This document shows positions 1-48,857 of a stretch of 48,857 bases of DNA, in pieces. Every line of letters begins with the position of its first letter. Position 1 is the first letter of the stretch. Below the pieces are notes generated by a model. That model was not told the DNA's origin. It did not search any database and saw nothing but the letters and a program-made list of their open reading frames with translations. A program made the position numbers and the translations under genes. The stretch comes from Deltaproteobacteria bacterium (lineage in GTDB: Bacteria > Desulfobacterota > GWC2-55-46 > DRME01), in NCBI GenBank assembly GCA_011375175.1, contig DRME01000078.1, positions 1 through 48,857 of the forward strand, in the 5' to 3' direction.

Positions 1-155
1 ACTCCCTCCAAAAACTTTTAACGCGAGTTGGTTTCCCCCTGTTTTGCCTGGCAAAACAGGGGGAAACCAACTCGTATTAAAAGTCTTTGAAGGGGGTCTG
101 GGGGAAACTTTCTTCAGAAAGTTTCCCCCAGCGTAATTAATCGGAGTTTTCTTAG
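1..155. repeat. Family C palindrome plus family B hairpin (right part of a composite element)
   Basis: Arms 24-48 and 50-74 are perfect 25-nt inverted repeats around one central base. Outside them, ACTTTTAA (left) and TTAAAAGT (right) extend the pairing imperfectly to about 1-97. A second hairpin, 98-131, has perfect 16-nt arms starting CTGGGGGAAAC around TC. The block ends in a TAATTAATCGGAGTTTTCTT motif that recurs at 6429-6446. Compared with 6210-6448, the left third of the element lies outside the window. No coding capacity is seen. Confidence 0.85.
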
Positions 156-225
156 ATTTTAACATCGAGGTGCTGTGAGTCAAGGTTTTTTAGCGCCGCT
201 CTTTTCGGGGCTTTTCTGAAGGTCG

Positions 226-254
226 TTGACCGCGGCGGTCGATTTTGCTACATT
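226..254 (+). promoter_or_regulatory. Predicted sigma-70 type promoter for the glycosyltransferase gene
   Basis: TTGACC at 226-231 and TACATT at 249-254 are separated by 17 nt, and the ATG follows at 306. A GGAGGGGGAG Shine-Dalgarno stretch lies at 286-295. Prediction from hexamer match and spacing only. Confidence 0.5.
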
Positions 255-305
255 CGAAGGGATGAGGCGACGCGGAGAAGAGGTGGGAGGGGGAGCCGCA
301 GCGAG

Positions 306-2228
306 ATGACTTTTAGTCTGAGAGAGCTCTTGTCGACGAGGCTTGCGCCCTTTCTGTCCATAACGGTCTTCGCCGCCGTCGTGAGGGGCGTTTACGCGGT
401 CCAGCAGGGCGACAACCCCTTCACCTCCTTTCCCATAAGCGATTCGCTCGTATATCTCCACGAGGCCGGCAGGATCCTGGACGGCGACTTCCTGGGGCGC
501 GAGGTCTTCACCTTCGGCGGCGGGGCCTTCTACAACTATTTCCTGGCGCTTATCTTCCTCCTCTTCGGCAGGGACAACTTCCTCGCGGTCCAGCTCGTCC
601 AGCACCTCATGGGGGCCCTGGCCTGCGGCTTCATCTACCTTGCGGCCGAGAGGCTCTATGCCCGGTGGGTGGCCGTAACCATAGGGTTGTGGGCCTCGCT
701 CTTCGCGCCCTTCCTCTTCCACGAGGGGCTTTTGCTGACGGGAGCGCCGTCGGTCTTCTTCCTCGTCCTCTCGCTCTATCTTATGGTGGGCCGCAAAGAG
801 GGGAGGTCCTGGCGCTCGGCGCTGGGCGCGGGCGTATTTCTCGGCCTCGCGGCCCTTGCGCGGCCCAATCTGCTCATCCTCGCCCCCCTTTATCTCGTCT
901 GGATACTGACTGACGGCTGGCCCTCGGTTCTGCGGCGGGCGGCGCCCTACGCCCTGTGCGCCGGGGTGGTGCTCGTCGTGGCGCCCGTCACGGCGCGCAA
1001 CTACGCGGCCGGCAAGGACCTGGTCCTTGTGAGCGCGGCCGCGGGCCTCAACCTCTACGTCGGCAACAACGCCAGGGCCACCGGTCTTTTCCAGTTGCCG
1101 CCCGAGCTCGCCGTCTACAACGACGCCAACATGTACTCGGCGGCCCGCAGGCTCGCCTCCCAGGCCGCCGGGCGGGAGCTTCTGCCTTCCGAGGCCTCGG
1201 ACTACTGGGCCGGACGGGCCCTCGAGTTCATGGCCTCCAACCCGTCGGACGCCCTGAAACTGCTGGCCAGGAAGGTACTCCTCTTCTGGAACGCCAGCGA
1301 GATAACCAACATCTACAAGTTCGACTTCTTCAGCGACTACTCCTTCCTGCTGCGCGGCCCGCTCCAGGGTTTCGGCGCCCTCGCCCCCCTCGGCCTCATG
1401 GGGCTTGCCTGGATACTGCTCTCCGGCTCCCGTGACGAGCGCTTCATCGCCGCCGCGGCGCTGGCCGTCATGGTGTCGGTGGTGATCTTCTTCGTCTCAT
1501 CGAGGCTTCGCCTGCCCGTGGCTCCCATGCTCTTTCTCACCTCGGGCTTCGCCATCTCCCGCTTCGTGGAGCTTCCGGGACCGGCGGCCCGGCTCAAGGC
1601 GACGGCTTCGCTCCTTGCCTTCATCGTCTTCGCCAACGTCGAGGTCGGCGGCGAGGTGCGCAAGGTCGTTGAGAGCGACTCCTTCACCTATCTGCAGGTG
1701 GCGCGAAAGTACATGAAGGAGCGCGACTACGAAAAGGCCCTCGACTACCTCCTTGCGGCCCTGGCCCGCGACATGGACAACCCCGAGCTGCTGGTGCTCG
1801 CCGGAGACGCCGCCAGGGAGTCGGGCGACCTGGGCGCCGCCAGGAGTTTTTACCACCGCATCATAGCGGACAGGAAGAAGCTCCCGCCGCCCCGCGAGTT
1901 CACCGGCGCGCTGCCCGACCGCTACTACATGATAGTCTACAGGGCCTTCGCCCACCTCGGCATAATAAGCTTGCGCGAGGGCAACCTCGCCGAGAGCGAA
2001 CGCTATCTGCGCGAGGCCGTCACCCGCTTCCCCATAGGCATGGAGGCGAGGAAGTATCTCGCCAGGACCTTCGAGCTCCAGGGCAAGCTCGAGGACGCCC
2101 TCGTCGAGTACGTCAGCTACCTCCGGCTGAACCCCGGCGACCACCGCATAAAGGACCATGCGCTCATGCTCAAGGACCGCATCGAGGCGGGTGAGGGGAG
2201 CGGCGGGGAGGGGAGCCCGGGCGGCTGA
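306..2228 (+). CDS. Membrane GT-C type glycosyltransferase with C-terminal TPR repeats
   Basis: A 640-residue membrane protein. The first ~430 residues hold about ten hydrophobic segments. An acidic loop (SDSLVYLHEAGRILDG) follows the first segment, as in the GT39/PMT-like GT-C fold, where an Asp in the first periplasmic loop helps catalysis. Residues ~455-620 are soluble and contain TPR-like helices (ALDYLLAALARD, ESERYLREAVTRFP, EDALVEYVSYLRLNPGD). Such fusions probably transfer a sugar from a polyprenyl-phosphate donor to an envelope glycan or protein; the acceptor cannot be read here. The ATG has an upstream SD and its own promoter. The tail is Gly/Glu-rich and low complexity. The general class is fairly sure; the substrate is unknown. 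Confidence 0.7.
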   Translation: MTFSLRELLSTRLAPFLSITVFAAVVRGVYAVQQGDNPFTSFPISDSLVYLHEAGRILDGDFLGREVFTFGGGAFYNYFLALIFLLFGRDNFLAVQLVQHLMGALACGFIYLAAERLYARWVAVTIGLWASLFAPFLFHEGLLLTGAPSVFFLVLSLYLMVGRKEGRSWRSALGAGVFLGLAALARPNLLILAPLYLVWILTDGWPSVLRRAAPYALCAGVVLVVAPVTARNYAAGKDLVLVSAAAGLNLYVGNNARATGLFQLPPELAVYNDANMYSAARRLASQAAGRELLPSEASDYWAGRALEFMASNPSDALKLLARKVLLFWNASEITNIYKFDFFSDYSFLLRGPLQGFGALAPLGLMGLAWILLSGSRDERFIAAAALAVMVSVVIFFVSSRLRLPVAPMLFLTSGFAISRFVELPGPAARLKATASLLAFIVFANVEVGGEVRKVVESDSFTYLQVARKYMKERDYEKALDYLLAALARDMDNPELLVLAGDAARESGDLGAARSFYHRIIADRKKLPPPREFTGALPDRYYMIVYRAFAHLGIISLREGNLAESERYLREAVTRFPIGMEARKYLARTFELQGKLEDALVEYVSYLRLNPGDHRIKDHALMLKDRIEAGEGSGGEGSPGG

Positions 2229-2266
2229 AACAGAACCCGCCGCGGAGGACGGCGTAGGGCCTTTGT

Positions 2267-2281
2267 TGAAAATAATTTTCA
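2267..2281. promoter_or_regulatory. Candidate Fur box upstream of feoB (-35 side)
   Basis: TGAAAATAATTTTCA is a 15-nt near-palindrome. It matches the TGAAAATnATTTTCA-type Fur operator I recall for delta-proteobacterial iron genes. It ends 8 nt before the predicted -35, so a bound regulator would compete with RNA polymerase. Confidence 0.6.
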
Positions 2282-2289
2282 TTTTCTTC

Positions 2290-2318
2290 TTGACCCGCGC
2301 CCTCGGCCGGTGTAAACT
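2290..2318 (+). promoter_or_regulatory. Predicted promoter of feoB
   Basis: TTGACC at 2290-2295 and TAAACT at 2313-2318 with a 17-nt spacer. Transcription would start near 2325, giving a leader of about 40 nt. Candidate Fur boxes flank it at 2267-2281 and 2340-2354. Confidence 0.6.
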
Positions 2319-2339
2319 GTTGGACGAGCTTTGAGAGAT

Positions 2340-2354
2340 AAAGAATCATTTTCA
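2340..2354. promoter_or_regulatory. Second candidate Fur box, in the feoB leader
   Basis: AAAGAATCATTTTCA, read on the minus strand as TGAAAATGATTCTTT, matches the upstream box at 12 of 15 positions. It lies just before the GGAGG ribosome site (2356-2360). Confidence 0.45.
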
Positions 2355-2364
2355 TGGAGGTAGG

Positions 2365-4344
2365 ATGGACTGCCACGCGGCCGATAGCGCCGTCGAAGAG
2401 ACGGGCGCCGACGACACCGTAATACTCGTCGGCAACGCAAACGTCGGAAAGAGCGTCATCTTCGGCCTCCTGACGGGCAAGTACGTCACCGTCTCCAACT
2501 ATCCCGGCACCACCGTCGAGGTCTCGCGCGGCAACATGACGCTCGGCGGCACCCGCCACCTCGTCGTCGACACGCCGGGCGTGAACGGTCTCATCCCCAT
2601 GAGCGAGGACGAGGAGGTCACGCGCAACATCCTGCTCAGCCTCAACCCCTCGTGCGTGCTCCAGGTGGGCGACTACAAGAACGTCAAGCGCACCCTGCTG
2701 CTCGCCCTCCAGCTCGCCGAGATGGAGCTGCCCCTGGTCCTGGACCTCAACATCGAGGACGAGGCCCGCGACAAGGGCATAATCGTCGACAAGAAACGGC
2801 TCTCGGAGCTGCTCGGCGTCGACGTCGTCTCCACCGTCGCCCCGGAGCGCAAGGGCATAAAGGAGCTTCGCGCCGCCGTCTCTTCGGCCCGCCGTCCCGC
2901 GGCGAGGGTGAAGTACCCGCCGCTCGTCGAGGAGTACGCCGGCCGCATAGCCGCCCTGCTGCCCAGGGCCCCCATCTCGCGCCGCTCCCTCGCCCTCATG
3001 ATACTGGCGGGCGACAGGACCCTTCGCCCCTGGATCAAGGCCAACGTGGCCGACAGGGTCATCGACGCCATCGAGTCCCTGCGCGACGAGTGCGCCCTGA
3101 AGCTCGGGGCTTCGCCGGCAAACGTCATAAGCGAGGCGAGGATACGGGCCGCCGAGGCCATGGCCGAAGAGGTGACCGAGAGGATAGAGGCCGCCAGGTC
3201 GGGCCTCGCCGCCGCCTTCGGCGACCTCTGCATGCACCACATCTGGGGGGTGCCCATACTCCTGACCGTCCTCTTCCTCCTCTACGAGTTCGTGGGCGTC
3301 TTCGGCGCCGGCACGCTCGTCGACTACTTCGAATCCACCATATTCGGCGAGTACGTGAACCCGGCGGCCGTCGCCGTCGTCGACCGGCTCGTGCCCGTCC
3401 CCTTCCTGCGCGACATGCTCGTCGGCGAGTACGGCCTCGTCACCGTGGCGCTCACCTACGCCATCGCCATCATCCTGCCCATTACGGCCACCTTCTTCAT
3501 CGCCTTCGCCGTGCTCGAGGACAGCGGCTACCTGCCGCGCCTGGCCATAATGAGCAACAGCTTCTTCAACCGCATGGGACTCAACGGCAAGGCCGTCCTC
3601 CCCATGGTCCTCGGCTTCGGCTGCGGCACCATGGCCGTCATGACATCGCGCATACTCGAGTCCCCGCGCGACAGGATAATAACGACCTTCCTGCTGGCCC
3701 TGGCCATTCCGTGCTCGGCCCAGCTCGGCGTCATCCTCGGCATCCTCGGCAGCCTCTCCTTCGCGGCCACCGTCATCTGGGCTGGCAGCCTCGCGGCCGT
3801 CATGTTCGTCGCCGGATACCTCGCCGCAAAGGTCATCCCCGGCGACAGGTCCGACTTCTTCATGGAGATACCGCCCATAAGGGTCCCCAACGCCCGCAAC
3901 GTCCTCTTCAAGACCCTGGGGCGGGTGCGATGGTACCTGCGCGAGGCCGTGCCGCTGTTTCTGCTCGGCACGTTCATACTCTTCATGCTCGACAAGCTCA
4001 ACCTCCTCGACATCATAGAAGAACTCGCCTCGCCCGTGGTCGTCGACTTCGTCGGCCTCCCGGCCAAGGCGACCGAGGCCTTCATCATGGGATTCCTGAG
4101 GCGCGACTACGGCGCCGCCGGACTCTACATGCTCTTCGAGAACGGAGAGATGACCTCGCAACAGGCCCTGGTGAGCCTCGTGACCATAACGCTCTTCGTC
4201 CCTTGCCTTGCGAACTTCTTCATGATAGTAAAAGAGAGGGGCACGAGGACGGCGCTTCTCATCATTGCCATTGTCTTTCCCCTGGCCTTCCTCGTCGGCG
4301 GGGCGCTGAACCGGGTGCTCGCCCTCTTCCCCGGGCTCGTCTGA
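2365..4344 (+). CDS. feoB: Ferrous iron transporter FeoB
   Basis: 659-residue FeoB, the inner-membrane Fe(II) permease with an N-terminal G-protein domain. G1 is GNANVGKS (23-30), G3 is DTPG (69-72) and G4 is probably NIED (129-132). A helical linker follows to ~285, then a polytopic region with the paired FeoB gate segments (GYLPRLAIM and the GLPAKATEAFIMGFLRRDYGAAGL region). At 659 residues it is shorter than the ~770 of E. coli but normal for many bacteria. GGAGG at 2356-2360 sets the ATG. No separate feoA lies beside it; the FeoA-like fold appears only as the C-terminal domain of the next gene. Flanking Fur boxes suggest iron repression. Confidence 0.96.
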   Translation: MDCHAADSAVEETGADDTVILVGNANVGKSVIFGLLTGKYVTVSNYPGTTVEVSRGNMTLGGTRHLVVDTPGVNGLIPMSEDEEVTRNILLSLNPSCVLQVGDYKNVKRTLLLALQLAEMELPLVLDLNIEDEARDKGIIVDKKRLSELLGVDVVSTVAPERKGIKELRAAVSSARRPAARVKYPPLVEEYAGRIAALLPRAPISRRSLALMILAGDRTLRPWIKANVADRVIDAIESLRDECALKLGASPANVISEARIRAAEAMAEEVTERIEAARSGLAAAFGDLCMHHIWGVPILLTVLFLLYEFVGVFGAGTLVDYFESTIFGEYVNPAAVAVVDRLVPVPFLRDMLVGEYGLVTVALTYAIAIILPITATFFIAFAVLEDSGYLPRLAIMSNSFFNRMGLNGKAVLPMVLGFGCGTMAVMTSRILESPRDRIITTFLLALAIPCSAQLGVILGILGSLSFAATVIWAGSLAAVMFVAGYLAAKVIPGDRSDFFMEIPPIRVPNARNVLFKTLGRVRWYLREAVPLFLLGTFILFMLDKLNLLDIIEELASPVVVDFVGLPAKATEAFIMGFLRRDYGAAGLYMLFENGEMTSQQALVSLVTITLFVPCLANFFMIVKERGTRTALLIIAIVFPLAFLVGGALNRVLALFPGLV

Positions 4345-4442
4345 GGGGGAGGGGGGAAGGCGCCTTCAATGAATCAGGGGCCTATCGGGGGCTCCTTGAA
4401 ACGCTTCGGTAGGGGCTTCTTTCGGGAGGGGGCTCGCTGTAA

Positions 4443-4517
4443 CGGCGCTCTCCGGCAGGCGGCCCGCGCCAGGCGGGGATTGTTACGCCTTTGCGGGCCG
4501 CCTGCCGGAGAGCGCCG
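4443..4517. repeat. Family A hairpin, copy A1
   Basis: Arms 4443-4467 and 4493-4517 are perfect 25-nt inverted repeats (CGGCGCTCTCCGGCAGGC... with its exact complement). They enclose a 25-nt core, 4468-4492, beginning GCCAGGCGGGGATTG and ending TTACGCCTTT. The core is shared with copies at 6087, 7924 (inverted), 15208 (inverted) and 24319, while the arm sequence differs. It lies between feoB and the DtxR-type gene, where it could also attenuate transcription. Confidence 0.85.
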
Positions 4518-4632
4518 CAAGAGTTGATTGACGTTACGGGGTATTCCGGGGCGGCCGGGGGGCAGGTGACCTTATACCCGGCAGTTCCGCCGGTGGGATG
4601 AATCGGGGTTTTCGAAAAGGAGAACGGCGGTC

Positions 4633-5283
4633 ATGATCGACAAGGAGAGGGTCGACGAGGCGCTTCAGCTTCTATGGATACTCGACGAGGACGGCGCGAG
4701 CACCGTCGCCGCCTTTGAAGAGAGGTCCCACGACGCCGAGCCCGGGGAGGTGCTCGACCATGTCGTGCGCAGCGGCCTCGCCCGGCGCGACGGCGACGGG
4801 CTCTCGCTCACCGACGAGGGCCGGGCCGAGGCCCGCGGACTCATAAGACGCCACCGTCTCTCCGAGCGGCTCTTCTCCGAGGTCTTCGACATCCGCGACC
4901 CCGTGGCCCACGAAGACGCATGCAAGCTCGAACACATACTGAGCGAAGAGCTCACCGACAGCGTGTGCACCTTCCTCGCCCACCCCGACACCTGCCAGCA
5001 CGGAAAGCCCATACCGCGGGGCGAGTGCTGCAAGAAGTACACCGTCGAGATGACGCCTCTGGTGGTGAGGCTCAGCGACTTCGAGGTGGGCGCAAGGTGC
5101 AAGATAGTCTTCATCGCCTCCACCGACACGGGCAGGTTCAAGAAACTCAACTCCATCGGCATACTGGCGGGCAGCGTCATAAAGCTCCTGCGCAAAAAGC
5201 CCACCGTCGTCCTCCAGGTCGACGAGACGACCGTGGCCATCGACCCCGACATGGCCGCCGAGATATACGTCCGCAAGGCCTGA
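4633..5283 (+). CDS. DtxR-type metal-dependent regulator with C-terminal FeoA domain
   Basis: 216 residues. An N-terminal winged helix (1-65, wing DGDGLSLTDEGRAEA) is followed by the DtxR metal-binding and dimerisation region (70-135: RRHRLSERLF, DACKLEHILSEELTDSVCTFL, HPDTCQHGKPIP). Residues ~140-216 form an SH3-like FeoA domain. DtxR/MntR/IdeR proteins bind Fe(II) or Mn(II) and repress uptake genes; position next to feoB suggests iron. The HTH region is weaker than in classical DtxR, and an extra Cys pair (RGECCKKY) precedes the FeoA part. AAAAGGAG (4616-4623) serves the ATG. A cytosolic accessory role at FeoB, through the FeoA domain, is an alternative. Confidence 0.8.
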   Translation: MIDKERVDEALQLLWILDEDGASTVAAFEERSHDAEPGEVLDHVVRSGLARRDGDGLSLTDEGRAEARGLIRRHRLSERLFSEVFDIRDPVAHEDACKLEHILSEELTDSVCTFLAHPDTCQHGKPIPRGECCKKYTVEMTPLVVRLSDFEVGARCKIVFIASTDTGRFKKLNSIGILAGSVIKLLRKKPTVVLQVDETTVAIDPDMAAEIYVRKA

Positions 5284-5289
5284 GCCGCC

Positions 5290-5943
5290 TTACTCCTCGA
5301 CCGTCACCTTGCCGAACATCGTCCTGTGGATGACGCAGACGTAGTAGTAGGAGCCGGGCTCGTCGAAGCGGTGCTCCCACGCCGCGCCCGGCGCTATCTC
5401 CGGCGACGAGAGCCCTCCCGCGCCGCCGTGGGTCCGAACCGAGACTATCCGGTGCTCCGCCCCGTCTTCGCTCACCCACCGCACCGTCTCTCCCCGCCCG
5501 ATGACGATGTTGTCGGGCGCGAAGACCTTGAATCCCTTCTCCGTCAGGGTGGCCCGCACCAGGTGCGCGCCGTCGACGGCCTCGCTCCTTGCCGGCTCGG
5601 AGAGCTCGGCGTCGAAACGGCTCGTGCGGACCTTGACCAGTGGCCCGGCGTCATCGGTGAGGTAGGCGAACTCGGAGGCCATACGCTCGGCCATGAGAAA
5701 GAACCTCTCGAAATCCCTCCTCGACGTTCCGGGCGCCAGCGCCTCCGCCACCAGCGCCTCCACCTCGGCGGCCACGACAGGGAGGTTCTCCTGGACCAGC
5801 GCGGTCATGAGCCACCCCTCGCCCTCGTTGAAGGCCGCCTCGAAACGCAGCGAAAAGTCCGAACGGGCCGCCTGCGCGGAACCGATCCACAAAAGTACGG
5901 CCACGACGGCCGCCCCCCTACTAACACCTAAAGCCTTCAACAC
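5290..5943 (-). CDS. Secreted cupredoxin-domain protein
   Basis: 217 residues from a GTG preceded by AAGGAGG on the minus strand. The N-terminus is a signal peptide (AAVVAVLLWIGSAQA, cleavage likely at AQA|AR). Residues ~30-110 are helical and of unknown function. Residues ~135-217 form a plastocyanin/cupredoxin fold carrying the type-1 copper set: a His in EDGAEHRIVS, then Cys, His and Met in YYYVCVIHRTMFGKV (C-x2-H-x4-M-like spacing). It probably carries electrons or copper in the periplasm. It converges on the DtxR-type gene, the stop codons only 6 nt apart. Domain call is firm; role is inferred. Confidence 0.8.
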   Translation of the reverse strand: MLKALGVSRGAAVVAVLLWIGSAQAARSDFSLRFEAAFNEGEGWLMTALVQENLPVVAAEVEALVAEALAPGTSRRDFERFFLMAERMASEFAYLTDDAGPLVKVRTSRFDAELSEPARSEAVDGAHLVRATLTEKGFKVFAPDNIVIGRGETVRWVSEDGAEHRIVSVRTHGGAGGLSSPEIAPGAAWEHRFDEPGSYYYVCVIHRTMFGKVTVEE

Positions 5944-6012
5944 GGCTCCGCCTCCTTGCGCCCTTCGCCTTCGCCCCCCCCGGCGGCAAGACGGGCGCCT
6001 CCATGAATTACC

Positions 6013-6060
6013 CTGGGGGAAACTTTCTGTAGAAGGGCCAGAGGCTCACGTTTCCCCCAG
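6013..6060. repeat. Family B hairpin (long, Y-shaped form)
   Basis: Outer arms CTGGGGGAAAC and GTTTCCCCCAG enclose two small stems (TTTCTgtAGAA and GGGCCagaGGCTC). The same form with altered stems appears at 6234-6280, 6377-6425 and 24243-24289; the simple form is at 98-131 and 24519-24552. Confidence 0.75.
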
Positions 6061-6086
6061 CCCCCTCCTATGTTATTCGGATGTTT

Positions 6087-6163
6087 GGCGGTCCTCTGGA
6101 GGTTCGGCCCGCGCCAGGCGGGATTTTTTACGCCTTTGCGGCCCGAACCTCCAGAGGACCGCC
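6087..6163. repeat. Family A hairpin, copy A2
   Basis: Arms 6087-6112 and 6138-6163 pair at 25 of 26 positions, leaving a single C-C mismatch close to the core. The core is GCCAGGCGGGATTTTTTACG plus CCTTT (6113-6137), identical to copy A5 at 24345-24369. Between A2 and A5 an arm pair changes from T-A to C-G on both sides, a compensatory change. Confidence 0.85.
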
Positions 6164-6209
6164 CCCCCCGGGGCAGCTAATGCGGACAAGACACCCCCTT
6201 CAAAGACTC

Positions 6210-6448
6210 TTGAGGAAACTCTGATTTATTGCACTGAGGGAACCTTTTTGTAAAGGGTCACAGACCCACGGTTCCCTCAGACTCCTTCCAAAAACTTTTA
6301 ACGCCCTGCGGATCATCCCGATTTTGCGAGCAAAATCGGGATGATCCGCAGGGAATTAAAAGTCTTTGAAGGGGGGCTGGGGGAAACGTGGGCCTATGGC
6401 CCTTCTACAGAAAGTTTCCCCCAGGTAATTAATCAGAGTTTCCTTAAC
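6210..6448. repeat. Nested ~240-bp palindromic element (D-B-C-B-D)
   Basis: Terminal inverted repeats read GAGGAAACTCTGATT on the left and AATCAGAGTTTCCTT on the right. Inside lie two facing family B hairpins (6234-6280 and 6377-6425), conserved flanks (ACTTTTAACG / ATTAAAAGTC) and a central family C palindrome with perfect 24-nt arms (6304-6327 and 6330-6353) around two bases. The left half aligns along its whole length with the reverse complement of the right half. No open reading frame of note. It looks like a non-autonomous (MITE- or BIME-like) element or a large structured terminator. Confidence 0.8.
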
Positions 6449-6527
6449 TTGGGCTGAAGGAGCTCGTTTCATCGGCGATCATGAAAGCCAACGCGGCTCG
6501 AGGAGCAAACAAAAGGGGGGAGAGAGG

Positions 6528-6543
6528 GGCCGGAGAGCCGGCC
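6528..6543 (-). terminator. Possible terminator of tRNA-His
   Basis: GGCCGG and CCGGCC pair around AGAG. On the minus strand the stem is followed by a pyrimidine run with a short TTTT. The T tract is weak, so this is tentative. Confidence 0.3.
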
Positions 6544-6626
6544 GATCCGCGCCGCCAGACGCGCCTTGCCCGGGAGACTGCGGAACAGGGCTTTCCTCGA
6601 TGGGTGGCGGCCGTTCAGGAGGGGTG

Positions 6627-6702
6627 TGGGGTGGACGAGGGGATTCGAACCCCCAGCCCCTGGAGCCACAGTCCAGTGCTCTGCCCTTGAGCTACGCCCA
6701 CC
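6627..6702 (-). tRNA. tRNA-His(GTG)
   Basis: 76 nt on the minus strand. The acceptor stem GTGGGCG pairs with CGTCCAC (one G-T pair). An extra 5' G at 6702 faces C73, as is diagnostic for tRNA-His. The anticodon loop CTGTGGC gives GTG, the T loop is GGTTCGAATCC, and the 3' CCA is encoded (6627-6629). Confidence 0.95.
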
Positions 6703-6757
6703 ACTGGTCTCTATCGTCCGCCGCACGCCGCGGTCCGGCGCGCTGCGGGTCTGCAAA

Positions 6758-6786
6758 ACGTAACACGAAGCGCTCGGCGCTGTCAA
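6758..6786 (-). promoter_or_regulatory. Predicted promoter of tRNA-His
   Basis: On the minus strand TTGACA (6786-6781) and TTACGT (6763-6758) are separated by 17 nt, about 55 nt upstream of the tRNA. It is back to back with the tRNA-Gly promoter. Confidence 0.55.
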
Positions 6787-6822
6787 CAGGTAAGTTCCCT
6801 CGTGCGGCCGTTGAAAAATAGC

Positions 6823-6850
6823 TTGACAGAGGCGGCGGTTATGGTATCAT
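6823..6850 (+). promoter_or_regulatory. Predicted promoter reading toward tRNA-Gly and fur
   Basis: TTGACA at 6823-6828 and TATCAT at 6845-6850 with a 16-nt spacer. The tRNA begins 275 nt downstream, after a GT-rich repeat stretch. No terminator is evident between tRNA-Gly and fur, so the two may share this transcript. Confidence 0.55.
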
Positions 6851-6906
6851 CCTCTTTCGACGCCCTCCCGCGGGGGCCTTGTGTTGGGGGGCCACCCTGT
6901 CTCTCC

Positions 6907-7018
6907 GGCGCTTCTTTTGGGTGCCGGGGCTTCTTTTGTGTACGGGGGGCTTCCTTGTATATGGGCTTCCTTGTGTGCGGGGGGGCCTGTATAGGGGCTT
7001 CTTTCTGTTGGGTACGGT
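6907..7018. repeat. Degenerate GGGGCTTCTTTTGTG-type tandem repeat
   Basis: Five or six imperfect units of about 17-20 bp (GGCGCTTCTTTTGGGTGCC, GGGGCTTCTTTTGTGTACGG, GGGCTTCCTTGTGTGCGGG and so on). The strand bias is strong, with G and T on the plus strand. An apparent ORF here encodes only repetitive Gly/Phe/Cys sequence and is not called. Confidence 0.6.
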
Positions 7019-7051
7019 CTTTCCTTCGGGCCGCACGCAGTGATGGGGACG

Positions 7052-7118
7052 CTCTTATTGCACCGGGGGAACCTTTTTGTAAGAAGATTTCCCGGGGTAA
7101 ATCGCAGCTTCCTTGAAG
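7052..7118. repeat. Truncated composite repeat (family B core with D ends)
   Basis: CTTATTGCACCGGGGGAACC and TTTCCCGGGG form a degraded family B hairpin. It is followed by TAAATCGCAGCTTCCTT, related to the D motif at 6429-6446. The family C centre is missing. It ends 8 nt before tRNA-Gly. Confidence 0.55.
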
Positions 7119-7125
7119 TCAGAGT

Positions 7126-7201
7126 GCGGGAGTAGCTCAGTTGGTAGAGCACAACCTTGCCAAGGTTGGGGTCGCGGGTTCGAATCCCGTCTCCCGCTCC
7201 A
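7126..7201 (+). tRNA. tRNA-Gly(GCC)
   Basis: 76 nt. GCGGGAG pairs perfectly with CTCCCGC. The D arm is AGCTCAGTTGGTAGAGC, the anticodon stem-loop ACCTTGCCAAGGT gives GCC, and the T arm is CGGGTTCGAATCCCG. Discriminator T is followed by an encoded CCA. Confidence 0.97.
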
Positions 7202-7271
7202 TTCTGTTGACAGGATGTGACAGGCACGTGAATCTCCTCCCCCTGCCGGGCTATCAGGGCTATCAGGATCG

Positions 7272-7718
7272 TTGACATTGACGCCTTCCGAGAAGATGGA
7301 GACCCTCAAGCGCTACCTTGAGAGAGAGGGACTCAAATCCACTTCCCAGCGTGACTTCATCGCTCAGACCTTCTTCAAGACCAACACCCACATCAGCATA
7401 GACGAGCTGCTCAAGAAGGTGCGGCGCAAGAACCCGTCCATCGGCTACGCCACGGTCTACAGGACCATGAAGCTGCTCGTCGACTCGGGGCTCGCCATCG
7501 CCCGGCACTTCGGCGACAACCAGACGCGCTACGAGAACATCCCCAAGGACGGCCACCACGACCACATAATATGCGTCAAGTGCCTCAAGATAGTGGAGTT
7601 CCACGACCAGAAGATAGAGGACATCCAGGACGAGATCGCACGCAACGCGGGCTTCGAGGTCATAAACCACAAACTCGAGATCTACGGCTACTGTCCCGCC
7701 TGCAGCGCCGGCCGGTAA
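7272..7718 (+). CDS. fur: Fur family ferric uptake regulator
   Basis: 148 residues from TTG; an ATG at 7296 is an alternative start and would remove only eight residues. A winged helix (10-88, GYATVYRTMKLLVDSGLA as recognition region) precedes the metal-binding and dimerisation domain (HHDHIIC, CVKC, then CPAC near the C-terminus, a Cys4 structural zinc site). HFGDNQTRYE contributes regulatory-metal ligands. Fur-Fe(II) represses iron uptake genes; the boxes beside feoB at 2267 and 2340 are likely targets. PerR or Zur cannot be excluded, but HHDH and the general pattern favour Fur. It lies 70 nt after tRNA-Gly without an obvious own promoter. Confidence 0.88.
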   Translation: MTLTPSEKMETLKRYLEREGLKSTSQRDFIAQTFFKTNTHISIDELLKKVRRKNPSIGYATVYRTMKLLVDSGLAIARHFGDNQTRYENIPKDGHHDHIICVKCLKIVEFHDQKIEDIQDEIARNAGFEVINHKLEIYGYCPACSAGR

Positions 7719-7736
7719 CATCCAACCTCCCGCAGA

Positions 7737-7896
7737 CCCCTTCAAAGTCACTTCCTTACACAGCGCTTCAGGGAATTTCCGGTTCATTCCACTGAGGGAA
7801 CCTTTAACGCCCTGCGGATCATCCCGGTCTTGCAAGCAAGATCGGGATGATCCGCAGGGAATTGATCAGAGCTTCCCTTAAAAGTCTTTGAAGGGG
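7737..7896. repeat. Family C palindrome, copy C3, with flanks
   Basis: Arms 7810-7833 and 7836-7859 pair over 24 nt with one G-T wobble (CCCTGCGGATCATCCCGGTC...). CCCCTTCAAAG (7737-7747) and CTTTGAAGGGG (7886-7896) form outer complementary ends. Half of a family B motif (ACTGAGGGAACCTTT) precedes the left arm and the D motif (TTGATCAGAGCTTCCCTT) follows the right one. Confidence 0.8.
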
Positions 7897-7923
7897 ATAT
7901 CTTGACCGCGCCCGCCGCATGGG

Positions 7924-8000
7924 GGCGGTGGCCGGGAGGTTCGGGCCGCAAAGGCGTAAAAGATCCCGCCTGGCGCGGGCCGAACCTCCCGGCTACCGCC
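7924..8000. repeat. Family A hairpin, copy A3 (inverted orientation)
   Basis: Arms 7924-7949 and 7975-8000 pair over 26 nt, with one G-T wobble and the same single near-core mismatch seen in A2, A4 and A5. The reverse complement of the core (7950-7974) is GCCAGGCGGGATCTTTTACG plus CCTTT. It shows that the apparent N-terminal extension of the dnaE frame from 7902 is not coding. Confidence 0.85.
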
Positions 8001-8070
8001 GAACATACGAATCCGGAGTTTCCCCGGTCTTTTTCCGGCTCACAGAAGACTACCAAAATCGCCCGCGACG

Positions 8071-8079
8071 TGTTATCAT
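8071..8079 (+). promoter_or_regulatory. Extended -10 immediately before dnaE
   Basis: TGTTATCAT fits an extended -10 (TGn-TATAAT-like). Its last base is 9 nt before the ATG, so a start site would fall within about 2 nt of the start codon. No good -35 and no Shine-Dalgarno are seen. Confidence 0.4.
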
Positions 8080-8087
8080 TCTCCGCC

Positions 8088-11000
8088 ATGCAGCACGCCG
8101 ACTTCGTACACCTCCATCTCCACACCCATTACAGCCTGCTCGACGGGGCCATAAGGCCGGAGCGGCTCTTCGAACTGGCGCGGGAGTTCAAGATGCCGGC
8201 CGTGGCCGTCACGGACCACGGCAACATGTTCGGCGCCGTCGACTTCTACCGGCAGGCCCTCGAGGCCGGCGTAAAGCCCATCATCGGCTGCGAGGTCTAT
8301 GTGGCCCCCGGCTCCCGCAGGGACAGGTCGCCTTCGGCCGGCCGCGGCGAGGGGACCTACCACCTGGTGCTCCTCGTCAAGGACCTCACGGGCTACAGGA
8401 ACCTCTGCAAGCTCGTAAGCCGCGCCTACCTCGAGGGCTTCTACTACAAACCGCGCATCGACAAGGAACTGCTCAGGGAGTACAGCGAGGGGCTCATCGC
8501 GCTCAGCGCCTGTCTCCACGGCGAGGTCGCCCACTGGGCGGCCATGGGGGATCGCGGGCGGGCGAAGGCCGCGGCGCGCAGCTACATGGAGATATTCCCG
8601 GACCGCCGCTTCTTCCTCGAGCTCCAGGACAACGGCATCGAGGAGCAGAAAAAGGTCAACCGCCTGCTCGTGGAGCTGGCCGGAGAACTGGGCCTCCCCC
8701 TGGTGGCCACCAACGACTGCCATTACCTGCGGCGCGAGGAGTCGCGCTTCCACGACATACTGCTCTGCGTCCAGACCGGCAAGACCGTGAACTCGCCCGA
8801 CAGGATGCGCTTTTCCACCGACCAGTTCTACTTCAAGAGTCCCGAGGAGATGCGCCGGCTCTTCGCCGATGTGCCCGAAGCGCTCGCCAACACCGTCGAG
8901 ATCGCCGAGCGCTGCTCGCTGGAGCTCGAGCTCGGCACCTACCACCTCCCCGATTTCGCCGTGCCCGAAGGCGAGACCCTCGACTCGCTGCTCGAAAAGA
9001 AGGCGAGGGAGGGCCTTGAGGCGAGGTTCGCGGCCATGGCCGCAAAGGGGGCCGACGTGGAGGGCGTGCGCTGGAGCTATCTCGAACGTCTCGAAAAGGA
9101 GCTCAAGGTCATAAAGGGCATGGGCTTTCCAGGGTACTTCCTCATCGTCTGGGACTTCATCGAGTACGCAAGGAGCAGGGACATCCCCGTTGGGCCGGGC
9201 CGCGGCTCGGCGGCCGGGAGCCTCGTGGCCTGGGCCCTGGGCATAACCAGCCTCGACCCCATAAAAAACAACCTCCTCTTCGAGCGCTTTCTCAACCCCG
9301 ACCGCATAAGCATGCCCGACATAGACGTCGACTTCTGCTACGAGCGCCGCGACGAGGTCATCCGCTACGTGACCGAAAAGTACGGCTCCGAGAACGTAAC
9401 ACAGATAATCACCTTCGGACAGATGAAGGCCAGGGCCGTCATACGCGACGTGGGCAGGGCGCTGGACATGAGCTACGGCGAGGTCGACAGGATAGCGAAA
9501 CTCGTGCCCGACCGCCTCGACATAACCATCGACAAGGCCGTGGACGAGGAGCCGAGACTCAAGGAGCTCATCGACTCCGACGCCCGCGTGGCCGAGCTCA
9601 TCGAGGCGGCCAGGGCGCTCGAGGGCCTGCCGCGCCACGCCTCCACCCATGCCGCCGGTGTCGTCATATCCAACCGCCCGCTCGTGGAGTACCTCCCGCT
9701 CTACAAGGGGCAGAAGGACGATGTGGTGACCACCCAGTACGCCATGAAGGACGTGGAGGCCATCGGGCTCGTCAAGTTCGACTTCCTGGGGCTCAAAACA
9801 CTCACCGTCATGGACAGGGCCGTAAAGGAGATACGCCGCAGCCGCGGCGTCGACCTCTCGCTCGAGGACCTCCCCCTCGACGACGCCCGGACCTACGCCC
9901 TCGTGGCATCGGGCAACACCAACGGCGTCTTCCAGTTCGAGAGCTCGGGCATGAAGGAGCTGCTTCGCAAGATGCGGCCCGGCAGCTTCGAGGACTTGAC
10001 GGCCGCCGTGGCGCTCTACCGGCCCGGGCCGCTCCAGAGCGGCATGGTCGACGACTTCATCATGCGAAAGCACGGCCGCACCCCCATAGTCTACGAACTC
10101 GACGAGCTCGAACCCATACTGGAGAGCACCTACGGCGTCATGGTCTACCAGGAGCAGGTCATGGAGATAGCCAAGACGCTGGCCGGCTACACGCCGGGTG
10201 ATGCCGACAAGCTGCGAAAGGCCATGGGCAAGAAGCTCGACCACGTGATGATCGCCGAGCGCGAGAGGTTCCTCAAGGGAGCGGAGAAGAACGGGATCGA
10301 CCCGCGCACCGCCGAGAAGATATTCGATCTCATGGCCCACTTCGCGGGCTACGGATTCAACAAGAGCCACAGCGCCGCCTACGCCCTCATCTCCTACCAG
10401 ACGGCCTGGCTCAAAGCCCACTATCCCGTCGAGTTCATGGCCGCCCTCCTCAGCTCCGAGCGCGACAGGACCGACAAGGTGGTCCTCTACACGGGCGAGT
10501 GCCGCGAGTCGGGCATCGAGGTCCTGGCGCCCGACATAAACCGCAGCATGCTCGACTTCACCGTCGAGGACGGAAAGATACGTTTCGGCCTCGGCGCCGT
10601 GAAGAACGTGGGCCGGGGGGCCATCGAGGAGATCGTCCGGGCCCGCAGCGAGGGGCCCTTCACCTCGCTCGTGGACTTCCTCAGCCGCGTCGACACGCGC
10701 AAGGTCAACAAGAAGGTCGTCGAAAGTCTCGTGAAGTGCGGCGCCATGGACGGGCTCGGCGCGAACCGGGCCTCGCTCGCCGCCTCGCTCGACGCCGCCA
10801 TGGAGGTGGCCCAGGGCGTGCAGCGCGACAGGGCCGCCGGCCAGGGCTCCATATTCGACATGCTCGGCGGCGCCGCCGCGACGGCGGAACGCTCCTTCAG
10901 GGCCGTGGAGGTCGACGAATGGCCGCTCGAAGAGCTGCTGGCCAACGAAAAGGAGTCGCTGGGCTTCTACTTCTCGTCCCACCCCCTCGAAAGCCGCACG

Positions 11001-11573
11001 GAGGAGCTCAAGAGGGCGACGACCGATACGACGCGCTCGATAAAGGAGCGTGGCGGCGCCGCCGCCACCATAGGAGGTGTCGTCACGGCCGTGCGCGAGA
11101 CCACCACCAAGAAGGGCGACCGCATGGCCTTCGTCACCATAGACGACATGGCCGGCAGTTGCGAGGTCGTCGTCTTCTCCGACGTCTACGCAAGAGCCAG
11201 GGAGGTCCTCGAGGGGGGAGAGCCCGTGGTGGTCACCGGCAAGGTGGAGGTCGCCGAGGGGACCGACGGCAAGGAGCCGTCGGTCAAGATGATAGCCGCG
11301 GAGATAACGCCCCTTGACCGGGCCGCCGACATTGAGGTAAAAAAGACCCACATCGTCCTGCCTACCGAGGGGCTCGACCGCGCAAAGCTCGTAAAGCTCA
11401 GAGAGCTCATCGAGGCCAACCCCGGCCGCTCGCCGGTCTTCCTCCACCTGGTGGGACCGGGCCGCCGCGAACAGGTCCTGAGGCTTCCCATGGACCTCGC
11501 CATAAGCCCGGTCGAAAAGACCTTCGCCAAGATAAGAAAGCTGGTCGGCGCGAGCGAGGTCAAGCTCGCCTGA
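8088..11573 (+). CDS. dnaE: DNA polymerase III alpha subunit
   Basis: 1161 residues, the usual DnaE1 length. It is the replicative polymerase subunit, acting with the clamp and proofreading subunits. The order is the PHP domain ([14 protein letters not shown] at ~6-19, TDHGNMFG), then the polymerase catalytic core with [10 protein letters not shown] and [12 protein letters not shown] (Asp pair of the active site), then the fingers and the helix-hairpin-helix region ([16 protein letters not shown]). A C-terminal OB fold (~1005-1080) and tail follow. The frame is open further upstream, but that part crosses a family A hairpin and family conservation starts at [10 protein letters not shown], so 8088 is chosen. 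No SD is visible. accA follows after 16 nt, as in E. coli. Confidence 0.97.
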
Positions 11574-11589
11574 TCGCCGAGGGGCAATA

Positions 11590-12558
11590 ATGACCTACAA
11601 GCACGTTCTGGATTTCGAGAAGGCCGTGGCCGAGATCGAGGAAAGGCTCGAGGCCCTCGGCTACTTCGGTCCCGAGGACCGCAAGGCCGACAGCGACGAG
11701 ATAAAAAAACTCGTCAAAAAGCACCGAAAACTCCTCAAGGATACGTACTCGAGCCTCACGCCCTGGCAGATAACCCAGGTGGCCCGCCACCCGGCGAGGC
11801 CCTACACCCTCGACTACATAGAGCGCATCTTCGAGGACTTCGTGGAGCTCCACGGCGACCGCTGCTTCATGGACGACCACGCCGTGGTGGGGGGGCTTGC
11901 AAGGCTCGACGGCGCCCCGGTGGTCGTCATCGGGGAGCAGAAGGGGCGCAACACGAAGGAGAAGGTCTACCGCAACTTCGGCATGCCCCATCCTGAGGGC
12001 TACCGCAAGGCCCGCCGCCTGATGGAGCTGGCCGACCGCTTCTCGAGGCCCGTCATAACCTTCATCGACACGCCCGGCGCATACCCCGGCATAGGCGCCG
12101 AGGAGCGCGGCCAGAGCGAGGCCATCGCCTCCAACCTGCTGACCATGAGCGGCCTGCGGGTTCCCGTCGTGAGCGCCGTCATCGGCGAGGGCGGCAGCGG
12201 CGGGGCCCTGGCAATAGGCGTTGCCGACAGGGTGCTCATGCTCGAGTTCTCGACCTACTCGGTCATCTCGCCCGAGGGGTGCGCCGCCATACTGTGGAAG
12301 GACGGCTCCAAGGCCGAGGCGGCCGCCAGGGCCCTGAGGCTCACGGCCAAAGACCTCCTGGAACTCGGGGTGATAGACAGGATAGTGGCCGAGCCGCTCG
12401 GCGGCGCACACCGCGACCACGACGAGGCGGCGGCGAACCTCAAGCTCGCCCTCATGGAGAGCCTCGACGAGCTTCGGGCTCTGGAGCCGGCAAGGCTCGT
12501 CGAAGAGCGCTACGAAAAATTCCGCCGCATGGGTTCCTTCAGCGAGCCGCAGGGTTGA
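11590..12558 (+). CDS. accA: Acetyl-CoA carboxylase carboxyltransferase alpha subunit
   Basis: 322 residues, the normal length. It pairs with AccD to transfer CO2 from carboxybiotin to acetyl-CoA, giving malonyl-CoA for fatty acids. The N-terminal helical region ([13 protein letters not shown]) and the crotonase-fold core are present, with [32 protein letters not shown] and the oxyanion region [23 protein letters not shown] precedes the ATG. It is cotranscribed with dnaE (16-nt gap), a common pairing linking replication and membrane synthesis. accB, accC and accD are not in the window. Confidence 0.96.
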
Positions 12559-12583
12559 AAAAAACGGCGGCGAACAAATGGTG

Positions 12584-12612
12584 TTGATTTGAACGGAAAA
12601 AAGTAATATCAT
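12584..12612 (+). promoter_or_regulatory. Predicted promoter of pheA
   Basis: TTGATT at 12584-12589 and TATCAT at 12607-12612 with a 17-nt spacer; the GTG start is at 12631. The TATCAT -10 also appears before dnaE and tRNA-Gly. No leader peptide or attenuator is visible in the short leader. Confidence 0.5.
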
Positions 12613-12630
12613 AACCCTCCAGAGTTAAAG

Positions 12631-13725
12631 GTGAAATCCGGCGTCGTGAAAAGCATCCACAGGCTCGATGAGCTCAGAACAGAGATAGACGGGATAGACT
12701 GCGAGATCCTCGATCTTCTCAACAGGCGCGCCGCCTGCGCCATAGAGATTGGGAAGATAAAGCACGAGCAGAAGCGCGACGTCTACGCCCCCGACCGTGA
12801 GCGCGAGATCTACCGCCGCCTCATGGAGCGCAACAAGGGGCCCTTTCCCAACAAGGCGCTTCGCAACGTCTTCCGCGAGATCATAAGCGGCTCCATATCC
12901 CTGGAAAAACAGCTCAAGGTGGCCTTTCTCGGCCCGCCCGCCACGTTCACCCACCAGGCCTGCATGCAGCACTTCGGCCTCATGGGCGAGTTCGTGCCCA
13001 AGAAGGACATCGCCGACATCTTCGACGACGTGGAGCGCGGACGCGCCGACTACGGAGTGGTGCCGATCGAGAACACCACCGAGGGGGTGGTGACCCACAC
13101 CCTCGAGATGTTCGTCACCTCGAGCCTCAAGATCTGCGCCGAGATACTCATCGAGGTCTCCCTTGCGCTCATGAACAGGTCGGGCCGCCTCGGGGAGATC
13201 ACAAAGGTCCTCTCCCACCCGCACGCCATAGCCCAGTGCAGGAAGTGGCTCAAGGAGCATCTCGCCGACGCCGCCGTGGCGGAGGTGTCGAGCACCGCCA
13301 TGGCCGCCCAACTGGCCTCGGAGGACGAGTCGGCGGCGGCCATTGCGAGCGAGGCGGCGGCCGCGCTCTACGACCTCAAGATCGTCGAGCGCGCCATAGA
13401 GGACCAGGCCGACAACCTGACCCGGTTCCTCGTCATCGGCAAGAACGACTCGCCGAGACGCACGGGCATGGACAAGACCTCGCTCATGTTCGCAACGAAG
13501 GACACGCCGGGCGCCCTCTACAGGATGCTCCAGCCCTTCGCCACGCGGGGCATAAACCTGACGAAGATAGAGTCCAGGCCCATGAAACGCAAGTCCTGGC
13601 AGTACGTATTCTTCCTCGACCTCGACGGTCACATAACCGACGGGGACATAAGCGAGGCCGTGAGCGAGCTCGAAGGCATGTGCTCGTTCCTGAAACATCT
13701 CGGCTCCTACCCGAAAAGCGTATGA
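12631..13725 (+). CDS. pheA: Bifunctional chorismate mutase / prephenate dehydratase (P-protein)
   Basis: 364 residues from GTG (AAAG just upstream); a second in-frame GTG lies at 12646. Residues ~8-95 form the AroQ chorismate mutase (RLDELRTEIDGIDCEILDLL, ending FREIISGS). Residues ~98-275 form prephenate dehydratase, with FLGPPATFTHQA, IPIENTTEGVV and TRFLVIGK. The C-terminal ACT domain (~285-360) carries the ESRPMKRKSW phenylalanine-binding motif. It makes prephenate and then phenylpyruvate in the cytosol; feedback inhibition by Phe is expected from the ACT domain. It heads the aromatic block. Confidence 0.96.
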   Translation: MKSGVVKSIHRLDELRTEIDGIDCEILDLLNRRAACAIEIGKIKHEQKRDVYAPDREREIYRRLMERNKGPFPNKALRNVFREIISGSISLEKQLKVAFLGPPATFTHQACMQHFGLMGEFVPKKDIADIFDDVERGRADYGVVPIENTTEGVVTHTLEMFVTSSLKICAEILIEVSLALMNRSGRLGEITKVLSHPHAIAQCRKWLKEHLADAAVAEVSSTAMAAQLASEDESAAAIASEAAAALYDLKIVERAIEDQADNLTRFLVIGKNDSPRRTGMDKTSLMFATKDTPGALYRMLQPFATRGINLTKIESRPMKRKSWQYVFFLDLDGHITDGDISEAVSELEGMCSFLKHLGSYPKSV

Positions 13726-13905
13726 CAGCAGGGTATTGGCGCCCTTTGTTGATGTACTACCTTATGAAATGTCCGCCTGATTCGTCATTGCCGGGAGCGG
13801 CAGGGCCGTGGGCTCGCGGCCACTGCTCATACTGATCTTCGCCGCGGCCCCGGTGACGGAACAGGCAAGCAATCGCACCTTAATCGGATTTCAAGCGGCG
13901 GGTGT

Positions 13906-15012
13906 ATGATGATCACCGATACCAAAGACAGGCTTAAACTGCCCGTGCCCGACTACATAGCCTCGCTCGTGCCCTATCCGCCGGGGAAGCCCATCGAGGA
14001 GCTGGAGCGCGAGCTCGGCATAAGCGGCTCCATCAAGCTTGCGAGCAACGAGAATCCGTTAGGGCCGTCGCCCAGGGCCATCGAGGCCGCGGCGCGGGCC
14101 GTGAGGGAGGCGCACCGCTATCCCGACGGTTCATGCTTCTATCTCAAGCGCAGGCTCGCCGCCCACCTCGGCGTCGAGACCGGCAACATCATGGTCGGCA
14201 ACGGCTCCAACGAGATCATAGAGCTGCTCGTCAGGACCTTCGTGAGACCCGGAGACGAGGTCCTCATGGCCGATCCAAGCTTCGCCGTCTACCCGCTGGT
14301 GACCCAGGCTGCGGGCGGCGCGGCCGTGCGGGTGGGGCTGAGGGAGATGACCATCGACCTCGACGCCATGGCCCGCGCCCTGACCGGCCGCACGAGGCTC
14401 GTCTTCATCGCAAACCCCAACAACCCTACGGGCACAATCGTCACGGCCGCGGCCCTCGACGCCTTCATGGAGCGGGTGCCCCCCGGTGTCGTGGTCTGTA
14501 TCGACGAGGCCTATTACGAGTACGTGCGAAGCCCGGACTATCCCGACTCGCTTCGCTACATAAAAGAGAGGGCCGTCGTGGTGCTGCGCACTTTCTCCAA
14601 GATATACGGCCTTGCCGGTCTCCGCGTCGGCTACGGGGCCGCGCCCGAGGAGATCGTCTCCCTTGTCGAGCGTGTGCGACAGCCCTTCAACGTGAATTCC
14701 GTGGCCCAGGCCGCCGCCTGCGCCGCCCTCGACGACAGGGACTTCGTCGAGCGTTCACGGCGGGCAAACGCCGATGGCCTCCAATACCTCTTTGCGGGAC
14801 TCGCCGAGCTCGGCCTTGAAACGGTCCCCACTGAAGCCAACTTCTTTCTCATAAAAGTCGGCGACGGCAAGCGTCTCTATGAAGAGCTGCTGCGGGAGGG
14901 TATCATAGTGAGACCCATGGGCGGATACGGCCTCGGCGAATACATAAGGGTCAACGTCGGCACAAAAGCCGAAAACCACCGCTTACTTTCTTTTTTGAAA
15001 AAAAGAAAGTAA
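13906..15012 (+). CDS. hisC: Histidinol-phosphate / aromatic aminotransferase (PLP, class I/II)
   Basis: 368 residues. HisC family, PLP-dependent: KLASNENPLGPSP near the N-terminus, ANPNNPTGT, the Asp of CIDEAYYEY, the Schiff-base lysine in TFSKIYGLAGLRVGYG, and a C-terminal Arg in EYIRVNVG. The family converts imidazole-acetol phosphate to histidinol phosphate. Placement between pheA and aroF suggests it also, or mainly, transaminates phenylpyruvate and hydroxyphenylpyruvate. No other his gene is nearby. The final residues (LLSFLKKRK) and the stop codon lie inside the T-rich palindrome at 14981-15014, so the original C-terminus may have been altered by insertion. Two ATG codons start the ORF; the first is used. 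Confidence 0.9.
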   Translation: MMITDTKDRLKLPVPDYIASLVPYPPGKPIEELERELGISGSIKLASNENPLGPSPRAIEAAARAVREAHRYPDGSCFYLKRRLAAHLGVETGNIMVGNGSNEIIELLVRTFVRPGDEVLMADPSFAVYPLVTQAAGGAAVRVGLREMTIDLDAMARALTGRTRLVFIANPNNPTGTIVTAAALDAFMERVPPGVVVCIDEAYYEYVRSPDYPDSLRYIKERAVVVLRTFSKIYGLAGLRVGYGAAPEEIVSLVERVRQPFNVNSVAQAAACAALDDRDFVERSRRANADGLQYLFAGLAELGLETVPTEANFFLIKVGDGKRLYEELLREGIIVRPMGGYGLGEYIRVNVGTKAENHRLLSFLKKRK

Positions 15013-15151
15013 GCAAAGAAAAAACGATGAATCTTGTTGGGCGTCGTTGCGCCGCCGGCAGGCAAAGCGGCCCTCAACTTCCTCTCACGCGGGTTCCTTT
15101 TTTTGGATTTTGAAGGAGAGGGGGAAAAGAGGGCGTTTGAATCTGTCGGGG
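14981..15151. repeat. Direct repeat copy 1, led by a T-rich palindrome
   Basis: It begins with GCTTACTTTCTTTTTT and its complement AAAAAAGAAAGTAAGC (14981-15014). It runs through AACGATGAATCTTGTTGGGC and GCCGCCGGCAGGCAAAGCGG to CTGTCGGGG. The same 171-172 nt appear at 15284-15455 with few changes. The palindrome provides the hisC stop codon and could act as a bidirectional terminator. Confidence 0.85.
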
Positions 15152-15207
15152 GTGAGTTGGTCGCGCGTGGGAGGGCGTCCTTTTCCGGCGATGGGGCTCG
15201 TTTTTTG

Positions 15208-15283
15208 GGGTGTTTGGTGCCGGGTCGGGCCGCAAGGGCGTAACAACCCCGTCCGGCGCGGGCCGACCCGGCGCCGAACACCC
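15208..15283. repeat. Family A hairpin, copy A4 (inverted orientation)
   Basis: Arms 15208-15233 and 15258-15283 pair over 26 nt, with two T-G wobbles and the usual near-core mismatch. The reverse-complement core reads GCCGGACGGGGTTGTTACGC plus CCTT, the most diverged core in the window. It sits between the two direct repeats; the end of its right arm (GACCCGGCGCCGAACACCCG) is repeated after copy 2 at about 15458-15477. Confidence 0.75.
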
Positions 15284-15455
15284 GCTTACTTTCTTTTTTT
15301 GAAAAAAGAAAGTAAGCAAAGAAAAAACGATGAATCTTGTTGGGCGTCGTTGCGCCGCCGGCAGGCAAAGCGGCCCTCAACTTCCTCTCACGCAGGTTCC
15401 TTTTTTTTTGAATTTTGAAGGAGATGGGGAAAGAGGGCGGTTGAACCTGTCGGGG
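15284..15455. repeat. Direct repeat copy 2, led by a T-rich palindrome
   Basis: Second copy of the 171-nt unit at 14981-15151, including a palindrome (15284-15317) with arms CTTACTTTCTTTTTT / AAAAAAGAAAGTAAG. It ends about 90 nt before aroF. With family A4 between the copies, the 536-nt hisC-aroF gap is almost wholly repeat DNA. Confidence 0.85.
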
Positions 15456-15548
15456 CTGACCCGGCGCCGAACACCCGTCAACGGGCGGCGGCCAGGGTCT
15501 GCGCTACGGCGTTTCAGGCAGGCGAAGAGATAAGGGCAGGGGGTGGAG

Positions 15549-16562
15549 ATGATTATCGTCTTGAAGAAAGACGCGACCGAGGAACAGGTGGACCACATCA
15601 TCGAGAAGATCAAGGAGGCGGGTCTGGCCGTTCACTTGTCGAAGGGCAAGGAGCGGACCATCATAGGCGCCATTGGCGACGAGTCGGCCCTGACCAACCT
15701 CCCCATGGAGGTCTTTCCGGGTGTTGAGAAGGTCATGCCCATACTGAAACCCTTCAAGCTCGTAAGCCGCGAGTTCAAGAGCGAGCCCACCATCATAGAG
15801 GTGGACGGCGTCACCATAGGGGGGCGGCAGGTGCAGATCATCGCCGGTCCCTGCAGCGTGGAAAGCCGTGAAAGGCTCCTTGACACGGCCCGGGGCGTCA
15901 AGGAGGCGGGAGCGCGGCTTCTGCGAGGCGGCGCCTTCAAGCCCAGGACCTCCCCTTACGACTTCCAGGGGCTCGGTGTCGAAGGGCTCGAACTACTCGC
16001 CGAGGCCAGAAAGGAGACGGGCCTCCCCATAGTGAGCGAGCTCCTCGACCCGCGTGATACGGGACTCTTCGAGCGCTACGTCGATATAGTGCAGATCGGC
16101 GCCCGAAACATGCAGAATTTCAGGCTCCTCACCGAGGTGGGAAAGCTCGGAAAACCGGTGCTCCTCAAGCGAGGGCTGTCGGCCACCATCAAGGAGTTCC
16201 TCATGGCGGCCGAATACATAGCTTCCCAGGGCAACCGCGACATCATACTCTGCGAGCGCGGCATAAGGACCTTCGAAACGGCCACGCGCAACACCCTCGA
16301 CCTGAGCGCCGTGCCCGTGCTCAAGGCCGAGACCCACCTGCCCGTCTTTATCGACCCGAGCCACGCCACGGGAAAGTGGGAGCTCGTGGCCCCGCTCGCC
16401 AGGGCGGCCGTGGCCGTCGGAGCCGACGGACTCCTCATCGAGGTGCACTCGGAGCCGGAGGCGGCCATGTGCGACGGCGCGCAGTCGCTCAAGCCCTCGA
16501 AGTTCGCCGCCCTCGTGGGCGAGCTGCGGCGCGTCGCCGAAAGCGTGGACAGGACCATCTGA
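15549..16562 (+). CDS. aroF: 3-deoxy-7-phosphoheptulonate synthase (DAHP synthase, type I-beta)
   Basis: 337 residues. It joins PEP and erythrose 4-phosphate, the first step of the shikimate pathway. A ferredoxin-like regulatory domain (1-~70, [20 protein letters not shown]) precedes the TIM barrel: [57 protein letters not shown] and [11 protein letters not shown], the motifs holding metal and PEP. An in-frame GTG at 15543 is possible; ATG 15549 matches the family N-terminus. The N-terminal domain marks it as the feedback-sensitive, Thermotoga-like class. It starts the aroF-tyrA-aroA-cmk-ispH run. Confidence 0.95.
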
Positions 16563-16635
16563 CTGTTTCAGGGGATGCCGGGGGCCGGAAGATGCCCGGC
16601 CGGCGCGCAAAAAGACCCGGAAAGGTTTTGTTGAT

Positions 16636-17532
16636 ATGACGGACGGCAAGGTCTTCTTCGAAAAGGTGACCATCATCGGCGTGGGACTCATCGGAGGCTC
16701 CATGGCCATGGCCATGAAGCAAAAGGGCATGGCCGGCTCCATCGTCGGTGTGGGACGGGGACTCGAAAACCTCGAAAAGGCGGTTGAGCTCGGCGCCGTC
16801 GATACCTTCACCCACAACATCGAGGACGGCGTCAGGGACGCGGACCTCGTGGTCGTGGCCGTGCCGGTTCTCAAGGTCGTGCCCGTCATCAAGCGCCTTG
16901 CAGGCTCGCTCAAGCGCGGCGCCATAGTCACCGACGTGGGCAGCGTAAAGCGGGCCATAATCGACGACGTGGAAGACGAGCTTCCCGAGGGGACGTACTT
17001 CGTGCCGGGCCACCCCATAGCCGGCACCGAGCACTCGGGCGTCGGGGCCGCCTTCCCCGAGCTCTTCAAGGACCGAAAGTGCATACTCACGCCCACGGAG
17101 AGGACCTCGCAGCATGCGCTCGGCAAGATACAGGCCCTCTGGACCGAGATGGGCTCGGTGGTGGTCATCATGGACCCCGTCACCCATGACCGCGCCCTGG
17201 CGGCCATAAGCCACCTGCCCCATATCATCGCGTACTCGCTGGTCAACACGGTGGCCGACGTGGAGCGTTACGAGGAGGACATCTTAAGCTACTCGGCCGG
17301 CGGATTCCGCGACTTCACGCGCATCGCATCGAGCTCCCCGGAGATGTGGAGCGACATATGCGCCATGAACCGCGACTTCATACTCGACATGCTCGGAAGC
17401 TTCAAGAAACGCATCGAGTCCATGGAAGAACTCATAGAGAAAGGCGACCTCAAGGCCCTGAGGGAGGACTTCGAGCGGGCCAAGTCCATAAGGGACTCGC
17501 TCGTCAGGGGCGAGCGCCCCGGGGCCGTATGA
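16636..17532 (+). CDS. tyrA: Prephenate dehydrogenase
   Basis: 298 residues. It oxidatively decarboxylates prephenate (or arogenate) with NAD(P)+ toward tyrosine. The dinucleotide fold begins at residue ~10 with GVGLIGGSMAMAM. The catalytic and substrate region includes HPIAGTEHSGVGAAFPELF and SHLPHIIAYSLV, and the all-helical C-terminal domain starts near residue 170. No ACT domain is present, so tyrosine feedback must act through the catalytic part or upstream. AAAGG lies 11 nt before the ATG. The stop overlaps the aroA start (ATGA), which indicates translational coupling. Confidence 0.95.
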   Translation: MTDGKVFFEKVTIIGVGLIGGSMAMAMKQKGMAGSIVGVGRGLENLEKAVELGAVDTFTHNIEDGVRDADLVVVAVPVLKVVPVIKRLAGSLKRGAIVTDVGSVKRAIIDDVEDELPEGTYFVPGHPIAGTEHSGVGAAFPELFKDRKCILTPTERTSQHALGKIQALWTEMGSVVVIMDPVTHDRALAAISHLPHIIAYSLVNTVADVERYEEDILSYSAGGFRDFTRIASSSPEMWSDICAMNRDFILDMLGSFKKRIESMEELIEKGDLKALREDFERAKSIRDSLVRGERPGAV

Positions 17533-18854
17533 CGAAGGGGGCGGGTACGAACTCCGGCGCAGTCACGGTGACCGCCGCCGGGCCTCTTCGCGGCGAGGTG
17601 AGCGTTCCGGGCGACAAGTCCATCTCCCACAGGGCCGTGCTCCTCGGCTCCATCGCAACCGGCGAGACGGTCGTCGAGAACTTCCTCGAGGGCCGGGACA
17701 ACATGAGCACGCTGCGCGCCTTCGAGGCCATGGGCGTTCGCTTCAGGCGCGAGGGCGGTGGAAGGCTCACCGTCGGGGGCGTGGGCCTCCGCGGTCTCGC
17801 CGAGCCCGGCGACGTCATAGACGCCGGCAACTCCGGCACCACGGCGCGGCTCCTCACCGGCCTTCTCGCCGGCCAGCACTTCTTCTCGGTCATCACGGGC
17901 GACGCCTCGCTCCGGCGCCGTCCCATGGGACGGGTGGTGACGCCGCTGCGCTCCATGGGCGCGGCCATAGAGGGACGGCGGGGAGGGGAGCTGCTGCCCC
18001 TGGCCGTAAGCGGCCGCCCCCTCAGGGGCATGGAGTACGCCGCACCCGTGGCCAGCGCCCAGCTCAAAAGCTCGCTGCTCCTGGCCGGCCTCACGGCCGA
18101 AGGCGTCACGGCCGTAACCGAGCCCATGAAGAGCCGCGACCACACCGAACGCTTCCTCGCGCGCTTCGGCGCCGACATCGAAGTCGACGGCCTCACCGTG
18201 AGGGTGAGGGGAGGGCGGGAGCTTACGGGCTGCGAAGTGACGGTGCCGGGAGACATATCCTCGGCCGCCTTCCTGCTCGTAGCCGCGCTGATCACGCCGG
18301 GCTCGGACCTTCTCGTAAGGAATGTGGGCGTAAACCCCACGCGCACCGGCATCCTCGACATACTGGGGAAGATGGGAGCCCGTATCGAGACATCGGAGCT
18401 GCGCGATGAGGGCTTCGAGCCCTCGGCCTCCATACGCGCAAGGACATCGAAGCTTCACGGCGCCGCCATAGGCGGCGCCGAGCTGCTGCCCGCCATCGAC
18501 GAGTTCCCCGTCATATGTGTGGCCGCGGCCCTGGCCGAGGGGGTGACCGTCATAAGCGGCGCTTCCGAGCTTCGCGTGAAGGAGAGCGACAGGATAGCCG
18601 TCATGGCCTCGGCGCTCTCCTCCCTCGGCGTAAAGGTGGAAGAGCGCAGCGACGGACTGGTGATCGAGGGCGTGGGCTCAGGGCGCGGCGCCCTCGGACA
18701 CGCCCGCATCGACAGCCGCGGCGACCACCGCGTGGCCATGGCCATGGCCGTCGCCGGTCTGGCAAGCCCCGGCGGCGTGACAATCGACGACGCGGACTGC
18801 GCCGACGTATCCTTCCCGGGCTTCTTCGACCTGCTCGAAGAGATTGGGGGCTGA
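17529..18854 (+). CDS. aroA: 3-phosphoshikimate 1-carboxyvinyltransferase (EPSP synthase)
   Basis: 441 residues. It transfers the enolpyruvyl group of PEP to shikimate 3-phosphate. PGDKSISHRAVLLGS (active-site Lys) appears early. DAGNSGTTARLLTG, RRRPMGRVVTPL, SAQLKSSLLLAG, the catalytic Asp region PAIDEFPVICVAA and RVKESDRIAVMA complete the two-domain fold. The ATG overlaps the tyrA stop; the same frame is open upstream but that part is inside tyrA. Its sequence class (glyphosate-sensitive or not) was not assessed. Confidence 0.96.
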   Translation: MTKGAGTNSGAVTVTAAGPLRGEVSVPGDKSISHRAVLLGSIATGETVVENFLEGRDNMSTLRAFEAMGVRFRREGGGRLTVGGVGLRGLAEPGDVIDAGNSGTTARLLTGLLAGQHFFSVITGDASLRRRPMGRVVTPLRSMGAAIEGRRGGELLPLAVSGRPLRGMEYAAPVASAQLKSSLLLAGLTAEGVTAVTEPMKSRDHTERFLARFGADIEVDGLTVRVRGGRELTGCEVTVPGDISSAAFLLVAALITPGSDLLVRNVGVNPTRTGILDILGKMGARIETSELRDEGFEPSASIRARTSKLHGAAIGGAELLPAIDEFPVICVAAALAEGVTVISGASELRVKESDRIAVMASALSSLGVKVEERSDGLVIEGVGSGRGALGHARIDSRGDHRVAMAMAVAGLASPGGVTIDDADCADVSFPGFFDLLEEIGG

Positions 18855-18859
18855 CGGAC

Positions 18860-19543
18860 GTGACCGGTAAAAAAAGGCCCGTCATAGCCGTCGACGGCCC
18901 GAGCGGCGTGGGCAAGAGCACGACGAGTTCGCTCCTTGCCCGGCGCCTCGGCCTCGACTACGTGGACACGGGGGCCATGTACAGGGCCGTCGCCGTCGCC
19001 GCCGCCGATGCGGCCGTCGACATCGACGACGACGCGGCGCTCGAGGCCTTCTGTGAAGGCCTCGACATCACCTACGACGGCCGCAGCGGCAAGACGTTCG
19101 TAAACGGCGAGGACTTCTCCTCCAGGATCCGCGAACACCACGTGGGAGAGCTCGCCTCGAAGACATCGGCCAGGGCGCCCGTGCGCCGCATGCTCACGGC
19201 GCTCTTTCGCCGCATCGCCTCCGGCGGCGGGGTGGTCATGGAGGGACGCGACATAGGCACCGTCGTGCTGCCCCACGCGGACTTCAAGTTCTTTCTCACG
19301 GCCGACCCGGCCGAACGCGCCAGGAGAAGACACGCGGAGATGGCCGGAAAGGACGCCGCCCCGGACCTCGACAGCGTGAGGGCCGCCATAATGGAGCGCG
19401 ACGCAAGGGACGCCTCCCGCGCCGACGCCCCGCTTCTCAAGGCCGACGACGCCGTGCTCCTGGACACCACCGCCATCGACGCCGAGGCCGTCGTGGCGAA
19501 GATGATCGAAGTTATAGAGAAAGGACGGCCGTCTTGGAGATAA
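18860..19543 (+). CDS. cmk: Cytidylate kinase
   Basis: 227 residues from GTG, 5 nt after aroA. It phosphorylates CMP and dCMP with ATP. Walker A DGPSGVGKST lies near the N-terminus, followed by LDYVDTGAMYRAV, and the acceptor-side motif GRDIGTVVLPHA with ADPAERARRR in the lid region. An aroA-cmk-rpsA order is seen in many proteobacteria, so the assignment is well supported by context. The frame continues upstream inside aroA, but the conserved region begins at TGKKRPVIAVDGP. GGGGG (18845-18850) is a possible SD. Its last 10 nt overlap ispH. Confidence 0.94.
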   Translation: MTGKKRPVIAVDGPSGVGKSTTSSLLARRLGLDYVDTGAMYRAVAVAAADAAVDIDDDAALEAFCEGLDITYDGRSGKTFVNGEDFSSRIREHHVGELASKTSARAPVRRMLTALFRRIASGGGVVMEGRDIGTVVLPHADFKFFLTADPAERARRRHAEMAGKDAAPDLDSVRAAIMERDARDASRADAPLLKADDAVLLDTTAIDAEAVVAKMIEVIEKGRPSWR

Positions 19544-20382
19544 TAGTGGCAAGGGCCTCGGGCTTCTGCTTCGGCGTGAAGCGGGCCATAAACCTCGCCG
19601 AGAAACGCTCCGCCCTCGGCGACGGCGAGATATATACGCTGGGGCCGATAATACACAACCCACAGGTCGTGAAGAGGATGGAAGAGATGGGGGTGCGCGT
19701 GAAGTCGAGCGTCGGCGAGATAGAGGGCGGCACCGTCATAATAAGAAGCCACGGCGTCACCTACGAAGACCTCAAGGCCGCCTCGTCCAAGGGGCTCGAG
19801 GTGCTCGACGCCACCTGCCCCTTCGTCAAGAAGGCCCAGGCCCTCGTCTCCTCGCTCTCGGGGGAGGGCTACTTCGTCGTCATAGTGGGAGAGAAGGAGC
19901 ACCCCGAGGTCAAGGGGCTCGTCAGCTACGGCGGCGGCGATATCATGGTGGCAGGCTCCGCCGGGGATCTCGACGGCATGGCGCGGAAAAAGAAGATCGG
20001 CATCGTGGCCCAGACCACGGTCCCGCACACGAAGCTCGTAGAGGTGACGGGCCGGTGCCTGGCCCTGGCACAGGAGATCAAGGTCTACAACACCATATGC
20101 GACGCCACGAGCGTGCGCCAGCGCGAGAGCATCGAGATAGCCCGTGAGGTGGACTGCATGTTCGTCGTGGGCGGGCGCAACAGCGCGAACACCAGGCGCC
20201 TGGCCGAGGTGTGCCGCTCCATCCGGCCGTCCACCCATCACATAGAGGTCGCCTCCGAGATCGAGCCCCGCTGGATCGAGGGCGCCGGAAAGGTGGGGGT
20301 GACGGCCGGCGCCTCCACGCCCCAGTGGATAATCAGGGAGGTCGTCGACAGGATCGCCTCCATCGGCGCCGGAGGACGGTAA
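19534..20382 (+). CDS. ispH: 4-hydroxy-3-methylbut-2-enyl diphosphate reductase
   Basis: 282 residues from TTG, overlapping cmk by 10 nt, with GAAAGGA at 19520-19526. IspH (LytB) performs the last step of the MEP isoprenoid pathway, reducing HMBPP to IPP and DMAPP. The three [Fe-S] cysteines are visible in GFCFGVKRAI, DATCPFVKK and NTICDATSVRQ, and the active-site Glu in TVPHTK-side and GGRNSANTRRL regions is in place. The fused IspH-RpsA form seen in some Firmicutes is not present; rpsA is separate. A decayed T-rich palindrome (20394-20417) follows the stop. Confidence 0.95.
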   Translation: MEIIVARASGFCFGVKRAINLAEKRSALGDGEIYTLGPIIHNPQVVKRMEEMGVRVKSSVGEIEGGTVIIRSHGVTYEDLKAASSKGLEVLDATCPFVKKAQALVSSLSGEGYFVVIVGEKEHPEVKGLVSYGGGDIMVAGSAGDLDGMARKKKIGIVAQTTVPHTKLVEVTGRCLALAQEIKVYNTICDATSVRQRESIEIAREVDCMFVVGGRNSANTRRLAEVCRSIRPSTHHIEVASEIEPRWIEGAGKVGVTAGASTPQWIIREVVDRIASIGAGGR

Positions 20383-20393
20383 GGGTACAAACC

Positions 20394-20417
20394 GTTACTT
20401 TCCTTGAAAAAAAAGTC
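20394..20417. repeat. Decayed copy of the T-rich palindrome
   Basis: GTTACTTTCCTTGAAAAAAAAGTC resembles the palindromes at 14981, 15284 and 48690 but has a shortened T run. It lies 12 nt after the ispH stop and just ahead of the rpsA promoter. Confidence 0.45.
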
Positions 20418-20428
20418 TCTTAATTGAT

Positions 20429-20457
20429 TTGCACTTTGCCTGCTACTGTGGTATCGT
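20429..20457 (+). promoter_or_regulatory. Predicted promoter of rpsA
   Basis: TTGCAC at 20429-20434 and TATCGT at 20452-20457, with a 17-nt spacer. AGGGGG (20479-20484) then precedes the start codons. It would give S1 a transcript separate from the aromatic genes. Confidence 0.55.
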
Positions 20458-20493
20458 GACAGATATAAACAACAAATCAGGGGGATTGACTTG

Positions 20494-22149
20494 ATGATGG
20501 TTGACGAGGAGAAGTCTCAGGGAGAGGGCCTTGAGACCAATTTTGCAAAGCTCTTCGAGAGCAGCGTCCAGGAGATAAAGGTCGGCGATGTCGTAACCGG
20601 AAGGGTTATTCAGATATTGGACGATACGGTCATGGTCGACATCGGCTCCAAGTCGGAGGGACGGGTGCGTCTCGACGAGTTCAAGGGGCCCGACGGCAAG
20701 CCCACCATCAAGGAGGGCGACGAGATCAAGGTCCTGCTCCTGAAGTGGGAGGACGAGAACGGTTTCGCCGTGCTCTCCAAGACCAAGGCCGATCAGCTCA
20801 AGGTCTGGGACGAGATAGTCGAGCGCTTCGACAAGGGAGAGAACATAGAGGGCGTCATCTCTCAGAAAATAAAGGGCGGTTTCTACGTGGACATCGACGG
20901 CGTCACCGCCTTCCTGCCCAACTCGCAGGTGGACCTCAAGCCCGTCAGAAACCCCGACGACTACATAGGCAAGAGGTTCGAGTTCAGGATACTCAAGTAC
21001 AGCCGCCGCAAGAACAACGTCATCGTCTCGCGCCGCAAGATACTCGAGGAGGAGCGCGAGAGGCTGCGCGCCGAAACGCTCTCGAAGCTCGAGGAGGGCA
21101 TGATCATGAAGGGTGTGGTCAAGAACATCACCGACTACGGCGCCTTCGTGGACCTGGGCGGCATAGACGGCCTCATACACCTGACCGACATGTCGTGGGG
21201 CAAGATAACCCACCCCTCCAACATACTGAGCGTCGGCGACGAGGTGAACGTGAAGGTCCTCAAGTTCAACCGCGAGGACGAGAAGATATCGCTGGGGCTT
21301 AAGCAGACCATGCCAGACCCCTGGCTCACGGTCGACGAAAAGTACAGCGTCGGAGACCGCGTGGAGGGACGGGTCGTCAACATCACCGACTACGGCGCCT
21401 TCGTGGAGCTCGAGGAGGGGCTCGAGGGTCTCGTCCACATCTCCGAGATGTCGTGGACCAAGATCCGCCATCCCTCGCAGAAACTCAAACCCGGGGACCG
21501 CGTGGAGGTCATGATCCTCAACATAGACGCCGCGAACAGGCGCATATCGCTGGGACTGAAGCAGGTGGAGCCCAACCCCTGGGACGAGATCGTGCGCAAG
21601 TACCCCAAGGGCTCCATAGTGAGGGGTGTGGTCAAGAACATCACCGATTTCGGCGTCTTCGTGGGCGTGGAGGAGGGTATTGACGGCCTCATCCACATCT
21701 CCGACCTCTCGTGGAAGAAGGTCAAGCACCCCTCGGAGCTCTTCACCAAGGGCCAGGAGGTGGAGGCCATGGTGCTCAACATAGACCGCGACGCCGAGCG
21801 CTTTTCGCTGAGCACCAAGGCCGTGGAGGCCAATCCCTGGGAAGGTGTCGAGGAGCGCTACAGACCCGGCATGATCGTCGAAGGCGTAGTCACGGGCCTG
21901 GCCGACTTCGGGGCCTTCGTCGAGATCGAGGACGGCCTCGAGGGGCTCGTTCACGTCTCCGAGCTCAACAGGGGCAGGCAGCAGTGCGGCGACATCAAGG
22001 TGGGCGACCACGTGGCGGTCGAGGTCCTCAACGTGGCCCCGCTGGACAGGAAGATCGCCCTGAGCATACGCGACGTGCTCGTCGAGCCCGAGCAGGAGCA
22101 GGCCGAGGCCGAGACGGAGGCGGCCGGGGAGGAAGACGCCGAGTCCTAA
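20494..22149 (+). CDS. rpsA: 30S ribosomal protein S1
   Basis: 551 residues from ATG; TTG at 20491 and ATG at 20497 are alternatives. S1 binds mRNA leaders on the small subunit. Six S1 OB-fold repeats are visible. The first two (~25-95, ~105-180) are the diverged ribosome-binding type. Four RNA-binding repeats follow, three sharing VVKNITDYGAFV/VVNITDYGAFV/VVKNITDFGVFV and one VVTGLADFGAFVE. GLIHLTDMSW, GLVHISEMSW and GLIHISDLSW recur. The tail is acidic (EAETEAAGEEDAES). S1 is often autoregulated at translation, but no such site was identified. Confidence 0.97.
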   Translation: MMVDEEKSQGEGLETNFAKLFESSVQEIKVGDVVTGRVIQILDDTVMVDIGSKSEGRVRLDEFKGPDGKPTIKEGDEIKVLLLKWEDENGFAVLSKTKADQLKVWDEIVERFDKGENIEGVISQKIKGGFYVDIDGVTAFLPNSQVDLKPVRNPDDYIGKRFEFRILKYSRRKNNVIVSRRKILEEERERLRAETLSKLEEGMIMKGVVKNITDYGAFVDLGGIDGLIHLTDMSWGKITHPSNILSVGDEVNVKVLKFNREDEKISLGLKQTMPDPWLTVDEKYSVGDRVEGRVVNITDYGAFVELEEGLEGLVHISEMSWTKIRHPSQKLKPGDRVEVMILNIDAANRRISLGLKQVEPNPWDEIVRKYPKGSIVRGVVKNITDFGVFVGVEEGIDGLIHISDLSWKKVKHPSELFTKGQEVEAMVLNIDRDAERFSLSTKAVEANPWEGVEERYRPGMIVEGVVTGLADFGAFVEIEDGLEGLVHVSELNRGRQQCGDIKVGDHVAVEVLNVAPLDRKIALSIRDVLVEPEQEQAEAETEAAGEEDAES

Positions 22150-22200
22150 GGGAGCCGTCCCCCGGTGCGCACCTGCGCTGCGGACCCGGCGTAGCCGACG

Positions 22201-23106
22201 ATGAGAAAGCCCGGATTCGTCAAGAACCTGCTGGCCGCGGTGGGCGCCGCCTTCGTGGCGCTGCTCGTGCTGTCCGTACTCGTGGCGGTCGTCACCGGCG
22301 GCGAGGGCGGCTTCGGAGACAAGGTCGCCGTCGTGACAATCGAGGGGCTCATAGCCGACTCTACGGAGACGACGAGGCTCCTCGGTGAGCTCGCAAGGCG
22401 CGACGACGTGAAGGCCGTGGTCCTGAGGATAAACTCGCCGGGCGGAGGCGTGGGCCCCTCACAGGAGATACACCGCGAGGTCCAGAAGCTCAAGCAGAAA
22501 AAGAAGGTCGTCGCCTCCATGGGGGCGCTCGCCGCTTCGGGCGGCTACTACATCGCCTCGGCGGCCCACATGATCGTCGCCAATCCCGGCACCATAACGG
22601 GCAGCATCGGCGTCATAATCGAGTTCGTCAACGCCAGGGAGCTGCTCGCCAGGATCGGCCTCAAGGGGGTCGTCATCAAGAGCGGCCCCTTCAAGGACGC
22701 GGGCTCGCCGGTCCGCGAGATGACCGACGAGGAGAAGAGGCTGCTCCAGGCCGTGGTCGACGACGTGCATAGCCAGTTCGTCGACGCCGTGGCCGAGGGC
22801 AGGGGACTTGAGCGGGCCGAGGTGGAAAAGCTCGCCGACGGCCGCATCTTTTCAGGACTCCAGGCAAAGGCCCTGGGCCTTGTGGACAGGCTCGGAAACC
22901 TGAGCGACGCCGTAAGGCTCGGCTCCGAGCTCGCCGGAATCTCCGGCGAGCCGTCCGTCATCTACCCCGACCGCCGTCTCGGCGGTCTGTGGCGGGCCCT
23001 GCTCGGCGACGGCGCCTCGGCTCTCGCCCGCTACCTCGGCTTCGGCGGCGGAGGCCTCCGCATCCTCTACCTCATGGGCCGCCACAACTCCTTCGGCGTC
23101 GGCTGA
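22201..23106 (+). CDS. sppA: Signal peptide peptidase SppA (short, 36-kDa type)
   Basis: 301 residues. A membrane serine protease that degrades cleaved signal peptides. An N-terminal signal anchor (~10-32) is followed by the ClpP-like fold. RINSPGGGVGPSQEI precedes the nucleophile Ser in GALAASGGYYIAS. The general base Lys is in SGPFKDAGSP. Length fits the single-domain Bacillus and archaeal type that acts as an oligomer, not the two-domain E. coli form. ATG is 51 nt after rpsA; no clear SD is seen. Same-strand context with rpsA and ihfB is shared with Geobacter-like genomes. Confidence 0.93.
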   Translation: MRKPGFVKNLLAAVGAAFVALLVLSVLVAVVTGGEGGFGDKVAVVTIEGLIADSTETTRLLGELARRDDVKAVVLRINSPGGGVGPSQEIHREVQKLKQKKKVVASMGALAASGGYYIASAAHMIVANPGTITGSIGVIIEFVNARELLARIGLKGVVIKSGPFKDAGSPVREMTDEEKRLLQAVVDDVHSQFVDAVAEGRGLERAEVEKLADGRIFSGLQAKALGLVDRLGNLSDAVRLGSELAGISGEPSVIYPDRRLGGLWRALLGDGASALARYLGFGGGGLRILYLMGRHNSFGVG

Positions 23107-23338
23107 ACCGCGCCGGCCCGGGACCGGCCGACCGTCACCGCCGGTGGGGACGCCGGACGCATCCCTTGCGAGCGACCCTGAGAGCACGATCTTCTCACAC
23201 TTCGAGGGCCGGGCGACTTGTTCTTGTTTGGAGTCTTCTTGAAGAAGAGGGGGGAAGAAGCCGTACGAGGCTTCGCAGGTCCCGGCAAGCCGCCTTCGCC
23301 ACGGCAGGTACGGTTCTTAATCAAGCAGGAGGGGTCTT

Positions 23339-23617
23339 ATGACCAAAAGCGAACTTATCGAGGCGGTATCCTCCAAGGTTGAGAATTTCTCGCGCAAGGA
23401 CATCGAGGTCATCGTGGACACGCTCTTCGGGAGCATGACCGAAAGCCTGGCAAAGGGCGAAAAGATAGAAATACGGGGCTTCGGCAGCTTCAAGGTCAAG
23501 GAGCGCGACGGCCGCGTGGGCCGCAACCCCAAGTCCGGCGAATCGATCTACATAGAATCCAAACGGGTACCCTTCTTCAAGGCGGGAAAAGAACTCAAGG
23601 AGAGGGTCAACAGGTAG
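23339..23617 (+). CDS. ihfB: Integration host factor beta / HU family DNA-binding protein
   Basis: 92 residues, full family length. It is a DNA-bending nucleoid protein acting as a dimer. The helical N-terminus (KSELIEAVSSKVENFSRKDIEVIV) is followed by KIEIRGFGSFKVKERDGRVGRNPKSGE, the arm that inserts its Pro into the minor groove. AGGAGGGG precedes the ATG. Position after rpsA-sppA matches the ihfB locus; a partner alpha gene is not in the window, so HU remains an alternative. The 232-nt leader from sppA contains CTTCTTgaAGAAG but no convincing terminator. Confidence 0.9.
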   Translation: MTKSELIEAVSSKVENFSRKDIEVIVDTLFGSMTESLAKGEKIEIRGFGSFKVKERDGRVGRNPKSGESIYIESKRVPFFKAGKELKERVNR

Positions 23618-23737
23618 ACGCCCCGCCCCCGCGTGGTGCTCGCGGGTCCTGGAGGAAGAGTCCTCGCCCTTTACCAATCTCTTGCCGCTGCGAGGCCCCC
23701 ATGCGGCGTGTCTACCGGGAAGGCCGAGTGTCAGGCT

Positions 23738-24226
23738 ATGAAGCAGTTATGGGCCCCCTGGCGCCTTCAATACATCGCTGAGGCCGACAGGCAGCCGCCT
23801 CGATGCATATTCTGCGACGCGGCGTCGGCCGGCCCGCCTGGTTCCGACGGACTGGTGCTGCGCCGCGAGGCGCTCGCAACGGTCATGCTCAACAAATACC
23901 CCTACAGCAACGGCCACATCCTCATCGCCCCCGCAAGCCACAAGGCCGCCGTCGAGGACCTCGACGGCGACGAGTCGGCCTCGCTCTTCAGCCTCGTCCA
24001 GAGGTCCGTCTCCGTGCTCAAGGAGGCCTTCAGCCCCGACGGCTTCAACATAGGCATGAACCTCGGCAACGCGGCCGGCGCGGGCATCGAGGACCACCTC
24101 CATGTGCACGTCGTTCCGCGCTGGGGCGGTGACACAAACTTCATGCCCGTGCTCGCCGACACGCGCGTCATCCCCCAGCACCTCGAGGAGACGGCCCGCC
24201 TGCTCAGACCGCGCTTCGGCGACTGA
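23738..24226 (+). CDS. HIT family hydrolase (Ap4A phosphorylase/hydrolase-like)
   Basis: 162 residues from ATG at 23738. The frame is open back to 23633 but conservation begins at MKQLWAPWRLQYI, the typical start of this HIT subgroup. A CxxC pair begins at RCIFCD, though the second half of a four-Cys site is not obvious. NKYPYSNGHILIAPASH is the nucleotide-binding segment. The histidine triad is in EDHLHVHVVPRWGGD. These proteins split dinucleoside polyphosphates or nucleoside phosphoramidates; the substrate is not decidable. Family B and A repeats begin about 17 nt after the stop. Confidence 0.9.
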   Translation: MKQLWAPWRLQYIAEADRQPPRCIFCDAASAGPPGSDGLVLRREALATVMLNKYPYSNGHILIAPASHKAAVEDLDGDESASLFSLVQRSVSVLKEAFSPDGFNIGMNLGNAAGAGIEDHLHVHVVPRWGGDTNFMPVLADTRVIPQHLEETARLLRPRFGD

Positions 24227-24242
24227 CACCGCTCAACCACGC

Positions 24243-24289
24243 CGGGGGAGACTTTCTGCAGAAGGGCCATAGGCCCCACGTTCTCCCCG
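24243..24289. repeat. Family B hairpin, long form
   Basis: CGGGGGAGAC and GTTCTCCCCG arms enclose TTTCTgcAGAA and GGGCCataGGCCC stems. The order and spacers relative to A5 and C4 match the array at 6013-6353. Confidence 0.7.
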
Positions 24290-24318
24290 CGGCGCCCTCG
24301 TATGTCATTCGGCTGCTT

Positions 24319-24395
24319 GGCGGTCCTCCGGAGGTTCGGCCCGCGCCAGGCGGGATTTTTTACGCCTTTGCGGCCCGAACCTCCGGAGGACCGCC
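24319..24395. repeat. Family A hairpin, copy A5
   Basis: Arms 24319-24344 and 24370-24395 pair at 25 of 26 positions with the same near-core mismatch as A2. The 25-nt core (24345-24369) is identical to A2. The left flank ATTCGGCTGCTT resembles the A2 flank ATTCGGATGTTT. Confidence 0.85.
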
Positions 24396-24423
24396 CCGCC
24401 TGGCGGCTGATGCGGGCAAGACA

Positions 24424-24515
24424 CCCCCTTCAAAGACTTTCAGTTCCCTGCGGATCACCCCGATTTTGCTTGCAAAACCGGGATGATCCGCAGGGCGTTA
24501 AAAGTTTTTGGAGGG
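24424..24515. repeat. Family C palindrome, copy C4
   Basis: Arms 24446-24469 and 24472-24495 pair at 22 of 24 positions (CCCTGCGGATCACCCCGATT...). Conserved flanks CCCCTTCAAAGACTTT and GTTAAAAGTTTTTGGAGGG continue the pairing imperfectly. Confidence 0.8.
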
Positions 24516-24518
24516 AGT

Positions 24519-24560
24519 CTGAGGGAACCTTTTTACAAAAAGGTTCCCTCAGTGCTTTTT
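24519..24560 (+). terminator. Family B hairpin followed by a T run (probable terminator)
   Basis: Perfect 16-nt arms (CTGAGGGAACCTTTTT, 24519-24534; complement 24537-24552) around AC, followed by TGCTTTTTT. It would insulate the icd promoter at 24564 from upstream transcription. Confidence 0.55.
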
Positions 24561-24563
24561 TGC

Positions 24564-24592
24564 TTGACAACCCCATGCGTTTGTATTAAAAG
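24564..24592 (+). promoter_or_regulatory. Predicted promoter of the icd-aclBA transcript
   Basis: A consensus TTGACA (24564-24569) is followed by TAAAAG at 24587-24592 (17 nt) or TATTAA at 24584-24589 (14 nt). Transcription would begin just before the riboswitch at 24618. The -10 is ambiguous. Confidence 0.45.
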
Positions 24593-24617
24593 GGACGCTC
24601 CAAAAACAAACCACACC

Positions 24618-27047
<2,430 letters not shown>

Positions 27048-27154
27048 TCCCGACGGCGGCCGGGCCGCCGGTTGAAACGTCCCCCGCCACCGCGGGGGTA
27101 TCCGGCACGGCCGGCCGCCGAGCCGCCGCCGGGCAGAACAAGGGAGGTTGAAAG

Positions 27155-28426
27155 ATGCAGCTTACAGGTCTACTTTGGGGCCGCAAGCTCTTAAGCCGTG
27201 TCGACTTTCCGGCGGCCGAGGTGCTCGGTCCCGAGGCGAGCGTCGACGAGATCAAGGACCTCATCGCGCGGGCCGGAGAGGTCTTCATAAAGCCCGTATT
27301 CAAGGGCGGCGTGGGCAAGAAGGGCAAGTCCGGGCTCATCGGCCGGGCAAAGGACATCGCCACGGCCCTCAAGGAAAAGGAGCGCCTCTACTTCGTGGAG
27401 CACCGCTTCGCCAACCAGACGGCCAAGGCCGACGGCGTGACCTTCGAGGGAGGGGTGCCGGCAAACCACGAGGTCTACTTCTCCATAACCGACTCGACGG
27501 TCTACAGGGCCCCGACCATGACCATCACCCACCACGGCGGCGTGGACATCGAGGAGCTCCCGGCCGACAAGCTCGCCCAGGTCCCCTTCGACCCGCTCAC
27601 CGGGCTCAAGAGCTTCCACGTCTCCAACGCCCTCCAGGAGCTGGGCGCGCCCAGGGAGATCATAAGCCCCCTGGTGCAGAACCTTCCCAAGCTCTGGGAC
27701 CTCTTCAACAACTACGGCATGAGCATGATAGAGCTCAACCCCATACGCATGAGCCCCAACAATAAGGGACGGCTCGTGCCCGTGGCCTGCGACTTCAAGT
27801 GCTCCTTCGACATAGACGACCCGGCCTGGAAACGCCTTGAACTGCCGGCCCACCTCTTCGCCTCCGACTACTCGGAGTTCGAGCAGGAGATAAACCAGCT
27901 CCGCACCTACCAGGGGCAGAGCGACGTCTTCGTCATGAACCCCCACGGCACCATAACGGCGCCCACCTTCGGCGGCGGCGCAAACGCCCTGGTCACCGAG
28001 CTCCTGGGCGAACGGGCCACGATATCGTCCGACTTCGGCGGCAACCCGCCCTACGAGAAGATGAAGCAGATAGCCCGGATATGCTTCAAGTACTGGCTCG
28101 CCCAGAGCAACGTGCTCTTCATCATAGGCGGCAAGGCCAACAACACCGACATCTACGAGACCTTCCGCGCCATGGCCGACGCCCTGCGCGAGCACTTCAA
28201 CACCTACGGCCCCACGCCGCTCTACGTCGTCGTGGGCCGCGGAGGACCGAACCTGGTGCGCGGCATGGCCTATCTGCGCGACACGCTCGACAACCTGAAG
28301 CTGCCCTACCGGATGTTCGGTCACGACAGCGCAATGAGCGAGGTCGTGAACTACGCCATAAAGGTCGACGACTGGATGGCCTCCGAGGGCCGCAGGCTCT
28401 TCGAGGAGAGGGCGGCGCAGGTCTGA
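27155..28426 (+). CDS. aclB: ATP-citrate lyase subunit B (small, ATP-grasp subunit)
   Basis: 423 residues. It is homologous to the succinyl-CoA synthetase beta chain: an ATP-grasp fold (~1-240, with IKPVFKGGVGKKGKSG as nucleotide-binding segment and GMSMIELNPIR as metal/ATP segment). A CoA-ligase-like domain follows (~265-420, TAPTFGGGANALVTELLG, SDFGGNPPYEKM, GKANNTDIYETF). With AclA it cleaves citrate using ATP and CoA to acetyl-CoA and oxaloacetate in the cytosol. GGGAGG precedes the ATG. It lies 107 nt after icd and 101 nt before aclA, probably one transcript. Confidence 0.92.
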   Translation: MQLTGLLWGRKLLSRVDFPAAEVLGPEASVDEIKDLIARAGEVFIKPVFKGGVGKKGKSGLIGRAKDIATALKEKERLYFVEHRFANQTAKADGVTFEGGVPANHEVYFSITDSTVYRAPTMTITHHGGVDIEELPADKLAQVPFDPLTGLKSFHVSNALQELGAPREIISPLVQNLPKLWDLFNNYGMSMIELNPIRMSPNNKGRLVPVACDFKCSFDIDDPAWKRLELPAHLFASDYSEFEQEINQLRTYQGQSDVFVMNPHGTITAPTFGGGANALVTELLGERATISSDFGGNPPYEKMKQIARICFKYWLAQSNVLFIIGGKANNTDIYETFRAMADALREHFNTYGPTPLYVVVGRGGPNLVRGMAYLRDTLDNLKLPYRMFGHDSAMSEVVNYAIKVDDWMASEGRRLFEERAAQV

Positions 28427-28432
28427 GTCCAC

Positions 28433-28496
28433 GGCTCATCGAGTCTATGACTCATCGAGTCCCCGGCTCATCGGGTCCCCGGCTCGCCGGGCGGAC
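28433..28496. repeat. 16-bp tandem repeat between aclB and aclA
   Basis: Four units begin exactly 16 bp apart at 28433, 28449, 28465 and 28481 (GGCTCATCGAGTCTAT, GACTCATCGAGTCCCC, GGCTCATCGGGTCCCC, GGCTCGCCGGGCGGAC). Each contains a GACTC..GAGTC-like small palindrome. Confidence 0.75.
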
Positions 28497-28527
28497 GCAA
28501 ACGCGAAGAAAAGGACGAGAGAGAACC

Positions 28528-31239
28528 ATGCATAAGAAAGGCATCGAAAAATTCCCTTACTACGTGGGCATAAACTCGCTGGCCGAGGTGGCCACCAGGG
28601 AGGACCGGGTATGCGTGCTCAACATACTCGGCGGCGAGAGCCGCACGGTCACTCCCACAAGCCACGCCTTCTCGGGCGGCAACGTCGTATTCGGCACCAG
28701 TCCCGGCCGCTCGGGCCAGGTGCTCGAGACCCCCATAGGCGACATACCGGTCTACAACTCCATCAAGGAAGGACGCAAGGCGGGCCACAACTTCAACACC
28801 GCCGTCATATACCTTCCGCCCGCGGGCGTGAAGGACGGTGTGGCCGAGGCGGTGCGCCACAACCCGGACCTTAAGAAGGTGATAATCATCACCGAGAAGG
28901 TCTCGGTCAAGGACGCCCGCACCATCAGGGCCATATGCCAGGCCAACGGCGTCGACGTCTTCGGCGCCAACTGCCTCGGCGTGGCCGACGCATGGAACGG
29001 CGTGCGCATAGGCGGGGCCCTGGGCGGCAGCAAGCCCGAAGAATCGCTGGTCAAGGGCTCGGTGGCCATCTACTCCAACTCCGGCAACTTCACCACCACC
29101 ATCGCCGTCTATCTGCTCACCAAGGGATGGGGCACCACCACGTCCATATCGAGCGGCAAGGACGTCTACATACACTTCGCCCCCCGCGAGTTCTTCAACG
29201 CCCTCGACAACGACGAGCGCAGCAAGGCCGCCGTCATATACGTCGAGCCCGGCGGCTACTACGAGCACGGCCTGCAGATAAACAAGCCCACCGTTGCGTG
29301 CGTCGTGGGCCGCTGGAAGGCGAGGCTCACCAAGGCCTGCGGCCACGCCGGAAGCCTCGCGGGCTCGGGAGACGACGCGGCGGCCAAGGAGAAGTGGTTC
29401 ATGGAGTACTTCGGCGTGGACGGCATCTACACGCCGGAGAACCCGGTCTTCACGGCCAGGGGCGCCGTCGTGACCAACATCGCCCACATACCCGAGGCCC
29501 TCACCAGGGTCATGGAGCTCAACGGCGTGGAGCCCGACTTCGAGCCCAAGGGCGACCTCTCGCTCAAGTGCTGGTTCGCCGGCGACGCGGGGCTGCCGAT
29601 CCCGAAGGAGATAGCCGTCGAGCCCGTCGAGGCCGTGGCGCCATACAACGAGCAGATCGAGGCCGTCAACAGGCTCATCGGCGCCCAGTATCCGCGCCAG
29701 TCCATGAAGGACGCCTCCGGCGCCTCCATGATGGACCCCAAGACCCAGGTCTCCAAGATCCACGGCGTCTCCATACTGGACGCCTCCAAGCGCTCGCTCG
29801 AGGAGAACCTGGTGCTCTCGCTCCTGAAGGGCTATCCCGACGAGGGGGGCAGAAAGCTCGCCAACACGGCCTTCAACGCCTACGTGAACCACCACGGCGA
29901 CGGCGCGGCCGCGGCGGCCGACGCCGCGCGCGAGGCCGGGAACTCGCCCAACACGGTCATCTCGTCGGCCGTCTCCATAATGGGCAAGGGCAAGGTGGCC
30001 GGGGCCCTCGCCGCTTCCGAGCTCCTGCTCGACCTCTTCCAGCACTCGGGGCTCAAGGACCCCTCCGCCGACTTCGACTTCTCGGGACGGCTCTCCTCGC
30101 TGACCGACGAGCACAAGCGCCTGCTCACGGCCTCCGGGCCGTGCCGCCGCGCCGAGGTGCTCTCCAAGGGCATCGAGGCCTCGGGCGTGAGATCGGTCTT
30201 CATCGACTTCGTGAAGGAGGCCTCGGCGGGCAATCCCGCCTCGCAGGCCCTGCTCGCCGCCATATGGGCCACCCTTGCCTGGAAGCCGCTCATGGCCAAG
30301 GCCATAAGCACGGCGACCTTCACGGCCCTGCCCTGGTACTCGCGTCTCTTCTCGACCATCGTCGGCTGCAGCGTGCCCGCCGACAGACACGGGGAAGGGA
30401 CCTTCATGGGCGTGTCGGACGAGGAACTCGCCGCTTCCTGGACCTTCACGGAGACGGCCTTCTTCGCCCTCACGGGCAGGCGCCCCGCGGAGAACGAGAT
30501 CTTCGAGTTCTCCACCCTCATGGGCCTCATCATCACCAACGGCCCCGGCACCATATCGGCCCAGGGCTGCAAGGGCGCCGTTAGCGCCGACGGCCCCGAG
30601 GACACGAGGCGGGTGCAGATAAACAAGGCCTTCACCGGCTTCCTCACCCACACGGGCTTCGCCCACGGAGGAAACGGCTACGAGGCCATCGCCTTCCTCA
30701 TGGAGCGCTTCAAAGGCAGGGGGCTCAAGGACCCCTCCGACAGGTCCCACGGCGTGGACCTCAAGGCCGTGGCCGACGAGTACGCCCGGTGGTACAGCCA
30801 GTACAAGGCCGAGCAGAAGGCCGTGGGCAACATCAACTACATGAAGATCCCCTGCATCAACCATCCGGTCTTCAAGGGCAAGCCCGTCAACTACGACCCC
30901 CGCGAGCGCTTCGTGAGCGAGCTCTTCGAGGAAAAGGGCATATACAACGTCTTCCTCGACTTCTACCAGACGCTCGTGAAGTCGCTCTACGAGGCCAAGG
31001 TGACCAGGAACGTCTACTGCGTCAACGTCGACGCCGTCATCGCCGTCGTGCTCCTCAAGATGGTGTGGGAGGCCTACGAGGCCGGCGAGATCGCCGACGG
31101 GGACGTGGAGACGGCGGCCTTCACCACCTTCCTCTTCGGAAGGATGATAGGCTGCGCCGCCGAGATAGACGACCACATAAACAGGGGACGCAACATGGAT
31201 ACCAGAACGCCGGCCTCCCGGTGCAGCTACGTGGGCTGA
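28528..31239 (+). CDS. aclA: ATP-citrate lyase subunit A (large subunit, extended form)
   Basis: 903 residues from ATG (AAAGGACGAGAGAG upstream). It combines a CoA-binding/CoA-ligase part with a citrate synthase-like citryl-CoA lyase part. The catalytic His that is phosphorylated is in CGHAGSLAGSGDDAA (~273). The lyase domain covers about 550-880, with NGPGTISAQGCKG and FAHGGNGYEAIAF (~711). My recollection of green-sulfur AclA is about 600 residues, so this copy carries roughly 300 extra, mainly in the middle (~330-600). It completes the icd-aclB-aclA unit and is followed by a strong terminator. Family call firm; the subtype is inferred from length. Confidence 0.9.
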   Translation: MHKKGIEKFPYYVGINSLAEVATREDRVCVLNILGGESRTVTPTSHAFSGGNVVFGTSPGRSGQVLETPIGDIPVYNSIKEGRKAGHNFNTAVIYLPPAGVKDGVAEAVRHNPDLKKVIIITEKVSVKDARTIRAICQANGVDVFGANCLGVADAWNGVRIGGALGGSKPEESLVKGSVAIYSNSGNFTTTIAVYLLTKGWGTTTSISSGKDVYIHFAPREFFNALDNDERSKAAVIYVEPGGYYEHGLQINKPTVACVVGRWKARLTKACGHAGSLAGSGDDAAAKEKWFMEYFGVDGIYTPENPVFTARGAVVTNIAHIPEALTRVMELNGVEPDFEPKGDLSLKCWFAGDAGLPIPKEIAVEPVEAVAPYNEQIEAVNRLIGAQYPRQSMKDASGASMMDPKTQVSKIHGVSILDASKRSLEENLVLSLLKGYPDEGGRKLANTAFNAYVNHHGDGAAAAADAAREAGNSPNTVISSAVSIMGKGKVAGALAASELLLDLFQHSGLKDPSADFDFSGRLSSLTDEHKRLLTASGPCRRAEVLSKGIEASGVRSVFIDFVKEASAGNPASQALLAAIWATLAWKPLMAKAISTATFTALPWYSRLFSTIVGCSVPADRHGEGTFMGVSDEELAASWTFTETAFFALTGRRPAENEIFEFSTLMGLIITNGPGTISAQGCKGAVSADGPEDTRRVQINKAFTGFLTHTGFAHGGNGYEAIAFLMERFKGRGLKDPSDRSHGVDLKAVADEYARWYSQYKAEQKAVGNINYMKIPCINHPVFKGKPVNYDPRERFVSELFEEKGIYNVFLDFYQTLVKSLYEAKVTRNVYCVNVDAVIAVVLLKMVWEAYEAGEIADGDVETAAFTTFLFGRMIGCAAEIDDHINRGRNMDTRTPASRCSYVG

Positions 31240-31264
31240 GCAGGGCCGGCCTGTGCGGGCGCGA

Positions 31265-31295
31265 GGGGAAGACCAGGGGGTCTTCCCCTTTTTTT
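31265..31295 (+). terminator. Intrinsic terminator of the icd-aclBA operon
   Basis: GGGGAAGACC (31265-31274) pairs perfectly with GGTCTTCCCC (31279-31288), followed by seven T. Canonical Rho-independent terminator 26 nt after the aclA stop. Confidence 0.92.
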
Positions 31296-31365
31296 GCCTT
31301 CCACGCCGGGGCGCCGCCTCTATAACCCCTTGAATTTTCGACCACCCTGCTGTAAAATCTTTCAT

Positions 31366-31392
31366 TTGACAAGGGTCCTGCCATGGTATAAC
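31366..31392 (+). promoter_or_regulatory. Predicted promoter of the SPOR-domain gene
   Basis: TTGACA at 31366-31371 and TATAAC at 31387-31392; the spacer is short at 15 nt. AAGGAGG (31435-31441) follows before the TTG at 31449. Confidence 0.45.
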
Positions 31393-31448
31393 TTATTGAG
31401 GTAAGGGCCCGGTGAGCCTGCCGGCCGAACCGCCAAGGAGGTGGAAAA

Positions 31449-32078
31449 TTGAGCGCGCTTGATAGTATCAAGGAGCACAGGAATCTCTTTGTCCTCGCCG
31501 TCGCGGCGGCGCTGGCGGTGCTGGTCGCCGTCGTGGTCTTCACCGGCCCGGCTCCCCGGCAGCCCCAGCCCGGCGGCGGCACCCTTGCGGTATCAAAGCG
31601 CATAAAGATTGACATTCCGCCCGAACCGGCCCGGCCGGTGAAAGAGCCGGAGAAGAAGGTCGAGCCCGAAAAGACCGTCAAGGCCCCGGCCTACAGGCCG
31701 GCGCCGGCAAAGGAGCCCGCGGTCACGCCGAAGAGGAAGGTCGCCGGGAAGCTCGCCTCCAGGGCGCCGGCCGCGAAGAAGCCCGGGGCCGGCGCGACCC
31801 CGGCCGAGGGCAAGGGGCGCTACGCCGTCAACCTCGCCTCCTTCCTCTACAAGCCAGAGGCCATGGACGTGATGAGCAGCCTCAAGGCGGCGGGACACAA
31901 CGCCTACGTCACCGAGTTCGTAAAGGACGGCCAGAGATGGTACAGGGTGCGCGTCGGCTTCTTCGCCTCCCGCGACGAGGCCGCCAAGGCCGGGAAGAGA
32001 CTCTCCGAGGAGTTCAGACTGCCCGGCGCCTGGGTCGTCAAGCCGTCCGAGTCCGAAAGAAAGGCCCACGGGGGATGA
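31449..32078 (+). CDS. SPOR domain membrane protein
   Basis: 209 residues from TTG with a strong AAGGAGG. A single N-terminal membrane segment (~13-32) is followed by a Pro/Lys/Ala-rich periplasmic linker (~40-120). A C-terminal SPOR domain covers ~122-198 (YAVNLASFLYKPEAMDVMSSL, WYRVRVGFFASRDEAAKAG). SPOR domains bind peptidoglycan strands lacking stem peptides and target proteins to the division septum, as in FtsN and DedD. The topology matches these, but FtsN identity is not demonstrated. It stands in its own transcription unit by promoter and terminator evidence. Confidence 0.85.
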   Translation: MSALDSIKEHRNLFVLAVAAALAVLVAVVVFTGPAPRQPQPGGGTLAVSKRIKIDIPPEPARPVKEPEKKVEPEKTVKAPAYRPAPAKEPAVTPKRKVAGKLASRAPAAKKPGAGATPAEGKGRYAVNLASFLYKPEAMDVMSSLKAAGHNAYVTEFVKDGQRWYRVRVGFFASRDEAAKAGKRLSEEFRLPGAWVVKPSESERKAHGG

Positions 32079-32199
32079 CCCCGCCTCTGTGCACGAGGAC
32101 TTCCCCGACCCCTCAGGACCTTTGACGGCCGCGTTCCTCCACAGGGGCGGGAGTCGCGGGGACGCCGAAGCTCTCCGGCGGGGATCCCGACGGGACCGC

Positions 32200-32284
32200 G
32201 GGGCGAAGTCCCATTCGGGGCGAAGTCCCATTCGGGGCGAAGTCCCATTCGGGACGAAGTCCCATTCGGGGAAAAGCCCCTTTC
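32200..32284. repeat. 17-bp tandem repeat upstream of miaB
   Basis: Three identical units GGGGCGAAGTCCCATTC (32200, 32217, 32234), a fourth with one change (GGGACGAAGTCCCATTC, 32251) and a degenerate fifth (GGGGAAAAGCCCCTTTC, 32268). Each unit can form a GGG...CCC mini-hairpin. It ends 26 nt before the chosen miaB start; the ORF runs through it in frame. Confidence 0.9.
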
Positions 32285-32310
32285 ATGGATATCTTACACC
32301 GGTGGTCGAT

Positions 32311-33669
32311 ATGGAAAGAACCGAGAGCAAGGGGGAGAGATACGTCTTCATCGAGACCTTCGGCTGTCAGATGAACGAGAGCGACTCGGAGCGCATGCTC
32401 GGCTATCTGGCGGCCGAGGGCTATCGCGCCGCCGACGGCCCGGAGCGGGCCGACCTGATCCTCATAAACACCTGTTCCATACGGGACAAGGCCGAGCAGA
32501 AGGTCTACAGCACGGCGGGCCGCTTCAGGAGGCTCAAGCGCAGCAGGCCGGGAGTCGTCATAGGGCTTGCAGGCTGTGTGGCCCAGCAGCTCGGCGAGAA
32601 GGCCCTGCGGCGCATGGACTACGTGGACCTCGTCTTCGGCCCCCACAACGTCCATCGCATAGGTGAGCTCGTGGACCGCGTGCGCGGCGGCGAGAGAGTG
32701 GCGGCCGTGGAGCTGAGCGAAGGGATCGAGGACGACGAGTTCCGCGCCTACTCGCTCGAGAGGTCGGCGGTGAGGGCCTTCGTGCCCATCATGCGGGGCT
32801 GCGACAACTTCTGCACCTACTGCATCGTCCCCTATGTGAGGGGCCGCGAGGCGAGCAGGCCATCGGCCCACATAATCGACGAGATACGAAGGCTCGCGGC
32901 CGGCGGTGTGCGCGAGGTCACCCTCATAGGCCAGAACGTAAACTCCTACGGCGAGCGTTCGGGCGGCGACACAACCTTTCCGCAACTGCTCAGGCTCGTA
33001 GCCTCGGTGGAGGGCGTGGAGCGCATACGCTTTGTCACGTCCCATCCCAAAGACATCTCCGAGGAGCTGATAGGGCTCTTCGGCGAGGAGCCGAGGCTCT
33101 GCCGCCACCTCCACCTGCCGGTCCAGTCGGGATCGGACCGGGTGCTGGAGCGGATGGGGAGGGGATACACGAGGGCCCGCTACATGGCCGCCGTGGAGCG
33201 CATAAGGGCCCTCTATCCCGACATGGCCCTCACCACGGACATCATAGTAGGCTTCCCCGGCGAGACCGACGAGGACTTCCGCGCCACCATGACGCTCGTC
33301 GAGGAGGTGGGATTCGACTCCATATTCTCCTTCAGGTATTCGCCCAGGCCCGGCACGGCGGCCGCGTCCTTTCCCGACGCCGTGGACGGCGGGGTGAGCT
33401 CCTCGCGCCTTGCGCAGCTACAGGAGCTTCAAAGAGAGATCGCGGCGGAGAAGAACCGGGCCATGGTGGGCCGTACCGTGGAAGTGCTCGTCGAGGGACC
33501 GAGCAAGGCGGACCCCTCGGAGTGGACGGGCAGGACCGGGTGCAACAGGGTGGTCAACTTTCCAGGGCCGGGGCTGCGCCGCGGCCTGTTGGTGGACGTA
33601 ACGATTACCGACGCCTATGCGAACTCCTTGCGGGGGTTCTGCAATGAAAGGAGCGTGTCATGTTTGTGA
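32311..33669 (+). CDS. miaB: tRNA (2-methylthio-N6-dimethylallyladenosine) synthase MiaB
   Basis: 452 residues from ATG at 32311, where family similarity begins (RYVFIETFGCQMNESDSERM). It is a radical-SAM methylthiotransferase acting on i6A37 of tRNAs reading U-starting codons. The N-terminal cluster cysteines are in FGCQMN, NTCSIRDKAE and LAGCVAQ. The SAM cluster is GCDNFCTYCIVPYVRG (CxxxCxxC). A TRAM domain closes the protein (~385-450). The upstream in-frame extension is a 17-bp tandem repeat and is treated as non-coding. SD is weak (GGTGG). It overlaps the next gene by 10 nt. RimO is excluded by the i6A-type motif set, with moderate certainty. Confidence 0.92.
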   Translation: MERTESKGERYVFIETFGCQMNESDSERMLGYLAAEGYRAADGPERADLILINTCSIRDKAEQKVYSTAGRFRRLKRSRPGVVIGLAGCVAQQLGEKALRRMDYVDLVFGPHNVHRIGELVDRVRGGERVAAVELSEGIEDDEFRAYSLERSAVRAFVPIMRGCDNFCTYCIVPYVRGREASRPSAHIIDEIRRLAAGGVREVTLIGQNVNSYGERSGGDTTFPQLLRLVASVEGVERIRFVTSHPKDISEELIGLFGEEPRLCRHLHLPVQSGSDRVLERMGRGYTRARYMAAVERIRALYPDMALTTDIIVGFPGETDEDFRATMTLVEEVGFDSIFSFRYSPRPGTAAASFPDAVDGGVSSSRLAQLQELQREIAAEKNRAMVGRTVEVLVEGPSKADPSEWTGRTGCNRVVNFPGPGLRRGLLVDVTITDAYANSLRGFCNERSVSCL

Positions 33670-34169
33670 GGATGAGGGTCTCCGGTCTCACGGTCGACCC
33701 GTTCACCAACGCACCCATAATCATACTCAAGGACCTGGAGAACAAGAAGGCGCTGCCCATATGGATAGGGATCCTCGAGGCCAGCGCCATAGCGACCGAG
33801 ATCGAGAAGATCACCTTTTCGAGGCCCATGACCCATGACCTTATGCGCAACATCCTGGGGTGCGTGGACGCAACGGTCGACAAGGTGGAGGTCAACGACA
33901 TAAAGGACAACGTCTACTACGCCACCATCCACATGACCGCCGCCGGGGTGACGCACAGGATAGACGCCCGCCCCAGCGACGCCATAGCGCTTGCGCTCAG
34001 GACCGAGTCGCCCATATACGTGGACACCAGGGTGCTCGACAAGTCGCGCAAGATCGATCTTTCGGGCGATGCCGGCGCCGGCGGCTCCGGCGGGGAGAAG
34101 AGCTCGAAGGAGTGGCTCGACATGCTCGACGCCCTCTCGCCCGAAGACTTCGGCAAGTACAAGATGTAG
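33660..34169 (+). CDS. DUF151 / bifunctional nuclease family protein
   Basis: 169 residues with GAAAGGAG before the ATG and a 10-nt overlap with miaB, implying coupling. Conserved family blocks are visible: LPIWIGILEASAIATEIE, RPMTHDLMRNIL, and the DARPSDAIALALRTESPIYV motif shared with plant BFN1-like proteins. A miaB neighbour of this family is common in delta-proteobacteria, from memory. The biochemical role in bacteria is poorly known; nuclease activity should not be assumed. The last ~30 residues (GGSGGEKSSKEWLDMLDALSPEDFGKYKM) contain a short Gly-rich linker and a helix. Confidence 0.85.
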   Translation: MFVRMRVSGLTVDPFTNAPIIILKDLENKKALPIWIGILEASAIATEIEKITFSRPMTHDLMRNILGCVDATVDKVEVNDIKDNVYYATIHMTAAGVTHRIDARPSDAIALALRTESPIYVDTRVLDKSRKIDLSGDAGAGGSGGEKSSKEWLDMLDALSPEDFGKYKM

Positions 34170-34418
34170 AAGGCGCCCTGGCCCGGCGCGGCCGGGCCGT
34201 TCATTGGGGCGGCTCCGGATCGCCTGCGCAGTCCCGCCGCCCTTTCTTCCCCCTGCGGGGAGGCGTTCCATCCCCCGGCCCCGTGCCGGTATGCCGGGCG
34301 GCGGGCGTTCGCCCGTCGGACGTCCGCCGGGACGCCTCTTCCATCGCGCAGTCCGCCGTCGTGTCCGGCCCGCAGCCCCGCCCGCACAAGGGCCGCCTTT
34401 GTCGGGAGAATCGATTAC

Positions 34419-35390
34419 GTGGAGGAGAGAGCGAAGCAGTCACTCCGAGGCAGACTCCATGACGGCCTCTTCGTGGAGGAGTACGGCAGGATAGAGAGCT
34501 GCCGGGCCGAGCGGTTCGGCACGAGCTTCTCGGTGGCGCTGGTGCACTTCGACAGGGGGGAGGGCGGTCAGCCGGGAGAGCTCGCCTCTTTTCTCAAGGG
34601 CGTGCTGCCTCCCATCCTGTCGGTTACGAGGGACTGCGACGTGGCCGGCATGATAGACGAGGAGCGGCTGCTGATGGTGCTGCCCCACACCGACTACTTC
34701 GACTCGCTCAACGTGGTCAGGAAGCTGCGCAAGGCGGCCGCCGCCGCGGCGGGCGGGCTCTGCAGGCGCATACACATCTCGCACGCCACCTTCCCCAGGG
34801 ACGCAAGGGGCTTCGGGGAGCTCGTCGGCGCCGCCGAAAAACGGCTCGCCCAGCGCTCCCGCTCGCTCTGGGAGCGCATGGGCCTGGAGGGAAAACTCTT
34901 CTGGGAGATACTGGCGCAGCTCAAGGGCGTGACGAATGAGGGGCTCGACTACGCCTGCTTCGACACCGGCGAGGGACTCGAGTTCCCCACCTCCCTTCTC
35001 CAGAGGCTCACCGAGATGGTCATCCAGGAGGTGATCCGCAGTCCCGACAAAAGGGGCATCCTGTACCTCGGTCTCGGCGATACGACGCCCGATCAGCCGA
35101 TACTCAAGCTCCTGAGGTCCGTTGGAGAGACGGCGACGAGGATATTCGTGGTGAGCAAGGAGGAGGAGATGGACTGGGAGATCACCGGCGCCGTGCCCAT
35201 CCACATAGGCGACCTGAGGCTGAGCGACACCTTCTTCACGCTCTTTTTCAGCGAGGAGACGGCCTACGCCGTCATCGCAAGCGAAAGCTGGGGAGGCCAG
35301 TACTCCTGCTTTCACACCTCCGATCCCTGTCTCGTCGAGGGGCTCATCACCAAGCTCCAGCGCGACTACAACCTCCAGGAGCAGTTCTGA
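34419..35390 (+). CDS. Degenerate GGDEF-like protein with C-terminal DICT-like sensory domain
   Basis: 323 residues from GTG, GGGAG 10 nt upstream. Residues ~30-150 follow the GGDEF fold (FSVALVHFDR, RDCDVAGMIDEERLLMVLPHTD, RIHISHATFPRDARGFGELVGAAEKRL). The signature position reads IDEER, so diguanylate cyclase activity is unlikely. Residues ~185-323 resemble the DICT sensory domain (RGILYLGLGD, SETAYAVIASE-like strand, CFHTSDPCLVEGLITKL). It is one nucleotide away from the response-regulator gene, suggesting a two-protein signalling module. The domain calls rest on pattern recognition alone. A 249-nt GC-rich gap lies upstream with a GGCCCGG/CCGGGCC stem at its start and otherwise nothing recognised. 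Confidence 0.6.
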   Translation: MEERAKQSLRGRLHDGLFVEEYGRIESCRAERFGTSFSVALVHFDRGEGGQPGELASFLKGVLPPILSVTRDCDVAGMIDEERLLMVLPHTDYFDSLNVVRKLRKAAAAAAGGLCRRIHISHATFPRDARGFGELVGAAEKRLAQRSRSLWERMGLEGKLFWEILAQLKGVTNEGLDYACFDTGEGLEFPTSLLQRLTEMVIQEVIRSPDKRGILYLGLGDTTPDQPILKLLRSVGETATRIFVVSKEEEMDWEITGAVPIHIGDLRLSDTFFTLFFSEETAYAVIASESWGGQYSCFHTSDPCLVEGLITKLQRDYNLQEQF

Positions 35391-35391
35391 G

Positions 35392-36951
35392 ATGGCCCGC
35401 GTCAAGGCGTTACTGGCACTGAGCGACGAGCGCGAGAGGTCGCTCTTCTACGACTACCTCTCGGCCAGGGGCTTCGAGCTCATCGTGGCCTGCGACGGGG
35501 CCGAGGCCGTGGAGCTTGCCACGCGGCTGGGCCCGGACCTCGCCATAGTGGACATCAACATGCCCACCATAAACGGCGAGCGCATCTTCCATCTCCTGCG
35601 CACAAGCCCCCATGCATCGGGAGTCCACTTCGTCCTCATCGCCGACACCCACGTGGAGCTGAAGGGCTTCAACCAGGCAAGCGATCTCCTCTTTCTCAGG
35701 CCGCTCTACCTCGACGAGGTGTACGGCAGGCTCATGCAGATGCTCTCCGCCGGGGAGAGGCGCTCGCGGGGCTCGTCGCAGATAGCGGGCGACCTCGCCT
35801 ACATGTCGCTTCCCGACCTGCTGCAGATGCTCCAGATGAACCGCCGCGAGGGGGAGCTGCGCATCGAACACGGTTCCACCCGCGGCGTGGTCACCATAAA
35901 GGACGGCGACGTATACAACGCCACCTACGGGAACACGGCGGGTGAAAAGGCCTTCTACCGCCTCATGGGCCTCCACGAGGGCAAGTTCGAGTTCGTCTCC
36001 CGCCCGGTCACCGAGGGGCGAAGGCTCAGGGGCTCCACCGAGAGCCTCATGATGGAGGGGAGCAGGCAGATCGACGAGCTCGCAAAGCTCATGAAGAGCT
36101 TTCCCATCGAGAACTCGCTGGTCAAGGTCAAGGTCGACCCCAAGACCCTCCCCGAGGGCCTGCAGCCGGTCATCTACGAGACGCTCAGCCTTGCTGGCCT
36201 CTACCGCAAGGTGAGCGACATCGTGGAGAACGCCTCCCACCCGGACTTCATCGTCTACCAGACGGTGCTCTCGCTCATGAAGAAGGGCATACTCGAGGAG
36301 GTGAAGGCCGGCGAGAGCGGTGACGCGCTCATAGAGGCCGCCGACGAGGCGAGAGTGATGGAGCGGATAGCGGAGCTTACGGGCGAGGTGGCGGCGGCCG
36401 CGGGTCCCCGCTACAGGCAGCGGGGGCGGGAGAGGACGGCCGGAGTGAAGGCCAAGCTCTTCGTGGCCGCCCCTGGCCCCGGTGTGCTCCACAGCTTCAT
36501 CGACGCCTGCAAGCCCATGCCCGAGTTCTTCCGCAGCTATAACCGCACGTGCCGGCCCGGCGAGGAGGCGGTCGGCGAGGCCGGGAGCATAAAGCTGCGA
36601 TGCGGACTGGAGCTCGTGCTCTTTCTCGTCCCCACGGTGGAGCAGATGGGGCCGCTGTGGCGCGCCTTCTCAAGCGACCTGGCGGGGCTCTTCCTCGTGC
36701 TCGGCGGCGGGGGAGCGCAAGGGGCGGCGGGCCTCGCCGCCATGAGGAGGGACATCCTTTCGAGGCGGCGGCTGCCGGTGCTGCACATAGTCCGGGCCGA
36801 CGGCGAAGATGCGTCCGCCGAGGAACTCAGGTCCGCACTGGGCCTCGGGCACTCAGAAGAGCTCCACACCCTCGACCCCCATGCGGCCAACCCGGCCCAG
36901 CCGCTCTTCCGGGCCTACTTCGACAGGCTCCTGAGGGAGGAGGCCTTCTGA
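35392..36951 (+). CDS. Response regulator with PATAN (DUF4388) domain and degenerate GTPase-like tail
   Basis: 519 residues, starting 1 nt after the preceding stop. Receiver domain 1-~118: the phospho-acceptor is Asp54 in LAIVDINMPTINGE, and the usual Lys near the end is Arg (FLRPLYLDEV). Residues ~130-210 match PATAN/DUF4388 (DLLQMLQMNRREGELRIE, GEKAFYRLMGLHEGKFEF). A helical region ~215-320 follows. Residues ~345-519 follow the order of a small Ras/MglA-like GTPase (KLFVAAPGPGVLHSFID in place of the P-loop, FLVPTVEQMGPLWRAF at switch II, LFLVLGG, then a C-terminal helix). The P-loop Gly-Lys-Ser/Thr is missing. Probably a regulatory scaffold; output unknown. Confidence 0.7.
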   Translation: MARVKALLALSDERERSLFYDYLSARGFELIVACDGAEAVELATRLGPDLAIVDINMPTINGERIFHLLRTSPHASGVHFVLIADTHVELKGFNQASDLLFLRPLYLDEVYGRLMQMLSAGERRSRGSSQIAGDLAYMSLPDLLQMLQMNRREGELRIEHGSTRGVVTIKDGDVYNATYGNTAGEKAFYRLMGLHEGKFEFVSRPVTEGRRLRGSTESLMMEGSRQIDELAKLMKSFPIENSLVKVKVDPKTLPEGLQPVIYETLSLAGLYRKVSDIVENASHPDFIVYQTVLSLMKKGILEEVKAGESGDALIEAADEARVMERIAELTGEVAAAAGPRYRQRGRERTAGVKAKLFVAAPGPGVLHSFIDACKPMPEFFRSYNRTCRPGEEAVGEAGSIKLRCGLELVLFLVPTVEQMGPLWRAFSSDLAGLFLVLGGGGAQGAAGLAAMRRDILSRRRLPVLHIVRADGEDASAEELRSALGLGHSEELHTLDPHAANPAQPLFRAYFDRLLREEAF

Positions 36952-37107
36952 GAGGGGGAGAGCGAGACGGGGTCATTGCGGGCGGAGCACCATGAGCCCT
37001 GCAGCGAAGTGATCCCCTCTTTGCCACGGCCGCGAAGGGGAAGCCGACTGAGGGGGCGGGGGCGCGACGGGACGGGACGTCTGGATGTTTGCTCAAAGGG
37101 GGATAAC

Positions 37108-37761
37108 GTGATAGACTTTCATACCCACTCCATGCTCAGCGACGGAGAGCTCATACCCTCGGAGCTCATAAGGCGGGCCGAGGTGGCCGGTTACAGGGGG
37201 CTCGTCATAACGGACCACGTGGACGAATCCAACATGGAGTGCGTCATAAGCGGGGTCCTGAAGGTGACGGGGGCGGCGGCCCGCGGGCGCGGGAGGCTGA
37301 AGGTCGTGGCCGGCGTGGAGATAACACACGTCCCGCCGTCGAGGATCGCCGCCGCAGTGAGGGAGGCCAGGCGGCTGGGCGCGCGGTTCGTCGTCTGCCA
37401 CGGCGAGACGCCGGTGGAGCCGGTGGCGCCGGGTACGAATCTCGCGGCCATAAAGGCCGGCGTGGACCTCCTCTCCCATCCGGGGCTCATAACGGAGAGG
37501 GCGGCGGCCATGGCGGCCGACAGGGGCGTGGCCCTCGAGCTCACGAGCCGCAAGGGCCACTCGCTGGCCAACGGCCACGTGGCCCGCATGGCCGTAAAGC
37601 ACGGCGCCCGGCTCGTGGTCAATACCGACGCCCACGGCCCGGCCGACCTCATGGACATGGAGAAGGCCAGGCTCGTCGTCATGGGCGCCGGCCTCGGATC
37701 GAGGGATTTCAACAGGATACGAAAAAATGCCGAGAAACTGCTTGAACGTATCGCCCCGTAG
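37108..37761 (+). CDS. PHP domain phosphoesterase (histidinol-phosphatase-like)
   Basis: 217 residues from GTG with AAAGGGGGA upstream. Metal-binding PHP motifs: DFHTHSMLSDGE (HxH), ITDHVDE, GVEITHVPP, VCHGETP, LSHPG and NTDAHGPADL. The family includes histidinol-phosphatases and related phosphoesterases that hydrolyse phosphate esters using a trinuclear metal site. No his genes are adjacent, so substrate is open. The frame extends upstream to 36976 but those residues are Arg/Gly-rich and not family-like. It overlaps the next gene by 35 nt. The preceding gap (36952-37107) holds nothing recognised. Confidence 0.85.
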   Translation: MIDFHTHSMLSDGELIPSELIRRAEVAGYRGLVITDHVDESNMECVISGVLKVTGAAARGRGRLKVVAGVEITHVPPSRIAAAVREARRLGARFVVCHGETPVEPVAPGTNLAAIKAGVDLLSHPGLITERAAAMAADRGVALELTSRKGHSLANGHVARMAVKHGARLVVNTDAHGPADLMDMEKARLVVMGAGLGSRDFNRIRKNAEKLLERIAP

Positions 37762-38953
37762 GCTCCTCGCCGCCGCCGTGCTGCTCGCCGTGAGCGGCTG
37801 CGCGGCGCAGTCCGTGGAGTGGCGGCAGTCGTGGCCCACCTACCTGGCCGACTACGAGCGCCGCAGCGCCTCGGCCCAGCGGCTCGACGTGCCGCTCAGA
37901 GCGCTCTGGAGGCGCGACGTGGCGCCGTACTTCGACGTGCTGCACAAGAGAGGAGGTCCCCAGCTCTCGGCCCCGGCGCTTCGGGACGGCTCGCTCTACG
38001 TGGGCTCGCTCGACGGCCGTTTCTACCGCTTCGACGCCGCCACGGGGAACCTGCTCTGGGTCTACGAGGCCGGGGCCCCGCTGGAGTCGCCGCCCACGGT
38101 CGACGGCGGCCGGGTCTTCTTCGGCTCGGCCGACGGCGTGATGCGCTGCCTCGACGCCGAGACGGGCCGGGAGATCTTCAGCTACGAGGCGAGCTCCGAG
38201 GTCATCTCCTCGCCCGTGCGCGCCTCGGACGTCCTCTTCTTCACGTCGTCGAACAACAGGCTCTACGCCGTAGACGCCGGCAGCGGCGAAAAACTCTGGA
38301 CCTACGACCGGGGCGTGCAGCCGGCGCTCATCCCCCGCTTCTTCGCCTCCCCGGCCCTCGGCGACGGGAGGGTCTTCGTCCTCTTCTCCGACGGCTTTCT
38401 CGTCGCGCTCGACGCTTCGAGCGGCAAGCAGTTGTGGACGAGGCGCGTCATAGAGGACCCCCGCCACGCGCCGCCGGCGCGCAGAACGCCGCTTGTGAGG
38501 GAGGGGGCCGTCTACGTCGTCGACGGCGGGGGCGCGCTCGTAGCCGTCGATACGGCCACGGGAGAGGAGATCGACCGCATCGGGGGGCTCGGGGTCCGGG
38601 ACTTCCTCTTCTCCGGCGCTACACTGCTCATAGTGGGCGGCGATACGGCGCTCGCCATGGACGCCGCGACGAAACACGTCTTCTGGAAGAGGCCGCTCGG
38701 ACCCATGAGGGTCTCCTCGCTCTTTGTCACGGCCGACAAGCTCTTCCTGCTCTACAACAGGGAGCGCTACCCCCTGGGCTGGAAGCGGCTTGCCTGGACC
38801 GAGGGCTACGTCGAGGCCCTGAGCATCGAGTCCGGGCGGAGCCTCTGGACGACGAGGCTCGATTCCACCGTCTCGACGGCCGCCGCCGTCTCCGACGGAC
38901 ACGTGGCCCTGCTCACCGACAGGGGAACGCTCCAGGTCCTGGGGGCGAGATGA
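37727..38953 (+). CDS. BamB-like lipoprotein with PQQ-type beta-propeller repeats
   Basis: 408 residues. A lipoprotein signal with lipobox LAVSGC (Cys ~25) predicts anchoring in an outer or inner membrane leaflet. At least six PQQ-like blades are visible: GSLYVGSLDGRFYRFDAATGN (in part), GRVFFGSADGVMRCLDAETGR, LFFTSSNNRLYAVDAGSGEKLW, VFVLFSDGFLVALDASSGKQLW and GAVYVVDGGGALVAVDTATGE. The fold is that of BamB, an accessory of the outer-membrane beta-barrel assembly machine, but many such propellers have other roles. An alternative TTG start at 37742 would give a shorter signal. It overlaps the PHP gene (35 nt) and the next start (ATGA). Confidence 0.75.
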   Translation: MPRNCLNVSPRRLLAAAVLLAVSGCAAQSVEWRQSWPTYLADYERRSASAQRLDVPLRALWRRDVAPYFDVLHKRGGPQLSAPALRDGSLYVGSLDGRFYRFDAATGNLLWVYEAGAPLESPPTVDGGRVFFGSADGVMRCLDAETGREIFSYEASSEVISSPVRASDVLFFTSSNNRLYAVDAGSGEKLWTYDRGVQPALIPRFFASPALGDGRVFVLFSDGFLVALDASSGKQLWTRRVIEDPRHAPPARRTPLVREGAVYVVDGGGALVAVDTATGEEIDRIGGLGVRDFLFSGATLLIVGGDTALAMDAATKHVFWKRPLGPMRVSSLFVTADKLFLLYNRERYPLGWKRLAWTEGYVEALSIESGRSLWTTRLDSTVSTAAAVSDGHVALLTDRGTLQVLGAR

Positions 38954-41178
38954 GGGGCAGGCTCAACATAGCCTTCTACTGGCACATGCACCAGCCCGTC
39001 TACAAGGACCCCTTTACGGGCGAGTACATACTGCCCTGGGTCCTCTTCCACGGCACCAAGGACTACTACGACATGGTCGCCATCCTCGAGGACTTCCCCC
39101 AGGTCCGCCAGACCTTCAACCTCGTCCCCTCGCTCATAGAACAGCTCGGCGACTACGGCTCCGGCGGGGTGAGCGACAGGGTGCGGAGCGTGAGCGCCAT
39201 GAAGGCCTCGGAGCTCGGTCCGGCGGCCCGGCGCTTCATCGTGGAGCGTTTCTTCCAGGCCAGCTGGGAGACCATGATAAGACCCTTTCCGCGGTTCTGG
39301 GAACTCCTCGAAAAGCGCGGCTTCTCGTGCGACGACGCCATGCTCGACGCGGCGGCCCGCTACTTCACCGAAGGCGACCTCCTCGACCTCCAGGTCCTCT
39401 ACAACCTCGTCTGGATCGACCCGACGATCCGCGAGGCCGACGGGCAGTTGCGCCGCCTCGTGGAAAAGGGCCGCAACTTCACGGAAGAGGACAAGCGCCT
39501 TGTGCTGGACAAGCAGATCGAGATAATAAACCGCATCATCCCCAAGTATCGCGAGATGGCCGAAAGCGGCGTCGTCGAGCTCACCACGTCGCCCTACTAC
39601 CACCCCATAATGCCCCTTCTCTGCGACCGCGACGCGGCGCTCGAGGCCATGCCCGACACGCCGCTTCCCCGCAACCGTTTCCGCCACCCCGAGGACGCCC
39701 GCGAGCAGCTGCGCCGCGCCATCGCCCTCCACGAGGAGACCTTCGGCCGGCGGCCCGCGGGCGTGTGGCCGTCCGAGGGGTCGGTGAGCATGGAGGTGGC
39801 GAAGATACTCATCGACGAGGGGATCCGGTGGACCGCCACCGACGAGGAGATACTCTCCCACTCGCTGGGACGCGCCGTGCCCCGCGACGTGGACGGCCGC
39901 ACGACGGACCCCTTCCTCTACAGGCCCTATCACATCTCCATCGACGCCAAGGACCTCTCTTTCGTCTTCCGCGACCGCGTGCTCAGCGACCTCATAGGCT
40001 TCGAATACTCGAAGATGGACGGCGAGAGGGCGGCGGCCGACATGGTCTCGCGCCTCGAGTTCTGCCGCGACCTCGTCGAGGACCCGGAGGAGCACGTGGT
40101 GAGCATAATCCTCGACGGCGAGAACGCCTGGGAGTTCTACAGGCGCGACGGCCACGACTTCCTCAGGGCCCTCTACACGGCGCTCACCGACCATCCGGGG
40201 CTTCGCTGCGTGACCCTCGGCGAGTTCCTCGAGGGCCGGACGCGCCGCGAGGCCCTGCCGCGCCTTTACGCGGGGTCGTGGATCAACCACAGCTTCAGGA
40301 TATGGATAGGCCACAGCGAGGACAACAGGGCCTGGGACATTCTTCACGACGCCAGGGCCGCCCTTGTGGGGGCCGAGAGCGAGGCCCGCGAAAGGGGGGT
40401 CTACGAGCAGGAGAAGGCGCGCTTCGAGGAGGCCTGGAAAACACTCTACGCCGCCGAGGGGAGCGACTGGTTCTGGTGGTACGGCGACGACCACTCTTCG
40501 ATGAACGACCGGGACTTCGATCTCCTCTTCCGCCGCTACGTCATGAAGATATACGAGCTCATAGGCGTCGACCCCCCCGTGGAGCTGGAGGTGCCCATAA
40601 GCACCGGGGAGCACGCCTTCGCGCCCGCGCAGGAGCCTTCGGCCTTCATAGAGCCCGCCATCGACGGCGAGATCACGAACTACTACGAATGGCTCGCCGC
40701 CGGCAGGATCGAGCGTGTCCACTACGGCGGCGCCATGCACAAGGAATCGCACGGCGGCGGCCTCATCGAAGCCCTCTATTACGGCTTCAGCCGCGACGTC
40801 CTCTACTTCAGGCTCGACTACCGCGAGGACGTCGATCCCCGCGAGATCGAGTGGTCCTGTGTGCTCAACTTCATAAGGCCCGCAAGACTCAGGGCGAAGC
40901 TCGAGGTCCGGGGCGCGGAGATTGAGGCCGCCTTCGTCCGCCGCAACGAGGAGGCGGGACGGTGGAGCGAGCCGGAGCCCATCGGGCTCGCCGCCTCGGG
41001 CGACGTCGTCGAGGTGGGCGTCCCCTTCGACCTCCTCGGCGCGGCTCCCGGAGACCGCATATGGCTCTTCCTCAACGTCGACGCCGGCGAAAAGGGCGCC
41101 GAGCGCTGGCCGGCCAAGGGCTTTCTCTCCGTCGAGGTCCCGACCGAGGACTTCGAGCTCAGAAACTGGATAGTCTGA
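38950..41178 (+). CDS. Glycoside hydrolase family 57 protein
   Basis: 742 residues; the ATG overlaps the preceding stop. GH57 motifs are in order: HMHQP near residue 14, a GVWPSEGSVS block (~275) with the candidate nucleophile Glu, and ILDGENAWEFY (~385) with the candidate acid/base Asp. The WFWWYGDDHSS block lies near residue 510. A beta-rich C-terminal domain follows (~560-742, PAIDGEITNYYEW). The family comprises retaining alpha-amylases, amylopullulanases and branching enzymes. No signal peptide is seen, so cytosolic glycogen or alpha-glucan turnover is likely. The frame upstream of 38950 lies in the propeller gene and is not coding. Confidence 0.92.
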   Translation: MRGRLNIAFYWHMHQPVYKDPFTGEYILPWVLFHGTKDYYDMVAILEDFPQVRQTFNLVPSLIEQLGDYGSGGVSDRVRSVSAMKASELGPAARRFIVERFFQASWETMIRPFPRFWELLEKRGFSCDDAMLDAAARYFTEGDLLDLQVLYNLVWIDPTIREADGQLRRLVEKGRNFTEEDKRLVLDKQIEIINRIIPKYREMAESGVVELTTSPYYHPIMPLLCDRDAALEAMPDTPLPRNRFRHPEDAREQLRRAIALHEETFGRRPAGVWPSEGSVSMEVAKILIDEGIRWTATDEEILSHSLGRAVPRDVDGRTTDPFLYRPYHISIDAKDLSFVFRDRVLSDLIGFEYSKMDGERAAADMVSRLEFCRDLVEDPEEHVVSIILDGENAWEFYRRDGHDFLRALYTALTDHPGLRCVTLGEFLEGRTRREALPRLYAGSWINHSFRIWIGHSEDNRAWDILHDARAALVGAESEARERGVYEQEKARFEEAWKTLYAAEGSDWFWWYGDDHSSMNDRDFDLLFRRYVMKIYELIGVDPPVELEVPISTGEHAFAPAQEPSAFIEPAIDGEITNYYEWLAAGRIERVHYGGAMHKESHGGGLIEALYYGFSRDVLYFRLDYREDVDPREIEWSCVLNFIRPARLRAKLEVRGAEIEAAFVRRNEEAGRWSEPEPIGLAASGDVVEVGVPFDLLGAAPGDRIWLFLNVDAGEKGAERWPAKGFLSVEVPTEDFELRNWIV

Positions 41179-41189
41179 CGTATCGTCCC

Positions 41190-43877
41190 ATGTCTAAGAA
41201 GCTCACCCCGGCCATGCGCCAGTACATGGAGATCAAGAAGCGCTGCGGCGACGCGATCCTCTTCTTCCGAATGGGCGACTTCTACGAGATGTTCTACGAC
41301 GACGCCAAGGCGGCCTCCAGGGTCCTGGGCCTCACGCTCACGGCCAGGGACAAGAACCGCGAGGTGCCCATGTGCGGCGTGCCCCACCACGCGGCCAAGG
41401 AGTACATAAAGCGGCTGCTCAGGGCGGGCCGCAAGGTGGCCGTCTGCGAGCAGGTCGAAGACCCGTCGGCGTCCAAGGGCATCGTGAAGCGGGCCGTGGA
41501 GCGCATCATAACGCCCGGCGTGGCCATGGACGAGGAGTACCTCGACTCGAGGGGCAACAACTTCGTGGCCGCCGCCTTCGTCTCCGGCGACTCCGCGGGC
41601 CTCGCCTACATGGACGTGACGACCGGCGAGTTCCGCGTCACCGAGACCCGCGGGCTCAGGGCCCTCCTCGACGAGATCGGCCGCGTCGCCCCTAAGGAGC
41701 TCGTCATAAGCGAGCGCGACAGGTCCATAGGCCGTCCCGTGGACAACGTGACCCTCATGGACGCCTACGACTTCGGGAGAGCGACGGCCGAGAAGACGCT
41801 GACCGAGCACTTCGGCGTGGCCTCGCTCGACGGCTTCGGCTGCGCCGGTCTCGACGCCGGCGTGTCGGCGGCAGGCGCGCTCCTTGCCTATGTGAAGGCC
41901 AACCACCTCGGCGGCCTCTCCCACATAGGGCGGCTCACCCCCTACTTCACCGACGACTTCCTCGTCCTCGATCACCGGACGCGGCGAAACCTCGAAATCA
42001 CGGAGAACATGCGCGACGGCGGTAGGGAGGGCACGCTTGTCTCGCTCCTTGACCGCACGTCCACGGCCATGGGCGCGCGCAGGCTCCGCTCCTGGCTCCT
42101 CTTTCCCCTCGTCGATCCGGGGGCCATAAACGGGCGTCTCGACGCCGTCGAGGAGCTTATCGCCGCGCCGGAGACGAGGTCCGCGGTGCGCTCGCTTCTC
42201 CGCGGCGTCTACGACCTGGAGCGCATCATGGGGCGCGTGGCCGCCGGCACGGCGTCGCCGCGGGACGTGGGCGCGCTGGGCGCGACCCTCGAAAGGGTCG
42301 CCGAGCTCAAGAAGACCCTCTCCGGGGCCTTCTCCTGCGGGCTGCTGCGCTCGCTCTCCGAGCTGGACGACGTGCCCGAGGCCGCGGCCCTGATAGCCGG
42401 GGCCCTCGTCGACGAGCCCGCCCCTGCCCTCGGCTCCGGCCCCGTCATCAGGGAGGGCTACAACGCCGAGCTCGACTCGCTCAAGGCCGTGGGAAGCGGC
42501 GGAAAGGACGAGCTTGCGCGCCTGGAGCTAAAGGAGCGCGAGCGCACGGGCATTGCATCCCTCAAGGTGCGCTACAACAAGGTCTTCGGCTACTACATAG
42601 AGGTCACCAGGGCCAACCTCGCAAACGTGCCCGACGACTACACGAGAAAGCAGACGCTCGTCAACGCCGAGCGCTTCATAACGCCGGAGCTCAAGGAGTG
42701 GGAGTCGAGGATCCTCGGGGCCGAGGAGAGGATAAAGGCCCTGGAGCACGAGCTCTTCACCGCCCTGCGAAGCTCGGTGGCGGGCTTCACGCCCAGGGTG
42801 CAGGCCACGGCGGACAGGCTCGCAAGTCTCGACGCCCTCGTCTCGCTGGCCGACACGGCCGAGACCATGGGCTACACCAGGCCCAGGGTCCACGACGGCT
42901 ACTCCATCGCCATCACCGAGGGCCGCCATCCCGTGGTGGAGGCCATGCTCCGCGACGACCCTTCGGCCGATCCCTTCGTCCCCAACGACCTCACACTCGA
43001 CGAGGACCGGCGCCTCCTGATACTTACGGGGCCTAACATGGCGGGCAAGTCCACATACCTGCGCCAGAACGCCCTCATCGTCCTCATGGCCCAGACAGGC
43101 TCGTTCGTCCCCGCCGCCGAGGCCTCCATAGGCGTGGTGGACAGGATATTCACCAGGGTCGGCGCCTCCGACGACCTGGCCAGGGGCCAGAGCACCTTCA
43201 TGGTGGAGATGAACGAGACGGCCAACATCCTCAACAACGCAACGGCGCGCAGCTTCATCATCCTCGACGAGATAGGGCGCGGCACCTCGACCTTCGACGG
43301 CCTGAGCATCGCCTGGGCCGTGGCCGAGTACGTCCTCGACCGTTCGACCCTCGGCGCCAAGACCCTCTTCGCCACCCACTACCACGAGCTCACGGACATC
43401 ACCTTGACAAACGAAGGGGCAAAAAATTATAATATGGCGGTGAGGGAATGGAACGACCGCGTCATCTTCCTTCGCAAGGTCGTGCCCGGCGGCAGCAACA
43501 GAAGCTACGGCATACAGGTGGCGCGCCTTGCCGGACTGCCCCGTCCGGTGGTGGAGAGGGCCAGGGAACTGCTGAGAAACCTCGAAAGCGGCGAGTTCGA
43601 CGAAGAGGGGATGCCGAGGGTCGCCGCCCGCAGGGTTGCCGCCCCCAGGGTTGCAGCCAGCGGGGCTGACGCCCGGAGGGTTGCAGTGTGCGGGAGCGGC
43701 GGCGAGGCGGCGCGGGAGGGGGGCACGGAGAGCGGCGAGGTTCGCGCGGTCCAGCCCACGCTCTTCGGACACCGCGACCCCCTGCGCGAGGCGCTTCGCG
43801 CCGTAGACCCCGACCGCACAACTCCCATCGAGGCCCTGAACCACCTGGCAAGGCTCAAGAAACTGATCGAGCCGTGA
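41190..43877 (+). CDS. mutS: DNA mismatch repair protein MutS
   Basis: 895 residues. The mismatch-reading N-terminal motif FFRMGDFYEMFYDDA (Phe and Glu that contact the mispair) is at ~31-45. Connector and core domains follow, then the clamp (~450-540). The ATPase has Walker A GPNMAGKST (~615-623), Walker B FIILDEIGRGTSTFDG and ATHYHELTD. After it, residues ~807-850 are a repetitive Arg-Val-Ala-rich insertion before the beta-clamp-like VQPTLFG and a C-terminal helix. A consensus promoter sequence lies inside the gene at 43404-43433. ATG at 41190 is 11 nt after the GH57 stop. mutL is not in the window. Confidence 0.96.
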   Translation: MSKKLTPAMRQYMEIKKRCGDAILFFRMGDFYEMFYDDAKAASRVLGLTLTARDKNREVPMCGVPHHAAKEYIKRLLRAGRKVAVCEQVEDPSASKGIVKRAVERIITPGVAMDEEYLDSRGNNFVAAAFVSGDSAGLAYMDVTTGEFRVTETRGLRALLDEIGRVAPKELVISERDRSIGRPVDNVTLMDAYDFGRATAEKTLTEHFGVASLDGFGCAGLDAGVSAAGALLAYVKANHLGGLSHIGRLTPYFTDDFLVLDHRTRRNLEITENMRDGGREGTLVSLLDRTSTAMGARRLRSWLLFPLVDPGAINGRLDAVEELIAAPETRSAVRSLLRGVYDLERIMGRVAAGTASPRDVGALGATLERVAELKKTLSGAFSCGLLRSLSELDDVPEAAALIAGALVDEPAPALGSGPVIREGYNAELDSLKAVGSGGKDELARLELKERERTGIASLKVRYNKVFGYYIEVTRANLANVPDDYTRKQTLVNAERFITPELKEWESRILGAEERIKALEHELFTALRSSVAGFTPRVQATADRLASLDALVSLADTAETMGYTRPRVHDGYSIAITEGRHPVVEAMLRDDPSADPFVPNDLTLDEDRRLLILTGPNMAGKSTYLRQNALIVLMAQTGSFVPAAEASIGVVDRIFTRVGASDDLARGQSTFMVEMNETANILNNATARSFIILDEIGRGTSTFDGLSIAWAVAEYVLDRSTLGAKTLFATHYHELTDITLTNEGAKNYNMAVREWNDRVIFLRKVVPGGSNRSYGIQVARLAGLPRPVVERARELLRNLESGEFDEEGMPRVAARRVAAPRVAASGADARRVAVCGSGGEAAREGGTESGEVRAVQPTLFGHRDPLREALRAVDPDRTTPIEALNHLARLKKLIEP
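43404..43433 (+). promoter_or_regulatory. Perfect sigma-70 consensus hexamers inside mutS
   Basis: TTGACA (43404-43409) and TATAAT (43428-43433) with an 18-nt spacer. It lies in frame in mutS, over codons for LTNEGAKNYN, using AAT and TAT codons that are rare in this window. It could supply the amidase-glnD-xerD genes downstream; it may also be coincidence. Confidence 0.4.
43608..43688. repeat. Short imperfect repeats within mutS
   Basis: CAGGGTTGCCGCC, CAGGGTTGCAGCC and AGGGTTGCAG recur, encoding RVAARRVAAPRVAA and a further RRVAV. It forms a low-complexity linker between the ATPase and the C-terminal clamp-like motif. Confidence 0.6.
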
Positions 43878-43938
43878 GCCGAGCCGGCGCGGCCGGAAGA
43901 GGCGCCGTACAGGGAAGAGAACAGGGGCGTACAGTACA

Positions 43939-45150
43939 ATGACTCATCTCCTTCAGGCGGCCTCGAGGCGGGCCGCCTTGTTTTTGGCGTCGCTATCCTT
44001 CACGGCGGCGGTCTCCTTCGCCGGGACCGCCGGCGCGGCGGTGAAGGTCGAAGAGATACGTCACTGGTCCAACCCCAGCCACACCCGCGTCGTCATCGGC
44101 CTCGACGCCGAGGCGTCCTTCAAGGACCACCTCCTCAAAAAGGACCCCTCCATAAACAAGCCGCGCCGTCTCTACGTCGATATAAGGCCGGCCGTGCTCG
44201 GCGGCGGCCTGCCCCGCTCAATCGACATAAACGACGGCCTGCTGCTGCGCGTGCGCTCCGGCCAGAACACGAAGACCACGGTGCGCGTGGTGCTCGACAT
44301 CGAGAGCATCGAGTCCTACCGCGTCTACGCCCTCAAAAATCCCTACAGGATCGTCATAGACGTGGAGGGCGTGAGGAGAGGGAAGGGCGGGGGTGGGCCG
44401 GGCCGCGGGGGCGGCAAGGGCGAGGTGCGCGGCCGGGCAGCTCCCCCACGGCGCCAGGCCCCCGGGGCCGCCCGCCGCAAGGTCGTACTCATCGACCCGG
44501 GACACGGCGGCAAGGACCCCGGCGCCATAGGAAGGCGCGGGCTCAAGGAAAAGGACGTGGTGCTCAGGCTTGCAAAGCTCGTGGCCGCCGAACTCCGGAC
44601 GAGAAAGGACCTGCGCGTAATCCTCACGCGCTCGTCCGACGTCTTCATCCCCCTCGAGGAGAGGGCGGGCATGGCCATAAAGCACGACGCCGACCTCTTC
44701 GTCTCCATCCACGCAAACGCCAGTCCGAGACGGCGAGCCTCGGGCGTAGAGACCTACTTTCCGAGCAAGACGAGCGACCGCAAGGCCCTGGAGATCGCCG
44801 CCCGCGAGAACAACACGACCGTCAAGGAGATGAGCGACCTCCAGTACATCCTCTTCGACCTCCAGATGACGGCGAGCCGGGACCTCTCCATTCGGATGGC
44901 CTCCTTCGTCCAGGACTCGGTGATAAGGAACCTCGCCTCGCGCTACAAGGGGATCAAGGGCAACGGCGTCAAGGGCGCGCCCTTCTACGTCCTCGCCCAC
45001 ACGCCCATGCCGAGCATACTCGTCGAGGTCTCGTACATCAGCAACCCCGTCGAGGAAAAGCGCCTGGCCAGCCGAAACTACCTTGAACGGCTCGCCAGGG
45101 GCATAGCTGCCGGCGTGCTGCGCTATATCGATGAAGCCGACGATGTTTGA
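43939..45150 (+). CDS. N-acetylmuramoyl-L-alanine amidase with AMIN domain
   Basis: 403 residues. A signal peptide (ALFLASLSFTAAVSFA, ~13-35) directs export. The AMIN domain (~35-145, TRVVIGLDAEASF, NPYRIVIDVEG) localises amidases to the envelope. A Gly/Arg-rich linker (~148-172) leads to the Amidase_3 catalytic domain (~175-400). Zinc ligands and catalysis: IDPGHGGKDPGAIG (His), the Glu of LKEKDVVLR, VSIHANASPR (His) and the Glu of SILVEVSYISNP. It cleaves the amide bond between muramic acid and the stem peptide in daughter-cell separation, like AmiC. An EnvC/NlpD activator is not in the window. It overlaps glnD by 20 nt. Confidence 0.92.
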   Translation: MTHLLQAASRRAALFLASLSFTAAVSFAGTAGAAVKVEEIRHWSNPSHTRVVIGLDAEASFKDHLLKKDPSINKPRRLYVDIRPAVLGGGLPRSIDINDGLLLRVRSGQNTKTTVRVVLDIESIESYRVYALKNPYRIVIDVEGVRRGKGGGGPGRGGGKGEVRGRAAPPRRQAPGAARRKVVLIDPGHGGKDPGAIGRRGLKEKDVVLRLAKLVAAELRTRKDLRVILTRSSDVFIPLEERAGMAIKHDADLFVSIHANASPRRRASGVETYFPSKTSDRKALEIAARENNTTVKEMSDLQYILFDLQMTASRDLSIRMASFVQDSVIRNLASRYKGIKGNGVKGAPFYVLAHTPMPSILVEVSYISNPVEEKRLASRNYLERLARGIAAGVLRYIDEADDV

Positions 45151-47809
45151 CCACAGGACCCTCATGGAGTCCTTCACAGAGACGGCCGACCGCGCCGCCC
45201 TCTTCAAGCGGCATCTGCGCCGGGGACTGGACCGCCTCCACGACAGCCACGGCCGCGGAGCATCGGGCAGGGAGGTGACGGCAGCGTGGACGGCCCTCGT
45301 CGACGAGCTCCTTCGCGCGCTCCTGCGCTCGCTGCTCGAGGAAAACCCCGTGAGCGACGAGCCGGCTCTCGTGGCCCTCGGCGGCTACGGCCGCGCCGAG
45401 CTCAACGTCCGCTCCGACGTGGACCTCATGCTCCTCTACAGAAAGCGTCTCACCCCGGAGCTCGAGGCGCTCAACGAGAAGATGCTCTACGTCCTCTGGG
45501 ACACGGGCCTGGACATGGGCTTCAGCATCCGCTCCGTAGACGAGTGCCTGTCCCTTGCCAGAACCGACCTCAAGACCCTGACCTCGCTCTTCGACCAGCG
45601 CCTCATAACGGGCGACAACACGCTCTACGACCACTTCTACAAGGCCGTAAAGGCCCGTCTCTTCAAGAGGGGCGGCATAGACTCCTTCATCAACGAAAAA
45701 CTCGAGGAACAGGCCCGCCGCCACGAAAAATACGGCGGCTCGGTCTACATCCTCGAGCCCAACGTGAAGGAAGGGGAGGGGGGGCTGCGCGACTTCCACA
45801 CGGCCTGCTGGATAGCCAAGGCCAGGGGAGGGGACCCGCTGGTCGAGCCCGCCGCCCTCGGACTTCTGAGCGAGAGCGAGCTTCGACGCATACGCGACGC
45901 CGTGGACTTCCTCTTCTGGGTGCGCAACGACCTCCACTTCGACACGGGCCGCAAGACCGACCAGCTCACCTTCGACCACCAGGAGCGCATAGCGCGGCTG
46001 CTCGGCTTCAGGGACAAACCCCACTGCCTCGCCGTCGAGGCCTTCATGGAGCAGTACTACAGACACGCCATGACGGTAAGCCACATCTCCGGGCTCGTCA
46101 TCTCGCGGACCATCCACGCTCAGAAGAGCAGGTCCTTCTGGAGAGAACGGCGTCCAAGACCCATCGACGACGACTTCTCCATCGGCGACGGCAAGCTCTT
46201 CATCAGGGAGAGGGCCGTGGCCGAAAGACCGGCCGTCATGATACGGGCCTTCCGCCGCATGCAGGAGCACGGCGTCGGCCTCTCCCAGCCGGCAAGGGAA
46301 GTGATCCTCATGAACCTGCGGCGCATGGAGTCGGCGAGGGAAGAGCCCGAGGCGGCGGCCGACTTCCTCGACATACTGCGGGGACCGCGGGTCTTCGACA
46401 CGCTGCGGGAGATGCACAACCTCCGGCTGCTCGACAAGCTCATCCCCGAGTTCGGCGAAATCCACTGCAAGGTCCAGCACGACCGCTACCACATCTACAC
46501 CGTGGACATCCATACCCTCTTCGCCGTGCGCGAGCTCGAACGGCTCTCTACGGACGAGTACGCCTCGCGCTTTCCGCTCCTCGCCCGCCTCTACGGCGAG
46601 GTGACCGACCGGGCCGTCGTCTTCCTCGGCGTCCTCCTCCACGACATCGCCAAGGCCGGAGGCAGGGGCCACGCCGAGCGGGGCGCCGAGATGACCGTAG
46701 AGATCTGCCGCAGGCTCCGCCTGCCGAAAGAGGCGGCCCGCCACGTGAAGTTCCTCGTGGGAAACCACCTCATACTGGCCGATACGGCCCAGTACCGCGA
46801 CCTCCACGACGACAAGCTCATCCTCGACTTCGCCCGAAAGGTGGGCAGCCCCGAAAGACTCGACCTCCTCTACCTGCTCACCTTCGCCGACGTGCGGGCC
46901 GTGGGCCCCGACGTGTGGAACCGCTGGAAAGGGGCGCTCTTCCAGGAACTCTACTTCAAGGCCAGGGCCGTCATCGAACGCGGCACCTTCGAGATCGAGG
47001 ACGCTCAGGAGAGGCTCGACGCCCGCAAGAGCGAGATACGCGCCCTCGCCACGGCCGTGGACCCCGCCTACGTGGAAGAGTATTTCGGACTCCTCCCGAA
47101 ACGCTACTTCCTGGCGACCCCGCCCGAGGCCGTGGCCGCCCACATGGAGCTTGCAAGGAGCCTCGGCGGACGCCCCCTCGTCATGAAGGTCCGGCAGGTG
47201 AAGGAGCGGGCCTACACGGAACTCACCATCTGCACCTACGACACCCACGGCCTCTTCGCCAAGATGGCCGGCGTGCTCGCCGCCAACTCGGTCAACATCC
47301 TCGGCGCACAGATAAACACCCTGCGAAACGGCGTGGTCATCGACGTCCTCCAGGTCAAGAGCAGCTACGACACCCTCATCGAGGACGCCGCAAGACTCGA
47401 ACGCATCGAACGCGAGCTGACGGAGGTAATAACCGGCCGGGCGAGGGTGGAAGAGCTCCTGGCCCGGCGCAAGCCCTCCATCCTGGACCTCAGGACAAAA
47501 CCCAGGGTCCCCACGCGCGTGCTCATAGACAACGACGTCTCCGACGTCTACACCGTCATAGACATCCGCACACAGGACAGGCTCGGACTCCTCCACGACA
47601 TCACGAGCCTCCTTACGACACTGGGGCTATTCATCCACGTGGCCAAGATAACGACCAGCGGCGACGAGGCGGCCGACATCTTCTACGTCAAGGACATATT
47701 CGGCCAGAAGATATACTTCAAGGAACGGCTCGAAAAGATCAAGACCGCCCTCTGCGACGTGATAGAAAGGCGCGCCGATGGTGAAGAGACAAGCGCCGTC
47801 GCCGGCTGA
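45131..47809 (+). CDS. glnD: [Protein-PII] uridylyltransferase / uridylyl-removing enzyme
   Basis: 892 residues. GlnD senses glutamine and (de)uridylylates PII proteins, controlling nitrogen assimilation. Order: nucleotidyltransferase domain (GGYGRAELNVRSDVDLMLLY, ~78-97), a linker with EGEGGLRDFHTACW, an HD phosphohydrolase domain (VLLHDIAKAGGRGHAERG, ~500) and two C-terminal ACT domains (ICTYDTHGLFAKMAGVLAAN at ~705; DIRTQDRLGLLHDITSLL at ~810). All are intact, so both transferase and removing activities are expected. The start ATG lies in the amidase end; ATG at 45143 is possible. Its 3' end overlaps xerD by 32 nt. Confidence 0.95.
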   Translation: MKPTMFDHRTLMESFTETADRAALFKRHLRRGLDRLHDSHGRGASGREVTAAWTALVDELLRALLRSLLEENPVSDEPALVALGGYGRAELNVRSDVDLMLLYRKRLTPELEALNEKMLYVLWDTGLDMGFSIRSVDECLSLARTDLKTLTSLFDQRLITGDNTLYDHFYKAVKARLFKRGGIDSFINEKLEEQARRHEKYGGSVYILEPNVKEGEGGLRDFHTACWIAKARGGDPLVEPAALGLLSESELRRIRDAVDFLFWVRNDLHFDTGRKTDQLTFDHQERIARLLGFRDKPHCLAVEAFMEQYYRHAMTVSHISGLVISRTIHAQKSRSFWRERRPRPIDDDFSIGDGKLFIRERAVAERPAVMIRAFRRMQEHGVGLSQPAREVILMNLRRMESAREEPEAAADFLDILRGPRVFDTLREMHNLRLLDKLIPEFGEIHCKVQHDRYHIYTVDIHTLFAVRELERLSTDEYASRFPLLARLYGEVTDRAVVFLGVLLHDIAKAGGRGHAERGAEMTVEICRRLRLPKEAARHVKFLVGNHLILADTAQYRDLHDDKLILDFARKVGSPERLDLLYLLTFADVRAVGPDVWNRWKGALFQELYFKARAVIERGTFEIEDAQERLDARKSEIRALATAVDPAYVEEYFGLLPKRYFLATPPEAVAAHMELARSLGGRPLVMKVRQVKERAYTELTICTYDTHGLFAKMAGVLAANSVNILGAQINTLRNGVVIDVLQVKSSYDTLIEDAARLERIERELTEVITGRARVEELLARRKPSILDLRTKPRVPTRVLIDNDVSDVYTVIDIRTQDRLGLLHDITSLLTTLGLFIHVAKITTSGDEAADIFYVKDIFGQKIYFKERLEKIKTALCDVIERRADGEETSAVAG

Positions 47810-48719
47810 CCGGGCGCTCGTGGAGGAATTCATCGAGGAGCTCGTGGCGGGCCGGGGGCTCTCGCTCAACACGGCCGCCGCCTACCGGCGCGACCTCGTA
47901 GCCTTCGCCTCCCACCTCACCGCCTCGGGGCTATCCCTGCTCAAGGCCCGTCCCGTCCATGTCGTAGACTTCCTCCGGACCCTGGCCTCGCAGGGCATAA
48001 AGCCCCGCTCCTACGCCCGGACCCTCTCGGCCCTTCGCGGCTTCTACCGCCGCCTCGTCACCGAAGGCCGCCTCGACTCCTCGCCCTGTGAGCTCGTCGA
48101 CATGCCGCGCATAAGGCCCGGTCTTCCCGCCGTCCTCACCCTCGCGGAGACCGAGCGCCTCATCGAGGCCGAAGGGACCGGCGCGCTCGACCGGCGCGAC
48201 CGCGCCATGGTCGAGCTCCTCTACGCCACGGGCCTGCGCGTCTCCGAGCTCGTCTCACTTCGGCTGAACGACCTCGACCTCCAGAACGGCCTTGTCCGCA
48301 CCATCGGCAAGGGCGGCCGCGAGCGCCTCGTCCCCATCGGCCAGCAGGCCATGGCCGCCGTCACCACTTATATCAAGGGCCCCCGCCGGGAGCTTCTGCG
48401 GGGAGGGGAGAGTCCCTACCTCTTCGTCACCGGGCGGGCCGCTCCCATGACGCGCCAGAACTTCTGGCAGCGCCTCAAGCGCCGCGCCCTCCATTGCGGC
48501 ATAGACGTCGCCAAGGTCAAGCCCCACGCCCTCCGCCACTCCATAGCCACCCACATGCTAAGCCGCGGCGCCGACCTGCGCATGGTCCAGACCCTCCTCG
48601 GCCACAGCGACATCTCCACCACCCAGATATACACCCACGTCGAAACCTCGCGGCTCAAATCAATCCACGGCCGCCATCACCCCCGCTCCTACTTTCTTTT
48701 TTTGAAAAAAAGAAGGTAA
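47778..48719 (+). CDS. xerD: Tyrosine recombinase XerC/XerD
   Basis: 313 residues. A SAM-like N-terminal core-binding domain (~12-100) precedes the catalytic domain. Active-site residues: Arg in ATGLRVSEL, Lys in GKGGRER, HxxR in HALRHSIATH, His in LLGHSDISTT and the nucleophile Tyr in IYTHV. Xer recombinases resolve chromosome dimers at dif. XerC and XerD cannot be distinguished from motifs alone. The family normally ends soon after HPR; here an extra YFLFLKKRR and the stop codon come from the T-rich palindrome at 48690-48718, as in hisC. It overlaps glnD by 32 nt and converges on the transposase remnant. No dif-like site was identified. Confidence 0.9.
   Translation: MVKRQAPSPADRALVEEFIEELVAGRGLSLNTAAAYRRDLVAFASHLTASGLSLLKARPVHVVDFLRTLASQGIKPRSYARTLSALRGFYRRLVTEGRLDSSPCELVDMPRIRPGLPAVLTLAETERLIEAEGTGALDRRDRAMVELLYATGLRVSELVSLRLNDLDLQNGLVRTIGKGGRERLVPIGQQAMAAVTTYIKGPRRELLRGGESPYLFVTGRAAPMTRQNFWQRLKRRALHCGIDVAKVKPHALRHSIATHMLSRGADLRMVQTLLGHSDISTTQIYTHVETSRLKSIHGRHHPRSYFLFLKKRR
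48690..48718. terminator. T-rich palindrome; probable bidirectional terminator
   Basis: TACTTTCTTTTTTT and AAAAAAAGAAGGTA are near-perfect arms around a G. T runs on both strands would stop xerD from the left and the converging transposase from the right. It also encodes the last residues and stop of xerD. Confidence 0.7.
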
Positions 48720-48722
48720 TAC

Positions 48723-48857
48723 CTAACGATTCCGGACCAAAAGTTGTTGTATTTCGTTATAGCCGGTACGCTTTAACAGCCTGTAAATCAAGGGGAAAAT
48801 GTCCTCGTCTCTGTGGTTGAAGCGGAACGAGATTTCTCCGAGAAAAAGATGGAAAAA
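48723..48857 (-). mobile_element. 3' end of a transposase gene (IS1595/ISXO2-like), cut by the window edge
   Basis: Minus-strand frame of 44 residues open to the window edge and ending in TAG at 48723-48725. The translation contains FLGEISFRFNHRDEDIFPLI, then a helical RLLKRTGYNEIQQLL. An E-F-x-FR-x-N-R motif followed by an acidic turn and hydrophobic helix is typical of the C-terminus of IS1595-family DDE transposases, from memory. Its base composition is clearly more AT-rich than the neighbouring genes, which fits a recently arrived element. Without the catalytic part the family call is tentative, and whether the element is intact is unknown. Confidence 0.55.

Follow-up and report, generated by a model that had tools for sequence, protein, structure and literature searches.

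The window analyzed here, a contig of 48,857 nucleotides from the 2.49-Mb draft genome of a Deltaproteobacteria bacterium (G000; 138 contigs, 98.6% complete), contains a palindrome of about 240 bp, which raises the question of what kind of sequence it is, how it came to lie at this site and how so long an inverted repeat is kept. A sequence-only reading had described it as a dispersed, modular and non-autonomous element able to fold into one long hairpin with side branches, and had argued that it must be either recent or actively maintained. A repeat search of the window recovered the palindrome as a single inverted pair with arms of 118 nt each (6210–6327 and 6330–6447), which are 78% complementary and separated by a 2-nt gap; its right end lies at 6447, one nucleotide before the end at 6448 given by that reading. 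As single-stranded DNA the palindrome folds at −87.7 kcal/mol, compared with −29.3 ± 3.6 kcal/mol for shuffled sequences (z = −16; 0 of 200 shuffles as good). The minimum-energy fold is indeed one long hairpin, but the proposed side branches are missing from it, and the side hairpins belong to an alternative fold.

The first and last 4 bp of the palindrome, TTGA at 6210–6213 and TTAA at 6444–6447 (neither assigned a strand), are target-site repeats, as indicated on both sides by alignment to an empty site and on the left also by the 4-bp duplication found throughout the family, so that the element proper comprises the 230 bp from 6214 to 6443, with inverted ends beginning GGAAACTCTGATT. It starts with a left terminal inverted repeat of the IS5 type (GGAAACTCTGATTTATT; 6214–6230, forward strand), a similar end of which adjoins an IS5 transposase in relatives, and finishes with the right terminal inverted repeat (AATTAATCAGAGTTTCC; 6427–6443, reverse strand). 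Between them lie, all on the forward strand, side hairpin B in a long form evident in the sequence itself (CTGAGGGAACC...GGTTCCCTCAG; 6233–6280); linker Lb (ACTCCTTCCAAAAACTTTTAACG; 6281–6303), which is imperfectly complementary to linker Lc through mismatches fixed in nearly all copies; the central palindrome P1, with 24-bp arms and a 2-nt loop, GA (6304–6353); linker Lc (AATTAAAAGTCTTTGAAGGGGGG; 6354–6376); and side hairpin C, also in its long form (CTGGGGGAAAC...GTTTCCCCCAG; 6377–6424). The general order inward is terminal repeat T, hairpin B, Lb (ACTCCCTCCAAAAACTTTTAACG), central palindrome P, Lc (AATTAAAAGTCTTTGAAGGGGG), hairpin C and T, where T is GGAA(G/A)CTCTGATT(A/T)ATT, or GGAAGCTCTGATTAATT when written out. 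Two side hairpins, two linkers and a perfect central hairpin together make the whole element one long imperfect palindrome.

The flanks of related copies argue for insertion by transposition. Exact 4-bp flanking repeats occur in 29 of 63 complete copies, against a mean of 3.6 in shuffled flanks (the largest of 500 shuffles gave 10), and duplications of other lengths show no comparable excess in these 63 copies. The target-site consensus is (T/C)TA(A/G), namely YTAR, with TTAG, ATAA, TTAA and CTAA as the commonest forms, and a YTAR target duplication is the insertion motif of IS5 (PMC10359306). The other 34 copies lack an exact duplication, and the pair flanking the copy at 6214–6443 is TTGA/TTAA. 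Removal of the 6214–6443 copy together with one 4-bp repeat yields the sequence CCCCCTTCAAAGACTCTTGACTTGGGCTGAAGGAGCTCGTTTC..., which matches a repeat that five further sites of this genome (L238, L244, L252 twice and L262) carry without interruption. Alignment to these five copies shows that the left part of the invaded repeat (CCCCCTTCAAAGACTC; 6193–6209, forward strand) joins its right part, module Q (CTTGGGCTGAAGGAGCTCGTTTC...GAGCAAACAAAAGGGGG; 6448–6519, forward strand), once the element is taken out. As judged from sequence comparison, the restored second repeat constitutes a paralogous empty site, from which the insertion point can be read as a TTAA; the target of the 6214–6443 copy lay inside another repeat. 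Module Q is itself a 68–69-bp non-palindromic insert that replaces P between Lc and Lb in at least five other copies (besides 6448–6519, at L238:6922, L244:2193, L252:4537 and 9127, and L262:11237).

Copies of the element are numerous in this genome and scarce outside it. The 29-bp junction between Lc and hairpin C, which occurs once per full copy, gave 289 matches in the genome at up to three mismatches, and a reversed control gave none; the same search returned 8 and 5 matches in two relatives of the order and, outside the order, two matches in one genome among some 285 sampled genomes of the phylum. The terminal repeat alone matched 475 times (control 0). At about 215 bp each, full copies would by simple arithmetic occupy roughly 2.5% of the genome. 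Among complete copies, the smaller size classes (74 and 87–89 bp) consist of a single hairpin between two terminal repeats, and the larger ones (203–206, 217–219 and 228–234 bp) of the whole set of modules, in which none, one or both of the side hairpins have the long form. The span between terminal repeats ranges from 74 to 312 bp, and the interior, composed entirely of hairpins and linkers, is under about 400 bp and has no coding capacity. Three central palindromes, P1, P2 and the rare P3, share the same linker context. No match to the element was obtained by BLASTN against plasmids and phages, and the repeats of relatives matched, among named records, "Deltaproteobacteria bacterium" MAGs and one Solidesulfovibrio MAG.

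Within the window, the four partial versions previously proposed at 1–155, 7052–7118, 7737–7896 and 24424–24552 are all real and read on the forward strand. The first, truncated by the contig start, is a complex copy that retains P2, hairpin C and the right terminal repeat, its central palindrome thus differing from P1 (1–151); the second, next to a tRNA gene, is a simple, one-hairpin copy in a decayed state (7043–7118); the third is a rearranged copy with P1 and a module order unlike that of the standard copy (7737–7898); and the fourth is a complex copy (L-P1-L-B) without terminal repeats (24423–24553). In addition, an isolated hairpin C (6012–6065, forward strand) adjoins a second type of palindrome, D. 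The D palindrome (6075–6166, 7921–8012, 15208–15283 and 24319–24395) carries a conserved core (GCCAGGCGGGATTTTTTACGCCTTTGCGG) in stems that differ between copies yet stay complementary, and has terminator-like features; its core matched 83 times in about 0.84 Mb sampled. Two copies of a self-complementary 34-bp sequence (GCTTACTTTCTTTTTTGAAAAAAAGAAAGTAAGC; 14981–15014 and 15284–15317), separated by 269 bp, flank one D palindrome, and a ZMP/ZTP riboswitch (24614–24698) lies directly after the complex copy.

The source of the transposition activity is suggested by the ends. A plasmid-borne IS5 element annotated as ISPa16 (L286) has the terminal inverted repeat GGAAGGTCTGAAAAAGAC, identical to T at 12 of 17 positions, and TTAG duplications. 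In a search of 48 genomes of the order, that of the window included, a T-type end adjoins IS5 transposase remnants in four relatives (G044, G012, G013 and G030). In G012 (L287) and G013 (L292) the end precedes a canonical IS5 start by 80–90 bp, on contigs that break off within the gene. In G044, a 555-bp element (L281) has two T ends around a transposase whose middle is deleted and which still matches NF033581 (IS5_4; E = 1.2e-19) and PF01609 (3.9e-7), and in G030 a 488-bp internally deleted IS5 remnant (L294) has T-type ends on both sides. These remnants and contig-end pieces were all that was seen in the relatives, with no intact autonomous element. Matches to PF01609 in G034 were rejected, since they are IS1182-like fragments that lack T ends. 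The order also contains, across its genomes, further MITEs in which these ends flank unrelated interiors, and in some of them (L046, L051 and L053) the TTAA duplication is exact. A different palindrome (GTCATTGCGAGC/GTCATTCTGAGC...GCTCGCAATGAC) is enclosed by IS5-type ends in other genera of the order (L046, L048, L050, L053, L054 and L176).

Searches of the genome of the window itself for an IS5 transposase (PF01609, NF033581) and for the other transposases tested gave no match, and the partner of the MITE there is missing, whether lost or unassembled. MITEs can outlive their autonomous partner, and draft assemblies drop multicopy insertion sequences; for these reasons an autonomous partner in the same genome is not strictly defining, and a multicopy insertion sequence may have dropped out of the 138-contig assembly. 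Many contigs begin or terminate within a copy (including the starts of C2, C3, C4, C7, C12, C14 and C32), and the repeat therefore probably breaks the assembly.

The high copy number, the hairpins and the mostly intergenic sites would also be expected of a REP/REPIN-type repeat moved by a hairpin-recognising Y1 transposase (RAYT/IS200-IS605). The Y1_Tnp profile, however, has zero matches in this genome with its approximately 290 copies, although it is present in 23 of the 48 genomes of the order. Y1 elements are not known to make target duplications, whereas the copies here have terminal inverted repeats with 4-bp duplications. The foot of a REP/REPIN hairpin bears a GTAG or CGTC tag, according to PMC3733652. 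The REP/REPIN explanation is largely refuted, and we regard it as extremely improbable. Taken together, the duplications, the YTAR consensus, the ends of relatives lying beside IS5 remnants and the lack of a transposase of its own point to a non-autonomous IS5-family MITE. The description of the locus as a dispersed, modular and non-autonomous element thus holds, on the basis of 289 copies, 29 duplications in 63 complete copies, empty sites and IS5-matching ends. The repeat ends and the target duplication are observed; the transposase step would consist of recognition of the ends by an IS5-group transposase and insertion of the element at YTAR-like 4-bp sites, which would be duplicated in the process.

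Related genomes give a view of how occupied sites change. In genus g10, five genomes have about 4 to 14 linker matches each, with the same interior bounded by a different outer repeat (GCAGGnTGCTGAAAA), at which no target duplication could be shown. Orthologous sites in g10 are either occupied or empty (L199, L200 and L202 versus L055), or are reduced to the outer repeat (L189 and L190) or to the outer repeat and one hairpin (L171, L181, L196 and L197). In the genome of the window, one-hairpin forms are sometimes B/C hybrids (L243:5570), as would be expected from deletion of the centre between the side hairpins. Copies would thus appear to shrink in place by losing the centre, giving the one-hairpin forms of 74–88 bp, a step that the orthologous sites support.

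The g10 sites also bear on whether the interior (B-L-P-L-C) could be a palindromic element in its own right, one that enters the tips of unrelated palindromes, with the IS5-like ends representing one host only. In g10 this interior is bounded by different outer repeats, the same outer palindrome holds other palindromic inserts or is nearly empty (L180 and L188–L190), and nested arrangements are common. On the other hand, the interior travels with IS5-type ends both in the genome of the window and in L040/L060 (family f3 and a groundwater MAG), target duplications accompany the IS5-type ends in the genome of the window, the outer repeat of g10 (GCAGGnTGCTGAAAAA) looks like an IS5-type end that has diverged, and loss of the centre explains the reduced sites. 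We consider an independent interior unlikely. Several further features of g10 were recorded. The side hairpin can be replaced by longer palindromic inserts (TTAGAGCCGTTGGATGC...GCATCCATCGGACCTAA and CAACTGAGATTGC...GCAATCCCAGTT; L131, L140, L141, L145, L160, L212, L142 and L125), which are restricted to the genus at the search sensitivity used, and another palindromic repeat (GCTCAAGATGCAAGGGGTCGAAA...GCAGATAGGGCTTTTT) lies in the same outer palindrome at the orthologous sites L180 and L188. No autonomous element was found in a search of the intervals bounded by the long left-hand and right-hand ends, which are further palindromic inserts, and a random per-copy "barcode" in the central stem was abandoned, as more copies gave a consensus (TTCCTGAGnnnnCCCCC) that drifts symmetrically.

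The central stem and the adjoining linker stem vary in different ways. Paired double changes in the central stem comprise 20 types in the P1 set and 19 in the P2 set, compared with shuffled maxima of 9 and 5, in tables whose cells count copies rather than independent events; the adjoining linker stem has 0 and 1 such types. Transversion pairs, which are unable to pass via a G-T pair, account for 11 types in each set, more than half. In the linker stem, five mismatches (offsets 1, 6, 11, 20 and 21) are fixed in nearly all copies, and almost all other changes are one-sided. Read from Lb to Lc, the P1 loop is CAAG in 23 copies and CTTG in 20, and the P2 loop is CCAGG in 15 and CCTGG in 11, or CCAAG in 8 and CTTGG in 5. 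Both loop orientations are found between identical arms, and the orthologous pair L035/L056 differs by a loop inversion.

Covariation in the central stem, together with the location of most copies outside predicted genes (7 of 86 lie inside by a rough gene prediction), would suit a conserved functional structure at fixed sites, such as a terminator, small RNA or regulatory hairpin, in which selection for base pairing produces the paired changes. Against it stand the empty sites, the adjoining stem with its five fixed mismatches and one-sided changes, and the freely flipping loop. Nor does the element belong to any Rfam family: at gathering and relaxed thresholds it gave only weak chance hairpin matches far below the cut-offs, with tRNAs and riboswitches being detected elsewhere. 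A terminator or convergent-gene role was rejected because copies are not enriched between convergent genes (6 of 64). Such a structure is very unlikely to account for the repeat, and no host function is supported.

Homogenised arms and inverted spacers are the signature of template switching between the arms of an inverted repeat (PMC8604942; PMC8794818). Template switching inside the hairpin fits the mutation pattern better than selection on structure, since selection would predict neither free inversion of the loop nor a boundary between P and the linkers. The part that is apparently corrected is the uninterrupted centre, and the linkers, which are broken by mismatches and lie further from the axis, are left uncorrected. 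Polymerase switching between the arms during replication would keep the central hairpin perfect and flip its loop. The sequence of the central palindrome also turns over, from P1 to P2 and P3 in this genome and to other palindromes in relatives. It is possible, although we propose it only tentatively, that the central hairpin is self-renewing, with loop orientations near equilibrium, wholesale turnover of its sequence and linkers that keep their mismatches, and that the hairpin may serve transposition. The earlier alternative of recent origin or active maintenance is consequently answered in part: a median nearest-neighbour identity of 96.6% marks the copies as not very recent, and signs of upkeep are confined to the central hairpin and do not extend to the whole palindrome. 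Overall, it is highly probable that the locus is a copy of a non-autonomous IS5-family MITE, in which the centre is lost from shrunken copies and the central hairpin is kept by template switching.

Elements of this kind are already known; what sets this variant apart is its interior of nested hairpins, its copy number and the template-switch signature of its central hairpin, and no paper describing these three together was found in a search confined to non-subscription literature. The element shares with the IS5 group (ISPa16/ISAch1-like) its ends (GGAAGGTCTGA...), the 4-bp YTAR duplication and the remnants beside similar ends in relatives, but differs in having no transposase gene, in its interior of nested hairpins and in its length of 74–234 bp versus about 1.2 kb. 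The Chunjie MITE of Geobacter uraniireducens measures 178–235 bp and has 38 copies plus 57 partial ones (PMC10969869). By description only, our element is similar to Chunjie in size, terminal repeats, target duplications, intergenic sites and abundance of partial copies, and is unlike it in having about 290 copies and a nested central hairpin that varies between them. ERIC sequences of enterobacteria, with about 30–711 copies per genome (reviewed in PMC10969869), are likewise short, palindromic and high-copy by description only; the present element has IS5-type ends. REP/REPIN sequences with RAYT are similarly high-copy hairpins, in contrast to which the present element has no Y1 transposase and has terminal repeats with 4-bp duplications. 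Finally, template-switch-corrected inverted repeats in yeast genes and rRNA hairpins (PMC8604942; PMC8794818) show the same arm homogenisation and spacer inversion, whereas here the pattern is seen in about 90 copies of one mobile element within a single bacterial genome.

Most probably, a selfish element has spread to about 290 copies in this lineage. A long palindrome, of a sort expected to vanish quickly, is present in some 290 near-parallel copies in one small genome. Copies tend to lie at contig ends and probably fragment metagenome assemblies. If the proposed upkeep is correct, the element would serve in nature as a recorder, at high copy number, of template switching in hairpins; its mutations separate one-sided drift of the linkers from two-sided change with loop inversion, which occurs only in the uninterrupted central stem, and natural rates of hairpin template switching would become measurable in bacteria. 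Covariation within a repeat could then stem from replication rather than from selection on RNA structure, which would call for caution in structure-based RNA discovery.
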